NCBI GenBank assembly: GCA_016840285.1
Contig: JAEOSR010000050.1
Coordinates: 1 to 64,000 of the forward strand
DNA length: 64,000 bases
Reading direction: 5' to 3'
Source: Candidatus Hodarchaeota archaeon
GTDB taxonomy: Archaea > Asgardarchaeota > Heimdallarchaeia > Hodarchaeales > Hodarchaeaceae
Part shown: piece after piece, positions 1 to 64,000 of the stretch
Numbering within the stretch: position 1 is the stretch's first letter
Layout of the letters: every line of letters starts with the position of its first letter
Position numbers and translations under genes: made by a program
The notes under the pieces: model-generated
What the model saw: the letters and a program-made list of their open reading frames with translations, nothing else
Told to the model about the DNA's origin: nothing
Databases searched by the model: none

Positions 1-2
1 AA

Positions 3-125
3 AAAATACCACCTGATCTAAAAAAAGAGTTACTTAAGAAAACTAGTGAAGACGGATACCATAGCATCGAAGATGCTAAAGCAAAACTAGAAGGGAAAAT
101 ACCCACCAAACCAAAAGAGGAATAG
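3..125 (+). CDS. C-terminal end of a truncated gene, function unknown
   Basis: An open frame enters from the left edge and stops at TAG 123-125, giving 40 residues rich in Lys and Glu (ending KPKEE). The only visible content is a charged helical stretch (DLKKELLKK) and a short SIEDAKAKLEG segment. No family can be named from this much. The frame has codon use like its neighbours, and a T-rich run follows directly, which supports a genuine gene end. Confidence 0.5.
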   Translation, partial: KIPPDLKKELLKKTSEDGYHSIEDAKAKLEGKIPTKPKEE

Positions 126-140
126 CATAATCCAAAGTGA

Positions 141-155
141 TTTTGTTCTTTTTTT
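141..155 (+). terminator. T-rich transcription terminator candidate
   Basis: A T-run (ttttgttctttttttggg) begins 15 bases after the stop of the partial gene at the left edge. Archaeal RNA polymerase terminates at T-tracts without needing a hairpin. It lies between that gene and the convergent KaiC-like gene. Confidence 0.35.
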
Positions 156-247
156 GGGTTTCACCGCTAGATAGCAATCAGGATGGGAGACATCCTTTTC
201 TTTTAAAGAATTTTTTGGTAAACTTTCCTCTGTTCCTTGTTACGTAA

Positions 248-970
248 TTAAGAAGGCATCTCCACATCAGGAGACACAACAAATCCTTGGTTAGTAATTG
301 AAAAGGGAAATATCCCCCGTTTGTGGTTAATCCCTCTCATCTTTATGATTTCAATTCCCCGTTGTCGTTTAGCTCCTGATCGTTCATTATAAAGTCTAAT
401 AATTCCTGCTGCTAGAAATTCTTCGACACTATATTCATCTTCTCCTTTGGTTTCAGCAATTGCAAGTGTAGTAACACCAAACCGTCGGATTACATCGAAA
501 AACCGAAACATATTATATCGGATTTCTCTTATATCGTCGAAAAGCAGAGTAATAATTGTCAAAGGATCGATAACCAACCTTTTAGCCTTAATAGAATTAA
601 TTGCTTCTTTTAACTTCTTGGTTAATGCAGGTAGATCTAGTTTATATTGTTGTAAAGCTAGCTGCCCATCTCCTAAAGCACGACCATATGAAAAATCTAA
701 CAGAAGAAATTTTTTCTCCGCTTCAAGTTTTTGCAAATCATACCCAAAAGCTGATTGAGTTAGATATAACTCCTTTTTAGATTCATTAAATGAGCAAAAA
801 ATCCCTGGTTCGTTATATTCTTTTATACCCTGGACGAGGAATCCAACTGAAAGACATGTTTTACCCGCACCAGGTTCACCTGACAAAATCGTGGACCAAC
901 CAACTGGTATCCCTCCACCAAGTAGCTGATCGAGTCCTAAAACCCCCGTTTTAGTCAAAGGTAGTTCCAT
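248..970 (-). CDS. KaiC/RadA-like RecA-fold ATPase (single domain)
   Basis: The 240-residue protein is a single RecA-type ATPase domain of the KaiC family. The Walker A P-loop GEPGAGKT lies at residues 31-38, preceded by the family-typical GLDQLLGGGIP. A Walker B-like strand (RLVIDPLT) is near residue 132. Proteins of this size are widespread in archaea, usually as uncharacterised ATP-dependent regulators; gas-vesicle GvpD and circadian KaiC are larger relatives. There is no second ATPase domain and no DNA-binding extension. It starts at ATG 970 and is monocistronic, convergent with the truncated gene to its left. The fold is clear; the biological role is not. Confidence 0.85.
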   Translation of the reverse strand: MELPLTKTGVLGLDQLLGGGIPVGWSTILSGEPGAGKTCLSVGFLVQGIKEYNEPGIFCSFNESKKELYLTQSAFGYDLQKLEAEKKFLLLDFSYGRALGDGQLALQQYKLDLPALTKKLKEAINSIKAKRLVIDPLTIITLLFDDIREIRYNMFRFFDVIRRFGVTTLAIAETKGEDEYSVEEFLAAGIIRLYNERSGAKRQRGIEIIKMRGINHKRGIFPFSITNQGFVVSPDVEMPS

Positions 971-1049
971 TGAATTACTTCCTTTTTCTCCTTCTTCTAT
1001 TTCAATAATAATAGGTTTCTATAAGGATAGGTCTAAAATAATGGTTATC

Positions 1050-1148
1050 TCAACAACCACTTTGGATAACACAATCTTCCCATTCTTCTCCACAAACACG
1101 AGCCCCTAACTTATTGCGTACCTGAGGAGGGATGGAAACTTGATCCAC
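1050..1148 (-). CDS. Possible micro-ORF or gene remnant resembling half an AbrB motif
   Basis: The 343-base gap 971-1313 contains a short minus-strand frame, GTG 1148 to TGA 1050, of 32 residues. Its first part (QVSIPPQVRNKLGARV) resembles the SpoVT/AbrB swapped-hairpin consensus (Q-hydrophobic-IP-x-x-R-x-K-LG). The rest holds three cysteines (ARVCGEEWEDCVIQSGC). It may be a small regulator or a decayed antitoxin-type gene. No strong ribosome-binding site precedes the GTG, and the frame is closed just upstream by TAG. The remainder of the gap is AT-rich and shows nothing else. Confidence 0.25.
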   Translation of the reverse strand: MDQVSIPPQVRNKLGARVCGEEWEDCVIQSGC

Positions 1149-1313
1149 GAGTAATTGTAAGTAATTTATTTTAGTAATCTATTGATATATTATTAGTAAT
1201 TCTATTTTAAAAATAATTCGCTTTCTTCTCTTTTTCAGCAGAGAAAAGTAGTACAATGGTATAAAAGTAATTACGTAAATAAGATGAAGATTTCAATCGT
1301 AATATTCTCTTCT

Positions 1314-2705
1314 CTAAAAAAGAGAAGCATTTAAGATGGCAATCTGCACATCCATGACATTAGTTCCTGTGGGGCCACTCATTAATATAGATCCACCTAA
1401 TTCATCAAAAAACTTACTCAAATTGTTTTCTTTTTGAAATTTAGCTAAGTTTAATTTTTTTTGATGAGTTATAGTGACTGAAATGTCATCAACCAGAGCT
1501 CCTGCATAAGGGGAATTCCCATCTACTCCATCTGTGCCCGCAGAAAGAAATAAAATATCTGGAGGGGACGCTAGAGACAAAAATTCTTGCAATACTGCTG
1601 CAGCAACTTCTTGATTCCTTCCACCTATACCACTTCCACGAACTTTCACAGTAGGTTCACCACCACTGATAACAAGGAGGGGTTCTTGGGTTCCATTAGC
1701 TAATCCACAATAAATTCTGGCAAGTAATCGCCCCAACCATTTAGCGTTTCCCTCCATCTTATCCGTTAAAAATAAAGTGTTTAATCCAAGCTGCTTTGCA
1801 TCTGAAATTATGGCATTACAGGCTAGTTTATTCGATCCAATGATATGTGTATGCACACGTTGAAATATTGGATCGTCTTTTTTAGGGGTTTCAGGAATTA
1901 ACCCATCATTTCCTTGCTCAATTACAAGCTTTATTGAGTCAGGAATGACACTCAAAAGGTGATATTGATCAAGAATGAGTTTCGCATCAAGAAATCTGCT
2001 TGGATCAGGGTAAAAACATCCAGAGGCGATACTTTCTAGGTTATCTCCAATCACGTCAGACAAGATTAGGACGATCATTTCTGCAGGAATATTTTTTGCT
2101 AACTTCCCACCTTTGATAGTAGATACATGTTTCCTTACAATGTTAATTTCATGGATACTCATTCCAGAATTTATTAATTCTCTATTAAGGACAATTAAAT
2201 CTTCAGTAGTTATTGGAAGTATTGGTGCAGCCCAAATTGCGGAGCCTCCCCCACTAATTAACGCAATTACAAGATCGTCAGATTTAATATTTTCAATTAA
2301 TCCCAAGATTTCTTTTGTGTTAACAACATTAATCTCGGAGGGGAGAGGATGAGTTGATTCAAGGCAATGAAGCTTATTTAATGTTAGATGCTTCTTTACT
2401 CCCTCAGGAACACAAATCACCCCTTGATATTCTAATCCTGTCAGAACTTTCTCAAGAGCTTCAGCCATTTGGCCAACTGCCTTTCCTGCACCAATAATCC
2501 ATATTTTTCTCTTCTTAGTTGAAAAGGCTTGATCTTTGATAATTAATTCCTTTTTTTCCGAATTATAGGTCAAATTGTCAAAAATTATGTGAAATGGATT
2601 AACAGCTTCAACTGCAACATTAAAAAAGTTAAGAATTGTCTCCCTGGATTTTTGCCGAATTGAGGAAGAAAAATGAATAATCTCCTCATAATTTTGAAAT
2701 ATCAT
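1314..2705 (-). CDS. Glycerate 2-kinase (DUF4147/MOFRL family)
   Basis: At 463 residues this matches the archaeal glycerate 2-kinase family, which makes 2-phosphoglycerate from D-glycerate and ATP. Visible signatures are IIGAGKAVGQMAEAL near residue 71, the glycine-rich ALISGGGSAIW near 148, RKHVSTIKGGKLA near 191, and the C-terminal MOFRL region with VISGGEPTV, GIGGRNQE and SAGTDGVDG. It is the last gene of a three-gene operon: its ATG overlaps the HyuB stop by four bases (2702-2705), implying translational coupling. Coupling of this enzyme to a hydantoinase/oxoprolinase pair is unusual. Its substrate may be glycerate or a related hydroxy acid made by the upstream enzymes. Confidence 0.88.
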   Translation of the reverse strand: MIFQNYEEIIHFSSSIRQKSRETILNFFNVAVEAVNPFHIIFDNLTYNSEKKELIIKDQAFSTKKRKIWIIGAGKAVGQMAEALEKVLTGLEYQGVICVPEGVKKHLTLNKLHCLESTHPLPSEINVVNTKEILGLIENIKSDDLVIALISGGGSAIWAAPILPITTEDLIVLNRELINSGMSIHEINIVRKHVSTIKGGKLAKNIPAEMIVLILSDVIGDNLESIASGCFYPDPSRFLDAKLILDQYHLLSVIPDSIKLVIEQGNDGLIPETPKKDDPIFQRVHTHIIGSNKLACNAIISDAKQLGLNTLFLTDKMEGNAKWLGRLLARIYCGLANGTQEPLLVISGGEPTVKVRGSGIGGRNQEVAAAVLQEFLSLASPPDILFLSAGTDGVDGNSPYAGALVDDISVTITHQKKLNLAKFQKENNLSKFFDELGGSILMSGPTGTNVMDVQIAILNASLF

Positions 2706-4297
2706 TTATCCCCACCGTTTTGCTGTTTCCCATAGCCTCCTCCTCCTGGAGTTTTGATAATTAGGGTCTCACCCGCCTTAAAATTAATAATAGCTCTTCC
2801 TGGAAGCTCAATTTCTTCATTATTTAGTTTTCGCTTAATATTCACTCCTTTTGCTCCATTTTTTCCACCATATAAGCCATAAGGAGAAAGTCTTCTACGT
2901 TCGGTCTGTAGCGAAACTATTGCATCTGTTATACATTCTATCTCACGAATCAACCCATGTCCTCCAGGAATTTTCCCTTGACCACCTGAAGGAATACGGA
3001 ACTCATAACGATTTACTCTTAAGGGATAAGCTAATTCTAGAGCTTCAATAGGAGTATTTAGTGTATTTGTCATATGGGAATGAATCCCAGAAATCCCTCG
3101 GTAGTATATACCACTCCCTGTACCACCACCTATTGTTTCGTAATACGTGAAAGGTTTTCCAGTTTGGTCAATACCCCCTATTGAAACATTATTCATTGTC
3201 CCTTGAGATGCAGCAGGTATTTCCTCTAATATTTGGGATAATGCTCCTAGTAAGACATCAACAATACGTTGAGAAGTCTCTACATTGCCAGAAGAGACAG
3301 CTGCTGGAGATTGAGGATCAAGCAAACTTCCTTCTGGTATTTCTATCCCAATATTACGGAATAATCCTGCATTTGTACTAATTGCTGGATCAGTTAAAGC
3401 TCTAAATACATAATAAACACACGAAAAGACAACACTCTTAGGAGCATTTACGTTTCCTGTTTGTTGAGAATCTGTACCTACAAATGAAACATTTATTTTC
3501 TCATCAGTTTTAGTGATAGTAACCTTTATTTTAACTAAATCCTCAGTTATGCCATTAGAATCAAGATAATCCTCAAATTGAAATTTTCCATTTGGAAAAT
3601 TGGTAATCTGTCTCTTAAATGCTTTTTCTGAAATATCCATAATATGGGTACAGACATCAAAAATAAACTCTTGTCCGTATTTATCTAACAATTCCACAAG
3701 ACGTTCTTCTCCTCTTAAGAGAGACGCCCGTTGAGCTCGAAAATCTCCCAATCTTTCCTCTCGAACACGCACATTAGATAAGATGAGCTCCATAATATCT
3801 TTCACTTCCTTCCCACGATTGTATAGCTTGATAGGAGGAATTATCAATCCCTCTTCAAACAGTTCTGTCGATATCCCAGGCATTGATCCTGGTGTAGAGC
3901 CTCCTATGTCCGCATGGTGAGCCCTATTATTCACAAAAAAGCTTAGTTGATTATCAAAGAATACAGGCATTAAGAAAGTTACATCTGGAAGATGAGTGCC
4001 TCCTGTAAACGGAGAATTAAGGATGATGATATCACCTGGATTCATAGCCTCAACTGGAAACTCTTGTAATATAGCTGTAATTGATGAAAACATTGCACCA
4101 AGATGAACTGGGATGTGTTCCGCTTGGGCCAATAACTCAGCATTTCGATCAAAAATTGCACATGAGAAGTCTAATCTTTCCTTACAATTCGGACTGAAAG
4201 ATGCTCGCTGAAGAATTATACCCATTTCTTCAGCTATATTTTCTAATGCCTTTTGAATGATACTTAAGGTGACAATGTCAGTCTTCATCTTTTTCAC
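2702..4297 (-). CDS. Hydantoinase B/oxoprolinase family subunit (HyuB-like)
   Basis: The 531-residue protein is the B subunit of the ATP-dependent hydantoinase/5-oxoprolinase/acetone carboxylase superfamily. Typical features are the N-terminal ASFSPNCKERLDFSCAIFD segment, HIPVHLGAM, the GDIIILNSPFTGGTHLPDVT block, a conserved NNRAHHADIGG motif around residue 125, and a C-terminal GGGGYG glycine run. It overlaps the HyuA gene by four bases upstream and the kinase gene by four bases downstream. The family acts on cyclic amides or ketones together with HyuA. The exact substrate cannot be read from sequence. Confidence 0.9.
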   Translation of the reverse strand: MKKMKTDIVTLSIIQKALENIAEEMGIILQRASFSPNCKERLDFSCAIFDRNAELLAQAEHIPVHLGAMFSSITAILQEFPVEAMNPGDIIILNSPFTGGTHLPDVTFLMPVFFDNQLSFFVNNRAHHADIGGSTPGSMPGISTELFEEGLIIPPIKLYNRGKEVKDIMELILSNVRVREERLGDFRAQRASLLRGEERLVELLDKYGQEFIFDVCTHIMDISEKAFKRQITNFPNGKFQFEDYLDSNGITEDLVKIKVTITKTDEKINVSFVGTDSQQTGNVNAPKSVVFSCVYYVFRALTDPAISTNAGLFRNIGIEIPEGSLLDPQSPAAVSSGNVETSQRIVDVLLGALSQILEEIPAASQGTMNNVSIGGIDQTGKPFTYYETIGGGTGSGIYYRGISGIHSHMTNTLNTPIEALELAYPLRVNRYEFRIPSGGQGKIPGGHGLIREIECITDAIVSLQTERRRLSPYGLYGGKNGAKGVNIKRKLNNEEIELPGRAIINFKAGETLIIKTPGGGGYGKQQNGGDK

Positions 4298-6315
4298 CGA
4301 AGGGGTAGTCTTTTTAGTAACAAATGTCCGTCATTTTTCACCTCTGCTCTCCACCCTATATCAATTAAAGTTGTAGAATCACTTTGCTCGATTATACTAG
4401 GCCCCTCAATTTCGTTATTAGCTCTCAATTTAGATTTTAGATAAATATTAGCTTCTGTCCATTCATTCCTTAGAAAAACTTCACGGGATCCAGTTTGAGC
4501 GTCTTTTGGATCTGGATTTCCCATTGACAAGGAAGATAACTTAAATTTTGGGAGTGGAACCATTGCTGCAACACGGAGATTCACTATTTCACGTGGAGCT
4601 GCAGGGGTAGCGTAACCGTATGCCTGCTTGTGAGCTACATCAAATGCATGGGAAACTGCTTCTATTTTCCCATAAAAGGGAACCGTCAGCTCGTATGATT
4701 GTCCTACTAATCTAATATCTAGGTTACGAGCAATAAGAATCTCTTTTTCAGAAAAACCGTCTTCAACACATAATTGAACTCCTTCTTGTACAAGAGACTT
4801 GAAAGTCAAATCAAGCTGTTCATTAGTCATTTTTTTCAAAGGCTGTAATATAGATGTGGATAAATCGTGACGAATATCAGCAGCTAAAAGGCCATATGCA
4901 GACCAAACACCTGGGTATGGTGGAATGATAACCTGTTCCATGTGTAATCGCTCAGCTAATGAACATCCATGTAAAGGCCCTGCTCCACCAAATGAGATTA
5001 GATAAAAGTCTCGGCTATCATATCCTCGTTCAGTAGATACTTTTCGAAGAGCTAAAGCAATATTATTCTCAAAAATATCGATCATTCCTGCTGCGCATTC
5101 TTCAACAGAGGAAAAGTTTAGCTTATCAGCCAGAGGTGAGAGTACTTTTCTTGCTAATTCAGGATAGATTTTAATCGTCCCACCACAGAAATAATTAGGA
5201 TTTAATAAGCCTCTAACCAAGTTTGCATCTGTAACAGTAGGTACTTTTCCTCCACTGTTATAGCAAGCTGGTCCTGGATCAGCTCCCGCACTTTCTGGAC
5301 CTACAAGAAAAATTCCATGCTCATATTTTGCGATTGATCCTCCACCTGCACCAATTGTCTGAACTGCAATACTGGGAAGATGAATAGGATAGCCTGCAAT
5401 CTCATTTACAGTTGAAATTTCTATCTTACCATTTACAATACTCGCAACATCAGTAGATGTCCCTCCTATATCTAAAGTAAGGGCGTTATCAATTTGAAGC
5501 TCATTACAAGAGTAAAAACCTCCGAGTACTCCCCCAGCCAAACCTGAAAAAATTGTTTCTACAGAACGTTCAGATGCATTCTTTATTTGAGTAACTCCTC
5601 CAGTGGAGAGAAGTATGAGAGGTGGTACATTAATCTCTTTTTCTTTCATTTTGTGCAAAAAAGAAGTAAAATAATTTTTACATAAAGGTGCAACATAAGC
5701 ATCTAATACTGTAGTACTCGTTCTATCATATTCACGGAATGTTGGAAGAATTTGACTTGAACGTGATACATTAATGGAGGGAAACCGTCGTTTAACCTCG
5801 TTAGCTATTTTTATTTCATGATGAGGATTGAAAAAAGAGAATAAAAGAGAAATAGCCACTGAATCGACCTCTTCCTGACATAAATGATCAATTTTCGTCT
5901 CCAAATCAGCCCCGTTCAATGGAATAAGAACCTCACCTGAAGCACTAATCCGTTCTTTTACACCAAATCGTAATTGAGAAGGAACAAGTGAAGCAATTCT
6001 TTTGGGGTACAGGGAATAGAGATTAATCCGATTTTGACGTCCAATTTCTATAATATCAGAAAATCCTTCAGTGGTAATTAGTGCGGTTTTCGCTCCCTTT
6101 TGCTCTAATATTGCATTTGTAGCAACTGTAGTGCCATGAACAACAACATCCAAATCGTCTAGTGTGGTTTCTAGCTTATTTAATCCATTTTTCACTCCAA
6201 TAGATTGATCTTTAGGTGTACTAGAGACTTTATTAAGTAGAACAAAATTCCTTTCAGAATCTACAATGATTAAATCTGTAAAAGTACCACCTATATCAAT
6301 ACCAAGACATTTCAT
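4294..6315 (-). CDS. Hydantoinase A/oxoprolinase family subunit (HyuA-like)
   Basis: This 673-residue protein is the ATP-binding partner of HyuB. The N-terminal LGIDIGGTFTDLIIVD is the hydantoinase N domain, VVHGTTVATNAIL follows, LTLDIGGTSTDVA near residue 285 is the actin-like ATPase phosphate loop, and QTIGAGGGSIA and GPESAGADPGPACY are family hallmarks. It is the first gene of a coupled operon running leftwards through hyuB and glycerate kinase. The start ATG at 6315 is backed by a full-length N-terminal domain. Family members hydrolyse 5-oxoproline or N-methylhydantoin, or carboxylate ketones, with ATP. Confidence 0.9.
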   Translation of the reverse strand: MKCLGIDIGGTFTDLIIVDSERNFVLLNKVSSTPKDQSIGVKNGLNKLETTLDDLDVVVHGTTVATNAILEQKGAKTALITTEGFSDIIEIGRQNRINLYSLYPKRIASLVPSQLRFGVKERISASGEVLIPLNGADLETKIDHLCQEEVDSVAISLLFSFFNPHHEIKIANEVKRRFPSINVSRSSQILPTFREYDRTSTTVLDAYVAPLCKNYFTSFLHKMKEKEINVPPLILLSTGGVTQIKNASERSVETIFSGLAGGVLGGFYSCNELQIDNALTLDIGGTSTDVASIVNGKIEISTVNEIAGYPIHLPSIAVQTIGAGGGSIAKYEHGIFLVGPESAGADPGPACYNSGGKVPTVTDANLVRGLLNPNYFCGGTIKIYPELARKVLSPLADKLNFSSVEECAAGMIDIFENNIALALRKVSTERGYDSRDFYLISFGGAGPLHGCSLAERLHMEQVIIPPYPGVWSAYGLLAADIRHDLSTSILQPLKKMTNEQLDLTFKSLVQEGVQLCVEDGFSEKEILIARNLDIRLVGQSYELTVPFYGKIEAVSHAFDVAHKQAYGYATPAAPREIVNLRVAAMVPLPKFKLSSLSMGNPDPKDAQTGSREVFLRNEWTEANIYLKSKLRANNEIEGPSIIEQSDSTTLIDIGWRAEVKNDGHLLLKRLPLR

Positions 6316-6506
6316 TTGAAACTACCAAAATAAGGTAAAAGAAAATGCAGATTTTTGTTGAAAAAACCTCAAAATTCACTATATTATGATTCTTTGTATT
6401 TCAAAAAATTTCATAAAAGTCTACTTATGTAATTGAAAACAAGAAACTATTAATAAATGGGTCGGCTCTAATTTAATTCTAATAAAATATTATCAGAGGC
6501 TTAAAT

Positions 6507-7124
6507 GTGGACAAAATCAATATTTTGTGTATTGGTGATTCGCATACTGCAGGATTTCCATTATTTGACCCATTATATGGAGGAGATCCTCTAAGTTCTT
6601 ATGAATACTGGTTTGACATCCTCCTTTCAAACCATTTCTCAGACATTTCATTTGATATTCATAATAAGGGGATTTGTGGCCAGGTGTCAAGTGAAGTTGT
6701 TCACCGTCATAATGCTATTTTATCAAAATTCAGTTATGAGCTAGTAATCTTTTGGGCTGGAGCCAATGACATTGCAATGGGTTACTCAGTCAATAGGATT
6801 TGGGAGAACTTATGGCAAGCATACAAATTTTCGGTCAACAAATCGAAATCATTCATACTTGTCACAATTCCTCCAATGGATTGGGCTGGAATTGAGACAA
6901 AAATCATTCAACTAAATGAAAAAATAAGGAATAATAGTAAATCTGATACCTATTTGTATACGGACGCATATAATGCTTTAGTTCTAGATAGAAAAGGCGG
7001 ATTGAATCCAATATATGATGCTGGAGATGGAGTTCACCTCTCAATTGATGGTTATGAGCAAGTAGGGAAAGAAATTTTCACACAAGCCGTTCCCTTAATT
7101 CAAGCAATTTTAGCAAGAAGATGA
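6507..7124 (+). CDS. SGNH/GDSL-family hydrolase
   Basis: The 205-residue protein has the SGNH blocks in order: block I CIGDSHTAG with the nucleophile Ser near residue 12, a Gly in NKGICGQ (block II), GANDIA (block III, Asn), and DGVHLSIDGY near residue 172 carrying the Asp-x-x-His catalytic pair. The start is GTG 6507, with gagg ending about seven bases upstream; an overlapping ATG at 6505 is in another frame. There is no signal peptide, so it is probably a cytoplasmic esterase or deacetylase. It is divergent from the hyuA operon, and the 191-base gap between them must carry both promoters. Confidence 0.85.
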   Translation: MDKINILCIGDSHTAGFPLFDPLYGGDPLSSYEYWFDILLSNHFSDISFDIHNKGICGQVSSEVVHRHNAILSKFSYELVIFWAGANDIAMGYSVNRIWENLWQAYKFSVNKSKSFILVTIPPMDWAGIETKIIQLNEKIRNNSKSDTYLYTDAYNALVLDRKGGLNPIYDAGDGVHLSIDGYEQVGKEIFTQAVPLIQAILARR

Positions 7125-7184
7125 ATAGATCATGATTAAAACTTTGGACTTTAAAATCTTCTCTTAAGAAAGTCTTTGAAGTAA

Positions 7185-7577
7185 ATGAGAACATCATCAA
7201 AATGGGTTTCTTGCCTTAAACGACGAATAAAGAAGAAAAGTCGAACAGAACCCTTATCAGATTGGAAACGTCACCTAATTTCTCTCTATATCATTCGGCA
7301 AGGTGATGGTATATGTTTATTTTCACATCACTTTCAGTTAGGACTGATTTCACATATTGAGAACCAATTAGTAGGAATGGGATTTACAGCAATCTCTCAA
7401 ATGCTACAGGAAATTGTTGATTCGTCATCAAATTTGGTAATGATGGATCTGGGATCGAAGAAGGTTTTAATTGAGGAAAAGGAAGGTTTTTTAACCATTT
7501 TGATTACTACAATCAATTCACCAGTATTACGAGACAAACTCGAAGAGTTAGCGGATCTTTTTGGAAAGATGTTTTAA
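7185..7577 (+). CDS. Longin/roadblock-like domain protein
   Basis: A basic N-terminus of about 25 residues leads into a roughly 100-residue alpha/beta domain: a first strand LISLYIIRQGDGICLFS, a long helix (NQLVGMGFTAISQMLQEI), a strand pair KKVLIEEKEGFLTILIT, and a final helix (LRDKLEELADLFGKMF). This order matches the longin/roadblock-like domain common in Asgard archaea and closely parallels the C-terminal domains of the two membrane proteins at 15.6-19.2 kb. Such domains act as platforms or regulators for small GTPases; a role here is inferred. A TAA at 7575-7577 ends the frame, but the same frame stays open for another 70 codons. Confidence 0.6.
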   Translation: MRTSSKWVSCLKRRIKKKSRTEPLSDWKRHLISLYIIRQGDGICLFSHHFQLGLISHIENQLVGMGFTAISQMLQEIVDSSSNLVMMDLGSKKVLIEEKEGFLTILITTINSPVLRDKLEELADLFGKMF

Positions 7578-7790
7578 CTCCAACAACGAATAAGTCTAGT
7601 GACACAAGTATGTGTTGAAGATTATGCTTTAACTTCAGAATTAGTCTCACTAATTTTCAAAGACAAACCAACGCGAGTTCTAGAGATTATTCCTGTTATT
7701 TTCAAATCAATTCGAAAGAATAAATCATTGTCATCCAAGGGAAAAGGAATTTATTCAATGCTCATGGTTTCAACTAGCTATCAGAAATAA
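7578..7790 (+). other. Open continuation of the longin frame after an in-frame TAA
   Basis: Directly after the TAA of the longin-like gene, the same reading frame runs open to 7790. A GTG at 7599 could start a 63-residue peptide with helical content (LTSELVSLIFKDKPTRVLEI). It may be a separate small gene, the decayed C-terminal tail of the upstream gene, or chance. No ribosome-binding site stands before the GTG, and the last residues look unstructured. Confidence 0.3.
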
Positions 7791-7809
7791 AACTAATTTG
7801 GAGTTAGAA

Positions 7810-8601
7810 TCAAAGCTTTTGGATTTTCCCAGGGGTGGGTTCAAAAAAAACTCCGTTTAACAAGCCTTTTTCAAGAGCTTTTTTCACAGTCCTAAAAGGA
7901 ATTCCTCTTTCTTTGGCAATTCTTTTGAGGGATTCTATTTCTATAGGTTGTTCAGAAATGAAAGATAAAACCACAGCTGCAGTCTCATCAGCAGATAAGA
8001 ACTCTTGAAAATCATTTTCTAAATTATCTGCTTCTTCTTGTAAGATACTTTTTTTTTGTAATGAAGTTTGAATTAGATCATGGAATATAGATTTAACTTC
8101 AGAAACTGCTTCTAGATAACATTTGACATGGAAGAATTTGTAAGAGAAAAACTTTCTCCCATCATCCAATTCAACTCGAGTAGGTTCAGCTACTCGGAGA
8201 ATACCTTTTTCTATCTTCTTCTCACAAATTCTGCAAACACCACGAGAGCTTTTAGAGGATTCAAGAAAAGGTATTTGTAGGGATGCACTACGAGACGGAG
8301 GACTTTCAACACTTTCTTCTAGAGGTTTTTTTAAAGATTTTGCAATTTTAACTCTGTTAGCTGAATCTATTGAATTTGATGATTCCAAAATTTCGAGAAT
8401 TGTCTTTATCTTATCTTGAGGAGAACATTCAGGATGGTAATATCCATATGATGTAACTGTTTCCCCATCAGGTATTGTAAATTGATAGGGGATACCGATT
8501 CTGTATTCCCCCTTCAAAATTTTTCTACGACAATTCCGACAGGATGCCCTTCCGCTTTTTGCAGGTTCTATTATTGGAACTTCAGCTTTTTTGGCTGACA
8601 C
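7810..8601 (-). CDS. Protein with two PARP-type zinc fingers and a winged-helix-like tail
   Basis: Two repeats match the PARP-type zinc finger. Repeat 1 has KSGRASCRNCRRKILKGEYRIG with ligands C21, C24, H56 and C59. Repeat 2 has SSRGVCRICEKKIEKGILRV with C123, C126, H158 and C161. The spacing from second Cys to His is 32 in both. In human PARP1 the ligands lie at 21/24/53/56 and 125/128/159/162, nearly the same layout. There is no WGR or ADP-ribosyltransferase domain; residues about 200-263 look like a winged helix (SLKRIAKERGIPFRTVKKALEKG). In eukaryotes these fingers bind DNA nicks and ends, so a DNA-break-binding or transcription role is the best guess. The start at ATG 8601 gives the full first finger. 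Confidence 0.75.
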   Translation of the reverse strand: MSAKKAEVPIIEPAKSGRASCRNCRRKILKGEYRIGIPYQFTIPDGETVTSYGYYHPECSPQDKIKTILEILESSNSIDSANRVKIAKSLKKPLEESVESPPSRSASLQIPFLESSKSSRGVCRICEKKIEKGILRVAEPTRVELDDGRKFFSYKFFHVKCYLEAVSEVKSIFHDLIQTSLQKKSILQEEADNLENDFQEFLSADETAAVVLSFISEQPIEIESLKRIAKERGIPFRTVKKALEKGLLNGVFFEPTPGKIQKL

Positions 8602-8700
8602 CTATTTCACTTCTAGATTATATCACGTTCAAACAAAAAATATCTTATCTAATATTTCCTTTTAGACCAATTGGTACCTTGAAAATAAAAAAGAATATTC

Positions 8701-8709
8701 TTATATAAA
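8701..8709 (+). promoter_or_regulatory. TATA box of the metallophosphatase gene
   Basis: The sequence ttatataaa is a near-consensus archaeal box A, lying 29-37 bases before the ATG at 8738. Transcription would begin close to the start codon, giving a very short leader. The region 8602-8737 is shared with the divergent PARP-finger gene. Confidence 0.5.
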
Positions 8710-8737
8710 GAAAATCACTCATCGGATTTTGATTCAA

Positions 8738-9844
8738 ATGAAGTTAAAAGCTGTTTTTCTAATATTACTTGTCAATATTCTTATTTCCTCATTTTTAGCG
8801 GTTTCTCTAGGCGTAAATAATAAAGGAAAGACTTCTATGTCTCATGACTGGCACTTCATTGCTTTAGGAGACACCCGCAATTGGGGTGAGAACGATTCTA
8901 ATCCTGTTAGAGCTGCGGTAATCAATTCAGTGGTAGAAAATAATCCCAATTTAAAATTTATTCTACATTCGGGAGATATGGTTAATAGAGGAGGAGAACA
9001 GGACGATTGGGATCGTTATTTTGAAGATATTGAAAATGCTACAGAAAGAAATGTTAAGTTATATTATGCCATTGGAAATCATGAAACCTACACCTACAAT
9101 TTGCCAGATGGTAGTTATGGCCCTCCTGAAACGAATTTTTCTACTTATATGAAAAATGTTGATCTACCAGGGAATAAAAGATATTATAGCTTTGATTTTA
9201 ATGATCAAATTCACTTTATAATTATTAATACAGATGAATATTGGGAGGGTGGAGATGAGGGTACCTTCGATATTACAGCAGAACAGCAATCGTGGATAGA
9301 AAATGATTTGAATAAGAATTCCATTGACTTTGTTGTTGCAATGTTTCATCGGCCATGTTATTCAATCAGAAGAACCTCAAGGGTTGTAGCTGCTCAAGAG
9401 ATCAGACGAGTCCTAGAGCCTCTCCTCATTGATTACGACATTGATTTAGTATTTTCTGGCCATGATCATTATTATTATCGTACAAAACGGAATAACATTG
9501 TTCATGTTGCCACAGGTGGGGGAGGTGCGCCTTTAGCTTTCGATGACGATACTTCTGAATGGTTAGAGGATGATATATTCTTCTCAGAATATCACTATTG
9601 TAATGTCACTGTAACCCAATCTGATGAAAACATAATAGTAAAAGTAGATATGTTGATTTTAGATGAAATTGAAGGAACAACGACTTTGGGTGATTCATTT
9701 GAAGTAGTCAATCACTTGGGTGAAACAACATTAACTTCTTCCGACACAGATGAGACAACGACAACTAAAGGTACTATATCCATCCCCCTTCTCTTTGGGA
9801 TTCTCGGAATTATCTGTATTAGCTTCTTACAAAAAAAAGGATAA
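8738..9844 (+). CDS. Secreted, membrane-anchored calcineurin-like metallophosphatase
   Basis: The product has an N-terminal signal sequence (MKLKAVFLILLVNILISS) and a C-terminal hydrophobic anchor (ISIPLLFGILGIICISFL) ending in lysines, with a Thr/Ser-rich linker before it. Between them are the metallophosphoesterase motifs: ALGDTRNWG, LHSGDMVNRGG, AIGNHE, AMFHRPCY and FSGHDHYYY, which ligate two metal ions. The fold resembles purple-acid or alkaline-phosphatase-like extracellular enzymes. ATG 8738 is preferred over a TTG nine bases upstream because it begins a classic signal peptide behind a TATA box. It should act outside the cell on phosphate esters; the substrate is unknown. Confidence 0.82.
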   Translation: MKLKAVFLILLVNILISSFLAVSLGVNNKGKTSMSHDWHFIALGDTRNWGENDSNPVRAAVINSVVENNPNLKFILHSGDMVNRGGEQDDWDRYFEDIENATERNVKLYYAIGNHETYTYNLPDGSYGPPETNFSTYMKNVDLPGNKRYYSFDFNDQIHFIIINTDEYWEGGDEGTFDITAEQQSWIENDLNKNSIDFVVAMFHRPCYSIRRTSRVVAAQEIRRVLEPLLIDYDIDLVFSGHDHYYYRTKRNNIVHVATGGGGAPLAFDDDTSEWLEDDIFFSEYHYCNVTVTQSDENIIVKVDMLILDEIEGTTTLGDSFEVVNHLGETTLTSSDTDETTTTKGTISIPLLFGILGIICISFLQKKG

Positions 9845-9880
9845 CCTGAAAAATACCTGAAGCCTCACAAAGATAATTAT

Positions 9881-10998
9881 TTATGAAAGAAATATAAATC
9901 GAGTGCTTTTGATATCTCCGCTTGTTGTATATGGAGATTCAGAGTGAGTTTTTGCGGCTGTTATAAATTTCTCAAGATTATTTGAAATAAATGTTATCAT
10001 TTCTTCTTTTAAAATGTCGAATTTTCCATAAATTTCTGGAATAATGTAAGTAAAGAAAACAAAAATTCTGTCATAGCATTTGAAATGCCAAATAACAGAA
10101 TTCTGAAGTCTCTTAGCTCCTATTAAAGACAAATTATCTCGATATTTGTTTAACAGATACTCTTGCTTTATATATCTGGAAATAGATTCTAATAAAGGAT
10201 CTGAGATGTCATCTTGTTCGTAACCCTTTGCTGTGGAAAATAAATAATCCCCATTTTCATCATAGACTAAGATGAAAGAAACAAATTCAGCCAAATCGGA
10301 TTTAATTTTACTTAAAACCTTCCAGTATATTGCTGCATCTTCTCCTAATGGGCCCTCAATTGCTTTTTCAAAATTCTCATCCAATCCTGCAAATTCAGGA
10401 GTCTCTAGGTTTGCTTGAAGTGGGGTATAATGATCAAGCAAATTACTTGGTAATTGTTGAAATTCGTTTGATGTGGCCAAAGATACTAGTGAGACACCGT
10501 TTGGAGCTTTTGCATAATCGACATATAGAGGTTTATTTTGGTCTACAGCTAGGTCTAGTAGTATAGGTCGCACTATGTCTTTAAGCTGCATTATCGCTTC
10601 TAATAATCCCGACATCAGCAAAATTTTCGTGTTTTTTGGACTTATTTCTGGACTATCACGGTTTTTAATGGCTCCTGATTTATTAACATGAATCGATCGT
10701 GTATAAACAGGAAGGCCACCCTCATCCGCAAGAATCACAAGAAGATTGCTCCCCTTTAGGGAGGATTGACTAACAAGAGGCTGATTTTCATTAGCCAGCT
10801 GATTAAAATATTCTTTTGTCTTGTTCTCCTTCTGCAAGAACAATTCATCCTTGGTTGAACTAAACCGATAATAAAGTTCCTCCCATAGTACTTATTAAGG
10901 TGAACTAGAGAATCTATTCGAAAATTTATTTTCCCTATCCTAAAAACTGATTTGTAGAAATTTTCTAAAAGAATCCTGTTGTTAATATCTTCTCCCAA
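9881..10998 (-). pseudogene. Tandem longin-like protein, interrupted by a probable one-base frameshift
   Basis: The intact frame (10843 to 9881, TTG start, 320 residues) holds two longin-like units: one around LLVILADEGGLPVYTRSI, one around FVSFILVYDENGDYLFSTAKGY, each followed by a long helix. Upstream of its apparent start the frame continues as WEELYYRFSSTKDEL, then meets a stop. A second frame from TTG 10998 supplies a natural N-terminus ending in DSLVHLNKYY. Inserting one base near 10885 joins them as ...NKYY-WEELYYRF.... The reconstructed gene is 1.12 kb and overlaps the end of dph2 by 34 bases. It is either a real frameshift or a consensus error. Function is unknown; scaffolding of GTPases is plausible from the fold. 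Confidence 0.5.
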
Positions 10999-11972
10999 GT
11001 TATTTTCCCAAATAGATAAAGAAATTCTTTAAATGTTACAATCGGTTTTGATGAGTGGATATAATCATCAATGGCTAATCGTGGACAGGCCGTGTCTACC
11101 CAAGCATCAATCCATGTAAAGTTTGTAAGATTTTCCAAATTAATATTTTCAGCAATTAATAATATCTTAGATTTGTTATGGTCTTGTAAAATCTTCTCAA
11201 TCCTCAAAATTATGTCAGGATGATACTGACCTAGTTTTGAGCTTCCTAATATTCCCCATACGTTTGCTGTTCGAGCCTGGGTAATAATACCATTTCTTTT
11301 TCGAATTAATACTTTACGATCCTTGTCTAAGAATAACTTTATTTCACCTGAAAATGGATCTAGTTGAAGTATTGGAATTGATGTACTAAGTAATAGTCCA
11401 TATGTGTGAAAATGCCCTGCATGAAGACTAATAATCCCATCAACTTGCTTAGAAAATCCTCTAATACTTTCGACATTGCATCCTAATATTTGGCCTTCTC
11501 TTTGAATATGGCTTTCAATGCCAATACTATCTAGATGAGTTTTTAACTCCACCAAATTCCTCAGATGCTGAATGGTGGCAACTAAACCAACATTACTCCA
11601 TTTTAAATCCAATAATTTTTCAGATAGCTTAGGATGATAAGATGAAATTTCAAAAGTAACGAAACAAGGAATTAATAAGATATCTAGAGACGCTATTTGA
11701 ATTTTCTGATGAAATCCGAACTTGTTATGTCCAAAATGGATAAGTAAATCACACCCAAACTGAATTGCTTTATTGATAGCTAAATCACAGATTCCGTAAC
11801 TGGGATCTCCTTCAACAATAATTTCAATACCTAAAGGTGATAAAACCTCAAGTATTTCTTGGAGAGGAGTATTAAGTAATCCTTCAGGCATTTGAAGAAA
11901 AATTTTCTTGTATTGTTTCTTTACAATTAATTCCTTGATTTTATCTAATTCTAGATCGTAATAACTACTCAT
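10965..11972 (-). CDS. dph2: Diphthamide synthase subunit Dph2
   Basis: This 335-residue protein matches archaeal Dph2, which transfers the 3-amino-3-carboxypropyl group of SAM to a histidine of elongation factor 2, the first step of diphthamide synthesis. The three domain-linked cysteines that hold the [4Fe-4S] cluster are present: C62 (SYGICD), C165 (ILGCN) and C296 (DTACPRLAIDD). The N-terminal FLQMPEGLL is also typical. Length fits the archaeal homodimeric enzyme. The 3' end overlaps the reconstructed N-terminus of the tandem longin gene on the same strand, suggesting cotranscription. Confidence 0.88.
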   Translation of the reverse strand: MSSYYDLELDKIKELIVKKQYKKIFLQMPEGLLNTPLQEILEVLSPLGIEIIVEGDPSYGICDLAINKAIQFGCDLLIHFGHNKFGFHQKIQIASLDILLIPCFVTFEISSYHPKLSEKLLDLKWSNVGLVATIQHLRNLVELKTHLDSIGIESHIQREGQILGCNVESIRGFSKQVDGIISLHAGHFHTYGLLLSTSIPILQLDPFSGEIKLFLDKDRKVLIRKRNGIITQARTANVWGILGSSKLGQYHPDIILRIEKILQDHNKSKILLIAENINLENLTNFTWIDAWVDTACPRLAIDDYIHSSKPIVTFKEFLYLFGKITWEKILTTGFF

Positions 11973-12095
11973 AATGTCTCAGCTATTCAATATAAGGATG
12001 TTTCTCTCTCTTTAATAATTGAAATAAATAATTTCATCATTCTATCTCGAAAAAGCAAAAGAATTTAAAACTTTAGATCAATTGTTTCAAGTACT

Positions 12096-13046
12096 TTGCT
12101 TGAAACTTTTCTTATTGATCAAGGAATAATGCAATCAAGACGAGTTCGCCTTCTATGTATTCCTGACTATCTATTTTTTAGAACTCACGCCCATAGACTT
12201 TACCGAGAGTTTATAGGTATCCCACGTTACTCTATCATAACCCGAAAAGTCACTGATGAACTAGAAAAACATTCAGATCAAACTTGCTCTCTCGAAACTC
12301 TATATATTGTCGACGGATCATCAGCTCTAACAAACGCTCCCTTTTACTTTCCACTTGCTAAGCACCTGGATTTATCTATTGTTGGAACTAATCTCGATAT
12401 TACTGAACTCCCAAAACTAAGGTACACGACCCCCTCGAATAAAAATTTCCAGCAATATGAACCAATAACTGTTGTAAGTAGTGAAGTCATCTTCCATGCT
12501 CCACTTTATGAGAGTGGATTAGAATCAAATGCTATAACACTTCCCCAATCATTTGACCTTTTCTTACAACCAATAACAGTAACAAAAAACACAATCGCAG
12601 TGGGTTCTGTTCGAGAAATCGACGAATTCTTTCCTATCAATTTCGATATAATGAGGATTAATTTAGGAGACTTTATAGAATATAATCAGCTCTTCTCGAA
12701 ACCTATTGGGCTATCAGGAAATGCAAAAACGATGCGTAAACAAGCAGTCTTAGAAGGATTAGGTTTAATAATTAGTAGCTTTAACATTCCCATTGTACTA
12801 ATTTCACTCTATAAAATCGCTAAATTCTTCGCAACTTCATCTGACTCTATACGACATCAAATACAAGATATTTGTAATCGTTGGAACTTTTCAGAATCAC
12901 TATTAATTAATAATGAAAAACGAAGAGTCTGGAAGAAAGAAAAACAGGAAACGCTTGAAATTTTTTATGATGCTCTTGGTTATATAGTCTTATTCAATCG
13001 TTCTGCGCAAAATAAGCCTATTATTACGGCTTCTCCACGAAATTAA
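12096..13046 (+). CDS. Unknown protein, about 300 residues
   Basis: I do not recognise the family. The 316-residue product has no signal peptide or clear transmembrane span. It begins with a basic segment (SRRVRLLCIPDYLFFRTHAHRL), has a beta-rich middle (ETLYIVDGSS, TIAVGSVREID), and ends in a helical, basic region (NEKRRVWKKEKQETLEIFYDAL). The start is uncertain: TTG 12096 gives the longest frame, while ATG 12129 follows an AAGGA run. It is divergent from dph2 and shares a 123-base spacer with it. Base composition and codon use match the neighbours, so it is likely a real lineage-restricted gene. Confidence 0.6.
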   Translation: MLETFLIDQGIMQSRRVRLLCIPDYLFFRTHAHRLYREFIGIPRYSIITRKVTDELEKHSDQTCSLETLYIVDGSSALTNAPFYFPLAKHLDLSIVGTNLDITELPKLRYTTPSNKNFQQYEPITVVSSEVIFHAPLYESGLESNAITLPQSFDLFLQPITVTKNTIAVGSVREIDEFFPINFDIMRINLGDFIEYNQLFSKPIGLSGNAKTMRKQAVLEGLGLIISSFNIPIVLISLYKIAKFFATSSDSIRHQIQDICNRWNFSESLLINNEKRRVWKKEKQETLEIFYDALGYIVLFNRSAQNKPIITASPRN

Positions 13047-13123
13047 GATGACTCGTTTAACTCTGACAATTTTCACGACAGGGAGAAGTAATAAACGAAA
13101 AATTAATTGGTTGGGGAATTAAA

Positions 13124-13132
13124 TTTATATAA
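13124..13132 (+). promoter_or_regulatory. TATA box of the coiled-coil/winged-helix gene
   Basis: The sequence tttatataa is a consensus archaeal box A. Transcription would begin near 13157, leaving a leader of roughly 45 bases before ATG 13203, with a GGTGG ribosome-binding site at about 13191. Confidence 0.5.
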
Positions 13133-13202
13133 GGTAGAAAGCTCTGATGAAAAGAAGAATTCCAAAAGTAAGCTGAAAAAAAAACGACCAGGTGGCACTT
13201 AA

Positions 13203-13715
13203 ATGAGTGACGATACTCTTAAAATAGAAGAAATCATTCCTACAATCGAAAAGGTCAAAAATACAATCGTTACAATGGAAAAGGAGTTGGCAAAGAAGCA
13301 ACAGGAGGCAGATGAGAAAGAAAAACTCTTAGCAGAGCGAGAAGCAAGGCTGAATGAAGCTCAAATTCACCAAACACAACTAGAATTTGAATATGCAAGT
13401 CTCGAAAGCGAATTCAAGCAAATATCTGAGCTTTTCTCTGAACTCTCGGAAAAAGAAGAAGTCTCACTTGATGTGAAACAGCTCCTTAGCATCTATATTG
13501 CCTTGCTCGAGAAAGTATTCGAGGGGAAACCCCATGCGAAGATCCTATATCTCTTACATGGAGGTAAATCTGAAATGACTCGCAAAGAACTAACAGCAGC
13601 TACAGGTTTTTCTCCAGCAATCGTTCTTCATTCAATACATGAATTGAATCGGGCAGAATTAATCAATTATGATGAAGAAGAAGCAAAGGCTTCTCTTGTG
13701 AACAGAATATACTGA
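13203..13715 (+). CDS. Coiled-coil protein with C-terminal winged-helix domain
   Basis: Residues about 13-90 form a charged coiled coil (KELAKKQQEADEKEKLLAERE). Residues about 100-165 form a winged-helix-like DNA-binding domain (KILYLLHGGKSEMTRKELTAATGFSPAIV, with the recognition helix near SPAIVLHSIHELNRAELI). This layout suggests a dimeric transcription regulator or a chromatin-associated protein. The gene has its own TATA box and a GGTGG ribosome-binding site before ATG 13203. The tyrosine recombinase follows on the same strand 76 bases downstream. No ligand-binding domain is visible. Confidence 0.65.
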   Translation: MSDDTLKIEEIIPTIEKVKNTIVTMEKELAKKQQEADEKEKLLAEREARLNEAQIHQTQLEFEYASLESEFKQISELFSELSEKEEVSLDVKQLLSIYIALLEKVFEGKPHAKILYLLHGGKSEMTRKELTAATGFSPAIVLHSIHELNRAELINYDEEEAKASLVNRIY

Positions 13716-13791
13716 TTTCATATTATTTCTTTTGAACGTGAACCTTTTTCGTCATGGGGACAAGTGGATAATCTCTAAATGACACGCTCAT

Positions 13792-14715
13792 TTGAAAATA
13801 TTTGGCGACATTTTCCAATTAAAAATAAAGTTGGAATTTGCCTTGTTAGTCAATGATTTCCTGATTACACTTGAAATTGAGAAAGGGTACTCACCAAAAA
13901 CTATTCGGGAATACTCCTATGATCTGAAAATGTTTGAACGGTTTAATTGTGGAAAACCATTCGAAGAAACTACAACTATGGATTTACGGCGGTTTTTACT
14001 TCATCTTAAGCGAGATAAGGAATACGCTGCAAGAAGTCTTCATCGAAAAATATGCTCTTTAAAATCATTTTTCAAATTTTTAAAGAAAGAAGGTCTTATT
14101 TCTACAAATCCAACCGAAAACATTGAATCTCCGAAAATCCCAAAGTCCTTACCAAAAACGATTACTATTGAAGAAACTTTGAAGTTGTTAGCCACCCCAG
14201 ACAAACCAAGAGACAAAACAATTCTTTACTTGCTTTATGGAACAGGTATGAGAGTGTCAGAATTAAGTAATCTTAACATTGAGCAAATAGATCTAAAAGA
14301 TAAAACTATTCATGTAATAGGTGGAAAAGGAGGGAAGGACAGAATAATCCCTTTCCCTAATGAAATAATAAAAATTTTGGAAGATTATATCATAACACGA
14401 GGGAGTCCACAGGATTCAGCATTTATCCTGAACCGTTCAGGTAACAGGTTAACCCCTAGATCAATACAACGAATTGTGAAGAAGTATAAAAACGCAGCAA
14501 ATTTGTTAGATAAAACATTAACTCCCCATACTTTACGACATGCGTTTGCTACTCATCTATTATCAAATGCTGTTGATATCCGTGTCATCCAAGAGCTCTT
14601 AGGACATGCTTCCCTTTCAACGACCCAACTTTATACCCATGTCTCCTTAGAACACCTTAGGAAATCTTATGACTTAGGACATCCGTTATCAAAACAACAG
14701 GTTATCGAAGGTTGA
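13792..14715 (+). CDS. Tyrosine recombinase (XerA/XerD-like)
   Basis: The 307-residue protein has the N-terminal SAM-like core-binding domain (LEIEKGYSPKTIREYSYDL) and a C-terminal catalytic domain with all expected residues: Arg in YGTGMRVSEL, Lys in GGKGGKDR, HTLRHAFATHLL (His-x-x-Arg), His in LLGHASLSTTQ, and the nucleophile Tyr in LYTHVS. Archaeal XerA resolves chromosome dimers at a dif site; this may be that enzyme or an integrase relative. No neighbouring att or dif-like site was seen. The start is unclear: TTG 13792 opens the frame, but ATG 13779 reads 25 sensible codons in another frame before a stop, so a small lesion in the A-rich 13820s is possible. Confidence 0.85.
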   Translation: MKIFGDIFQLKIKLEFALLVNDFLITLEIEKGYSPKTIREYSYDLKMFERFNCGKPFEETTTMDLRRFLLHLKRDKEYAARSLHRKICSLKSFFKFLKKEGLISTNPTENIESPKIPKSLPKTITIEETLKLLATPDKPRDKTILYLLYGTGMRVSELSNLNIEQIDLKDKTIHVIGGKGGKDRIIPFPNEIIKILEDYIITRGSPQDSAFILNRSGNRLTPRSIQRIVKKYKNAANLLDKTLTPHTLRHAFATHLLSNAVDIRVIQELLGHASLSTTQLYTHVSLEHLRKSYDLGHPLSKQQVIEG

Positions 14716-14751
14716 AAATCCATCAAATGTAGGGTTCACAAACGATCCAGT

Positions 14752-15539
14752 ATGGAGCTTAGGAGGCGCCCTAGTTATCAAAAGCAAAGCATCCTGATTT
14801 AGAAGTCTTCATAAAACACCTTTTAAAACAACCTCTTAGTGTTATATGTTATATTTTATGGTTCATTTATCATAAAATTGAACAGACAGACATAGAATTT
14901 ACCATTAATCCATTTAGTTACATTTTTCGTCATGAAAATAAATATAATATTGCAGGAGAGAATGTTTGGCAACTTGATAGAAATATTCGATGGTTCAAAA
15001 CCAATCTTGTTTTAATATTCGAAAAACAACAATGGAACGAGATCAGTCGAAGGTTTGAAAATTTTAGGAATCTGGAAACAAATCAACTTACGAATTCTTA
15101 TGATACTTACCTCACACTTAATCTTACCAAAGATCGCCTATCCTTTTCCAAACCAATTGATGATGAAATTATACAAATTCCATCCCCTAATCATCCTCTT
15201 CCCAAACGTTATCGCCCATATAATGCGGGATTAAACTTTGGACTCTTTAAGAACAGTCAGATTGTCTGTTTTGCGGCAGCTCCTCACATATTAACCCAAG
15301 AATCTTTTTCATTCGCTATACTAAGAGGAGTGGAGACAAAATTCCTCAAAAGAAGGCAAGGTTATGCATTAAAAACAGTTGGGGTACTGTGTAAGGAATT
15401 ATTCTCTCGTTTTCAATTATCAAATATATTTTTGTGGGTAGAAGAGAAAAATATTGCAGCTCGTAATTTGTACCAGAATTTGGGGTTTTTGGAAGAAGCC
15501 AAACTCTCATTAACCTATTGTGACATAAAAAAAGAATGA
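14752..15539 (+). pseudogene. GNAT acetyltransferase with N-terminal frameshift
   Basis: One frame is open from 14775 to 15539 but has no ATG, GTG or TTG before GTG 15330, which would leave only 69 residues. The encoded protein is clearly coding throughout and ends in a GNAT domain: FAILRGVETKFLKRRQGYAL (acetyl-CoA loop region) and VEEKNIAARNLYQNLGF, the standard motif B. An ATG at 14752 starts a second frame (MELRRRPSYQKQ) that would join near 14785 if one base were shifted, giving about 260 residues. Either the gene is newly broken or the consensus has an indel. The substrate is unknown; it stands just downstream of the recombinase. Confidence 0.6.
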
Positions 15540-15587
15540 TGCTGTAGATTTTGAGAACTATTCTTTGGCTGAATATGACAACAGAAG

Positions 15588-16685
15588 CTATGCAAAAGCA
15601 AAATATGTCTTAATCTGTTCTCCAAATTTTGAATAAAGACCAGAGTCAATTAATCTATCTTTGTTATTTAAAGATATGAAGAACTGCATTTCGAAAAGGA
15701 TCAATAATCGTCGTAAAATCTTTCTGAAGAGGAATGTTTCATCCTCCACAGTTAGGATGGCTTGTGTTACCAATCCTCTCTCAAGGAGAACCTTACGATC
15801 AATCCCATCTATCTTTGTCAAATATCTGTAGCCTTTAACGGTTTCTGTTATCGCTAACGACATTCCTACCATCATCTCACTAAAGAGAGCTGGTTCAACT
15901 TGGATTTCGGCTCGTCGGAAATTATAGGAAATGTAAGAAAGGCCTGATTCACTGTTAACGAATGAAATATTGAACACTTTTAGGGGACTGGCGATTAAAT
16001 TGGAAGGACTTAAGAAAATGACAAACGAGATGATTAATACTCCTAGTGAAAAGAAAGCTAAGTACAAGTTTGCAGGGATAGTATAATCAATACGCGACCA
16101 GAAGAAAACAATCCCACTCGATGCCAATACTACCCAGCCAATAAAATAAGACAAAGTAAAATGTTTGATTCGACGTGACCCAGTTCTGAAGATTAGTTTG
16201 GCATATGACATAAGATCAATAATGATGATACCCATTGCAAACGAGATAAATAACAGAAAAAAGGGATCATAATGAACCTGCCATGTATTGGTTAACGTGT
16301 CAAGAGATAAATAGTAAAATTTTTCGTTAAAATATCCAAGGATCGTTCCACCAACAAGAAAAAACATTATATTTGTTTTAATCATATGAAAAGACCCTTT
16401 TGACATGTTAACTCCAAGATACAGGAAAAGCAGACCAATAAATGTTAAACCAAACGTAAAAGCCTGAGACAAGGTAATATATCGTTCTTGGGAAACATCG
16501 AAAAACAGAGTAGAAGGAATAATTCCAATTACCCCGATGAGGAAGAAGAAAAAGGCCACAAAATAAAATAAAATCGGACGAAGTCGAAATCTTCTGTATG
16601 AATAAAGAATTGCTATTAAGCAAATTCCAATCGCGAGAATCGATAAAAAACATAAAAAAAGATTAAATACATCGATTTCGGCCAT
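15588..16685 (-). CDS. Seven-span-type membrane protein with C-terminal longin-like domain (paralogue 1)
   Basis: About seven hydrophobic helices occupy residues 1-240, beginning FNLFLCFLSILAIGICLIAIL. They are followed by a roughly 120-residue soluble domain whose strands and helices (FVNSESGLSYISYNF, then EPALFSEMMVGMSLAI, then DRKVLLERGLVTQAILTVEDE, then LRRLLILFEMQF) parallel the longin-like protein at 7.2 kb. The MAEID start at 16685 is chosen because the paralogue at 18.1-19.2 kb begins MAEID; an upstream extension to 16760 is open but unlike the paralogue. The arrangement suggests a membrane receptor or anchor that displays a longin platform in the cytoplasm. This is inference from fold order only. 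Confidence 0.65.
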   Translation of the reverse strand: MAEIDVFNLFLCFLSILAIGICLIAILYSYRRFRLRPILFYFVAFFFFLIGVIGIIPSTLFFDVSQERYITLSQAFTFGLTFIGLLFLYLGVNMSKGSFHMIKTNIMFFLVGGTILGYFNEKFYYLSLDTLTNTWQVHYDPFFLLFISFAMGIIIIDLMSYAKLIFRTGSRRIKHFTLSYFIGWVVLASSGIVFFWSRIDYTIPANLYLAFFSLGVLIISFVIFLSPSNLIASPLKVFNISFVNSESGLSYISYNFRRAEIQVEPALFSEMMVGMSLAITETVKGYRYLTKIDGIDRKVLLERGLVTQAILTVEDETFLFRKILRRLLILFEMQFFISLNNKDRLIDSGLYSKFGEQIKTYFAFA

Positions 16686-17030
16686 TAAAAACACATTATT
16701 CTTTGTAATCAAACAGAAGATGAATGAAATGGTAGTCTTATAGAAAACGTAATCAATCACGATTAATAGACTATTGTTACTTTTTAAGATAATCTAGTAA
16801 ATTTATCGTTGAGTTCCAAATTATTGGAGATATTGTAACTTCTTAAAAGATTAATTAAACCGACTATTTCCTCTATTGGACTGTTAGAGAGAAAATCTCT
16901 GAATTAAGGTTCCTGATCTGAACATTAAACATTGATTTTATGTTTTAATTGTCAGAAAAATGAAGAATAAAATAAACACATTATAGAATTATTAGAATGG
17001 AAGATGAATTGACCCTTTTTGCTATCAAAA

Positions 17031-18134
17031 TTAAGATTTCGCCTTTTGTGCCCTGAACACACCTGCAAGTGTTGTTCGTTTATAATCTACAATCTTCGCC
17101 TCTTCTAGCCACCTGAGAAAGTCTTCATGGGAGAAGAAACCTGTGACTTCCTCATGAACCCGCATATTAAGCTGCATATAAGGAGTATCAATTGGGAGCG
17201 TGCCTTGGTTGCCTAAAACTATTCCACCTGGTTTCAGCACCCTTCCCATCTCGAGTATGGCTGCTCGGGGATCAGAAGTCCAATGTAAAATCTGTTGGAA
17301 ATAAATAGCGTCGAAACTGTTATCCTCAAATTCTAAACTTTCAGCTCTCATTGCTTTAAACTTCGGGTAATTATCAGATGTCAATTCTGGTGCCAAGGAA
17401 CCCTTCATTGTGGTTCGCAGAACCTCCACCAAAATTTCTGCGAAATCGTTTCTAGCAGTCTCAATAAAAGATGCAACAGCATCGATTGCTGTAATTTTTT
17501 TCTTACCTTCGAACATTATCCACATTTCTGCTGTTTCTCGTCCAGCTCCACACCCAATATCTAACAAACTTTCACCAGGGACTTTCTTTGGGGGTGTAAA
17601 AGCGAATGTTACTTTCCGTAGAGCGGAATAGAGTTTATTTGTCAAAGCTTCATCATAATCGAATAAGTGAGGGCCCACCTCGTCCAAACGATCCGCAAAA
17701 GTAACTTTCTCACCCTTTAATCTTCTTGGTAGTTGTCGTGCAAAATCCTTTGGCACACGAGCTGCATTATAAATTTTCTCAAAATCAGAAACACTTAACA
17801 AATCTTTAAGGGCAGGAATTTTGAATTTAGGATGTTTTGTGTATTTTCCTGTTGTTTCATCAAAAGATATAAGCGTTTCATCGTCTTCTACCAGAGTATC
17901 TAAAACCTCTTTCAAATATTTAGTTTCTTTATAGTTTAATCCCTCCTCAAATTCTTGAAGACTCTGGGATTGATCTAGAAAATCAAAAAATCCATCATTT
18001 TCCAAACTATGAAGTATAAGAAACCGATTTACTTTTTCAAATCGTTTACCAACACTTCCAATTGGCCCTAATTTCGTTATTAAGGTAATCCAAGCCTTTA
18101 ATCTACTCATAACCTTAACCTCGACTTTTGTCAT
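17031..18134 (-). CDS. SAM-dependent methyltransferase (class I)
   Basis: The 367-residue protein has an N-terminal helical region (NRFLILHSLENDGFFDFLDQ) like the dimerisation domain of O-methyltransferases, then a Rossmann-type SAM domain: LLDIGCGAGRET (motif I) near residue 188, ITAIDAVASFIE, DAIYFQQILHW and LKPGGIVLGNQG. The start overlaps the stop of the upstream membrane-longin gene by four bases (18131-18134), so the two are translationally coupled. A small-molecule or protein methyltransferase linked to a membrane signalling protein is the best reading. The substrate is unknown. Confidence 0.8.
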   Translation of the reverse strand: MTKVEVKVMSRLKAWITLITKLGPIGSVGKRFEKVNRFLILHSLENDGFFDFLDQSQSLQEFEEGLNYKETKYLKEVLDTLVEDDETLISFDETTGKYTKHPKFKIPALKDLLSVSDFEKIYNAARVPKDFARQLPRRLKGEKVTFADRLDEVGPHLFDYDEALTNKLYSALRKVTFAFTPPKKVPGESLLDIGCGAGRETAEMWIMFEGKKKITAIDAVASFIETARNDFAEILVEVLRTTMKGSLAPELTSDNYPKFKAMRAESLEFEDNSFDAIYFQQILHWTSDPRAAILEMGRVLKPGGIVLGNQGTLPIDTPYMQLNMRVHEEVTGFFSHEDFLRWLEEAKIVDYKRTTLAGVFRAQKAKS

Positions 18135-19231
18135 GCGAAAGCAAAATATACCTTGACTTTTTCTCCAAAGCCTTTATAAAGATCAGAATCAATAACCTTA
18201 TCTTCCGTCCCAAGTAATGGATAAAATTCCATCTCGAAAAGAATTAACAAACGCTTCAATATCCGTCTAAAAAGGATTGTTTCGTCCTCTACTGTCAAAA
18301 CTGCCTGGGTTTCCAACCCTCGTTCTAGGAGAATCTTCCGATCAACACCATCAATTCTCTTCAAATATCTATTACCTTTCACAGTTTCTTTCAGTGCGAG
18401 TGAGATCCCAGTTATTACACCGCTGAAGAGGGCTGGCTCGACTTCTAGCTCCGATTTTCTAAAATTATAACTAAACCTGGGAAGTCCAGACTCTGTATCG
18501 ACAAATGAAAGATAATACACCTTGAGGGGACTTGCTATCAGGTTTGACGGGTTTATAAAAATAATGAAAGATATTATCAGCACCCCAAATGAAAAAAATG
18601 CAAGATATAGATTTGCAGCTAAATAAGAGACAAAAGCGTCTATACGAGACAAAAAGAAGACTACTCCACTCGATGCTAACACTAACCATCCAATAAAATA
18701 CGTAAAAGCGAAAAATTTACCTGTTCCAGATCTAATAATCAATCTAGCGTACGAAATAAGTTCGATAATAAGTATCAACATCGCAAAGGAAATAAAAACT
18801 AGAAATGCAGGATTGTAATGAACCATCCACGTATTGGTGAGAGTATCAAGGGTCAAATGATAAAACTGTGGATTAAAATATCCAAGCATTGTTCCACCCA
18901 CCATGAAAAACATTAAGTTTGTTTTGATCAAAGGGAGTGAACCCTTTGACGTACTAATCCCGAGATATAAAAAAAGAAGGCCAAAAAAGGTGAGTCCGAA
19001 AGTGTATGCTTGAGAAAATGTGATAAAATTAGCCTGGGAAGCATCGAAAATGAGAGTGCTTGGAAGAATACCGAGAACTCCCACGAGAAACATAAAGAAA
19101 GCGCCAAAATAAAACAAAATAGGTCGTAACCTAAATTTTCGATACGATAGATATATAGCTAATAAACAGATTGTTATTGCTATTATTGATATTAAACATA
19201 ACAAGAGGTTGATTACATCGATCTCTGCCAT
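18131..19231 (-). CDS. Seven-span-type membrane protein with C-terminal longin-like domain (paralogue 2)
   Basis: A close paralogue of the protein at 15588-16685; much of the sequence is identical in blocks such as RPILFYF, LTFFGLLFLYLG, DTLTNTWMVHY and SRIDA. About seven membrane spans lead into the same soluble tail (SGLPRFSYNF, IDGVDRKILLERGLETQAVLTVEDE, ILKRLLILFEMEF), ending KVYFAFA. MAEID at 19231 is preferred to the ATG nine bases upstream by comparison with the paralogue. It is first in an operon with the methyltransferase. Duplication probably placed one copy on each side of that gene. Confidence 0.65.
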   Translation of the reverse strand: MAEIDVINLLLCLISIIAITICLLAIYLSYRKFRLRPILFYFGAFFMFLVGVLGILPSTLIFDASQANFITFSQAYTFGLTFFGLLFLYLGISTSKGSLPLIKTNLMFFMVGGTMLGYFNPQFYHLTLDTLTNTWMVHYNPAFLVFISFAMLILIIELISYARLIIRSGTGKFFAFTYFIGWLVLASSGVVFFLSRIDAFVSYLAANLYLAFFSFGVLIISFIIFINPSNLIASPLKVYYLSFVDTESGLPRFSYNFRKSELEVEPALFSGVITGISLALKETVKGNRYLKRIDGVDRKILLERGLETQAVLTVEDETILFRRILKRLLILFEMEFYPLLGTEDKVIDSDLYKGFGEKVKVYFAFA

Positions 19232-19428
19232 TTTGTACACTTTTAAGTTTGCAAGCTGTTTTCATTACTGACTTCGAATAAGTACCCCTCAATTATTTGT
19301 GTATTCATATAATGACTATTAAGATACACATCAGCTATATATCATCGATGTATAGGATGAACATTGGATATTAAAAAGATGATTTTCATAATATAAAAAT
19401 CTAACTTTATTAATTTGAATAAAATACA

Positions 19429-20478
19429 TTATTCCTCTGCGAGAATTAAAATCTCATTTACTTTATTCTTTTTTGAAGTAAGAGCATACTTGTAATCTTT
19501 AATAAAAATGTTAGCGTTTTTTTTGTAACTGAGTAATAATTTTTTCAATGCCTCAATTCCTGGTATTCCAGGATCTCGATAGGAAATCACAACTTTAGAA
19601 TCTTGAAATTTAGATATTGCTTTTTCAAAGGCCTTAAAAATCTCCTTTGGATCATTCCATTCGTTTTCAATCAACTTCAATCGCTTATGTTTAGAATTAC
19701 CGTCTATCAAATCCTCCCATTTATCGTACTGGCAAATTCCCTCAAGGAAATGATAATAATCTCTATAATCTACTCCAATCCCCTTTGAAGAAATATAGGG
19801 AGGATCAAGATAAACTAAGTCATATCCTTCATCTGGGATAGGGATATCCTGTATAGGAAAATTAAGAGCCTTATTTATCCTAGAATTATCAAATATTGCC
19901 TGATTGCCTTCTCTCAATGCTCGCAACATCAACTCTAGAAAGGGAGTATCCCATGTTTTCTTGTTCCCGAAACTACGTTTGACATTATTTAAGCGGAGAT
20001 AAAGATTTTTGCGATGGAATAGATTAAAAGGACGCTTTTGAATACAGGCCTGAAAAAGAGCAAAATAACAGAGTGCTTTTTCATATTGATCTTTCAGATG
20101 GGAAATATTTTGAACCAGAATGTCTAACAGCATATTCTCTTCATTGGTATAATAGATATCTTTAAATTGGTCTTGGATAATCGTACGATAGTTATACCCA
20201 TTTTTACTCTTAAACAGTGATTCTATTCGTGTTGGGTCTAATTTTTTATTCTTATTTTCAATTAGGGCTTTCCCAATAAACCAATTTGAAATGAGAATAT
20301 CATTATAGGTAATTTCTTTCCCCATTCTTTTAAACATATAGCTGACTGCGCCTGTCCCACCAAATGCATCTAGAACAGTTTCAAAACCGATCTTTTGGAA
20401 AATAGGTTGAAACCAATCAAGTAATTTGAGTTTACTTCCCTGGTATCTAGTCTGTGGGAAAGGAACTTGCATTTTCAT
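19429..20478 (-). CDS. D12-class DNA adenine-N6 methyltransferase (Dam-like)
   Basis: The 349-residue enzyme has the D12-class order: QTRYQGSKLKLLDW at the N-terminus (SAM-binding region), LDAFGGTGAVSYMF near residue 40 (motif I), and LVYLDPPYI near 225 (catalytic DPPY). Enzymes of this class methylate adenine in short DNA sites. No endonuclease gene lies next to it, so it may be an orphan methyltransferase used in marking or protection. Three further DNA methyltransferases occur in the window. Confidence 0.85.
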   Translation of the reverse strand: MKMQVPFPQTRYQGSKLKLLDWFQPIFQKIGFETVLDAFGGTGAVSYMFKRMGKEITYNDILISNWFIGKALIENKNKKLDPTRIESLFKSKNGYNYRTIIQDQFKDIYYTNEENMLLDILVQNISHLKDQYEKALCYFALFQACIQKRPFNLFHRKNLYLRLNNVKRSFGNKKTWDTPFLELMLRALREGNQAIFDNSRINKALNFPIQDIPIPDEGYDLVYLDPPYISSKGIGVDYRDYYHFLEGICQYDKWEDLIDGNSKHKRLKLIENEWNDPKEIFKAFEKAISKFQDSKVVISYRDPGIPGIEALKKLLLSYKKNANIFIKDYKYALTSKKNKVNEILILAEE

Positions 20479-20528
20479 CTTCTCTAAAGGAGATCAAAAA
20501 AATTCCCTCCATTTCATCTTAATATAAC

Positions 20529-21857
20529 CTAGATTTTCTCTATTCGGTCAGAAAACCCTATATTAAGTACCTCTAACTCTTTCAAGACTGGTTCATAAAT
20601 ATTTTTGTGTACAGGAATTAGAACACCTTTATCGGTGATTTTTTCATCTAATATCATGCGAACACCTATTGCACAAGGTAAACCAACTGTTCGTGACATA
20701 GAGGTGGGGCCATCCTTAATTCCAAAATCAATCATGGTACTAGTGTTTCTTTCTTTACCTATAGGTAATTCATATTCGAATTCGTGAACCAAGATTAACA
20801 TATCCCGTTCACCAGGTGAATATTGCAAGCGTTTCTCCCATTGATGACATAGAGCATCAAGAGGTGATATTTTGTTTGAAGGAACTTGATCATTTCCAAA
20901 TAGTCCCATCCATTCAAATCGATTGATAATATCATCATCTTCAGCTATATCGAATTTTTTCGTGAATTCATGTTTGGAATCTGAATCCAACGGTTTTCCT
21001 AGGAGTTTATTCATTAATTGACCGTAAGTAAATCCTGAAGGAAGTTCTAATTCTTCTAAATCCATATATCCCGAATCTGCAAGTTTTTTAAGAGCACGAC
21101 ACCACCCTGTATTACGAAGAGTTCCGCGAAACATTGTTTTTGTCTCAGGAATCTCATAAATGTCTATATAAGGTGTTGAATCACGATTAGGATAAGCCTC
21201 ATAATCATCTTCTAAGCCCTCAACTGGATAAGGATAGTAATTGTCAAACAGTTCTTCACCTGGAATTTCTACAACTTTACTTTCTTTTTGGTATTTTGCA
21301 GGATTCCTGCCTGCCAGAATCACCCCTCGGGGTGACCAAGATAACTTATATTTCCATGGCGTTGTTACCGCATCTGGAGCGGGTAATCCTCCACAATAAG
21401 ATTTGAAAGAAAGGATTTTTCCTCCTCTTGCATGAACATCATCAATGATTTTTTTTGCTGACATATGGTCTATCCCTGGATCCACACCTATTTCATTTAG
21501 AATAGTGATCCCAACATTTTTTGCCTCCTCATCCAATGCTTTCATTTCAGGACTAACATACGACGTTGTCACCATATGTTTCTTGTACTTAATACACGAT
21601 TTTGCTACCTGAACATGATAAATATAGGGAAGTAGACTGACAGCTAAATCACATTCCTTCACCAACTCATCTAGCTCTTCTTCAGATGCTTTTGTGATAT
21701 CGAACTCCTTTGCTATACCATTAGGATGGTCTCCGATGAGATTTACAGCCTTGCTTTTCGTTCTACTTGCTACTGTAACTTGAAAACCATGATCCAATAA
21801 ATATGTCACAGGAGGCCCAGCGACCATTCCTGCACCCAGAATCAAGACTTTTTTCAC
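20529..21857 (-). CDS. Saccharopine dehydrogenase (glutamate-forming, Lys9-like)
   Basis: The 442-residue oxidoreductase starts with a Rossmann fold (VLILGAGMVAGPPVTYLL) and carries the saccharopine reductase hallmarks SLLPYIYHVQVAKSCI, TTSYVSPEMKALDEEA, NEIGVDPGIDHMSA, SYCGGLPAPDA and GTLRNTGWCRALKKL. It oxidises saccharopine to glutamate and 2-aminoadipate semialdehyde, or the reverse. The partner lysine-forming enzyme lies 61 bases upstream on the same strand. In animals and plants the two activities are fused as AASS/LKR-SDH; here they are separate neighbours. Confidence 0.9.
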   Translation of the reverse strand: MKKVLILGAGMVAGPPVTYLLDHGFQVTVASRTKSKAVNLIGDHPNGIAKEFDITKASEEELDELVKECDLAVSLLPYIYHVQVAKSCIKYKKHMVTTSYVSPEMKALDEEAKNVGITILNEIGVDPGIDHMSAKKIIDDVHARGGKILSFKSYCGGLPAPDAVTTPWKYKLSWSPRGVILAGRNPAKYQKESKVVEIPGEELFDNYYPYPVEGLEDDYEAYPNRDSTPYIDIYEIPETKTMFRGTLRNTGWCRALKKLADSGYMDLEELELPSGFTYGQLMNKLLGKPLDSDSKHEFTKKFDIAEDDDIINRFEWMGLFGNDQVPSNKISPLDALCHQWEKRLQYSPGERDMLILVHEFEYELPIGKERNTSTMIDFGIKDGPTSMSRTVGLPCAIGVRMILDEKITDKGVLIPVHKNIYEPVLKELEVLNIGFSDRIEKI

Positions 21858-21918
21858 TTTTAACTACTCCTTACTTATTAAGATAATTAATTAATTATTT
21901 CTTTTGTTTTTAAGGCTT

Positions 21919-23250
21919 CTACTGGCCCTTAAATGTGTCAAATTCCTCAATATATTTATAGTTAGGTGTCAGCTTTCCCTGATGAGTAATCACTGCATTT
22001 TTAATGACTGGTGGTAAATCTAATTCAGAGAAAGGTTTTGAATAATCAGCTTTTGCAATTATTGGTATAAACGGCCTTAAAGTCTCACTGAAACTAGTGG
22101 AAGATTCCACGGGCAATTCGCAAGGAAGATTATCTACTGCCATAATCGATATTCCCATTCCCTTTAGTCCAACGGTTGCTTCATCAGTAAAGGGATTATA
22201 GATAAATATTGGATTATCAGGCTTGGTTGTCTTTAATGTGGCCTCAATACCTCCTTCAACATCGCAAGAAATGTCACCTATGATTTGACATCGGACATCT
22301 CTGTCAGATTCAAATTGAGTCTTAAGAAATTTCTTGGTAATCAATCTAGGGTACTTATCACTCCAATAAATTGCGTTAATAAGGATAGACAAATATGGGA
22401 AATATTCTTTGAAGACTCCTCGATATTTCGTCTTACCATGATCATAGTAATGTTGTAAGTCAAAATCACCTTCAATTGGTTCAACCAAATGCTCTTCTTT
22501 AAATACAACCTTATAAACGCAATTTGAAGAGAATTCTTTGCGATTATAAAAGTCTATTAATTCTGTTGGATCAATCTCCTCGATTGGTAGAAAATCTAAC
22601 ATTGATTGAGCACCAGTTGAAACATTTCCATAACCAGCAAAACCAACCACAAGAGGAACAAGCTCTTTTGGCAGTCCTTTTTCAATTATTTCTTTACCAA
22701 CCTCAGATACAGCTTTTTTTGCACTATCTAAAGTATCATATTCCCAGGTGTGTTTTATCCGCAAAAATGGGTTTTCTACTTTTTTATTCGATTTTACTCT
22801 TTGACCAAAACCCCAAAGAATTTCTATCATCCCAGCTAGGCCAGCCCAATTTCCAAAAAAAATAAGACGAAAACCTTTTTCGTTAACCACCTTCTCATAA
22901 TCAATGAGGGTATCTCTCTCCATTATCTTTTTCAACATAGGCATATTATGTTTTTGACCTTTTATTGTATGTGAAAAGAAAATATAGGTTTTAGGGGATT
23001 TTTGAGCCTCGATGACTGAAAGTGGGATTTCTTTTATCGCGAAAATCACATTAGCTTCTTCAATGCCAGGACTTACCTTAACTCCTATTTCACGATATTC
23101 TTCATCTTTGAAAGCACGAATTGAAGAACTTTGCACAACAAATTCGATAGATTCCTTATCAATTAAATCTTTCATATCATTGGGGACAATGGGAACTCTT
23201 TTTTCCCAGATATTTTTATCTTCCAACCTAATACCGATTTTATTTTTCAT
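21919..23250 (-). CDS. Lysine-ketoglutarate reductase / saccharopine dehydrogenase (lysine-forming)
   Basis: From ATG 23250 the product begins KIGIRLEDKNIWEKRVPIVP, the alanine dehydrogenase/transhydrogenase N domain typical of the AASS N-terminal half. GNWAGLAGMIEILWGFGQR, VGFAGYGNVSTGAQ (NAD(P)-binding) and DISCDVEGGIEATLK follow. It condenses lysine with 2-oxoglutarate to saccharopine. ATG 23250 is chosen over the longer frame to 23280 because GTGATC, complementary to the 16S 3' end, lies a few bases upstream. It is the first gene of the two-gene saccharopine operon. Confidence 0.88.
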   Translation of the reverse strand: MKNKIGIRLEDKNIWEKRVPIVPNDMKDLIDKESIEFVVQSSSIRAFKDEEYREIGVKVSPGIEEANVIFAIKEIPLSVIEAQKSPKTYIFFSHTIKGQKHNMPMLKKIMERDTLIDYEKVVNEKGFRLIFFGNWAGLAGMIEILWGFGQRVKSNKKVENPFLRIKHTWEYDTLDSAKKAVSEVGKEIIEKGLPKELVPLVVGFAGYGNVSTGAQSMLDFLPIEEIDPTELIDFYNRKEFSSNCVYKVVFKEEHLVEPIEGDFDLQHYYDHGKTKYRGVFKEYFPYLSILINAIYWSDKYPRLITKKFLKTQFESDRDVRCQIIGDISCDVEGGIEATLKTTKPDNPIFIYNPFTDEATVGLKGMGISIMAVDNLPCELPVESSTSFSETLRPFIPIIAKADYSKPFSELDLPPVIKNAVITHQGKLTPNYKYIEEFDTFKGQ

Positions 23251-23370
23251 TAGGATCACTACCAAACTAGATTTTCTCATTTTATAATTTTAATATAACA
23301 CTTGTCTGAAGTCTGCCTCCTTCACAGTAATTTGTAACTTTTTTTTAAAATTTTGTTTGTCTCATGATAA

Positions 23371-23787
23371 ATTAATTACCAAAGGAGTATCAATCGGGGC
23401 GTCCGCAATACGGGTCATTTGGGGCGTTTTGTCGAATTACTGACCTATAAGGCCAAACTCATGGATAAAAGAGTAATAGTAATTGACGAAACAGACACCA
23501 GTAAGACCTGTTCGTTATGTGGTCATAAGAAAAACATGATGTCTCTTTTTAAAAGGATTTATCATTGTGAGATTTGCGGAGCTATTTTCAACCGAGATAA
23601 GAATTCTGCGGGCTATATCCTGACGCGGTTCTTCTCACAACATGCTCTGTGGACGAGCTATCAGCATTTCTTTAAGCTCTTAGGAAGTGGTGGTAATCTA
23701 AGACACACAGCCCAAGGTGAAACGAAAGTCTCCCATTACTGTTGTCCCCCATTCAAGACCGCTTTAATGGGTTCAGCGGACTCGTAG
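23371..23787 (+). pseudogene. TnpB (IS605/IS1341-type OrfB) C-terminal remnant
   Basis: The frame from 23371 reads RSINRGVRNTGHLGRFVELLTYKAK, a familiar TnpB segment, then VIDETDTSKTCSLCGHKK, YHCEICGAIFNRDKNSAG and ILTRFFSQHALW. This is the four-cysteine zinc ribbon and the last RuvC aspartate (NRD). The first RuvC Asp and the ENL-type Glu motif are missing, as is roughly the N-terminal two thirds. It is not a working nuclease or transposon. Stop TAA at 23368 closes the frame upstream. No tnpA and no clear terminal hairpins remain. TTG 23419 would be only an apparent start. Confidence 0.8.
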
Positions 23788-24018
23788 GAAGATGTCTCCG
23801 TTAGGTGACAGCAGTTCACTATAATGATTTTGCCACTCTATAATTGTAGAAAATCTTCTTCTTTGATAATCTTTCAACCCGATAAATCAAATATTGAAAA
23901 ACACCATGTATAGAGGATTAGCTAACATAAAAAAATACCTTAATAGAAAAAATAAGGAAAATAAAAAGTGTGGGTTCGGAATTGAGAGAAAGAAATCCTT
24001 TCAGATAATAGAGAGATT

Positions 24019-24543
24019 TTACCAGCGACTTCTATCTCGATCTCGTGAACGACCCCTATCACCCGAAGAATAACCACCTCGATCACGATCTCTGTCACCA
24101 CCTCGGTCGTATCCACCATAACTCCGACGTGGTCTTCTTCTACGAGTATCCTCATGAACTTCTTCAGATCGGTCATTATCCATATCAACAGAATCTAGAG
24201 TAATAACTTCATCAGTATCCTCAAGATTACCCCACTTTCCTAGCGCTAGGCGCATGTGTTCTTGGAAAACATTGACATAACCATTCTTGACAATATATGT
24301 GCTACCCTCAGTGACTTGATCAATTGTTTCATCCCAAAGGGTAAGAATAATCGTTCCAGTCGGATCCCCGATTTTGATATCTGCTAATCGATGTTCTTCA
24401 TTTGTTTTTCGAGACGTTATCGTACGTGATTCACCTTTTTCAACGGCTACGAATGTGACTTGAAGTTTTCGGTCGAAAGGTGACAATTCGCTAATTTTCA
24501 TTTCTTTTAATTCGATTTCAGTTTCTTCTTGAGATTCGCTCAT
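24019..24543 (-). CDS. OB-fold single-stranded nucleic-acid-binding protein with RG-rich tail (SOSS-B-like)
   Basis: Residues about 10-110 form an OB fold of the archaeal RPA/SOSS-B1 type (MKISELSPFDRKLQVTFVAVEK, ADIKIGDPTGTIILTLWDE, GSTYIVKNGYVNVFQEHMRLALG). The tail from about 125 is Arg/Gly/Asp-rich (RRRRPRRSYGGYDRGGDRDR), like eukaryotic RGG regions. The likely role is ssDNA or RNA binding in repair or replication. MSESQEE at 24543 is the preferred start; the frame is open to 24597, but the added residues are basic and look non-coding. It lies between the TnpB remnant and two DNA methyltransferases. Confidence 0.82.
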   Translation of the reverse strand: MSESQEETEIELKEMKISELSPFDRKLQVTFVAVEKGESRTITSRKTNEEHRLADIKIGDPTGTIILTLWDETIDQVTEGSTYIVKNGYVNVFQEHMRLALGKWGNLEDTDEVITLDSVDMDNDRSEEVHEDTRRRRPRRSYGGYDRGGDRDRDRGGYSSGDRGRSRDRDRSRW

Positions 24544-24851
24544 ATTTTTCACGTGTGTTTTCTTTTCACGATAGCTAATGCTTCGCTTGATTATCACATA
24601 AAAACAGACTTAGGTAAAATCAGATATACTGAAGCATTCTCAAGCCCTTTGATGTGAAATAAAGCGTAAATCGTGCAAATTAGCTGGAAAAAAAAGAGAA
24701 TTATTAACCTTTTTATTTTTAGGGAAAAAAACTATTGTTACAAGGATATCTTATTGATTACTTACTATTCCCAATACTGCTTCATCGTGAGCAACTAATT
24801 TTAAATAATACCAAATTCAGAGTAAATTAAGGTTTTTCTGAGAGAAAAGCG

Positions 24852-25922
24852 ATGGTTGACTACGACGTTTTTGATAATCAAACAGTATATTACAAAAGTT
24901 CAGAGAACATGTGCGAAATCAAAGATAATTCAATAGACGTAATTGTTACATCTCCTCCTTATAATCGGAATAAAGTTTATTCTGATGATATGGGGGGAAC
25001 CTATAATGATAAGCAACCAAAGAAAGAATATTTTCATTTTTTAACGAGAGTATGGAAGGAATGTTTTCGAGTATTAAATCCAAGGGGACTTTTCTTTTTA
25101 AATATTGGAGACGCCGCTCCAGATCAAGGGGGCAGTGAAATGGTGGTTCAGCTTGCAGTTGAAACTGGTTTTCATCGTCTACAAACGATAATCTGGGTTA
25201 AATCATTTCTTGGTAAAGGTCATTTTACCCCGAGTGGTGGGTCAAGACGTTTGAATAATCTTTGGGAGAATATTTTCGTTCTTGTGAAAGATAGAAAAAT
25301 GTATCACATTAATCCGAAGGCGATAGGAATTCCTTACGCTGATAAATCAAACATTGGCCGATATGCTGATGAAGATCTAAGAGACGCTGGGAATATTTGG
25401 CTAGTACCTTACTCAAAAACCACAGGTGCGGCAGTAAAGAAGGGACATGAGGCTCCCTTCCCAGTGGAGTTACCGTACAGATGTATTAAACTTACAGAGG
25501 GAGACACGGTTCTTGATCCGTTTGTTGGCACAGGAAGTACCCTAGCAGCCTCACGATTATTGAAAAAAAAGGGAATTGGTTATGAAAAGTTCCCTCGAAA
25601 AGAAATCATTAGAAAAAAAATATTTGAGGATTCGTTTAAAGACACGCCTTCGATTCTTCTTCCTCATATGGAATTAACTATCAACATTTTGTCACGCTAC
25701 TGTAGTATTATTGAGTACAGTCAGCTCCATGAGGGAGGATTTTTCAGGTTCTCTCAAAAGGAGAAAACGCAATTAAATATCCTAAAAGATACTTTAGGTC
25801 AATTAAATCTACAAATTCCATTTTTAGAGGAATATATCGATCAATGGGAAAAAAACCAAGAGAAAAAGAAAAGCAAGAAGAAGATTAAAGCACTTACGAA
25901 GTTTTTTGAAGAGTCAAAATGA
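24852..25922 (+). CDS. DNA methyltransferase (N4-cytosine/N6-adenine type)
   Basis: The 356-residue protein is a beta-class amino-methyltransferase: catalytic motif IVTSPPYNRNKVY near residue 33, then LNIGDAAPDQGG, and SAM motif LDPFVGTGSTLAASRL near residue 218. The C-terminal third is helical with a Lys-rich end and may help in site recognition. It starts at ATG 24852 and is followed 49 bases later by a second methyltransferase on the same strand. Such paired enzymes sometimes modify the two strands of an asymmetric site. No restriction gene is adjacent. Confidence 0.85.
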   Translation: MVDYDVFDNQTVYYKSSENMCEIKDNSIDVIVTSPPYNRNKVYSDDMGGTYNDKQPKKEYFHFLTRVWKECFRVLNPRGLFFLNIGDAAPDQGGSEMVVQLAVETGFHRLQTIIWVKSFLGKGHFTPSGGSRRLNNLWENIFVLVKDRKMYHINPKAIGIPYADKSNIGRYADEDLRDAGNIWLVPYSKTTGAAVKKGHEAPFPVELPYRCIKLTEGDTVLDPFVGTGSTLAASRLLKKKGIGYEKFPRKEIIRKKIFEDSFKDTPSILLPHMELTINILSRYCSIIEYSQLHEGGFFRFSQKEKTQLNILKDTLGQLNLQIPFLEEYIDQWEKNQEKKKSKKKIKALTKFFEESK

Positions 25923-25971
25923 ATGAGAATCCCTAATTATGTGAAGAAATGATATTAGGAGTCAGTATTCC

Positions 25972-27408
25972 TTGGATCAGACAGTTCAAGTCAGAAACTA
26001 CGCGTTCAAGCAGAAATTGAAAAATATCATTCCACCAGTAAATTACTTGACTCACAACCTTTACTCATACCCTGCTAAATTTATCCCACATGTCCCTTAT
26101 TATGTAATATCGAAATTCTTGAAAAATGACGATAGTATCATTTTAGATCCTTTTGCGGGAAGTAGTTCAACAGCTATTGAAGCCTTACACTTAGGTCATA
26201 ATACCATTTGCATTGATATTAATCCTCTCACAAATTTTCTCACAAGGGTGAAAACTCAACGAATAACTTTTAATCTTGCTCAAAAAGCCCCATTAAAGTT
26301 AGATTCCTTTTTAGAAACTATAATTGACAAACCAAAAAAGGAAAAAAGTAAAACAATCCATCTGAGTAAATTGATTCAACAAATGAGTAAAAGTGATGAA
26401 ATTTTTTATCCGAGGTGGAAAAATATTGATCATTGGTATCCGATGGAGTTTAAACATAATCTTACGCAGATTTGGGGTTTTATTTATTCAATAGAAGATA
26501 AATATCCTGAAGACTTCATGAATCTATTAAAATTAACTGCATTATATATTTCCCGGTACTTATCATATGCAGCACGTGATGTACCGAAATTATTCAGATC
26601 TAAACGGAGAATAAAGCAAGTTGAAGATCTTCGTAAAAAAGTAAAGGCTAATCCCAATATTCCTTTTGATACTTTTCGTAGAACACTCACTAAATACTTT
26701 AATCAAATGATGAATCTGACAAAAGTCCTAGAAGAGAAAAATATTACCCCAATTTATGAAAATAAGATTATCAATACTATTCGATGTAATGAGGCCAACA
26801 AGAGAAAGATCATCTGCTTAGGTGATACAGATGTTTTATCAATCAATTTTCCCTTGGATGAAGAATTCATAGATTTGGTTATTACTTCTCCTCCATATAT
26901 TTATGCTCAAGAGTATATAAGGTCAACAAAGCTAGATCTTTATTGGTTAAACTTAGTTGATGATATTCGAGTAAGAGATCTTACAAAAAAAGAATTGGGT
27001 ACAAAAAAAAGCACTAGCATTGAAGTTATCAAGAGGAAATTAAGAAATATCAATTCCTTTAATTCAACTATGGAGATTCTTGAAAAAAGAGAGAAAGAAA
27101 AGTATGGAAAGAATGGAAAATATATCCACCAAACCTATAATTATTTTTATGACATGTATTTAATTATTGAGAAAGTAATCAGGTACTTAAAACAACAAGG
27201 AATATTTGGATTTTTTATTGGAAATCCAACAGTCTTAGGGTACCAGGTCCCCTGTCACAAAATTTTTTATCAAATATTCATAGATTTAGGATTAAACATC
27301 AAAGAATTTGGTTATGACGAAATAGTCTCCCCTCGTCTACTGAAAGGACGGCAGAATTTATCACCTGACGGTATGAAAGCTGAATGGTTAATTATTGGTC
27401 AGAAATAA
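25972..27408 (+). CDS. DNA methyltransferase, TSPPY type
   Basis: The 478-residue protein has the SAM motif first (LDPFAGSSSTAIEALHLGHNTICIDINPL, near residue 60) and the catalytic LVITSPPYIYAQEY near residue 305, with a long helical insert between them. A typical opening segment is NYLTHNLYSYPAKFIPHVP. The motif order is opposite to that of its upstream neighbour, so they are not recent duplicates. The start is TTG 25972 with AGGAG about ten bases upstream. It is probably cotranscribed with the preceding methyltransferase. Confidence 0.82.
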   Translation: MDQTVQVRNYAFKQKLKNIIPPVNYLTHNLYSYPAKFIPHVPYYVISKFLKNDDSIILDPFAGSSSTAIEALHLGHNTICIDINPLTNFLTRVKTQRITFNLAQKAPLKLDSFLETIIDKPKKEKSKTIHLSKLIQQMSKSDEIFYPRWKNIDHWYPMEFKHNLTQIWGFIYSIEDKYPEDFMNLLKLTALYISRYLSYAARDVPKLFRSKRRIKQVEDLRKKVKANPNIPFDTFRRTLTKYFNQMMNLTKVLEEKNITPIYENKIINTIRCNEANKRKIICLGDTDVLSINFPLDEEFIDLVITSPPYIYAQEYIRSTKLDLYWLNLVDDIRVRDLTKKELGTKKSTSIEVIKRKLRNINSFNSTMEILEKREKEKYGKNGKYIHQTYNYFYDMYLIIEKVIRYLKQQGIFGFFIGNPTVLGYQVPCHKIFYQIFIDLGLNIKEFGYDEIVSPRLLKGRQNLSPDGMKAEWLIIGQK

Positions 27409-27429
27409 CTGATCTGCATCTCTAAGGCT

Positions 27430-28710
27430 TTAGGGGGAAATCAAATCTTTCTCTATGGCAAAGGACAACCGTTTTTGAAATAAAAGGGTTAAAAAAAATG
27501 AGCAGAAGATTAGTAATAACATGAACGTGAATCCTGCAATAGGTGATTGAAAAATATCTAATAACGCACCAAAAATAGTCGGAGAAGTGGAACTAACCAC
27601 CAATCCTAACGAAAAAACAATTGAATAAAAAAATGTTCTACTTTCTTGAGGGACAATATCGCTCATCAATGCCTGAAGAGTTCCTCCAGCAAGGTAGAAA
27701 CAAACAGCAAACAGTGAGAATCCAAAGAGGATAGCCCAGATTTCTGGGAAGTTTGCTGTAAGAAGAATAAGAGTTACAATTGCGAAACTAGTACCAATAG
27801 CAGAGACCAAAATTATTTTCACTCGTCCACCAGCGCCAGATTTATCACTGATATAAGCTCCGTATATATCGCTCCCAGAACCCAATAACAAAATAAAACT
27901 GGTCATGATTCCAGCTTCAAAGGATTCAACACCATAAAAATCTCGTAATAAAGTAACCGTAAAATAACTTATCAATCTATAAACTCCTCCCCGAAGAGCA
28001 CCTATAGCTATAATAATCCCTAATGTTATTAAAATCCAATTTCTATATTCCAATCTTGAAGTATTGTTTTTCAGATCTTCTTGAACTTCATGATTATTAT
28101 TCTGTATTAGAGCTGAATATTTAGGGATTAATTTCTGTATGACTACCCAACTAGCCATAAGCACCAGAAATACAAGACAGATAAGCCCTAGAAAGATGAA
28201 GGTTTGCCTCCAATCACCCAGAATGTATATAGCAAGCCCAAGTGTTCCGAGAGGAGCGGCAGCTGTACCAATTACGCCAGCTGCATGGTTCACGGCCATA
28301 GCTTTCCCTCTATTCTCCCCAGTGAAGGAATTTGCTGAAACACCAAGACCCACGGGATGAAATGTAGTACAACCAAGTCCTAATAGTACGTTACCGATCA
28401 GAAGATTAAAAAAATCTGCAGAGATCGCTATCATGAAACTAGATAGAGCAAATATAAAGATCCCAAGTAAAACTATAGTAAAACCCAATCGAGCATTATT
28501 ACTAAAATAACCAACAGCAGGGGAGGTTATTGCCATGATTAGGATTGGTAATGATCCAAGAATGCCAATTTCCAAGTAGTTCATGGTAATTTCTTGTGAG
28601 ATAAGGATAATCATTGCCGGAAAGGCGTAAAGTTCGACATGATGGATGAAATGTGCTAATGACATGAACGATAGCACCTGAAGGCGTACCGATGACATGA
28701 ATGAAAACAC
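27430..28710 (-). CDS. MFS transporter
   Basis: Twelve predicted membrane helices over 426 residues, with the two six-helix halves separated by a charged loop near residues 190-215 (KYSALIQNNNHEVQEDLKNN). Family-style segments include HFIHHVELYAFPAMI, NRGKAMAVNHAAGVIG and YISDKSGAGGRVK. Substrate unknown. The promoter-proximal PAS sensor gene ends 38 bases upstream of its start region on the same strand, so the sensor and transporter may form one operon. Confidence 0.82.
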   Translation of the reverse strand: MFSFMSSVRLQVLSFMSLAHFIHHVELYAFPAMIILISQEITMNYLEIGILGSLPILIMAITSPAVGYFSNNARLGFTIVLLGIFIFALSSFMIAISADFFNLLIGNVLLGLGCTTFHPVGLGVSANSFTGENRGKAMAVNHAAGVIGTAAAPLGTLGLAIYILGDWRQTFIFLGLICLVFLVLMASWVVIQKLIPKYSALIQNNNHEVQEDLKNNTSRLEYRNWILITLGIIIAIGALRGGVYRLISYFTVTLLRDFYGVESFEAGIMTSFILLLGSGSDIYGAYISDKSGAGGRVKIILVSAIGTSFAIVTLILLTANFPEIWAILFGFSLFAVCFYLAGGTLQALMSDIVPQESRTFFYSIVFSLGLVVSSTSPTIFGALLDIFQSPIAGFTFMLLLIFCSFFLTLLFQKRLSFAIEKDLISP

Positions 28711-28747
28711 ATGTATTTGGTCTAAAAAGATTGTTTAAGATTCATAT

Positions 28748-30151
28748 CTAAATTTCTCTAGTTTTCGATGGAAAAACCAAAGAGAATTGGAGGCCTTCTT
28801 TTGGTAAGATGTCGGTTACTGTTAATTTACCTCCGATTTCCCTGAGTAACACGTCACTAAGGTAAATATCCATTAAAAATTTTGATGCTTCAGGTGGTTC
28901 TGGAGTTTTAAGAAAAGTTCTTCCGTCATCTGTTATATCAATTTGTAGCTGATCCTCAGATATAGATTTTAAATCTATTACAATTTCTTGACATGATCTT
29001 GTCATAGAATTTCGGACAATTTGTTCGATAGCAATAGCTAAGATCCTGGGACATTCGTAGAGCTTTGATTGTTCCAACTGGAGGTTGAACTTTATCCGAC
29101 AGTCTTTTGAAGAAACAAGGGGCTTTATTAGTCCATTTAACTCCGTTATAAAATCAGGAATAGAAACTTGCAGAAGAGGGGATTCTATGATTGAATTTAA
29201 GTATTCCGATTCTGTAATTTGACGATTAAATCGGATTACTTTGTCAACAATTTTAACCAATTTTTCTATTCGTTCGTGTTGTTCGGGTAGGGAAGTCTTA
29301 ACGATATCCAGCCAACCTCGTGTTAGAAGAAACTGCTCCGAATTCTCTGATATCATCATTCTAAGTAATGCTCCTCGGTCATCTGCTAGCTTTTGGATTC
29401 TTAGATACCTATCGGTGACATCGATACATATCATAATTGCACCTGTACGGTCAGATTGGGAATCATGAAGTGGAGCTGCGGAAACTAAGAAGCTTCTATC
29501 ACGTCCAGTCTTGGATATCATTTTTACTTCTATATGTCTTGCTGACCCTTTATCCCCATCGCTAAGTTGAGCTTTGATTGATTTAAATCCTTCAGGATAT
29601 GTAATCTCCGAAAAATTCTTGTTTATCAGTTCAGTTTTTGCATATCCTAATGAGTGACACAATTCTGGATTAACAAAAGCGATTTTCTGTTTTTTATCTA
29701 AGATAAGAAGCCCTTCACGTATGTTTTCAACGAAAGCACGATATCTTGCCTCTGATTTCTCTAATCGTTTTGTGAGATTACGTTGTTCAGTAATATCTCT
29801 GATTAATCCAACAATGATATCAAACCGTTGAATGTCTAGAATTGTTAGATCAAGTAAAGTTATATTATTTCCCCGAAAAAAGATACGAACCTCACCTTGA
29901 AAATAACCACTTTGTTGAAATGTTGATAAAGGAGATTGAATATCCATTGGTACAAATAGATCCCAATAAACCTTATCATGAAGATCTTTAACTGATGAAT
30001 ACCCATGAATTTGAGCAAAAGCGTCATTACCAGTTTTGACTTTAGCTGTTTTGCGATCTAGAACGAATACTCCCGAAGAAGAAACGTTAGCGATGATTTG
30101 GTCTATGAAATCTATTACCTGCTCTTGGGGATATAAATTGTTCCGACCCAA
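28748..30151 (-). CDS. PAS-PAS sensor protein with degenerate histidine-kinase core
   Basis: Two PAS domains: residues about 15-125 (SSGVFVLDRKTAKVKTGNDAFAQIHGY) and 140-255 (NIREGLLILDKKQKIAFVNPELCHSLGY). They are followed by a helical segment and an ATPase-like domain with an N-box-like IEQIVRNSMTR. The usual phospho-acceptor His is not apparent (ENSEQFLLTRGWLDIV), and the G1 box reads DITDDGRTF instead of DxGxG. It may be a pseudokinase or a divergent kinase. No response regulator is nearby. It sits between two MFS transporters, divergent from one of them. Confidence 0.7.
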   Translation of the reverse strand: MGRNNLYPQEQVIDFIDQIIANVSSSGVFVLDRKTAKVKTGNDAFAQIHGYSSVKDLHDKVYWDLFVPMDIQSPLSTFQQSGYFQGEVRIFFRGNNITLLDLTILDIQRFDIIVGLIRDITEQRNLTKRLEKSEARYRAFVENIREGLLILDKKQKIAFVNPELCHSLGYAKTELINKNFSEITYPEGFKSIKAQLSDGDKGSARHIEVKMISKTGRDRSFLVSAAPLHDSQSDRTGAIMICIDVTDRYLRIQKLADDRGALLRMMISENSEQFLLTRGWLDIVKTSLPEQHERIEKLVKIVDKVIRFNRQITESEYLNSIIESPLLQVSIPDFITELNGLIKPLVSSKDCRIKFNLQLEQSKLYECPRILAIAIEQIVRNSMTRSCQEIVIDLKSISEDQLQIDITDDGRTFLKTPEPPEASKFLMDIYLSDVLLREIGGKLTVTDILPKEGLQFSLVFPSKTREI

Positions 30152-30273
30152 AGTTTTTCCCTTGCTGGGTCAATTCTTAATGGAATATTTCAGAATTTCC
30201 TACTGGTTAAAGGTAAGATCAAAATAAACCATCTGTATACTGAAATATAGGTTTTTTCGCGTAAAAAAGGTTA

Positions 30274-30317
30274 TCTAGAGAATACTTCCGGATATAATGC
30301 TCTAGAGAATTTCTCCG
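30274..30317. repeat. Imperfect direct repeat in a divergent promoter region
   Basis: tctagagaatacttccg (30274-30290) and tctagagaatttctccg (30301-30317) match at 14 of 17 positions and are spaced 27 bp start to start. They lie in the 337-base gap between the PAS sensor gene and the divergent MFS gene, where a regulator might bind. Nothing else is evident in that gap beyond AT-rich promoter-like sequence. Confidence 0.4.
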
Positions 30318-30488
30318 CAGATTGACTTGAAAAATCTTCATAATTCCAATGTCTTTTCTTATCCCAATAGAAATCTAATCCTTACATTCAATCAGAATAC
30401 AAAATACACAAGATTTTTCCTTTAAAATCAATTTATACATTAATCTAAAGTATTGATGGGAAATTAAATCCCAAACGAGCGAATTCCA

Positions 30489-31751
30489 TTGAAAATAGAC
30501 AACAAAATTGTATTTTGGGCAAGCATTGGCCACTTTTGTAATCATATTGGTAACTATTTAACGCCCGCTCTCTTGATTTATCTTCAAACAGAGATTCCTC
30601 TTACACAAACGGAGAGAGGTCTCCTCGGTTCCATTCCAATGATATTATTGGTAATTCTTTCTTCTTTGGTGGGTTGGTTAGGTGATAAGCATCCAAAGTG
30701 GAAAAAACATATGATCTGGTTTGGAATTTTAGGTATAGGATTCTTTGGAATCTTTATGTCATTTGCTAATACTTTCTTTGATTTAGCTATTGCTACAGTA
30801 GTGTTGGGTTTCGCGCTTTCTACTTACCACCCTCTAGCTTTCACTTTTATTAATACGATGGACAACAAAGATCGAAATATGGGAATTAATGCTGTGTCAG
30901 GTAATTTTGGAAGTGCTATCACACCCTTTATGGCAATGGTTATAGCAGTCTTTTGGGGGTGGAGAGCGGCTTTCCTAGTTTTTTCTATCTTTCAAATTTT
31001 GATTAGTCTTTCTTTTGCTTTAATCTTCCCGAATGATCAAATGACTCATACTAGCTTGAATGATTATACTCAAAAAGAACACGAACACGAAGTTCCATTT
31101 TCAGGATCACATTTCTTTATTCTAACAATATTATTAGTTTTAATTTCTGCAGCCCGAGCTCCAGTTTTCCGGTGTATTTCCTATTTCACAACAGTTGTCT
31201 TTAAAGACGCTTTTCTATTCACAAATATAGAATCATCAATACTATCTGCCCTAACACTAGGAGTTGGAGCATTTGCAACCTTTCTAATGGGAGTATTAAA
31301 TAATAGGAAAGCTTCCAAAGGAGTAGGAAGAGATGAACGAATAAATTTCAGAATAAATTCAATCCTTCTTTCCAATGGTGCTGCAGCTTTATTTCTCGTT
31401 TTACTTGTCATTGTCCCAATGTCAAGTACATTAGCTATATTGATCGTCTATATCTTCCTTTCGTTCTTCTTCTTTCTTGGAGCTGCTATATTACCTACGA
31501 TTTTAGGTGAGATTACAGGTTCATCTCATGGAATGGCTAGTTCAATGGGGATCCTTTTTACTGGAGCAACATTAACAGGAGCTGTTGCTCCTACAGTATT
31601 TGGTTTTCTTGCTGATGAACTAGGTTTCGAAGCCAGCTTCCTATTCTTGGGAGGCGTTGCATTCACTTGTTTAATCTTGATTATCCTGTTTAAGTTTGTT
31701 CTTCGGTCAATCATTAAACAAAATGAAATAAAATACTCCGTGGCTGAATAG
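30489..31751 (+). CDS. MFS transporter
   Basis: A 420-residue protein with about twelve membrane helices, related to the transporter at 27.4-28.7 kb (shared layout: SIGHFCNHIGNYLTPALLIYL, STYHPLAFTF, NAVSGNFGSAI, GVGRDERINFRIN). The central charged loop is near residues 195-205. The start is TTG 30489; no ATG exists upstream in frame before a stop. It is convergent with the sufB gene eight bases away. Substrate unknown. Confidence 0.8.
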   Translation: MKIDNKIVFWASIGHFCNHIGNYLTPALLIYLQTEIPLTQTERGLLGSIPMILLVILSSLVGWLGDKHPKWKKHMIWFGILGIGFFGIFMSFANTFFDLAIATVVLGFALSTYHPLAFTFINTMDNKDRNMGINAVSGNFGSAITPFMAMVIAVFWGWRAAFLVFSIFQILISLSFALIFPNDQMTHTSLNDYTQKEHEHEVPFSGSHFFILTILLVLISAARAPVFRCISYFTTVVFKDAFLFTNIESSILSALTLGVGAFATFLMGVLNNRKASKGVGRDERINFRINSILLSNGAAALFLVLLVIVPMSSTLAILIVYIFLSFFFFLGAAILPTILGEITGSSHGMASSMGILFTGATLTGAVAPTVFGFLADELGFEASFLFLGGVAFTCLILIILFKFVLRSIIKQNEIKYSVAE

Positions 31752-31758
31752 TAAATTG

Positions 31759-32982
31759 TTAAAATCCCGCAGGAATTGACGTTATTTTTTCAAGCTCTGC
31801 TTTAATCTCGGGTCTAAGACCTTCAATATCTATACTCAAAAAGCCTCTCACAATCAAATCAGTTGCCTCTTCTTCCGTCATCCCTCGAGCCATAAGATAG
31901 TTCAGTTGATCTTCACCAATACGACCAATAGAAGCTTCATGTGACATTTCAAGATCAGGTCTGTCTGCTATTAGTTCAGGAATGGCATGAATTATTCCTT
32001 TTTTTGCCAAAATAAGCCCGTTACATTCTAAATGGGCCTTGATTTTTGATGCTTGACCATCAAGGATTCCACGAGCAATGATTGTTCCACCTACAGTAGC
32101 AGCTCGTGATAAAACTTCTGCCCGAGAACGATCACCTTGGAGCACAACACGCCCACCAACGTCCATAGTTGAGCCAGGATGGCCATATAAGATGCTATTG
32201 TACCGTGCAGTCGCGTCAGCTTCTAGAATGGTTGTTGGGAAAAGTTGTAGAGATTTAACAGGATCCATAGCAATGTAATTATTGGTGAAGTTCCCTCCTT
32301 CTTTCACAGTAGTAACTGAGCGAGGTCTAACAATAAAATCATTAGACCAATTGTGAATCATTGTGAATGCAAGGGATGCATTTTCTTCAACATAGAATTC
32401 TGACACACCAATATGTAATCCTGCTTTAGCACTAGTAGCACATCCTGTAATAATGTGGATATCACTTTTTTCTTCTGCTATCACGATATTGTGAACATTC
32501 TGAGCACCAAAGTTTCGTGAGATAAAAAGGCAGGATTGCAGAGGATAAGTTATTTTTGCTCCCGCTTTCGCCCGAATGAAATAACCACGGGTGTTATGTA
32601 ACTCTGTTTCCGCTGTATACTTATCGGTATCAATAGGGACATTTTTCCACCAATAATCTTTCAACCAATCCCCATATTCTTCCCAAGCAACATCAATTGG
32701 TAGAACTTCTACACCTGAGTCCTTACTTTTATGACAAATGGTGTCAAAATCATACTGTAAGTAGCTTCCAGACGTTCTTGAATCGCTATCTGAGAATCCT
32801 GCTTTTCGCAACACAGTGATTTCGTCCCGTGAGCTAAGTTCTGAAGGATTAGTAACTGGATCATGTATATTCTCTTCTGGAAGTTTGAACTTGCTTAGGT
32901 CAACATCTACTCCATATTTAGCTTTTTTTGAAGCAGCTTGACGTGCTCGATCCTTGAGGTGATCGCTTGTAAATTCCACCAT
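31759..32982 (-). CDS. sufB: SufB/SufD-family Fe-S cluster assembly scaffold
   Basis: The 407-residue protein has the SufBD right-handed beta-helix core (GCATSAKAGLHIGVSEFYVEE, DVGGRVVLQGDRSRAEVLSRA, KIKAHLECNGLILAKKG) and the C-terminal MSHEASIGRIGEDQLNYLMARGM motif. Together with SufC it assembles [Fe-S] clusters; archaea commonly keep only this SufBC pair. SufC ends four bases upstream of its start, so the genes are cotranscribed. Whether it is SufB or SufD proper is not decided by motif alone. Confidence 0.88.
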   Translation of the reverse strand: MVEFTSDHLKDRARQAASKKAKYGVDVDLSKFKLPEENIHDPVTNPSELSSRDEITVLRKAGFSDSDSRTSGSYLQYDFDTICHKSKDSGVEVLPIDVAWEEYGDWLKDYWWKNVPIDTDKYTAETELHNTRGYFIRAKAGAKITYPLQSCLFISRNFGAQNVHNIVIAEEKSDIHIITGCATSAKAGLHIGVSEFYVEENASLAFTMIHNWSNDFIVRPRSVTTVKEGGNFTNNYIAMDPVKSLQLFPTTILEADATARYNSILYGHPGSTMDVGGRVVLQGDRSRAEVLSRAATVGGTIIARGILDGQASKIKAHLECNGLILAKKGIIHAIPELIADRPDLEMSHEASIGRIGEDQLNYLMARGMTEEEATDLIVRGFLSIDIEGLRPEIKAELEKITSIPAGF

Positions 32983-32986
32983 CTAC

Positions 32987-33784
32987 TCATCCACCCGTAA
33001 GCGTGAGCTGCAGTTGATCACCTAAACGTTTATGACAACGAACGCACTCAGGGTATCCGAGATTCCGAATATCCTCTAGTAAACGTGATGGAGTTCCAGT
33101 ACATCCGATGTGGCCTTGACACATAACATGAGCTTTATCAGTATGAATATAATCCAAAATATGACCTGTATGTGTAATTACGAGACCTGCTTTCTTCTTC
33201 GACCACGGTTGCGTTGGCTGTCGTGGAGTCGTGCCCAACAAAACATTTGTCATCCTCCCGATTAGTTTTATGGCTTGAATATCAACACCTGACTCTGGTT
33301 CATCTAGGAGAAGGAATTCGGGATTTTGCAGAAGTAACTGCAATAATTCCGATCTTTTTATTTCCCCTCCAGAAAAATGGACATTAAGATCACGTTCAAG
33401 AAAATCTCGCATTTCAAGTTCTTTAGCTCTTCTCCCTATTTCCGCAGTCGTTTCATTTTGTTGTCTCACAAGGAATTCTGCTACTTTGTTTAACTTCAGC
33501 CCAGGGACATTAGGTGGCCTCTGGAAAGAGATACCAATCCCCATTCCCGCACGTTCTGTGATTGATTTACCTGTAATGTCAATTCCTTTAAATAGAATCG
33601 AACCCTGGACAACAAGGTATTGGGGAAAACCCATAATGGTCTGTATAAGTGTGGACTTTCCTGAACCATTTGGTCCAAATAAAACATGAATTTCACCCTC
33701 TGGAACATGCAAGTTTAAATTCCGAAGTATGATGTTTCCTGGATCTTCCTTTACTTCAACCGTTAGATTAATTATTTTCAACAT
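32987..33784 (-). CDS. sufC: SufC ATPase
   Basis: The 265-residue ABC-type ATPase has Walker A GPNGSGKST near residue 37, signature HFSGGEIKRSE, and Walker B FLLLDEPESGVD, all in the SufC style. It powers Fe-S assembly with the SufB/D partner encoded next. An oddity is the C-terminal tail, GYPECVRCHKRLGDQ, with a CxxCH cluster not usual in SufC; it could bind metal. It starts at ATG 33784. The 298-base gap upstream (33785-34082) holds only AT-rich promoter-like sequence. Confidence 0.9.
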   Translation of the reverse strand: MLKIINLTVEVKEDPGNIILRNLNLHVPEGEIHVLFGPNGSGKSTLIQTIMGFPQYLVVQGSILFKGIDITGKSITERAGMGIGISFQRPPNVPGLKLNKVAEFLVRQQNETTAEIGRRAKELEMRDFLERDLNVHFSGGEIKRSELLQLLLQNPEFLLLDEPESGVDIQAIKLIGRMTNVLLGTTPRQPTQPWSKKKAGLVITHTGHILDYIHTDKAHVMCQGHIGCTGTPSRLLEDIRNLGYPECVRCHKRLGDQLQLTLTGG

Positions 33785-34082
33785 CTATCTTCACTTCTAT
33801 CCAGAATAAGAGATCAGAACCTTAACATAGCTTAATCTTACTTGCATTATCCTGTAGTGATTCACTTTATAGTTGTTATTGGACCAAGAGGAAGAGAAGA
33901 CTAAAACACATATAAGACTTAACTAAGGAAGTAGTTAATTTTAATTTTGAAATCTGTAAAGAATTAACGTAATATTAAGGATCCGAGTGAAATTACAATT
34001 TAACTCGAAATAATTCTCGAGGTAGATTCAAATAGTTTTAATTTTAAATTGGTCAAGTAGATGAATCCACCTTCTATTTGAG

Positions 34083-35120
34083 GTGTTTCGAATCTCTTTG
34101 CTAAAAAGACTCTTCAGAAGACACTCGAAAGAAGAGAAGACTAGTTCCACTCCCCCCAAACAGGAATTAATTACGTTCATTGGAGAAGCTTATGCAGGAA
34201 AAACAACAATTCTGCATCGCTTAAGAACAGGGGAATTTTATAGCAGTTCAGTTAGAACAATGGGATTAAATGTAGATTCTTTTGAATATCGCAATGTTCA
34301 ATTTCAGGCATTTGATTTAGGTGGTCAAGAGAGTTTCCACATGATTTGGGGTGATTACTTAAGGCTTTCCAGCGCAGTAGTTTTCGTAATCGATTGCTCC
34401 AGCCCCCAAAGCTTTGCTTCAAGTAAAGCAGCTCTCTACAATGCAATGCCTAGCATTCCTGAAAATGCGGTTCTTCTTATTGCAGCGAATAAAGCAGACA
34501 TTTCAGGCGTTAATCCATACGTTACTTTACTCAAGAACTTTGATCTATATGATATCCAACAGAAAGGGGGTTTTCGTGCCATCAATATATTCCATATGTC
34601 CGCAAAGACTGGAACTAATTTTTATCAAGCATTTGACTGGTTAATAGAAACTTTGACGGGGGAAATCATCCTTCCTAATGTCCACATTCATAATGTTTGT
34701 ATCTATCAGACTGATTCTGGTCTTCTTGTTGGTAGTAGTAGTTCACTTGCTCAAAGGCAATCACATTATGACCCTGCATTATTAACAAGTATGTTTTCCG
34801 CTGTAAATACGTTTGCTGAAGCATCAATGGGAGCAGGAGTGAGAGAAATACTTATGAAAAGAAGTCACACAGCTGGTTCAGATGAAGTCTCAGATAATTA
34901 TAAACTAGTCCGCGTTGAAGAAACGGACTTTTCAGTAATTCTGATTGTTGAGGAATCCGATTCCATGAGGAAAAGCGTAAAGATTGGTAAAGATCTATTA
35001 GTCTGGACCAGGATAAAGATTCCAGAGACTGTTAAGCTCATTGAGCTGATTGATGGGGAAGAAATCCAGACTTATCTATCAATGAAATTCCCAGAAGACC
35101 TTGTCATGGCCACTGCATAA
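34083..35120 (+). CDS. Arf/Ras-like small GTPase fused to a C-terminal longin-like domain
   Basis: Residues about 28-190 form a small GTPase: G1 GEAYAGKTT, G3 DLGGQE (Arf/Rab style with Gln for catalysis), G4 NKAD and G5 SAKTG. From about 203 a second domain begins HNVCIYQTDSGLLVGSSSS, then a helix (DPALLTSMFSAVNTFAEA), a strand (NYKLVRVEETDFSVILIV) and a helix, which is the longin/roadblock order. In eukaryotes small GTPases and longin/roadblock proteins work as separate partners (SRP receptor, Rag-Ragulator, MglA-MglB in bacteria). Here both are in one chain. The start is GTG 34083. The N-terminus is basic, with no lipidation site that I can call. Confidence 0.8.
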   Translation: MFRISLLKRLFRRHSKEEKTSSTPPKQELITFIGEAYAGKTTILHRLRTGEFYSSSVRTMGLNVDSFEYRNVQFQAFDLGGQESFHMIWGDYLRLSSAVVFVIDCSSPQSFASSKAALYNAMPSIPENAVLLIAANKADISGVNPYVTLLKNFDLYDIQQKGGFRAINIFHMSAKTGTNFYQAFDWLIETLTGEIILPNVHIHNVCIYQTDSGLLVGSSSSLAQRQSHYDPALLTSMFSAVNTFAEASMGAGVREILMKRSHTAGSDEVSDNYKLVRVEETDFSVILIVEESDSMRKSVKIGKDLLVWTRIKIPETVKLIELIDGEEIQTYLSMKFPEDLVMATA

Positions 35121-35161
35121 AAGAATAGCAGAATTCCTACCATAGAATATTTGCAGTCCAT

Positions 35162-36769
35162 CTAACGGGAATTCATCCGTTTAAACCACTTTTTATTTTG
35201 TTTGTAGAGATTCTTAAACTCATCAAATAATTGATCATACAATAATCGGTTCTTAGGATTTGGTTGAAATTCTCTATCAAGATGAATGATTTCCTTAATT
35301 TCACGAATATCTTTTAGTTCTCCTACCGCCATCTTTGCTATAACAGCTGCTCCAATAGCTCCAGCCTCTTGGGGTTCTTTTACCCTAAAGATTTTTCTAT
35401 TCAGAACGTCTGCATAGATTTGACACCAAATATCAGATTTGGCTCCTCCACCAATGATGTTTAGGGTTTCCACAGGAGAATATAACTTCTCTACAACTTC
35501 TAAGGCCCATTTAGCATTAAATGCAACCCCCTCGAAAATTGATCGAAGCAAGTGCCGTCGATCATGATCTAATGATACGTTTACCAGACCCGCACGAACA
35601 TGATCATCATCCAAGGGACATCTTTCGCCAAAGAGCCAGGGCATAAACAGTAAATGTGTTCCACCTTTCCCTTTCGCTCCAGGTGCACACTGAGCCACTA
35701 ATTCATCAAAGATTTCATAAATTTGTTTTTTTTCCTTCTCCTGTAGTTCTTCTTCAAAGTAAAGGATACTATTTTTAACCCACTCCAAGGCAGCTCCAGC
35801 AATCTCTTGGTGGCCGAAAACCAAGTAAAATTTGTCAGGAAACGCACTTCCAACACATCCCGTATAATGATTAATATCTACTTTTCGTTTGGAAACATGA
35901 CCAGCAATCCAGCCACTTGTTCCAATTTGACAATGTAATTCTCCATCCAGAATTGCACCAGATCCTATTGCTGCCGTGGTTACGTCACCAGCTCCACAAA
36001 CAATTGGAGTCCCTTGTTGAAGACCTAAAGTTTCCGAAGCTTCGCTACTTAGATCTCCAATGATATCAGTAGGTTTACGGATTTCTGGGAGTTTATCCAT
36101 ATCAATTTTGTAGGTTTTACAAAGAGATTTAGACCACTCATTCCGTGGTTCCCCATTTTTCTTGCGAGTGTCCATTAACCACCATACATAAGCCAGATCG
36201 CTCGTTGTTGCCATTTCTCCTGTTAATCGAAATAGAACATAATCTTTAACGTCGAGAAATTTGTAAGTTCGCTCATATATCTCAGGATGTTTATCTTTTA
36301 GCCATAAAATCTTTGGAATTTGATCTTTTCCAGCTAAACCAGGAGCTCCCCCCGTTATACGAAGGAATTTCAAAAATAATCGGATAGGATTATAACCCAT
36401 TACTCGAGGCCAAGGAAAAACCTTTTTAAGATATTCTGCTCCTCGTGCATCAAGCCAAATCATACAATGCATTAAGGGGGTTCCATTTTGGTCTACAGGT
36501 AATAACCCTTGCATTTGTGAACAAAAGGTCAGTGCAGCAATGTCTTGGGGTTGAGAATTTGTTTTTTCCAGAAGTTTTCTAGTCGTTGATACAACAGTAC
36601 GCCACCAGTCTTCTGGATCATGCTCAGCATACCCCGTTTGTGGGTAAATTGTTTCAAACTGTGCTGTTACAGAGTCAATGAATTTCATTTCGTTAGAAAC
36701 AAGAACAGCTTTAGTTGCTGTCGTTCCTAAATCATATGCTAAGAATTTCTTTTCACTCAAAACTATCAA
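35162..36769 (-). CDS. FGGY-family carbohydrate kinase (xylulokinase-like)
   Basis: The 535-residue protein carries the ASKHA phosphate loop FLAYDLGTTATKAVLV, a substrate-side stretch (WLDARGAEYL), and IVCGAGDVTTAAIGSG and GGGAKSDIWCQIYADVL, both FGGY signatures. It phosphorylates a sugar or polyol; xylulose is the usual comparison, but specificity is not readable. The start is TTG 36769. It lies 20 bases downstream of the aminotransferase gene and is probably cotranscribed with it. Confidence 0.85.
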   Translation of the reverse strand: MIVLSEKKFLAYDLGTTATKAVLVSNEMKFIDSVTAQFETIYPQTGYAEHDPEDWWRTVVSTTRKLLEKTNSQPQDIAALTFCSQMQGLLPVDQNGTPLMHCMIWLDARGAEYLKKVFPWPRVMGYNPIRLFLKFLRITGGAPGLAGKDQIPKILWLKDKHPEIYERTYKFLDVKDYVLFRLTGEMATTSDLAYVWWLMDTRKKNGEPRNEWSKSLCKTYKIDMDKLPEIRKPTDIIGDLSSEASETLGLQQGTPIVCGAGDVTTAAIGSGAILDGELHCQIGTSGWIAGHVSKRKVDINHYTGCVGSAFPDKFYLVFGHQEIAGAALEWVKNSILYFEEELQEKEKKQIYEIFDELVAQCAPGAKGKGGTHLLFMPWLFGERCPLDDDHVRAGLVNVSLDHDRRHLLRSIFEGVAFNAKWALEVVEKLYSPVETLNIIGGGAKSDIWCQIYADVLNRKIFRVKEPQEAGAIGAAVIAKMAVGELKDIREIKEIIHLDREFQPNPKNRLLYDQLFDEFKNLYKQNKKWFKRMNSR

Positions 36770-36789
36770 CCCTTTTCATGATATTTTTT

Positions 36790-38169
36790 CTACATGTAAT
36801 CTATAGCTTCGACGAGGCTATTCTCAAATACTTCTAAGATATGGTCTGAATCTTCACGAGTTATGATCAACGGAGGTTTAATTTTACAGACATTCCTGAA
36901 AAGTTTCCCACTATCTGAGGATATTGGTGCCGCATGACCGAAGATAACCCCCTGATCCACGGCTTCATCAATGAGATCAGAACATAGAGCATTTCCTGGT
37001 TCTTTAGTATCAGGGTCATTAACGAGTTCAATACCAATAAATAAGCCTGGACATCGTATATCGCCAATAACATCGTATTTCTTTTGTAACTGTCTTAATT
37101 TGGATGTCAAATAATCTCCTTGTTCACGGGTGTTTTTTAGAAGGTCAGCTTTTTCAATATAGTTGAGAAACACTAACCCTGAAGCAAACATGAGGGGATT
37201 AGCACCAAATGTAGAGTGCTCCTCCGCAGCATTAAAACCAGTCAGATCATCTCGGGCAATAGTAACACCCATGGGTAATCCTCCCCCGACCGCTTTTGTC
37301 AAACAACTGATATCAGGAATGACTCCATCATAGTAATCCGACGCAAACCAATAACCAATGCGAGTGAACACCTGAGATTCATCAAAAATTAAAAATATGT
37401 CATTTTTTTGAGTATATTTCCGAAGTTCTTGTAGATACTTTTTTGGAGCAGGAATGTGACCACCTGGACCTTGCATTGGTTCCAATAACATCCCACAGAC
37501 TTTATCCACTGATCCATACTCGATCATATGTTTCGCTAGTTCTAAACACTCTAAATGGCAGGTTTTCTCATTCTCTTGTCCCATGGGGCAACGGTAACAA
37601 TAGGGAAAAGGAATTTTTGACACCCTATCGAAACCCCAAGGTCGAAAACGCGTTACTCCCGCGAATCGTGCAGAAAGTGTCATTGTAGCAAGAGAACTTC
37701 CATGATATCCTCTAGTAAAAGTATAGAAGTGTTCAGCACCAGGTTTGTTTAACATTGCTAAACGTAAAGCTGCTTCAATAGCTGCTCCACCTCCCATAGC
37801 ATTTACTGCAATCTTTTTGAGGTTTCCAGGAGTAATACTAGTCAATTTATGGATGAATTTGACCCTGGGGATAGTTGGAAAACCATATCGAACATGGGTT
37901 AAGCGTTTTAACTGCTCACTCACCGCAAACGCAACATCAGGGTTAGCAAAACCGATATTACATGTCCAAGCTTGCGCAGTACAGTCCAAGAATTCTTTTC
38001 CTGTATGATCCTCCAAATAGGAACCAGACCCCTTAAGAAAAAGTTGATCATAAAACGGAACAAGGCTTTTTTTATGAACCTCATCTATCTCATCGTCAGT
38101 TATATCCGTGATCCAAGATAAAATTTCATCATCTTTGAAAAGTCGTGCTTGATTTTTCATTTTCACCAT
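36790..38169 (-). CDS. Class III PLP-dependent aminotransferase
   Basis: This 459-residue fold-type I enzyme has the class III order: LDCTAQAWTCNIGFANPDV, NAMGGGAAIEAALRLAM, GYHGSSLATMTLSA, LLEPMQGPGGHIPAP, IFDESQVFTRIG (PLP Asp) and CLTKAVGGGLPMG, whose Lys is the Schiff-base residue. A Cys-rich insert (YCYRCPMGQENEKTC) is known in some members. The donor could be 4-aminobutyrate, ornithine or another omega-amino compound; none is decided. ATG 38169 or the ATG nine bases on (after GGTGA) may be the start. First in a pair with the FGGY kinase. Confidence 0.85.
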   Translation of the reverse strand: MVKMKNQARLFKDDEILSWITDITDDEIDEVHKKSLVPFYDQLFLKGSGSYLEDHTGKEFLDCTAQAWTCNIGFANPDVAFAVSEQLKRLTHVRYGFPTIPRVKFIHKLTSITPGNLKKIAVNAMGGGAAIEAALRLAMLNKPGAEHFYTFTRGYHGSSLATMTLSARFAGVTRFRPWGFDRVSKIPFPYCYRCPMGQENEKTCHLECLELAKHMIEYGSVDKVCGMLLEPMQGPGGHIPAPKKYLQELRKYTQKNDIFLIFDESQVFTRIGYWFASDYYDGVIPDISCLTKAVGGGLPMGVTIARDDLTGFNAAEEHSTFGANPLMFASGLVFLNYIEKADLLKNTREQGDYLTSKLRQLQKKYDVIGDIRCPGLFIGIELVNDPDTKEPGNALCSDLIDEAVDQGVIFGHAAPISSDSGKLFRNVCKIKPPLIITREDSDHILEVFENSLVEAIDYM

Positions 38170-38310
38170 TCAGCCTTTTGATTAGTTTATACAAAAAAGA
38201 ATAATTATAATTAAGAATTTTTCTGGAAGCTATCTCATCTTTCCTTATCTAAACAAATTTTTAATATAGGAAGGAATTTTACAAAAGAAAAATAAAAAAA
38301 AGGGTTATAA

Positions 38311-38320
38311 AATTATATAA
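38311..38320 (-). promoter_or_regulatory. TATA-like element before the aminotransferase-kinase operon
   Basis: On the minus strand this reads ttatataatt within a tttta-rich context, a box A-like motif about 140 bases before the aminotransferase start. The long leader makes the assignment tentative. It also sits just past the end of the gene at 38364. Confidence 0.25.
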
Positions 38321-38363
38321 AAGTCTGATACTGAAAGAAATTCAAATGAAAATGAAGAAAAAA

Positions 38364-38741
38364 TTATTCTCGTATTCGCTCTTTCATCCTAAATGGGATA
38401 TCACCGTATTCTTCAGTCAATAGCTTTGTAAATCTGATTTTATATTTTTCTTTAGGTAAAGGTTTATCTCGTTGAAAGTATAACGTTGCAAGAGTCTTAA
38501 CAGAGAATTTAGCAGGATTCTGTTCATTAATTTCCTTATTATTGATTTTTTCTCCATCAAGATCAATGGTAAAATCTTTAAATTTCTCCTTTTCTACTGA
38601 TTCACCTTTAATCTCAAGTTTAAGGGGAGCAATGATTGTTGCATCACTAATTGAATTTTTCATCTGGAGTTGGAAACCATTCTCATTATTCTTTAGCGAT
38701 TTTTTAACAAAAAGTTGTCGAAGTAGATCTTCGTTTACCAT
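38364..38741 (-). CDS. Small beta-rich protein, possible DUF6379/C-glycoside deglycosidase beta-subunit type
   Basis: The 125-residue product lacks a signal peptide. It opens MVNEDLLRQLFVKKSLKNNENGF, and alternating strands follow (ATIIAPLKLEIKGESVE, FTIDLDGEKIN, KYKIRFTKLLTEEYGDI). This pattern resembles the small beta subunit of C-deglycosylation enzymes (DUF6379), but I rely on general shape and the partner alpha subunit is absent. It could be an unrelated beta-sandwich protein. It stands alone, divergent from the large surface protein. Confidence 0.45.
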   Translation of the reverse strand: MVNEDLLRQLFVKKSLKNNENGFQLQMKNSISDATIIAPLKLEIKGESVEKEKFKDFTIDLDGEKINNKEINEQNPAKFSVKTLATLYFQRDKPLPKEKYKIRFTKLLTEEYGDIPFRMKERIRE

Positions 38742-38957
38742 GATTTAGCACTCCTTATTTGATATATGAAGGATAGAGATGTTTTATTCACTTCAAAATA
38801 AAAAATGGAATTGTGCTTTAAATCTATTGTTTATGTAAATTAGTTTGAAAGAATATATCACGAAGATATTAGCTAAATATTTGGGAATATTTATGAAACT
38901 CTTAGTTTAATTTTCTACTCAATACGATTATTCTAATCATAAAATGGAAGAAGAGAA

Positions 38958-41924
38958 ATGAAAACGATAAATTTGATATTTACCCTCGCTCTGATATTAT
39001 CTTTTTTCTCATTCAATTCAAATTTGAATTCTGTGAACCCAACGGATGTAACTGTATTTAATACTCCTGAAACACCCCAACCGACATTTTCTGTCGCTGA
39101 TACCGCAGGCCCTATCATAGGAATACCTTCCTTGGATATTCCAAATCCCAATAGCGATGAAGATGTCCAGGTGACTGGCCCTATCCAAGATGTTGACAGC
39201 GTCCGAAATACCACATTATTCTGGCAATATACTACAATTAATAACACGATATTCAACAGTACGGATACTAGTCCAAACAATCGGCGTTTCATTAATCGGA
39301 ACAATTATGATTTCCCTGAAACTGGATACATCACTGCTTCTGGCGTGAAAACCACATTTTCATCCAATTGGGCATATGGTGAATACGTTTTCAATGAATC
39401 AGGTGTGACTCAGATCTATCTCGATATTGATGGTCCTTCGGCCAATATAGTCTATATCCACATCCAAGCAAAGAATATTACTACAGGCTTATGGCAAACC
39501 GTGCTTGAGGACGGGGGATATGGACAGACATCCTCTATAGACCCAGCTAATGAAACTTATGCGAATGTGGGCCTCACACTAGGTTATCGAGTTTTTATAG
39601 TGACCTATATGACTGCATTTGCAGACTTCCCTTATTTTGACGATCTTGACATTTGGCGAGACGAATACGAATGGATCATTCCTGCAGTAGGAAGAACCAA
39701 AGCTTCTTTCGTGGATTATCATATTACCGCATTTGATGACATGAACCAGAGTACAACTTCTCCCACTTATTCTTTTCTCATGGATTGGGCGCCAATTATC
39801 ACATTTGAAATTGCCCCTCCCTCCACAGTTAAAGGGGATGAAGAAATTAATTTCACGGTACGCGTTGAAGATTATGACGGATATGTTACGATAAACAAAA
39901 CCAGTGTATTTGTGTACTATTGGTTTTCTGGGGCTTCCTCCGTAATAACTGAGATTGACTTAGTACATTACTACGATTCTCCATTAGGTGGATCCAATGG
40001 ATATCGATATTTTAACGGAACTATTCCTTCGGGAAATATCCAAAATAATGAAACTGCATTATACTTCAGAGTCAATGCCTCTGATATTGTAGGTGAAACA
40101 AAGGGACGCGAAAGTCGTTCTTCTCGACCAACGGTCTGGATTGATAGTCTAAATCCAAGAGTGATCCCAACGGGGATAACTGTTGATGGGGGGGTAAACA
40201 TCGCTGGTCTCGGTCTCGTGAGAAATACATCGTTGGTAGATGTATCTGTAAATATAACTGCCAGTTTTTATGACCAGAATAATGTCTCATCCGTGGCTAT
40301 CTATTATTCAATGCCTAATGTTACTACCCCAATAAAGCTGGTTATGCAAAATACCTCGGTTTTAGATCAATTCAGAACTTTTAACGTTAGTTTACCAGCG
40401 ACTAACGAAACGATGTTTGTTGAATACTTCTTCGAAACAGAAGACTCTCTTGGCAATAATGGAACTACTTCTTTTGAGAATTTCTATTATTCTGATGGCT
40501 CAGGGCCTATATTAGATACTCTCCTTGTCTACCCTCCTGTAATCAGCAATTATACCGAAGTTTTAGTTCTTTTCAATGCTACTGACCTGTCATTTGTAAT
40601 TCTACCTGATTTATATTTCAAGGTCGAAAATCAAAGCTCTTGGGCAGGCCCCATTGGTGCAACACCTATTTATACAACTGATATTGATGATCAAGAGACG
40701 TTCACAGCGACCGATCTTCAGTATATTAAAGATAATGCGATAAATTCTTTCCCGCTTGAAGTAATTCGTACCATTCCTGTAGATGGAGCAGTACTCACGT
40801 TTGACATTACTCACGAAATGTCCACGGATCTACGAGTCTGGCTTAAACTTGATGATGGACAAAAATTCATACTTTATGATCGGGAACCTGGTTTAACTAC
40901 ATTTAGCAGAAGTATTGATCTCTTTGAATTAGGCCTTACTGAAGATGATTTTACAAAAGGGAATTTTACTCTAGAGATCCAAGATTTTTCTGAATTGTAT
41001 TCTGGTTCAATCACAAAATATGAAATTGAGCTTATTGACTATACGTATCCAGTAGGTTACCAATTTTATGTAAAGATTCCAGCTACAATGAACGATACAG
41101 CAGTGTCCTTCTACATCAATATGACGGATAAACTGGGGAATTCCGAAAATACAACAGTCATTGAATACTACTCGGATGGTGTAGCTCCAAGTATAAATGT
41201 GATACCCCTCACATCACCCATGAATCTCGCTGGGGCACATTACGTCCGAATCAATGCAAATATCGAAGACAAGGGAGGGATTTTTGGGGCAGACACTTAC
41301 TATAAGTACAATGAGAGTGATGATTGGACTGTGGGTGCGATGGTATTGGATAGTACTCCAGGATTATACTTCTTTGACATCCCCGTTCTTACTGAAACTG
41401 GAACAGTATACTATAAGATCAGGGCTTATGATTTTTCAGGCCTTTTAAATGAAACTTCGATCTACACTGTAAGTTACTCTCATGGATTAGGCCCTTATAT
41501 AGAAATTCTAGGCATTCCATATCCATCCCCTCTTGATATGAATGGCACGAATACACTTCGTATTTGGGCGAATGTTACCGATTTTGATGGTAATGTTACC
41601 AATTGTACCATTGGTTATCGATTTTCTGATGCTGATGAATGGCGACTTAAACCCATGATTTTTGATGATGAAACAGGATACTATTACTATGATGTCAAAG
41701 TTTCGAGGAGCGGTAACTTGACTGTCATTATCTACGCAACGGATGACTTTGGGTTAACTACAGAGTCTGATCCCTACACTATTTCGTACGAAAATGCTGG
41801 TACAACTCCTGGACTTCCACCTGAGTTAGTCCTTTTTGGAGCTCTCTTGGTTGTAGGTGGAGGTGGATCGGTAGCTACAGTTACTATTCTATACAAAAAA
41901 GGGAAACTTCCGGGAAGAGGCTAA
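38958..41924 (+). CDS. Large surface-anchored protein with beta-sandwich repeats and a P-domain-like module
   Basis: A 988-residue exported protein: signal peptide MKTINLIFTLALILSFFSF, long Asn/Ser/Thr-rich ectodomain with many NxT/S sites, and a C-terminal span (ELVLFGALLVVGGGGSVATVTILY) ending in a basic tail. Ig/cadherin-like strand repeats with the pattern YYSDG..P recur (near residues 510, 735 and 840). Around residue 610-690 a segment (VLTFDITHEMSTDLRVWLKLDD... GSITKYEIELI) resembles the proprotein-convertase P domain. A role in the cell envelope or adhesion is inferred. No catalytic domain is seen. Confidence 0.7.
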   Translation: MKTINLIFTLALILSFFSFNSNLNSVNPTDVTVFNTPETPQPTFSVADTAGPIIGIPSLDIPNPNSDEDVQVTGPIQDVDSVRNTTLFWQYTTINNTIFNSTDTSPNNRRFINRNNYDFPETGYITASGVKTTFSSNWAYGEYVFNESGVTQIYLDIDGPSANIVYIHIQAKNITTGLWQTVLEDGGYGQTSSIDPANETYANVGLTLGYRVFIVTYMTAFADFPYFDDLDIWRDEYEWIIPAVGRTKASFVDYHITAFDDMNQSTTSPTYSFLMDWAPIITFEIAPPSTVKGDEEINFTVRVEDYDGYVTINKTSVFVYYWFSGASSVITEIDLVHYYDSPLGGSNGYRYFNGTIPSGNIQNNETALYFRVNASDIVGETKGRESRSSRPTVWIDSLNPRVIPTGITVDGGVNIAGLGLVRNTSLVDVSVNITASFYDQNNVSSVAIYYSMPNVTTPIKLVMQNTSVLDQFRTFNVSLPATNETMFVEYFFETEDSLGNNGTTSFENFYYSDGSGPILDTLLVYPPVISNYTEVLVLFNATDLSFVILPDLYFKVENQSSWAGPIGATPIYTTDIDDQETFTATDLQYIKDNAINSFPLEVIRTIPVDGAVLTFDITHEMSTDLRVWLKLDDGQKFILYDREPGLTTFSRSIDLFELGLTEDDFTKGNFTLEIQDFSELYSGSITKYEIELIDYTYPVGYQFYVKIPATMNDTAVSFYINMTDKLGNSENTTVIEYYSDGVAPSINVIPLTSPMNLAGAHYVRINANIEDKGGIFGADTYYKYNESDDWTVGAMVLDSTPGLYFFDIPVLTETGTVYYKIRAYDFSGLLNETSIYTVSYSHGLGPYIEILGIPYPSPLDMNGTNTLRIWANVTDFDGNVTNCTIGYRFSDADEWRLKPMIFDDETGYYYYDVKVSRSGNLTVIIYATDDFGLTTESDPYTISYENAGTTPGLPPELVLFGALLVVGGGGSVATVTILYKKGKLPGRG

Positions 41925-41936
41925 AACGACTTAATG

Positions 41937-41967
41937 AGAAACTAAGTTGAGTTCTAGCTTAGTTTCT
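41937..41967. terminator. Bidirectional hairpin terminator
   Basis: agaaactaag (41937-41946) and cttagtttct (41958-41967) are perfect 10-base inverted arms with an 11-base loop. The hairpin sits in the 57-base gap between the convergent surface-protein and alcohol dehydrogenase genes, and T-rich sequence follows the arms on both strands. Confidence 0.5.
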
Positions 41968-41981
41968 TCACTTTATTTAAG

Positions 41982-43178
41982 TTAGAAATCGATTTCTTTA
42001 CCCTCATATGCACATTCAAATATCTTTTCAAAGTCCTCATAATCTAAAGGGCGCGGGTTCGACAGGGTGCCTGAATCATTCAATGCATAATCAATTAAAC
42101 TTTCAAACTTCGCTTTATATTGTTCTCTAGAAATCTTCATATCATTTAATGATAAGGGTAATTCAAGATTGACAATTAGGGCTTTAAACGCGTTAATCAA
42201 CTTGATAGATAATTCCTCATCCGAAACTCCGTCCATACCAACTAAACGAGCCAAATCAGCGATTCGACGCGGTTCAGCTTCTTTATTATACATTAACGAA
42301 TACAAACACATAGTTCCGATACAAACAGAATGAGGAACTTTGAATACAGCACCTACACTATGTGCCAAAGAATGAGACAAGATAATCTGAGAGTTTCCAA
42401 AACCCCAACCCGCCATAGTTGCCGCATTATGAAGTTTTCCTAATATTTCTTCGTCTGTTTCACCAGATTTACCCTGTTCGAATGCAATTGGTAGATTTTC
42501 CCACAGAAGTTTGAAAGCATGTCTTAATAACGCGTCTGAAAAGTCGTTCCGCCATTCAGAAAGGTAACCATCAATTGCATGGCACAATGCATCCATTCCT
42601 GTGCCTGCACGAAGGTGAATAGGCATTGTTTTTGTCAAGATAGGATCTAAAATTATTACATCTCCAACAAGTTCCCGATTTCCGAATGAAGCTTTTCGAT
42701 CTACTTCCTCAGATTCATCAGTGAGAACTGTTGCCCATGTGGCATCAGATCCAGTTCCAGATGTAGTGGGAATATTAATCAAAATACAGTTTGTTTTTTT
42801 TCTCAAATCTAAATCCCCTATTGGATCTAATCCTTCAATTGCTTCAAGACCTTCATCAGGACTTGCCCACATTGGCCACATTCCTTTAGCTGAATCAAGA
42901 ACGCTACCTCCACCTAATGCAATCAATACATCTGGTTTAGTTTCAATAAGAAGTTTGGCTCCTTTTTTGACAATTTGTAATGTTGGTTCCCCAGGGATTT
43001 CATCAAATATTGTTATTTTGGTATTAGTTTGCTTCAATCGATCTTCTACTTTAGCAAGATGCAACTTCTTCATCGTAGGATCAGTGATAATGAATGCATG
43101 CTTAAATGATTGTTGAGTCAGATAGTCCAATGCATCTTCGCCAAATATTACTTTCCTTGGACTGGTAAAATCCCACAT
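41982..43178 (-). CDS. Iron-containing alcohol dehydrogenase (group III)
   Basis: The 398-residue protein has IALGGGSVLDSAKGMW (NAD-binding), NIPTTSGTGSDATWATV, AGTGMDALCHAIDGYLS and SHSLAHSVGAVFKVPHSVCIG, giving the Asp and His metal ligands of Fe-ADHs. It interconverts alcohols and aldehydes. The SCP2-type gene lies 28 bases upstream on the same strand. Both are divergent from the aldehyde oxidoreductase operon, which suits coupled alcohol-aldehyde-acid chemistry. Confidence 0.88.
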   Translation of the reverse strand: MWDFTSPRKVIFGEDALDYLTQQSFKHAFIITDPTMKKLHLAKVEDRLKQTNTKITIFDEIPGEPTLQIVKKGAKLLIETKPDVLIALGGGSVLDSAKGMWPMWASPDEGLEAIEGLDPIGDLDLRKKTNCILINIPTTSGTGSDATWATVLTDESEEVDRKASFGNRELVGDVIILDPILTKTMPIHLRAGTGMDALCHAIDGYLSEWRNDFSDALLRHAFKLLWENLPIAFEQGKSGETDEEILGKLHNAATMAGWGFGNSQIILSHSLAHSVGAVFKVPHSVCIGTMCLYSLMYNKEAEPRRIADLARLVGMDGVSDEELSIKLINAFKALIVNLELPLSLNDMKISREQYKAKFESLIDYALNDSGTLSNPRPLDYEDFEKIFECAYEGKEIDF

Positions 43179-43206
43179 TTCAGCTTACTTCCACAAAGTA
43201 AAATAA

Positions 43207-43644
43207 TCACGGGTACTCTACGCCTTCCATCTGCGTGCATTTCACAAGTTCTTGTGAAGCTTTAACGGCCCGTAACATCTTAGCCATAGCTTTCGGACTA
43301 CATTCAACTTTGAATTTACGTTGAAGAACCCCTTTTAAGGGATCAAGTTTCCCATCGAAGACTTTTAACCAATCAGCATATTTCCCACCAAAAATATATG
43401 CTACATTTTCTGGAGCAGGTTTGTCAGGAGTTTCATAATAAGCTCCTCGACATTTACCATGCCACAGATCCACATACATCCTTCGTTCTTCAGTTAGGGT
43501 ACCTGTGCCATCTGGTGTTACAACAAATACAAAATCCCCTTCCCAGTCTTTAGCTGCTTTAGCGTATGACTCACTTTCGTTAATACTTTTCACATAAGCA
43601 TCTAGCCACTCTTGTTCCCCAAATATGATTTTTTCATTACCCAT
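43207..43644 (-). CDS. SCP2 sterol-binding-like domain protein
   Basis: A 145-residue single-domain protein of the SCP2 type (FVFVVTPDGTGTLTEERRMYVDLWHGKCRGAY, then APENVAYIFGGKYADWLKVFDGKLDP and QRKFKVECSPKAMAKMLRAV). Such domains bind fatty acyl chains or other lipids, or act as accessory modules. AGGAGA precedes ATG 43644. First gene of a pair with the alcohol dehydrogenase. A lipid-carrying role fits the neighbouring acyl-CoA ligase and acyltransferase. Confidence 0.75.
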   Translation of the reverse strand: MGNEKIIFGEQEWLDAYVKSINESESYAKAAKDWEGDFVFVVTPDGTGTLTEERRMYVDLWHGKCRGAYYETPDKPAPENVAYIFGGKYADWLKVFDGKLDPLKGVLQRKFKVECSPKAMAKMLRAVKASQELVKCTQMEGVEYP

Positions 43645-43829
43645 TTTTCTGATTCTCCTAAATTTCTAATTTATCTGCTTCTATCTCAGGATTTTAAGCC
43701 ACAATATAAGAGTTATTCTAAGTGTCTTACTAATTCAAAATTTTGCAATAGCTAAATAAATTCACGACAGAGAAAAAGCTAAAATCATAATTTAAAATAT
43801 GTAATTCGATTTCTTGGAGTATTTTCAAT

Positions 43830-45692
43830 ATGTACGGTTATATGGGTAAAATTTTACGAGTGAACCTGTCAAATGGTACAATAACAGAAGAATTTCCAGA
43901 GGATGAAACTCTTAAGATGTTCTTGGGAGGAGCTGGATTAGCTACCAAGTATCTCTTTGATGAAGTTAAAGCAGGAATAGATCCTTTAAGTCCTAAAAAT
44001 AAACTCATTTTTATGACTGGACCTATGACTGGAACATCCTCTCCGAGCACTGGAAGATATTCTGTTGTCGCTAAGTCTCCTCTTACTGGATTTTGGGGCC
44101 ACGCAAATTCAGGTGGATATTGGGGCCGTGATCTGAAGAGAGCAGGATTTGATGGACTTATTTTTGAGGGACTCTCTGAGAAACCAGTTTATTTGGTAAC
44201 AGACGAAGGGAAAGCTGAGCTTAGAGACGCTACTCACCTTTGGGGTAAGAATACTTCGGAGACTACTAAATTAATTAAAGAAGAACTCGGAGAAAAGTTT
44301 AATGTCGCTTGTATCGGAATAGGGGGGGAAAATTTAGTGAAGTTTGCAGCCATCATGAATGATGCTGATGAACAAAACTGGGGTCGAGCAGCTGGAAGAT
44401 GTGGATTAGGAGCTGTTATGGGGTCTAAAAAAATTAAAGCTATTGCTTCTAGAGGTACAGCAAAGGTTATTGTTGCTGATAAGGAAAAATATAAAGAAGA
44501 AGCAAAGAAACGGTTTGACTGGGTTAATCAAAGTTTATTGAAGATGACCCTCGAAGTATTTGGTACAGCTGCAATGCTTGATTTAGTTAATGAAAAAGGA
44601 GGATTTCCCACTAGGAATTTCCAGACTGGTACCTTTAAGGAATCAGAGAAAATAAATGGTGAAGCAATTAATGAAAACATACTCATTAAGAGAAAACCGT
44701 GTTTTGCATGTCCCATCCATTGTGGAAGAATCTCTGAAATTAAATCAGGACCATACACCAGTAAAGGAGAAGGACCAGAATATGAATCACTCTGTTCTCT
44801 TGGTAGTATGTGTGACATTGATAATTTAGAGGCAATCACATATGCTCATTTTCTGTGTAATGAATATGGTCTAGATACGATATCCGCTGGAGCTACCATT
44901 GCTTTCGCCATGGAGTGCTTTGAGAAAGGGATCCTGACCGATACTGACGGATTAGAGATTAGCTTCGGGAATACAGATGTTATGATTGAGCTTATCCATA
45001 GAATTGGCAAAAGAGAAGGAAAAGTTGGAGACCTACTCGCAGAGGGGTCAAAAGTTGTCTCAGAAAAACTAGGGCAAGGATCTGAAAAGTTTGCCATGCA
45101 TGTCAAGGGCCTTGAGCTGCCAGCCTATGATAGCAGAGCAGCTAAGATAACAGGAGTAGGGTTTGCCACTGCAAATCGAGGAGGAGACCACATAACATCG
45201 TTTATAGAAGGCCCTACCTTTTTGTCATTACCGTTCACTCTTGTTGATGGAGAACTTAGTGATGATCTTGAAGCAACTCCAGAGGATACTAGAATTCTCA
45301 AAGATTATGAGGATGCTTTTGGTGTATTTGACTCCATTGGTGGCTGCAAGTTCATGGGGATGGTACTCACGGGAGATGATTGGGCATCATTAATAGCCAC
45401 TCTTTTCGGTTGGGATAACTTCACAGAGAAAGATTTCAGAAAAACAGGTGAACGAATTTTCAATCTGCAAAGAGTCTATAATATTAGAGAAGGGTTAACC
45501 AGGGCTGACGATACACTTCCCAAACGGTTATTGGAGGAACCGATGCCCGAAGGACCAGCTAAAGGCCACACAGTAGATCTGGAACCTCTTTTAGAGGCTT
45601 ATTATGAATATAGAGGGTGGGGAAAAGATGGAAAACCAACTCCAGACAAACTCGAAGAACTAGAGTTGGATTGGTTAATAAAGGATATCTAA
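43830..45692 (+). CDS. Aldehyde:ferredoxin oxidoreductase (tungsten AOR family)
   Basis: The 620-residue enzyme has the AOR N-terminal barrel (MGKILRVNLSNGTI, LGGAGLATKYLFDEV, SPSTGRYSVVAKSPLTGFWGHANSGG) and the [4Fe-4S] ligands CFACPIHC near residue 291 plus a later Cys (GGCKFMG). It needs a tungsten or molybdenum bis-pterin cofactor and oxidises aldehydes to acids with ferredoxin. A MoaD-like gene closes the same plus-strand cluster. It starts at ATG 43830, about 35 bases after a TTTAAAAT box. Confidence 0.9.
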   Translation: MYGYMGKILRVNLSNGTITEEFPEDETLKMFLGGAGLATKYLFDEVKAGIDPLSPKNKLIFMTGPMTGTSSPSTGRYSVVAKSPLTGFWGHANSGGYWGRDLKRAGFDGLIFEGLSEKPVYLVTDEGKAELRDATHLWGKNTSETTKLIKEELGEKFNVACIGIGGENLVKFAAIMNDADEQNWGRAAGRCGLGAVMGSKKIKAIASRGTAKVIVADKEKYKEEAKKRFDWVNQSLLKMTLEVFGTAAMLDLVNEKGGFPTRNFQTGTFKESEKINGEAINENILIKRKPCFACPIHCGRISEIKSGPYTSKGEGPEYESLCSLGSMCDIDNLEAITYAHFLCNEYGLDTISAGATIAFAMECFEKGILTDTDGLEISFGNTDVMIELIHRIGKREGKVGDLLAEGSKVVSEKLGQGSEKFAMHVKGLELPAYDSRAAKITGVGFATANRGGDHITSFIEGPTFLSLPFTLVDGELSDDLEATPEDTRILKDYEDAFGVFDSIGGCKFMGMVLTGDDWASLIATLFGWDNFTEKDFRKTGERIFNLQRVYNIREGLTRADDTLPKRLLEEPMPEGPAKGHTVDLEPLLEAYYEYRGWGKDGKPTPDKLEELELDWLIKDI

Positions 45693-45845
45693 TAGAGAAT
45701 TTAGGGTGCTTTAGGTCAACTGCCTCTTTAAATAAATCCTATGGAGAAAAAAGGAATAGATCTCAGAGTAGTTCCGTTTCAATGGATTTGGAACGTTTTT
45801 ACAAAAAACTACACATAAAAATTCTTTACTAAAGAATTTAATACA

Positions 45846-46769
45846 TTGAGACAGAAAGTCTTTGAAATGATTCTCCTCCCTCCAAAGAAAACAATGAGGA
45901 ATTGGTCGCTCTTACAAAGATTAATTTATGAATTTATAAAGCTAATACTTCCAAGATTCATGAGATTCTATTTTCGATTTGAGGTTAACGGAATCCATTT
46001 CGCTAACAAATTCCCTGAGGGAACACCAGTCATCTTTTGTTCAAATCATCGTTCTCATCTTGATGCTTTAATTTTTGCGAGTGCAGTCGTACACCCTTTT
46101 GGTAAGAGAACCACTTGCGGTTTTATTGCTAGTGGAAAAGCAATGCAAAGTAATCCCTTTTTTGAGCTTGTAAAATATTTAGGAGCGATTCCAGTATATC
46201 CAGATAACCCACAACCTGCCTTAGATTATTCGTTTAAGTTACTTCAAGAGAATTATGCTATATTTCTGGCTCCACAAGGTAAAAGAATTCCTAGTAATCC
46301 ATTATTTGATTTTCATAATTTAATAAGTCAGGGGAAAACTGGAATAGGAAGATTGGTGTTGCGATTCAATGGTAAAATTCCTGTTGTACCAATGTATATT
46401 CACGGGTCTTACGAAGCACTAAGAAGGGGGAAAATCATACCAAAATTTAGGTCTTTTATATCAGTGACTTTTTGTAAACCACTCATTTTCACTCAGTTCA
46501 CACGGAGAGAAGGTTGGAATGACGCAATTCCTAAATTTTATTCAACGTCGCGAAAAATAGTTAATACGATAATGACAAGCATTAGAGAGCAAATGTTAAT
46601 ACAGGAAGAGTCTTTTCTTAAGATTCTTGAAAAGAAATTTAGAATTCCTCTTGAAAAGATACAAATATCTCCCAAGTCAAAACCTAAAGTTGACACGATT
46701 CTTTCCAAATTATTAGAATTTTATCATGAAGATTTAAAGAAATACTTAGAAGAAATTCCTCAAAATTAA
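45846..46769 (+). CDS. PlsC-like 1-acyl-glycerol-phosphate acyltransferase family protein
   Basis: The 307-residue protein has the acyltransferase blocks: I SNHRSHLDALIF (HX4D motif), III APQGKRIPS (Pro-x-Gly-x-Arg), and IV IPVVPMYIHGSYEAL. In bacteria and eukaryotes these enzymes transfer acyl groups to lysophosphatidate; archaea classically lack ester lipids, so the acceptor here is open. The start is TTG 45846, with ATG 45867 an alternative. It is separated by 153 bases from the AOR gene and by 26 from the acyl-CoA ligase gene, all on the plus strand. Confidence 0.82.
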   Translation: MRQKVFEMILLPPKKTMRNWSLLQRLIYEFIKLILPRFMRFYFRFEVNGIHFANKFPEGTPVIFCSNHRSHLDALIFASAVVHPFGKRTTCGFIASGKAMQSNPFFELVKYLGAIPVYPDNPQPALDYSFKLLQENYAIFLAPQGKRIPSNPLFDFHNLISQGKTGIGRLVLRFNGKIPVVPMYIHGSYEALRRGKIIPKFRSFISVTFCKPLIFTQFTRREGWNDAIPKFYSTSRKIVNTIMTSIREQMLIQEESFLKILEKKFRIPLEKIQISPKSKPKVDTILSKLLEFYHEDLKKYLEEIPQN

Positions 46770-46795
46770 GAATAGGAGCTTGGTACTGTAAAGAA

Positions 46796-48502
46796 TTGGT
46801 GAGTGTCTTGACTGAAAATAATACTTATGCTGATAAACCTTGGATGAAATCTTACAAAGTGGGACCATATAAACTCCCAAAGACAATGGAACCATACCCG
46901 AAAATTCCTGTGACTAAGTTTCTTGAAGATACTGCTACTGAATTTCCAGACAACGTTGCATGTACCTTTATTGCGGGAGACTATAGAACAGATATAAGGT
47001 ATTTAGAGTTGAAACTACAAGTAGATAAACTAGCAACAGCTCTTGATGGTTTAGGAGTAAAGAAAGGGGATAGAGTTGCAACCATTTTACCTTCTTGTCC
47101 ACAATTCATTATCGCAGATTATGCCATCATGCAACTTGGAGCGGTGCATGTCCCACTCAGTATCTTGCATAAGGCTCCGGAACTGCTATACGAAATCAAA
47201 GAATCTGACACTGAAACTGTAATATGCTCATATCGACGTCTTGAGAGAATAGAGGCAATTAAAGACGAGATTAAGTTAAAAAGTGTTATCTATACACCAG
47301 TACCTATCTTCCCTGATTATTCCCTTCCTGAAATAGAAGAATTACCTGATATGACAAATTTGCATCGATTAGAGGACTTAATTGAAAAAAGTGATAGTAA
47401 TCCTCCGACTGTTGAAATCAAACCAACCGAGGATCTTGCGTTACTCCCATTTACAGGTGGTACGACGGGAGTTCCCAAAGCAACAATGTTAACTCATTAT
47501 AACATCACAACAAACGTGATACAGTCGGTTCAGTGGATGATGCATCCCTTACGTGCGGGAATAAAGGGAAAAGCGGCCGCATTAATCTGTCTCCCCATTT
47601 TCCACCAAGCAGGTCATTTCCTAATGCATGTTGGGATTTCATGGGGATTACGCGGTTTTTTAGTTGACGGACGAGATCTATTATTAATTGCTGACATAAT
47701 CAATGAACACCGTCCATTCATCGTGGGAGGCGTACCTACGCATTATATGTTATTACTTGACAATCCTACCCTAAAGAAAATGCCAATATTTTTCTTCTCT
47801 GGTGCTGCTGCTTTACCTCAGGATGTTGCTGAAAAATGGGAGAAAAAAATTGGCACCCCATTAAGTGAGGGATATGGTATGACCGAAGCATGTGCTGTCA
47901 CGCATATGAATCCATCAGGCCTTTCTAAAGTGACTGGTTTTATGCCAAAAGTAAAAAGATCTGTGGGAGTCCCTGTTGCGGATACAGAAGTAAAAATAGT
48001 CAACCTAGAGACAGGTAAAGAAGCACCCTTTGGCGAACCTGGCGAACTGTGGATTCGAGGACCTCAAGTAATGAAAGGATATTGGCCTGAGGAAGGAAAA
48101 GGTCTACAACATGGTGGTTGGTTAGCAACTGGTGATGTCGCCAAGATGGATGGAGACGGCTACTTCAACATTGTAGATCGTATTAAAGATATGATTAACG
48201 TAAGTGGAATGAAGGTCTACTCGCAAACCGTTGATGATGTATTACACAAACACCCCGCTGTAAGCGTTGCAGGTGTTATTGGAGTACAAGATCCAGATCG
48301 TCCAGGTAGTGAAAGAGTCAAAGCATTTATTGCTCTGAGGGATGATTATAAAGATACTGTTACCCCTACTGATATGATCCAATATTGCAAAGAGAATCTA
48401 CCTTCTTATGCAGTACCTAAGTTTATTGAGTTTAGAGACGCACTCCCTCTAACTCCAGTTATGAAACTTGATAAGAAAAAACTTAGAGAAGAAGAAACGT
48501 AA
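46796..48502 (+). CDS. Acyl-CoA synthetase (AMP-forming, long-chain type)
   Basis: The 568-residue enzyme shows the adenylate-forming motifs: LLPFTGGTTGVPKATMLTHYN, LSEGYGMTEACAVTHMNPSG, and GYFNIVDRIKDMINVSGMKVY, plus the C-terminal Lys in VMKLDKKKLREE. It activates fatty or other carboxylic acids to CoA thioesters. The gene stop overlaps the moaD start (TAATG at 48500-48504). The start is TTG 46796 or GTG 46799; both add only a few residues. Confidence 0.9.
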   Translation: MVSVLTENNTYADKPWMKSYKVGPYKLPKTMEPYPKIPVTKFLEDTATEFPDNVACTFIAGDYRTDIRYLELKLQVDKLATALDGLGVKKGDRVATILPSCPQFIIADYAIMQLGAVHVPLSILHKAPELLYEIKESDTETVICSYRRLERIEAIKDEIKLKSVIYTPVPIFPDYSLPEIEELPDMTNLHRLEDLIEKSDSNPPTVEIKPTEDLALLPFTGGTTGVPKATMLTHYNITTNVIQSVQWMMHPLRAGIKGKAAALICLPIFHQAGHFLMHVGISWGLRGFLVDGRDLLLIADIINEHRPFIVGGVPTHYMLLLDNPTLKKMPIFFFSGAAALPQDVAEKWEKKIGTPLSEGYGMTEACAVTHMNPSGLSKVTGFMPKVKRSVGVPVADTEVKIVNLETGKEAPFGEPGELWIRGPQVMKGYWPEEGKGLQHGGWLATGDVAKMDGDGYFNIVDRIKDMINVSGMKVYSQTVDDVLHKHPAVSVAGVIGVQDPDRPGSERVKAFIALRDDYKDTVTPTDMIQYCKENLPSYAVPKFIEFRDALPLTPVMKLDKKKLREEET

Positions 48503-48813
48503 TGACTAATGGAAAAGATGAACCGAGAATCATTGAAACAACAGTCAGATTTTTTGCCACGTTCAAACAAATTACTAATCATCGTGAGATAGAATTCGAA
48601 ATAGAAGAAGGAACAACCATACAACAGCTTTTAGAGGTTATTTTTGAACAATTTGTCACATTGCAAGATAAAATTTTCAATGATAATAATGAACTTAGAC
48701 CATGGATTCACATTCTTAAAAATGGTAGAAATATAAAATTCTTAGATGGGATTGAAACCACCTTAACTGATGGAGATGTAGTTGCATTGTTTCCACCAGT
48801 GGCAGGTGGATAA
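48502..48813 (+). CDS. MoaD/ThiS-family sulfur-carrier protein
   Basis: The 103-residue beta-grasp protein ends in PPVAGG, the diglycine that is adenylated and thiocarboxylated in MoaD. TVRFFATFKQITNHREIEFE and LTDGDVVALFPPVAGG match the family. It supplies sulfur for pterin dithiolene in the molybdenum/tungsten cofactor, fitting the AOR at the head of the cluster. The ATG overlaps the ligase stop. A role as a protein modifier, as for archaeal SAMPs, cannot be ruled out. Confidence 0.85.
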   Translation: MTNGKDEPRIIETTVRFFATFKQITNHREIEFEIEEGTTIQQLLEVIFEQFVTLQDKIFNDNNELRPWIHILKNGRNIKFLDGIETTLTDGDVVALFPPVAGG

Positions 48814-49005
48814 TTTTTTATGCATAACACTCTCGATATGAAATATTAAGTGTAATTAATGGTTTTTAGATTATTATCTGTTTTTGATGTTCCAGTATAA
48901 TGATTTGTTAATATACTAGGAATTAGATATATCATTAAACAAAGAACTTAAATTCTATTTTCACTGATATACTTTCTCTGAATGAAATACAGGGTAATAA
49001 GATAA

Positions 49006-49753
49006 ATGGCCTTTGAAAAAAATACAGTAAATTTGGAATCTGATGAAGGCCTAGACGCAATATTAGACTTCCTTCGTCAAACATGAGTATCTAGATATCT
49101 TAGAGACCGATCCAAAGGAAATAGATCTGCTAATTGATAATCTTTCAATAAATGTTACTCATTTCTTTAGAGATAAGGATCTATGGGCTATACTTGAACA
49201 CAAGATCCTCCCAAAAATTCATGATAATTCTGGACCGACACGAATTTGGAGTGCTGGCTGTGCAGTAGGCCCAGAACCCTATAGTATCGCTATTCTTATG
49301 TTTGATAGATTTAAATCCGTCAGTTTAGACCGATTACATATTTTAGCAACAGATTTACGCCAAGAATTTCTAGAACAGGCCCAAGCTGGAGTCTATTCCT
49401 ACCATTTGTTAGAAGAAATCAACCCAGAAAAATTCCAAAAATATTTCAAACCTATTACCCAAGAACTTTTCCAGCTATCAAAAAACATCCGAAACAAAGT
49501 TATCTTCAAAAAACACGACCTGAGAAAATCCCCTCCTTCCCGCAACTTTGATTTAATTCTTTGTCGGAATGTTTTGATTTATTTCTCAAGAAGTCAGGCT
49601 GAAGCACTCTTTCATAGATTTCATTCTGTATTGAAACCAAATGGTTATCTAGTTCTAGGGAAATGTGAACTAATCCCTATACCTGTACGACACTTATTTA
49701 GAGTTGTAGACTCTAAAACTCGGATTTATCAATGCCTGAATTCAGAGATCTGA
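49006..49753 (+). pseudogene. CheR-type MCP methyltransferase, frameshifted
   Basis: From ATG 49006 the frame reads 25 codons ending DAILDFLRQT and stops at TGA. One base over, it continues EYLDILETDPKEIDLLIDNLS, then NVTHFFRDKDLW, RIWSAGCAVGPEPYSIAI (the SAM motif I of CheR), LHILATDLRQEFLEQA and FDLILCRNVLIYFS, to 49753. An insertion of one base near 49080 restores a complete CheR. GTG or ATG starts further in give only the C-terminal half. CheR methylates glutamates of chemoreceptors. No other chemotaxis gene is in the window. Confidence 0.7.
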
Positions 49754-49758
49754 TGGAC

Positions 49759-51114
49759 TCAGAATCTTGTATCCGAGACCCCCCATTTCTCCATTGCTTG
49801 AGCAAGCTCAGGATACTCGTCTTCATGATCTTCAACGTAATCTTCGAAGTCTTCACTCGCTGTGGCTAAATCATTCATCCCAATATCTATTGCTTGACGG
49901 AACGCTCTAGCCCCTGCTACTGGGCCTTTAGGATGAGCATGAATTCCACCACCACTGCCAATCATCACATCATTTCCTAAGTCTTGCATCACCCTCAAGA
50001 CCATCCCAGGTGTTATACCACCAGAAGGCATAGGTAGAGTGGGTTTGAGATGATGCATTCGATACCGATGAGCTTTGGCAAGTCCAAGATATTTCTCTTT
50101 CAAAAATGGTGCCTTACCGTAAGGAGCAGGATATACAACAATATCAGCCCCGGCTAAGCGAGCTAACTTACCCATAATTAAAAAGGATGACACACCAGAG
50201 TAAGGGGATTCGTAAAAAGCCCCTGCAAAGTCCATATGAGCAAGAATAGGTAATTTGATTTCTGGATCCTCTGCTAACATCCTCAATGCAGGTAGCCCCA
50301 CGACAAGATAGTTCAACATTAATGCATTTCCACCCACGTCTTGGACAGCTAAGGCATTATTCCTAAGCTTTGTAAGATTATCAGTTATATTGACGGTATA
50401 TAATGTCTCTTCTCCTGTTTCATCACGGACTTTATCTACTGCTTCCATCATAAGAGGAACTCTGTCAAGAATTTTGTTATAATCCATGTCTGCAATGAGT
50501 TCATCATCTTTAACAACATCACAACCACCTAATGCAGCAGAATAAAATAATTGGGCTCCTACCTCCGGAGTCCACCCACTACAGGGTTTTATCATATTGT
50601 TTAGTAAGGGCCGTTCAGGAACCTTGAGGATTTTACGGACCCCTTCGATGCCAAATTTTGGCCCCTGAAAATTTTTTATCCAATGCTTGGGAAAACGAAG
50701 GTCTAACAACTTTAATTTTCCTCCCATGCTTATGTTACCAATTGTGGCTGTCAACATCAAGCCAATTTGATTTGTTTGATTTATAGACGGAAAAGCGATC
50801 TGGTAAATGTAGTTTCGCTCATCGACATCCTTTGGAATTTCAAACTCAAAACTTGGAACTTCATAAATTCCCAAGACTTTAGCACCGAATTTACCTCGTA
50901 ACTCGGGTGTATTTGCAGGAACAGGAACCCATGTGCCTGTTGACTGCTCACAAGCAGCAGCTCTCCCCAAATAAGCGGCATCCATTCTTGGACCAAGTTG
51001 TACCAGATAAGTACCTATAATGTACTCCTCAGGATCAATTCCCTCCTGTAGAGCCTCTTCAATAGGGTCATATTGAGCGAAAATATCCTTTTTTTTTGGT
51101 TTACCTTTTGACAT
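49759..51114 (-). CDS. RuBisCO-like protein (large-subunit family, form IV-like)
   Basis: The 451-residue protein has the RuBisCO fold and several active-site residues: E56 (CEQSTGTW), N127 (GNIS), K176 (MIKPCSGW), the carbamylatable K202 with D204/E205 (GGCDVVKDDE), H293 (AHMDFAG), and S364-G-G (MPSGGI). Key substitutions are Cys at 178 where RuBisCO has the second Lys of IKPK, Met at 294 after the His, and no loop-6 Gly-Lys-x-x-Gly. It probably enolises a RuBP-like substrate without CO2 fixation. Convergent with CheR; its substrate is unknown. Confidence 0.8.
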   Translation of the reverse strand: MSKGKPKKKDIFAQYDPIEEALQEGIDPEEYIIGTYLVQLGPRMDAAYLGRAAACEQSTGTWVPVPANTPELRGKFGAKVLGIYEVPSFEFEIPKDVDERNYIYQIAFPSINQTNQIGLMLTATIGNISMGGKLKLLDLRFPKHWIKNFQGPKFGIEGVRKILKVPERPLLNNMIKPCSGWTPEVGAQLFYSAALGGCDVVKDDELIADMDYNKILDRVPLMMEAVDKVRDETGEETLYTVNITDNLTKLRNNALAVQDVGGNALMLNYLVVGLPALRMLAEDPEIKLPILAHMDFAGAFYESPYSGVSSFLIMGKLARLAGADIVVYPAPYGKAPFLKEKYLGLAKAHRYRMHHLKPTLPMPSGGITPGMVLRVMQDLGNDVMIGSGGGIHAHPKGPVAGARAFRQAIDIGMNDLATASEDFEDYVEDHEDEYPELAQAMEKWGVSDTRF

Positions 51115-51217
51115 ATATTCAACACCAATTAATTCTGATTTACTATGTTTATTCTGCGTTAATAGATTATTTTAGAAAAAAATTCAGTATATTACTTTGA
51201 GGAAAGGTTTTTTAAGC

Positions 51218-51237
51218 CTAGTACATAAATGTACTAG
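51218..51237. promoter_or_regulatory. Perfect 9-bp palindrome, operator candidate
   Basis: ctagtacataaatgtactag has nine-base arms and a two-base centre. It starts 61 bases before ATG 51279 of the M6-type protease, within the probable promoter. The gap 51115-51278 holds both this site and the promoter of the RuBisCO-like gene on the other strand, so a regulator could control either. Confidence 0.4.
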
Positions 51238-51278
51238 TTATCTACATTATTGGAAATTTGCTAATTCGTTCAAAATAG

Positions 51279-54200
51279 ATGAGACTGATGCAACGGAAGC
51301 TAATAGGGGGAGTCATGGGAATATTTGTACTTTTTCTAATATTTAGTTCCTCTGGTAATGCAATTATTAGAATCGGTCAACTTAATAAACCATCATGGTC
51401 GTTAAACAATAATAATCAAATACATGGGAAATCACCTAAGACTGCGCTTACAGAAACATCATTGAGTCAAACTAATGGTATTAGAGATAGACCTTATGAA
51501 TTTATGCTCCCGCTAGATCCCAACCTTAAACCCCCTAGAGTCTCCATTAAATCAAGTGCTCCTAGCAGTAAGAAAAATGCTAAAATCACTGGTAAAATTA
51601 ATATTGCAGTGTTATTGGTCTGCTTTTCAAATGTAAGCTTCAGTAGCACTCATAATCCAGCATATTATACCAATCTCATTTTTAATCATAGTAATCCGAA
51701 AAGTGTTGCGAGCTATTATTGGGAAAATTCATATGGACTATTAAATCTAACAGGTGAAATTATTGGAGGAACTTGGTACCGTTCCTCGCACAGTTCAGGA
51801 TATTGGGGAGAAGATTCATCAACAGGTTCCGTTTTTCCACGAGTTGATGATAAAAATGACTATATTTATAATTTAGTTGTCGAAGGCGCACAGCTTGCTG
51901 ATCCTACAGTAAACTTCACGAGATTTGACAAAGATAGAGATAGTATTGTGGATTATTTGCTTGTTGTACACGCTGGGAACGCTCAAGAAGCCACAGGAGT
52001 CTCAACGGACATCTGGTCTCATCGCTGGAGCGTTCAAACTACCTGTGTTGTAGATAATGCTGTGATAAAAGACTATACAATATGTGCAGAGACTTCTCCA
52101 ATGGGAACTTTTGCTCATGAATTAGGGCATGCAATCGGGGATTTACCTGATTTGTATGACACCGATTATTCTTCTGATGGGATTGGACGTTGGGGACTTA
52201 TGGGAGCAGGAGCTTGGAATTATAATGAAACATCTGGATCAGGGGAAAATCCTGGAGATACACCTGCTCATCTCTGTGCTTGGTCGAAAATTACAATGGG
52301 TTGGTTGAAACCTACCATCATCACGAAACATCAATCAAATCTCGTTCTCCCAGCCATTGAGACCTCAAACAATAATAGTGTCTTGAAATTTTTCTTATCA
52401 AATAATTCCCACAGTGTAACTCTTCATGAGTATTTCTTGGTTTGTTTCCGCAATCAAACTGGTTTTGACAGTGCCCTCCCAGGTTCAGGCATCCTTATTT
52501 GGCATATTGATGAATGCAATAAATATGAGGGGAATGATGGAGAGAGGCGTAAATTAGTTGATTTAGAAGAAGCAGATGCAGATGCAGATCCAAATGGTGT
52601 ATGGGAACAACTAGACTACGTAAACCAAACAACACCCCCATGGGTAACCGTTTCGGATGATAATGGGAATATCACCGACCCCTGGACTGTAGGACGACAA
52701 TTCTATTATCAGTCCATACCAGATAGTGATAGCAACGATGGTATGTGGACTAATGTCAGTATAACTGTCAATACGACGGTTATAAATAAAATCGATGTTC
52801 TGATTGCCTATGATCCTTTTCCTTGGGATTATACCTTACTTTTAATGGACAAAACAGCCCTTAATATTAAGGATGAGGAACCTTCTCTTATAGAACATAG
52901 TTCTGGTTGTTTTTCTTTAGCATGGCAATCTAATAGGACTACGGGTGATTGGGACATATATGGCTCCCAAACTGGAGATGCAGGTCAAACCTGGAGTTCT
53001 GAAGTTCTTATTGCCAATAGCACGTTTGATGATTATAGTCCCTCACTGATTTATTGGTATCCTCCCACATATTGGGTTCGTACATATATCCCAGGCGAAG
53101 AGAATGAACCCATCCCTCCAGGAAGTTTAACAACTCAACCACCGCTACATTACATTGTAGCGTTCGTATCTGACCGAACTGGTAATCCTGATATTTATAT
53201 CACAATTAGTCCAGATTTTGTTACTTGGAGTGCTCCAGTACAGATAACGAATAATCCCGCATATGATTTCGATCCCTGCTTAATTCGGACTCCCAGTGGA
53301 GATTTAGGTTTATTCTGGGCCTCAAATCGAACAGGTAATTTTGAAATCTACTATTTTGAAGAACCATGGAGTACTTCAACTATAGTTCAGGTCACAAACA
53401 ATGCAGTTTTAGATCGTGGACCGTCATACTGTCTCTCAGAGAATAATACTCACCTTTTGGGATTTGAGCAGCAATTAGGACCCAACTCTAGTATTCAACT
53501 TCTAAGTACTACCAACTTAAATTCATGGCCTTCTTCATCAATTACTTGTACAGATTCTTTATTAAATTCTACAGAGCCTTCTCTTATTGAACGCGATGAT
53601 GGGACGCTTTTAGTCGCGTTTACCCAACTTACAGGATCAAAAGAGGAAATTCACGAAGTTATTTCTTCTAATTGGACTGATTGGACTTCACATTTAGTAA
53701 TGGGGTTCCCCAAGAATGCTAGTAGTCCTTCGTTAATAGAAGCGCATTGTGGCGCCTTATTCATGGCTTATGCTTCGTACAATGCTACTCAGATTTCCCA
53801 TGTGTACCTGATTCACACCACTCTGTGCTATCGTTATGGAGTAGGAATAAAATATCCTAAAGATACCGGTGATTCGTTTTTCAATCCTTCTCGTGTTGAA
53901 GCAAGCTCGGATTGGGTATTTACAGGAGAAATGCATTTAAATCAATCAGATTTCACTGTACCTGCTAATAATGTTACATTTAGTGTCACAGATACCAAAA
54001 ACACTTGGGAAGAAAGCGATGATGAGATCATCTTTGAGGAGTACTTGGAACCAGGGAATCCTCCCCCTCCAATTGAGATAGGACTAGATCCAGTAATAGG
54101 AACTGGTTGGTTTAATATCCCATTTCAAGATTTTCATATGATTCATCCAGAAAAATTACCAACAGCGACCATTCTTAACTTACGTATAGAATGGTGGTAC

Positions 54201-55199
54201 AAGGATCATAATGAACAATCTAAAAACATTAATGGATCTATCTACATCGAGTTATTACCTCCTCAAGACCATATTCAATTTGAAGGAAATATACCAATAC
54301 AAACCACTAGTGATACTCCTTTGGTTATTCAAGCACCAATTATTAATGGAATTGTTAGCTATGGTGTTGAATCAGTAACTGTATCTTTATATGATATGCA
54401 AGACATACCGCCAGCAGCAGCAGAAAATCCTCTGCATTCTCAACAGATAAGTGCAAAAGTTGATTCGGTCTTAAATTCGGTTTTAACTCCTTATTCTCAG
54501 CAAACTTTCGTTTTCACTGAATTAATAAAAGCGAAAGGCGTTTGGACGATCAATCTTCATCATTTGAGAGATAATACTACCACAAGAGTAATTGCTACCT
54601 CCAATGGTATTTATCCTCGCAAATCCACAGTTCTTTATGTAGAAAAATTACCATGGGATAATAACACTCCGAAATTAATTAACAAAGGACCAACACAAGC
54701 CGAAGATTTTCCCATTGTCTTTTCAGAAGAAATAACTGATAATCAAGGTAGTTTCAATTATGGTATTGATGAATCGACCATCACACTTTATTACAAGGTT
54801 TTGAATAGTGAAAATTCATGGACAGATGTCACCTACTCTGATAGTGACCCAAATTGGTCTAAAATCGGTAATATTTACAATTATACTCTCAGTTTAAGTG
54901 GGCTCGCTAAACCAATTCACATTATATATTATTGGTCTGCTAGTGATCTAGCTCACCCAAGCAATTTAGCCACAGATGGGAATCAGGAAGATCCATATTG
55001 TATTGGAATATATCCAAAAACTACAACGATAACAGTCCCTGTATCCGTGGAACCCACTCCCACCACTACCAAAACGACAACTTCAGCAATCGGTACTAGT
55101 TCTAGTTCAGAACCAAGCCGTACTATTGGATTTGAATATGTTATAATAATTGGGACTTTGGGGACGACAATAGTCATCTATAGAAGAAAACAACAGTAA
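51279..55199 (+). CDS. Secreted M6-family (immune inhibitor A-type) metalloprotease, membrane-anchored
   Basis: A 1306-residue exported protein. A basic start and hydrophobic run (KLIGGVMGIFVLFLIFSSSGNA) act as the signal. The catalytic HExxH lies in FAHELGHAIGDLPDLYDTD, and upstream VLLVCFSNVSFSSTHNPAYYTNLIF fits the M6 fold. Beyond residue about 500 come repeated beta units (TEPSLIERDDGTLLVAF, SPSLIEAHCGALFMAY) like a sialidase-type propeller, then Ig-like regions. A Thr-rich linker and a C-terminal span (FEYVIIIGTLGTTIVIYRRKQQ) anchor it. It probably digests extracellular proteins. Confidence 0.82.
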   Translation: MRLMQRKLIGGVMGIFVLFLIFSSSGNAIIRIGQLNKPSWSLNNNNQIHGKSPKTALTETSLSQTNGIRDRPYEFMLPLDPNLKPPRVSIKSSAPSSKKNAKITGKINIAVLLVCFSNVSFSSTHNPAYYTNLIFNHSNPKSVASYYWENSYGLLNLTGEIIGGTWYRSSHSSGYWGEDSSTGSVFPRVDDKNDYIYNLVVEGAQLADPTVNFTRFDKDRDSIVDYLLVVHAGNAQEATGVSTDIWSHRWSVQTTCVVDNAVIKDYTICAETSPMGTFAHELGHAIGDLPDLYDTDYSSDGIGRWGLMGAGAWNYNETSGSGENPGDTPAHLCAWSKITMGWLKPTIITKHQSNLVLPAIETSNNNSVLKFFLSNNSHSVTLHEYFLVCFRNQTGFDSALPGSGILIWHIDECNKYEGNDGERRKLVDLEEADADADPNGVWEQLDYVNQTTPPWVTVSDDNGNITDPWTVGRQFYYQSIPDSDSNDGMWTNVSITVNTTVINKIDVLIAYDPFPWDYTLLLMDKTALNIKDEEPSLIEHSSGCFSLAWQSNRTTGDWDIYGSQTGDAGQTWSSEVLIANSTFDDYSPSLIYWYPPTYWVRTYIPGEENEPIPPGSLTTQPPLHYIVAFVSDRTGNPDIYITISPDFVTWSAPVQITNNPAYDFDPCLIRTPSGDLGLFWASNRTGNFEIYYFEEPWSTSTIVQVTNNAVLDRGPSYCLSENNTHLLGFEQQLGPNSSIQLLSTTNLNSWPSSSITCTDSLLNSTEPSLIERDDGTLLVAFTQLTGSKEEIHEVISSNWTDWTSHLVMGFPKNASSPSLIEAHCGALFMAYASYNATQISHVYLIHTTLCYRYGVGIKYPKDTGDSFFNPSRVEASSDWVFTGEMHLNQSDFTVPANNVTFSVTDTKNTWEESDDEIIFEEYLEPGNPPPPIEIGLDPVIGTGWFNIPFQDFHMIHPEKLPTATILNLRIEWWYKDHNEQSKNINGSIYIELLPPQDHIQFEGNIPIQTTSDTPLVIQAPIINGIVSYGVESVTVSLYDMQDIPPAAAENPLHSQQISAKVDSVLNSVLTPYSQQTFVFTELIKAKGVWTINLHHLRDNTTTRVIATSNGIYPRKSTVLYVEKLPWDNNTPKLINKGPTQAEDFPIVFSEEITDNQGSFNYGIDESTITLYYKVLNSENSWTDVTYSDSDPNWSKIGNIYNYTLSLSGLAKPIHIIYYWSASDLAHPSNLATDGNQEDPYCIGIYPKTTTITVPVSVEPTPTTTKTTTSAIGTSSSSEPSRTIGFEYVIIIGTLGTTIVIYRRKQQ

Positions 55200-55200
55200 A

Positions 55201-55217
55201 CCTTTTTCCTTTTTTTA
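55201..55217 (+). terminator. T-rich terminator after the M6 protease
   Basis: cctttttcctttttttata begins directly after the TAA of the protease gene. Archaeal RNA polymerase releases at such T-tracts without a hairpin. Confidence 0.4.
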
Positions 55218-55314
55218 TACAACAATCAAAAATGATGAACACTAGAAGAAAAAGGTAATTTGAGTTTAAGATTAGGCTTAATGCATATATACTATTCTTT
55301 TTGAGACAATTGTG

Positions 55315-55467
55315 TCACTCTTGATATTTCAAAGGATCAGGAATGTCAGGAATGTCTGGTATGGCTCTCGATGAAAACTTTCTCCTGCACTCAACGCAAA
55401 TCCCACTCGGATGGGGACGTATCATTAGCTTTCCACATCTCTTACACGGCCCAAGTACTTCACCCAT
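55315..55467 (-). CDS. Small two-CxxC zinc-ribbon protein
   Basis: The minus strand encodes a 50-residue protein that longer-ORF filters miss: MGEVLGPCKRCGK at the N-terminus, then SGICVECRRKFSSRA, giving C8-x2-C11 and C24-x2-C27 as four zinc ligands, and a short acidic tail IPDIPDIPDPLKYQE. ATG 55467 is preceded, seven bases upstream, by GAGGTGAT, a full match to the 16S 3' end. That strong site supports expression. The role could be protein or nucleic-acid contact. The overlapping plus-strand frame is a shadow. Confidence 0.65.
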   Translation of the reverse strand: MGEVLGPCKRCGKLMIRPHPSGICVECRRKFSSRAIPDIPDIPDPLKYQE

Positions 55468-55570
55468 TCAAAAATCACCTCTTGTTTACTCTAATGAAAT
55501 ATCAATCCTAAAAATATATTCATGATGGGATTATGAAGTTCTTCAGAACATACATAAAAATCAAAAGAAC

Positions 55571-56233
55571 TTATTCCAAAGTTTCTTGTCTGGAGGGATA
55601 ATTATCAGGTTCCTTAGGATCCTTACGCCAGTTTAAAATTCCTGATTGTTGAAATAATTGGAAGAGTTTAAGTCCAAGATAACCTCCAAACCCCATCCCA
55701 CTGATAAAACATAATACAAGAAGAAAAAGGAGGATTTCAAAGGGAAGAGCGAACCCCAGGAAAGTGTTAATCTGGATAACAATATTAGATACCGCTGCCA
55801 AACCAGCAGCCAATATGATTCCTAAATCTTGCCAATTTCTGACTTTGAGAAGTATTGAAAGACTAAAATAAACAATTTCAAAAATCAGTGCCTCTCCTAT
55901 TGAAATGTAAAGAACAATCACACCAAGGTGACTAGCTGAAAAAAGTTCTATGAATCCTTTAATAATTCCGCATAGGAGAACAGTTCCTGCTTTACGATCA
56001 GTGTTCAAAAAGACTAGTACGAACCATACAATATGCAATCCAGAAAATATCTGTCCTCCTCCCTTCGGTAAACCGAATAAAAGACTAATTAATTTGCCAA
56101 GATAGCCAATAAAAGTGCTTAAAACCCCTCCTAATGATGCAAAGAGCGCAATGATTACTAGATCACTAGTTTCAAAATATCTTTTGGATTTAGCCTTTGG
56201 AGAGGACTCCATACTAAAACTCTCATTATTCAA
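55571..56233 (-). CDS. Integral membrane protein, ECF-transporter S-component-like
   Basis: The 220-residue protein has about six hydrophobic helices (LVIIALFASLGGVLSTFIGYL, LHIVWFVLVFLN, LGVIVLYISIGEALIFEIVYF, ILLFLLVLCFISGMGFGGYLG) with short loops. The pattern of KGFIELFSASHLG and the IVYF end resembles the thiamine/pyrimidine S-components (YkoE/ThiW type). No ECF ATPases lie nearby; shared ATPases elsewhere are normal for this family. The ligand is unknown and the assignment rests on overall pattern. Confidence 0.55.
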   Translation of the reverse strand: MNNESFSMESSPKAKSKRYFETSDLVIIALFASLGGVLSTFIGYLGKLISLLFGLPKGGGQIFSGLHIVWFVLVFLNTDRKAGTVLLCGIIKGFIELFSASHLGVIVLYISIGEALIFEIVYFSLSILLKVRNWQDLGIILAAGLAAVSNIVIQINTFLGFALPFEILLFLLVLCFISGMGFGGYLGLKLFQLFQQSGILNWRKDPKEPDNYPSRQETLE

Positions 56234-56307
56234 TCTTATTAGAACGCTCAGAGCTAGGATTTATTACAAGATTTTAATTATATTCACTCCATTATATCAG
56301 TCTCATA

Positions 56308-58275
56308 TTAGATATTGAACTCAGACAATATTTCTCTTTTATGAAGAGGAGTTAATCGATATATCTTGAAAACCAGATCATCGATTTCTTTCTCCAATTG
56401 AAGAATCCTCGGATTTAACTCCCTTCTCTCCCCTTTTATTGATTCTATTTCTTGGGCTAAGGAAAAAAATCTTTGATACTGGGATTGAAGCATCTTAGCT
56501 TTTTCACCAACCTGATTCACTAATGTTACTTCGTTGTTTGTAATTGGTACTTTGATGGGGAGACGCAAGAACTTCTTTTGGGTGAAATGAGGAAAATCTT
56601 GACGATAGGGATCTGCAAATTCTATAAAAAAGAATTTATCCATCAATTTCGAGTTCAACACTCCCATAATATATTCCAAGGTGACAGACACATTTTTCTT
56701 TAATTTAAAGAGATATACGACTTGATTAACCCACCTATTTTCATAGTCAATTGCAGTCCTAATTCCATATCCAGTTTTTCTAAGGAGAAGCTTAGGGCCT
56801 TGATAAAGAGCTGGATCCTTATAATTGATTCCAATACGAGCTGGGTCGATATATTTATGATTCTTAATATAGTATCTCTGGATGTGATGCCCAACTAGAA
56901 AAGGTCTATCTCGTTCAGGTTGTTGAGGGTTATCAAATACAATATAATCAGTCTTATCATTTTGAGTGATTTCTTTTTGGCAATTTGGACATTTTTTCCA
57001 TTTTATACCATCTGTGTTAAAACGACTGGGTGGAGAGGACCACCATCCACATGAGGAACACTGTACTATTTTACCATTTCTATTAAGTTCTACTCCTCTA
57101 GCGTTCTCAACAAAATCTCCTAATGGTTTTACTTGGATTTTGTCATGATAAAGGTCTTTTTCTACCATTCTTTTGAATTCGTTATATCCAATTGAAAAAA
57201 TGTTAAATTGATAATCATCACAGAGAAAACGTTTCTGGTAACAGGAAATGGTTGGAAGAGAAGATAATGATTTATTTCCTTTCTTTAAACTTCCTTTCAT
57301 TTTTGGTATGATATGCCGAATAGTTTCAATTTTGTGATCAGGGGGGGATAATCCTTTCTCTGCTATAATAATCATACATGGTTGAGTTATTTCTGGGAAA
57401 ATATTCTCCCCCAGATTAACGATTTTTATAATTTTGCATGTTTCCAATATGAATTTCCGGACTTCAATATAGTTCTCATTTAAAAGCAATGTATTTGGAA
57501 TTACAAACCCTAGACGACCACCCTCATTCAGAGCTTTCAAACTTCTCTCAATGAAAAGGCTCCAGGAGTCAAATTGTTGGATTCCAACACGATAGGAGCT
57601 TATTAGATCAGAAGAAAATAATCCTGCTCCCCATGGAGGATTTCCAATAATTATATCAAATTTGCCTTTAATTTCTGGAAATATTGTTTCCCATGGTATT
57701 GGTTGGATATTTGAGGAAATTCGGAATTCTTCAGTTAATTTTGTCGTTAAATTCTTCTTAATCCGTTTCTCAATTTTAGTTATACATTGTTGCTCCTCTT
57801 CACTTGAAAAAGTCAGAGTCCCATCTATATAATGTCTTTTATATTGAAGTCGCAGCTCTTCGAGGGGAGAGGAGTCAAATTGGAGGGAATAGGAAGGTGG
57901 AGGAATAAGTGCATTGAAACTTTTAAGATTTACATTGAAATTAAGGCAATTTAGGTTCTTTTGAGTTTCGACAATTTGAATGGGGTCAATGTCTATTCCA
58001 TATAATTGATCAGCAATTATTTTCCTTCTAATTCTTTCTGAGGATTCATTAAACTTCTTGATCTGTCCAAAATGGGATGACAAGAACTCTAAAGCTCGAA
58101 CCAGAAATATTCCCATTCCACACGCAGGATCAAGTATCTTTAGCGAGGAAATCTTATCAGAACTTGTTTTAAGGAAATAGCCAATTGTCTGCTCAATAAT
58201 ATAATTTACAATATAAGTTGGAGTATAATATTGGCCAAGTTTCTTACTTTTTAACCTGGTCCGTTTTGTCATCAC
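56308..58275 (-). CDS. Eco57I/TaqI-type DNA adenine methyltransferase with zinc-ribbon insert
   Basis: The 655-residue enzyme starts KKLGQYYTPTYIVNYI, then LDPACGMGIFLVRAL (SAM motif I), DQLYGIDIDPIQ, FDIIIGNPPWGAG (catalytic NPPW), and a C-terminal target-recognition-like region (PYRQDFPHFTQKKFLRLP). A zinc ribbon (CSSCGWWSSPP... KKCPNCQKE) sits near residue 400. There is no N-terminal PD-(D/E)xK nuclease as in type IIG enzymes. It may be an orphan methyltransferase. It lies between the ECF-like and histone genes on the same strand. Confidence 0.85.
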   Translation of the reverse strand: MMTKRTRLKSKKLGQYYTPTYIVNYIIEQTIGYFLKTSSDKISSLKILDPACGMGIFLVRALEFLSSHFGQIKKFNESSERIRRKIIADQLYGIDIDPIQIVETQKNLNCLNFNVNLKSFNALIPPPSYSLQFDSSPLEELRLQYKRHYIDGTLTFSSEEEQQCITKIEKRIKKNLTTKLTEEFRISSNIQPIPWETIFPEIKGKFDIIIGNPPWGAGLFSSDLISSYRVGIQQFDSWSLFIERSLKALNEGGRLGFVIPNTLLLNENYIEVRKFILETCKIIKIVNLGENIFPEITQPCMIIIAEKGLSPPDHKIETIRHIIPKMKGSLKKGNKSLSSLPTISCYQKRFLCDDYQFNIFSIGYNEFKRMVEKDLYHDKIQVKPLGDFVENARGVELNRNGKIVQCSSCGWWSSPPSRFNTDGIKWKKCPNCQKEITQNDKTDYIVFDNPQQPERDRPFLVGHHIQRYYIKNHKYIDPARIGINYKDPALYQGPKLLLRKTGYGIRTAIDYENRWVNQVVYLFKLKKNVSVTLEYIMGVLNSKLMDKFFFIEFADPYRQDFPHFTQKKFLRLPIKVPITNNEVTLVNQVGEKAKMLQSQYQRFFSLAQEIESIKGERRELNPRILQLEKEIDDLVFKIYRLTPLHKREILSEFNI

Positions 58276-58310
58276 TTAAACACCGCATCCGTTCCCCCTA
58301 GATTGTGGAA

Positions 58311-58343
58311 AAAAGAGGGAAGTTAAGAATTAACTCCCTTTTT
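58311..58343. terminator. Hairpin terminator between the histone gene and the methyltransferase
   Basis: gggaagttaa (58317-58326) and ttaactccc (58330-58338) pair with a bulged A and a three-base loop. An A-run lies to the left (58309-58314) and a T-run to the right (58339-58343). Read on the minus strand, this is a hairpin followed by a U-tract after the histone stop at 58380. Confidence 0.5.
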
Positions 58344-58379
58344 GATTAAACTTCTACGGAAGCAGATTTCACTTTGGAA

Positions 58380-58808
58380 TTAAGGCATTATATCCGTGTC
58401 TTTGAGCGTCTTACGTTTTGCATGGCGAGCGATATCAATAGCACCCTTCGCCAAAGTATAGCAGTAAGATTCGAGTTGCGAGTTCAAATAGTCCACAGCA
58501 TCAGCTGATACTCGAGAAGCACCAGATTCACGAATTACTCTCTCAACGCGAGCTTTGGCAAAGGCTCGGGATTTGGGGCCAGTTGGGCTCATTTTAGGAA
58601 CACCAATCTTTGATACAGCTAGTTTGATATCATCAGCTTGGACAGTTTTCCGACCAGCTGTGCCAGCTAAGTTAATTGCGGTTTTACTCACGCCACCGCC
58701 GAATTCTGCGCATAATTCATCCATACGTACAATCGCTTTCGCGGAGATTCGTTCTGCACCAGCAGATTTCATAATTGCTTCAATTCGTGCTTTTGCAAAT
58801 GTTGCCAT
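58380..58808 (-). CDS. Histone doublet (two fused histone folds)
   Basis: Two histone-fold units lie in one 142-residue chain. Unit 1 (about 1-70) reads FAKARIEAIMKSAGAERISA, then AIVRMDELCAEF, then AGRKTVQADDIKLAV. Unit 2 (about 80-142) reads FAKARVERVIRESGASRVSADAV, then YLNSQLESYCYTLAKGAI, then AKRKTLKDTDIMP. Both keep the L2 R/K-T pair region and the DD/TD end; unit 2 stops just after it, so its last helix is missing. Most archaeal histones are single units that dimerise. GGTG lies eight bases before ATG 58808. Confidence 0.88.
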   Translation of the reverse strand: MATFAKARIEAIMKSAGAERISAKAIVRMDELCAEFGGGVSKTAINLAGTAGRKTVQADDIKLAVSKIGVPKMSPTGPKSRAFAKARVERVIRESGASRVSADAVDYLNSQLESYCYTLAKGAIDIARHAKRKTLKDTDIMP

Positions 58809-59414
58809 TTTCTTTTCACCTTTTCTACATTCTACCTAATGAGTTTAGTAGAAGGTCTAGATCATTCACTCGTTCGTCAGTTTAAAAGCTTTTACCTTTG
58901 AAATGAAAAATATGGCCTAATGTCGTGGTAGTACACCATTCATTCGCTAAGGTAAAAATGCCATTATGTTTGTACTTCTGATAACATGAAGTAAAGCGAC
59001 TTTATCTTTAGGAGGTCTCTCTTCTAAAAAACAAGGCTATTCCATGCTTTATTACACTCTACTTTCTTTGGCTCTACTTGCATCATGTGAGCGAATGCTG
59101 ACTTTTATGAACACAAACGTACATGTTCAAAAAAATAAGAGATAAGAAGAACTGTTATATCGATTATTTAGTCAGCTGTTTCTGAAGTGGATAGATAGAC
59201 TTCATAATTAGCCCAACGAATCCTATCATTAACGGAAGGGCTTGAATTGGCCTATTTGGGAAATATTAAGTTGAATTATCAAAATTGATTTATTTCCTGC
59301 GCGATCTTATGTTGATAATTATATTAATAATATGAATATACATTTATTGAAGTAAAAAGTCTTAGAGATTTTGCTGAGTTAATCTTATTAATAATTAACT
59401 AGATAGGTGGTCTT
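58809..59414. other. 606-base intergenic region between histone and cation-exchanger genes
   Basis: No convincing gene was found. On the minus strand gcttttaaac (about 58883-58892) could be the histone TATA box. On the plus strand a GGAGGT at 59011 has no close start codon. A 33-codon frame (59044-59145) has no good ribosome-binding site. AT-rich DNA at 59300-59400, with taggtgg before ATG 59415, is probably the exchanger promoter and ribosome-binding site. Confidence 0.4.
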
Positions 59415-60629
59415 ATGAAATTCACAAATCGTGATAGAATTATTTTCATCGTTTTTGCAATCCTGATTGCTATTTTTCTGATTTCTAGAAAAGCTCTCGA
59501 TCCATTTCTATTGATTTTGTTTATATTAATCGGATTAACAATAGCAATTCTAGCTTCAGAAAAAGCTGTCGGAGGAATGGAGATGCTTGGTAAGAAACTT
59601 GGTCTAACGCCCTATGTTTCTGGTGTATTGTCAAGTTTGGCGAGTAATACACCTGAATTGGCTATTGGTGCTTTTGCAATATTGAGTGGTAAAGTAGAGT
59701 TTGCCATTGCCTTTATTATTATTGCTACTGGATTTAATATTCTTATGCTCGGATTATTAGTAATTATTGGGAATTTAAAAAGAAAAACTGCAATAATAAT
59801 TCCCGAAGAAGTAGTTGAGATTGAGGTTCCGATTGTTAGAGTAGCGATTGTTATTGTTGGTTCCATTTTTGTTTATGGAATTGTGCTATTTGCTATTGAG
59901 GTTTTTCAAATAGCTACCTCTCCTCAAACTGGAGATATTGTACACAGTCCACCCTTCTTACCCTATGAAGCAAATATCATAATGGTCGTTGTTTACCTGT
60001 TTTATCTATTTTTTATTTTAAGGCACAATCTCCAAAAGAAAGCTCAGACTATTATAGAGAATCAGGAAAAAGGAGAATCTAATGATACTGAACATCCAAT
60101 CAGTCGTAATTTCTTAATATCTGTGTTAGTTTTAGCCTTTATAATGATCTTTTTTGCTGGTGAAATGATCTCCTCTTCAGTTGAACTTTTTCTCGATCAG
60201 TCCCCCTTTCTTGACGAATTTCAATTAGCATTTTTCATCGGTGCAGCAGCGTCCATTCCAGAACATGCAATTGCTCTTCTCGCTGTTCGACATGAAGGAG
60301 GAATCGAACTAGGATTAGGTAACCTTATTGCTGGGAGTATGCAAAATCTACTATTGATGACTGGTTTAGTATCTCTATTTTCGTTTATTGGATCACAAAT
60401 CGGAATAGAGGGCAACGATAGCAGGGGCATCCCATTAGTTCATGAGGTTGTTGGAGAAGCTCCCATCCCGTTCCTTTTAGTACAATTTGGCTTTGCATGG
60501 CTATTATTGTTTCTAATAAAGTCATCAATGACTGACGATAGACGTTTAGATATATATGAGGGATTTACTATCACCGTTGCTCAATTATTTGTCTTTGTTA
60601 TTTTTCTACGTGGAATTCTAGCTTTTTGA
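59415..60629 (+). CDS. Calcium/cation exchanger (CaCA superfamily)
   Basis: The 404-residue protein has about ten membrane helices and two alpha-repeats, the ion-binding elements of Na+/Ca2+ or H+/Ca2+ exchangers: repeat 1 SGVLSSLASNTPELAIGAF and repeat 2 IGAAASIPEHAIALLAV, followed by LGNLIAGSMQNLLLM. A hydrophilic loop lies near residues 205-230. AGGTGG precedes ATG 59415. A Ca2+-type P-ATPase gene converges from the right, so both may control cellular calcium. Confidence 0.82.
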   Translation: MKFTNRDRIIFIVFAILIAIFLISRKALDPFLLILFILIGLTIAILASEKAVGGMEMLGKKLGLTPYVSGVLSSLASNTPELAIGAFAILSGKVEFAIAFIIIATGFNILMLGLLVIIGNLKRKTAIIIPEEVVEIEVPIVRVAIVIVGSIFVYGIVLFAIEVFQIATSPQTGDIVHSPPFLPYEANIIMVVVYLFYLFFILRHNLQKKAQTIIENQEKGESNDTEHPISRNFLISVLVLAFIMIFFAGEMISSSVELFLDQSPFLDEFQLAFFIGAAASIPEHAIALLAVRHEGGIELGLGNLIAGSMQNLLLMTGLVSLFSFIGSQIGIEGNDSRGIPLVHEVVGEAPIPFLLVQFGFAWLLLFLIKSSMTDDRRLDIYEGFTITVAQLFVFVIFLRGILAF

Positions 60630-60639
60630 AAATTAAAAT

Positions 60640-60675
60640 GAGAAGTCTCCTTATGTCGCTTCTCTTTCCTTTTTC
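60640..60675 (+). terminator. Hairpin plus T-rich terminator after the exchanger gene
   Basis: gagaag (60640-60645) and cttctc (60659-60664) form a six-base stem, followed by tttccttttt. It ends the exchanger transcript and abuts the minus-strand small gene whose stop is at 60683. Confidence 0.4.
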
Positions 60676-60682
60676 ATCATTT

Positions 60683-60820
60683 TCAACATAGATATCTTAG
60701 AACTCTTTCTTTATCTAATTTCATTTTTAATTCAGCAATTATTGTTCTTTTTCTCTCTGCATCTGTTATATACTTTCTATACTTTCTAGGGCGACCTTTA
60801 TCCTTAGTGCTTGAATACAT
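60683..60820 (-). CDS. Small basic protein with AT-hook-like motif
   Basis: A 45-residue frame on the minus strand begins MYSSTKDKGRPRKYRKY and continues as a charged helix (DAERKRTIIAELKMKLDKERVL). GRPRK is the AT-hook core that binds the minor groove of AT-rich DNA. A TATA box (atttatatac, minus strand, 60851-60860) lies about 30 bases before the ATG, giving an almost leaderless transcript. It is too short for length-based gene calling. A DNA-binding or regulator role is inferred. The frame is open further upstream to a TTG. Confidence 0.5.
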   Translation of the reverse strand: MYSSTKDKGRPRKYRKYITDAERKRTIIAELKMKLDKERVLRYLC

Positions 60821-60850
60821 GAAATATCTATACTTTTCATACCACAACGA

Positions 60851-60860
60851 GTATATAAAT
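60851..60860 (-). promoter_or_regulatory. TATA box of the small AT-hook-like gene
   Basis: Read on the minus strand the sequence is atttatatac, matching archaeal box A. It is 31-40 bases before the ATG at 60820. Confidence 0.45.
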
Positions 60861-60932
60861 TTTCACATAACAAAACGAAGAAGAAGACAAACTCCTTTTA
60901 AAAGGGATTAGTGTAGGTATAGATTTTTCCCT

Positions 60933-63704
60933 TTAACCACCTATTGATGGCTGAGAACGATCAGCTACCTTTGATTGAGCTAATTTAACAAGATCTAAAA
61001 GGACAAAACCAATGATAACAATAACAAAGATCATTACCCAATTTGGGAATGAGAGTGCAACAAAACCGAATATCTGAGCTAACGGTTCAACATACACAAT
61101 GAAAAGGTGAAGGATAAACGCTGAGAATACGGCTGCTAACAGATAAAAGTTATTAATGGGATTTGTTAAGAATACACTCTTTCCATCAGGAGCTCGTGAA
61201 ACAAAAACTTGAAACAATTCGAAAACAACTGAAACTGTTAAAGCTAAAGTTCTAGCGAGAGCCAAAGTTTCAGGATTCTCAAGAGCGGCTGGATCGAATT
61301 GCAAAAAGAGGAACATTGTAGCTAAAAATGAAATGATACCTGCAACTAAAGAGAAGATTAAGATTTCCCCAAGCATATTACTTCTTCGTCCTCTTGGTTC
61401 TCGTTTCATGATCTCTGGATCCCCAGGATCTACTGATAAAGCAAGAGCTGGAAGACCATCAGTGAGCAGATTAATCCATAAAATTCCTAAAGCTAAATAT
61501 GGTGAGGGTAATCCCAGTATTACTGTCGCTGTGAAGACAACTAAGATCTCGTCAAAGTTTGAGCTAAGTAAATAGCGAATAAACTTTTTCATGTTGTCAT
61601 AAATTGTACGTCCTTCTTCTACTGCTGATACAATCGTTGCAAAATTATCATCCATAAGTACCATATCACTAGCTTCTCGCGCTACATCAGTTCCAGTAAT
61701 TCCCATGGCGACACCAATATCTGCCTTTTTTAGAGCTGGAGCATCGTTTACTCCATCACCTGTCATAGCAACAACCAGATCAAACTCATCTTGGAGTGTT
61801 TGCACGATTCTACGTTTGATTCCTGGGGAAGCACGAGCACAGACATCTAAGTCTTTCAAAACTTCAATGAACTCTTCATCACTCATCGCTTCAAGCTCGG
61901 ATGAAGTATGAGCTAGGTAAAATGTATCTTCGTATGGCTTTAGATCTAGAGATTTGGCAATAGCTAGTGCTGTATCTAATTGATCCCCTGTAATCATAAT
62001 GATTCGAATACCAGCATTTTTACATTTTGCTATGGCTTCTTCGACTTCAAATCGTGGAGGGTCAATCATACCAATTAATCCAACAAAAGTCATATTCGTT
62101 TCGACAATATCTTCAGTAAAATCAGTCAGATCATTTGATAGATTTCTTTGTGCTACCCCTATTACACGAAAAGCGCGGCTCCCTAATTGTTTATTCGCTT
62201 CAGTAATTTCTTCACGCATTCTATCATCGAGGGAAACTACAGAATCTCCCATAAGAATGTGAGAACAATGATTTAGGACAATCAGGGGTGATCCTTTCAT
62301 GAACGCCCAGGTTTCTTCTAAGTCTGGTCTTCTTCTACTAAAGACCATTGTCATGCGTTTACGATCACTATCAAAGAATATCTCACCATCTTTTTTCAAT
62401 TCATATCCCGCTTCCCACCGATTCATAAGTGCAGCTTTCATAGCGGTTACGATAAGGGCCCCTTCGGTAGGATCACCCTCACAAGTCCATTCATTAATCT
62501 TTGAGGAATAATTAATTGTTGAAGTATTACATAGTGCACTAGCTTTTATAGATTGATAGAGGTCTTTGTGTTGTTTGACATCTAATTTTTCATTATCATC
62601 CATATGTATAAAATTTCCTTTTGGTAAATACCCTGTACCAGTCACCTCTACAAAGCCTAGAGCGGGGGTCCAAATCCGCTGAACAGTCATTTTATTCTGA
62701 GTAAGTGTTCCAGTTTTATCTGTACAAATTACCTCTACGCTTCCTAATGTCTCAACAGCTGGTAATTTTCGAATTACTGCCTTTTTTCTGGCCATTCTTT
62801 GTACTCCAATAGCCAAAGTAAGAGTTATGGCAGCTGCTAATCCTTCAGGAACAGCAGACACTGCTAGGGCAATAGTTGTTTCAACAACCTCAATGATACT
62901 TTCCTCTAATCTTCCGATTTGAGCAATAAAAACAATAAAAACAACCACAATCACAATAATACCAAGAATCTTGCCTAAACGGGATAACTGGGTCTGTAAG
63001 GGAGTTTCTTGCTCCTCAGTTTCTAGTGTTGATTGTGCAATCTTCCCCATTTCTGTTTTCATACCAGTGTTTACTACAAGTGCTTTGCCTCTCCCTTTCA
63101 CAGTAGTCGTACCCATAAAAGCGGTATTAGTCCTATCCGCAATAGGAATAGGTTCATCAAGTATTGGAGCTATGGTCTTATCGACAGGTACCGACTCGCC
63201 TGTCAGAAGACCTTCTTCTACTCTAAGGCGACTAGCTTCAAAGATTCGTCCATCAGCAGCAATAGTCTCTCCCTCATACATCAATAAAACATCCCCAGGA
63301 ACAAGATCTCGTACATCTGCACGAGTTTCTCTTCCGTTTCTAATTACTAGAGTATCATCCCCCGTAAGCTCCTTTAACTTTTCGAGGGCTGCCTCCGCAC
63401 GATATTCCTGAATAAAACCTAAAATTCCATTTAATAATACAATTATTACGATAATTAAAGCCTCAATATAGTCACCAAAGAGAAGTGATACCATAGTAGC
63501 TCCAAGAAGCAGAATTACAATAAAATCCTTGAATTGAAGAAGGAACATCTTGAAAGGAGATACTTTTTCTCCAGAGACTAATTCATTCGGGCCGTATTCG
63601 GTCAATCTGCGTTGAACTTCTTCTGTAGATAATCCATTTTCCAGATTGGTGTCAAGCTCTTTTGTGAGAGTTTCAATATTCAATGAATGAAATAAATGCT
63701 CCAT
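60933..63704 (-). CDS. P-type Ca2+-transporting ATPase (type IIA/SERCA-like)
   Basis: From ATG 63704 the 923-residue protein has the P-type ATPase motifs: LLTGESVPVDK (actuator TGES), SAVPEGLAAAITLTLAIGVQRMA (membrane helix 4 with PEGL), ICTDKTGTLTQNKM (phosphorylated Asp), MTGDGVNDAPALKKADIGVAMG, and about ten membrane spans. VAREASDMVLMDDNFATIV is family-typical. The PEGL context and total layout fit Ca2+ pumps. The frame extends 14 codons above 63704, but MEHLFHSLN is the natural start for this family. The pump faces the cation exchanger gene. Confidence 0.88.
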   Translation of the reverse strand: MEHLFHSLNIETLTKELDTNLENGLSTEEVQRRLTEYGPNELVSGEKVSPFKMFLLQFKDFIVILLLGATMVSLLFGDYIEALIIVIIVLLNGILGFIQEYRAEAALEKLKELTGDDTLVIRNGRETRADVRDLVPGDVLLMYEGETIAADGRIFEASRLRVEEGLLTGESVPVDKTIAPILDEPIPIADRTNTAFMGTTTVKGRGKALVVNTGMKTEMGKIAQSTLETEEQETPLQTQLSRLGKILGIIVIVVVFIVFIAQIGRLEESIIEVVETTIALAVSAVPEGLAAAITLTLAIGVQRMARKKAVIRKLPAVETLGSVEVICTDKTGTLTQNKMTVQRIWTPALGFVEVTGTGYLPKGNFIHMDDNEKLDVKQHKDLYQSIKASALCNTSTINYSSKINEWTCEGDPTEGALIVTAMKAALMNRWEAGYELKKDGEIFFDSDRKRMTMVFSRRRPDLEETWAFMKGSPLIVLNHCSHILMGDSVVSLDDRMREEITEANKQLGSRAFRVIGVAQRNLSNDLTDFTEDIVETNMTFVGLIGMIDPPRFEVEEAIAKCKNAGIRIIMITGDQLDTALAIAKSLDLKPYEDTFYLAHTSSELEAMSDEEFIEVLKDLDVCARASPGIKRRIVQTLQDEFDLVVAMTGDGVNDAPALKKADIGVAMGITGTDVAREASDMVLMDDNFATIVSAVEEGRTIYDNMKKFIRYLLSSNFDEILVVFTATVILGLPSPYLALGILWINLLTDGLPALALSVDPGDPEIMKREPRGRRSNMLGEILIFSLVAGIISFLATMFLFLQFDPAALENPETLALARTLALTVSVVFELFQVFVSRAPDGKSVFLTNPINNFYLLAAVFSAFILHLFIVYVEPLAQIFGFVALSFPNWVMIFVIVIIGFVLLDLVKLAQSKVADRSQPSIGG

Positions 63705-63909
63705 GGAAAAGACGCTCCTGCATTTAGATCGTTTAATTATATTCAATTAAAAAATGTGATTTTTCTAGAACGATGGATTTTTAGGAGTAATGAGAAATGA
63801 AATACATTATGAAAAGAATCGAAACATTTTTTTGCCAAAAAACAATAAGAATGGAACCAGTATTTGAAGTTCTAAAGTATTATAAAAATGTTAGGATTGG
63901 AATCGATAC

Positions 63910-64000
63910 ATGTCACTCCACGAATTACTAACTGATGATATAGAAGAATTCCCTGTCTCCCAAACAATAAAAATGGTTGCTGGAAAGCGGTTAGCAAAAA
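63910..64000 (+). CDS. N-terminal part of a gene running off the right edge
   Basis: ATG 63910 opens a frame of 30 codons (MSLHELLTDDIEEFPVSQTIK) that continues past the window end. A TATA-like attataaaaa (about 63878-63888) stands 22-32 bases upstream. The first residues look like a soluble protein with an acidic helix; too little is seen to name a family. Confidence 0.45.
   Translation, partial: MSLHELLTDDIEEFPVSQTIKMVAGKRLAK

Follow-up and report, generated by a model that had tools for sequence, protein, structure and literature searches.

What is a pair of PARP-type zinc fingers doing in an archaeal protein without a PARP catalytic domain? The question is raised by one gene on the reverse strand (7810..8601) of the window, i.e. 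the 64,000-nucleotide stretch of Hodarchaeales DNA analyzed in this work. In eukaryotes, the main response to strand breaks begins with the fingers of PARP1. Excerpts from a 2014 survey describe PARP proteins as absent from archaeal genomes, although PARP-like activity is cited there for Sulfolobus, and most bacterial PARPs as consisting of WGR and PARP domains (PMC4245714). Among the best matches by title and beginning of abstract in the published literature (preprints being outside the scope of this search), we found no report of zf-PARP in archaea, and a term search in the main text of Eme et al. (2023) was likewise negative.

Two PARP-type fingers and their DNA-contact residues

The gene is an uninterrupted open reading frame for a 263-aa protein with the domain order zf-PARP, zf-PARP and MCM-like winged helix, and its GTG start fits the MSxK... 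N-terminus of the relatives. The Pfam model zf-PARP (PF00645) matches this protein in two stretches with an E-value of 1.4e-22 and 80.6 bits (cut-off 39.3), which is far beyond chance. Among solved structures, the single sequence matches human PARP1 Zn1-Zn2 at 8.2e-8 (phmmer), and the family profile, made from an alignment of 34 sequences (the window protein and 33 relatives), matches it with an E-value of 8.1e-17 in one colinear stretch, residues 1-169 against 1-170. In the search of solved structures the family profile also matches the fingers of ligase III (8.9e-9) and of an Arabidopsis PARP (6.3e-8), and the zf-PARP model in turn matches every one of the 34 aligned sequences at E up to 1.

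Finger 1 (8407..8574, reverse strand; residues 10-65), defined from the Pfam stretch 12-98 and the alignment with PARP1 Zn1, has the ligands C21, C24, H56 and C59. Finger 2 (8107..8268, reverse strand; residues 112-165), defined from Pfam and the PARP1 alignment, has the ligands C123, C126, H158 and C161. The sequence-only reading had described two genuine PARP-type fingers, had placed their ligands exactly at these positions and had seen no catalytic domain. All of this stands, and the zf-PARP profile search on which the finger assignment had partly been staked returned a match rather than none.

The protein resembles human PARP1 Zn1-Zn2 in its tandem fingers, ligand pattern, K/S/R/K/R residues and linker length, but it differs from PARP1 in that an MCM-like tail takes the place of the remaining domains: Pfam detects in it no catalytic domain PF00644 and, at E up to 10, no PADR1/Zn3, BRCT, WGR or regulatory domain. 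No enzyme domain was found by Pfam, no NCBIfam model matches the protein and PADLOC has no model for it. DNA ligase III and plant ZDP, which are counted among the zf-PARP class in excerpts of PMC3094755, likewise carry such fingers without a PARP catalytic domain, but in those proteins the partner is a ligase or a phosphatase, whereas in the window protein no enzyme domain was found.

The same excerpts give the ligand spacing of the class as C-x2-C-x(26-37)-H-x2-C, and report for PARP1 F2 that mutations of K119, S120, R122, R138 and W157 abolish DNA binding and that mutation of K134 lowers it (PMC3094755). Another source, also seen in excerpt, places Arg18 and Arg122 of PARP1 at the break, within the minor groove (PMC4678113). 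The gap between the second cysteine and the histidine is x31 in both fingers of all 30 family pairs, which falls within the class range of 26-37. The residues of contact type are K15, S16, R18, K30 and R34 in finger 1 and K117, S118, R120, K132 and R136 in finger 2 of the window protein. Across the 30 complete pairs, finger 1 has at these positions K in 30, S in 25 (T in 5), R in 30, K in 30 and R in 30, and finger 2 has K in 29 (R in 1), S in 30, R in 30, K in 30 and R in 30, so that the equivalents of PARP1 F2 K119/S120/R122/K134/R138 show six exceptions in 300 cells. The position of W157 is occupied by Y in 25, W in 3 and F in 2 of the first fingers, and by F in 21, Y in 7 and L in 2 of the second, tryptophan being found in only 3 of the 60 family fingers. 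As judged from the alignment, the DNA-contact residues of PARP1 F2 are kept in both fingers, with the exception of W157.

An MCM-like tail and OB-domain partners

The C-terminal winged-helix-like domain (7813..7992, reverse strand; residues 204-263) was characterized by profile searches. The family profile gave non-self matches, through residues about 199-263 only, to frames in ten of the 14 genomes of the order (E-values from 1.3e-7 to 3.3e-4) as well as to a 26-aa fragment; the class-wide search added tail matches in three further genomes. Each of the 13 extracted tail-match regions has an ORF ending in an MCM-like C-terminus, one of them (L094) being a 94-aa piece only. All four tail-match ORFs that were run on Pfam are MCM proteins, and three of these four contain intein splicing domains. 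In whole genomes the tail part of the family profile matched MCM and no regulator. Comparison of the tail profile (34 rows) with the 13 MCM C-termini gave 98.1% (E 8e-14), whereas 99 column shuffles did not exceed 1.94% and the reversed alignment gave 0.51%. The two sets share about 60 residues under one profile and have a common end of the ...FEPxxGxVQK type.

The profile comparison thus indicates a relationship between residues 204-263 and the winged helix that ends MCM, the replicative helicase. The tail had earlier been called winged-helix-like; this assignment is borne out and the domain can now be named MCM-like, which, together with the fusion of SSB between the fingers in a related genome described below, takes the sequence analysis beyond the earlier description. 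In contrast to archaeal MCM, the window protein lacks the helicase core, and the model of the archaeal MCM winged helix PF21120 (MCM_WH_arc) does not match it in Pfam; among the relatives this model was seen only for P0034, where the match is not significant (E 0.067).

The MCM proteins found along the way include ORFs of 1,080-1,716 aa in genomes of the Heimdall class (loci L087, L089-L092, L096 and L097). The two of them that were run on Pfam (L092 and L096) contain intein splicing and LAGLIDADG domains.

The window also encodes a free-standing single-stranded-DNA-binding protein (SSB; 24019..24597, reverse strand) with an Ssb-like OB fold and an Arg/Gly/Asp-rich tail. Its true start may be the internal ATG at residue 19, which coincides with the beginning of the relative P0079. 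Its structure matches are the Arabidopsis protein 1wjj (1.7e-9), SOSS-B1 (7.6e-8) and Sulfolobus SSB (1e-6). Pfam finds no OB fold in the finger protein of the window itself, which sets it apart from proteins of the SSB/RPA type. However, two of the 34 members of the family alignment, P0022 (genome G003, locus L003) and P0023, match Ssb-like_OB and have an SSB-type OB domain between the two fingers; this domain resembles the crenarchaeal SSB, SOSS-B1/hSSB1 and archaeal RPA type. The OB domain of P0022 is 50% identical to the SSB of the window over 164 aa, and 58% over 133 aa.

Matches to this SSB are present in 13 of the 14 order genomes, several of which have more than one. The SSB and finger genes share a strand, with the SSB gene on the upstream side, in eight genomes (8.8-11.7 kb apart) and in the window (15.4 kb apart). 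The linkage is absent from the fusion genome G003, where a free SSB copy lies 284 kb away, and in G052 the two genes are found on separate contigs. The linkage of SSB and finger gene is loose, and the fusion may be a chance event.

Two fingers also occur in another architecture, zf-OB-zf, which lacks the tail. It was found in genomes G041, G043 and G045, and in G044 as a copy at a contig end; in G047 it was assigned from two finger matches in one frame, and a 103-aa frame of G042 contains a single finger. The OB domain of this architecture is RPA-like by weak matches (P0036 against Sulfolobus SSB, 6.5e-5; against the NCBIfam model of replication factor A, 8.7e-7, which is under the cut-off of the model). 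The OB domains of P0022 and P0023 do not match those of zf-OB-zf proteins at E up to 1, and match the SSB of the window with about 150 bits; separate acquisitions of the OB domain are therefore likelier than a common origin of both linker domains. Three further genomes (G037-G039) encode one-finger proteins with a C-terminal OB-like part, for which the match in the one protein run on Pfam was below the cut-off (1.9e-4). PARP-type fingers and OB domains recur together, which suggests that junctions between single- and double-stranded DNA could be the target.

These architectures also bear on the distance between the fingers, for which a PARP1-like spacing had been noted. The first cysteines are 102 residues apart in the window protein and 104 in PARP1 (C21 to C125), so that the likeness is real for this protein. 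It does not extend to a family constraint, since the linker of relatives, unlike that of PARP1, holds whole OB domains: the distance is 95-102 in 28 of the 30 family pairs, 211 in the remaining two, whose linker contains an OB domain, and 210-224 in 11 proteins of the zf-OB-zf architecture. On these measurements, a constrained PARP1-like spacing was rejected.

Distribution, gene order and descent of the fingers

Of 1000 candidates from a search of some 5.8 billion proteins, 36 had E-values up to 1e-3, and every one of these contains zf-PARP. The organism-labelled relatives come from metagenome-assembled genomes of Heimdallarchaeota, Hodarchaeota, Hodarchaeales, Hodarchaeum, Promethearchaeota and, once, Thorarchaeota, and some relatives bear the database labels ferredoxin or poly [ADP-ribose] polymerase. 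In Hodarchaeales, the order of genome G001, the family profile matches 12 of 14 genomes. Ten of these have the two-finger protein, the copy of G052 being cut by a contig end; G054 has one finger with a different tail, and G051 has the MCM match only. No family-profile match was obtained in G049 and G053, the order assemblies being of unstated completeness.

The wider census covered 227 Asgard and 14 control genomes. Fingers of the zf-PARP type were found in 57 Asgard genomes (54 over the cut-off) in several domain architectures, and in none of the 14 controls. The PARP catalytic domain PF00644 was not found over the cut-off in any of the 227 Asgard genomes, which gave one weak match (4.4e-4). 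Many Asgard genomes encode proteins of ~230 aa (L023-L051) with an uncharacterized N-terminal part of ~150 aa and one C-terminal zf-PARP finger; in L024, the member of this set tested, Pfam recognizes the finger only. There are 25 one-finger rows with such an N-terminal part, a few of which are fragments. A 619-aa frame in genome G015 (L118:2175-4031) starts with one PARP-type finger that is followed by ~560 uncharacterized residues.

The gene order around the finger gene is conserved in eight related loci (L001-L008). A 320-aa protein without a Pfam match (9881-10843, reverse strand) is encoded near the finger gene in all eight, in L003 as a match to an 83-aa ORF only. A diphthamide-synthesis gene, the gene at 12096-13046 and an ArsR-type HTH gene are each present in seven of the eight loci, as is a GDSL hydrolase on the other side of the finger gene. 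A tyrosine recombinase of the phage-integrase family (13792-14715, forward strand) keeps its place in the gene order in six of the eight and is thus probably a chromosomal Xer-type enzyme. The nearest upstream ORF, on the opposite strand, encodes a calcineurin-like phosphoesterase (8729-9844, forward strand; 3e-17) and has relatives in two of the eight loci. Apart from the recombinase, no DNA-transaction proteins were found among the neighbours scanned on both sides, which represent part of the window ORFs. Relatives of the finger protein were found neither in 50,697 phage and 72,556 plasmid records (tblastn, E up to 0.01) nor in viral contigs (pattern scan). A mobile or defence role was rejected on these negatives and that of PADLOC, with the gene order instead conserved over the eight loci, and we read the finger gene as a stable chromosomal gene.

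The descent of the fingers was approached by trees of 59 columns made with a quick method. From 114 fingers, 106 rows were retained after removal of five from proteins with one complete finger and three duplicates. For a 66-row tree, 40 more rows were removed by hand; for a 49-row tree, 20 more were dropped, including LIG3 (branch length 3.02 in the 106-row tree), and three were added. The eukaryotic fingers number five overall and four per tree. They include the Zn2 finger of P0067, presumably a eukaryotic protein, which was returned by a profile search and, like PARP1, combines two fingers with a PADR1 domain; its Zn1 was excluded because of an insertion.

The second fingers of the two architectures with two fingers fall into a single group in three trees, with an SH-aLRT support of 99, so that the archaeal finger pair is probably older than the split of these architectures. 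PARP1 Zn1, PARP1 Zn2 and the plant finger group together with supports of 95 (106 rows), 82 (66 rows) and 85 (49 rows, with Zn2 of P0067 added). In the 106-row tree this group is nested with support 99, on long branches, inside ten archaeal one-finger rows, LIG3 standing apart. Such nesting would favour an archaeal source, but it is not repeated by the 49-row tree, where the group is placed elsewhere (72). Neither pairing of the PARP1 fingers is rejected by AU tests: p is 0.488 for Zn2 and archaeal finger 2, or 0.349 when a second Zn2 is included, and 0.377 for Zn1 and archaeal finger 1. The PARP1 tandem may represent a separate duplication or a descendant of the archaeal pair. The proposal that the module is older than PARP is only made plausible by the presence of zf-PARP and the lack of PF00644 over the cut-off in the Asgard census, while the part of it that concerns descent is left undecided by the finger trees. 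The joining of such fingers to an MCM-like tail in place of the PARP enzyme suggests that break sensing by them is independent of PARP chemistry, which it may also predate.

Proposed function, alternatives and other genes of the window

We lean towards a reading of the protein as a non-catalytic sensor of DNA strand breaks or junctions in Hodarchaeales that is tied to replication. Its components differ in strength: binding of broken or junction DNA by the fingers appears highly probable from their sequences, a link to replication through the winged helix is put forward tentatively and falls just short of an even call, and a route specifically through Orc1/Cdc6, suggested by analogy, seems unlikely. 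Like the F1-F2 pair of PARP1, the two fingers would hold a nick, a gap or a junction of single- and double-stranded DNA from both sides, and SSB would coat the single strand beside the junction. The MCM-like winged helix would link the break so held with the replication machinery through contact with DNA; alternatively, the tail might occupy the surface normally used by the MCM winged helix, in Sulfolobus the ATPase domain of Orc1/Cdc6. The protein would flag breaks and gaps, or keep them in place, for repair without an ADP-ribose signal, and could restrain recruitment of MCM near breaks. According to excerpted literature, the MCM winged helix of S. islandicus binds the ATPase domain of Cdc6-1 (PMC5333045, review), MCM is more active when its winged helix is deleted, and this domain has been suggested to help sense DNA damage (PMC4619765, review), and the winged helix of archaeal RPA binds primase and PolD (PMC11686378).

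The same domains could be assembled into a repair adaptor instead of a replication factor, with fingers that bring an end-processing enzyme or ligase to breaks, in the manner of the finger of DNA ligase III or plant ZDP, and a winged helix that provides a plain contact with duplex DNA or protein. The matches of the family profile to the fingers of ligase III and Arabidopsis PARP point in this direction, as do the other class members named in excerpts of PMC3094755, ligase III and AtZDP, and the phosphoesterase encoded next to the finger gene. However, this neighbour lies on the opposite strand and recurs in two of the eight loci only, no nuclease, ligase or end-processing enzyme was found among the other scanned neighbours (part of the window ORFs), and the tail is specifically MCM-like; we rate the adaptor as rather unlikely. 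Winged helices are common in archaeal regulators, and the finger gene stands alone between opposite-strand ORFs, as might be expected of a sequence-specific or global transcription regulator in which DNA is read by the winged helix, with the fingers contributing no more than affinity. This role is very improbable given that the whole-genome tail matches are MCM and no regulator, that one fusion of the fingers is with SSB, and that PARP1 fingers leave a footprint at a break whatever the surrounding sequence (excerpts of PMC3094755).

Horizontal transfer of a fragment of eukaryotic PARP1 to Hodarchaeales would account for the colinear match to Zn1-Zn2 and is compatible with the AU tests, which reject the pairing of neither finger with its PARP1 counterpart. 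It can hardly be credited in view of the spread of fingers over 57 of 227 Asgard genomes in several architectures, the archaeal finger 2 group (99), by which the pair probably predates the split of the architectures, and the grouping of PARP1 Zn1, Zn2 and the plant finger with each other in the best trees (95, 82 and 85). The opposite direction is included in a broader scenario that we regard as doubtful: the ancestor of the Heimdall class would already have had a PARP-type two-finger sensor of DNA breaks and gaps working with SSBs, Hodarchaeales would have added the MCM winged helix and thereby signalled breaks to replication by MCM mimicry, and the fingers of PARP1 and ligase III would descend from archaeal stock. 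If it is true, break sensing preceded poly(ADP-ribose) signalling. Eme et al. are said to have proposed in 2023 that Hodarchaeales are closest to eukaryotes. For the sensor that we propose here, Asgard fingers without an enzyme, but with an MCM-type tail and SSB, provide a testable candidate for break recognition before ADP-ribose signalling, and the small size of the finger protein makes it suited to such testing.

Several other genes of the window were identified in the course of this work. The 345-aa protein encoded at 34083-35120 (forward strand) has a small GTPase domain of the Arf/Ras type, which is common in Asgard archaea, and a protein of the RuBisCO large-chain family is encoded at 49759-51114 (reverse strand). 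DNA methylase genes are represented by a D12-class gene (19429-20478, reverse strand), an Eco57I-type gene (56308-58275, reverse strand) and two adjoining ORFs of the N6/N4 type (24852-27408, forward strand), the second of which matches only the last part of the model.
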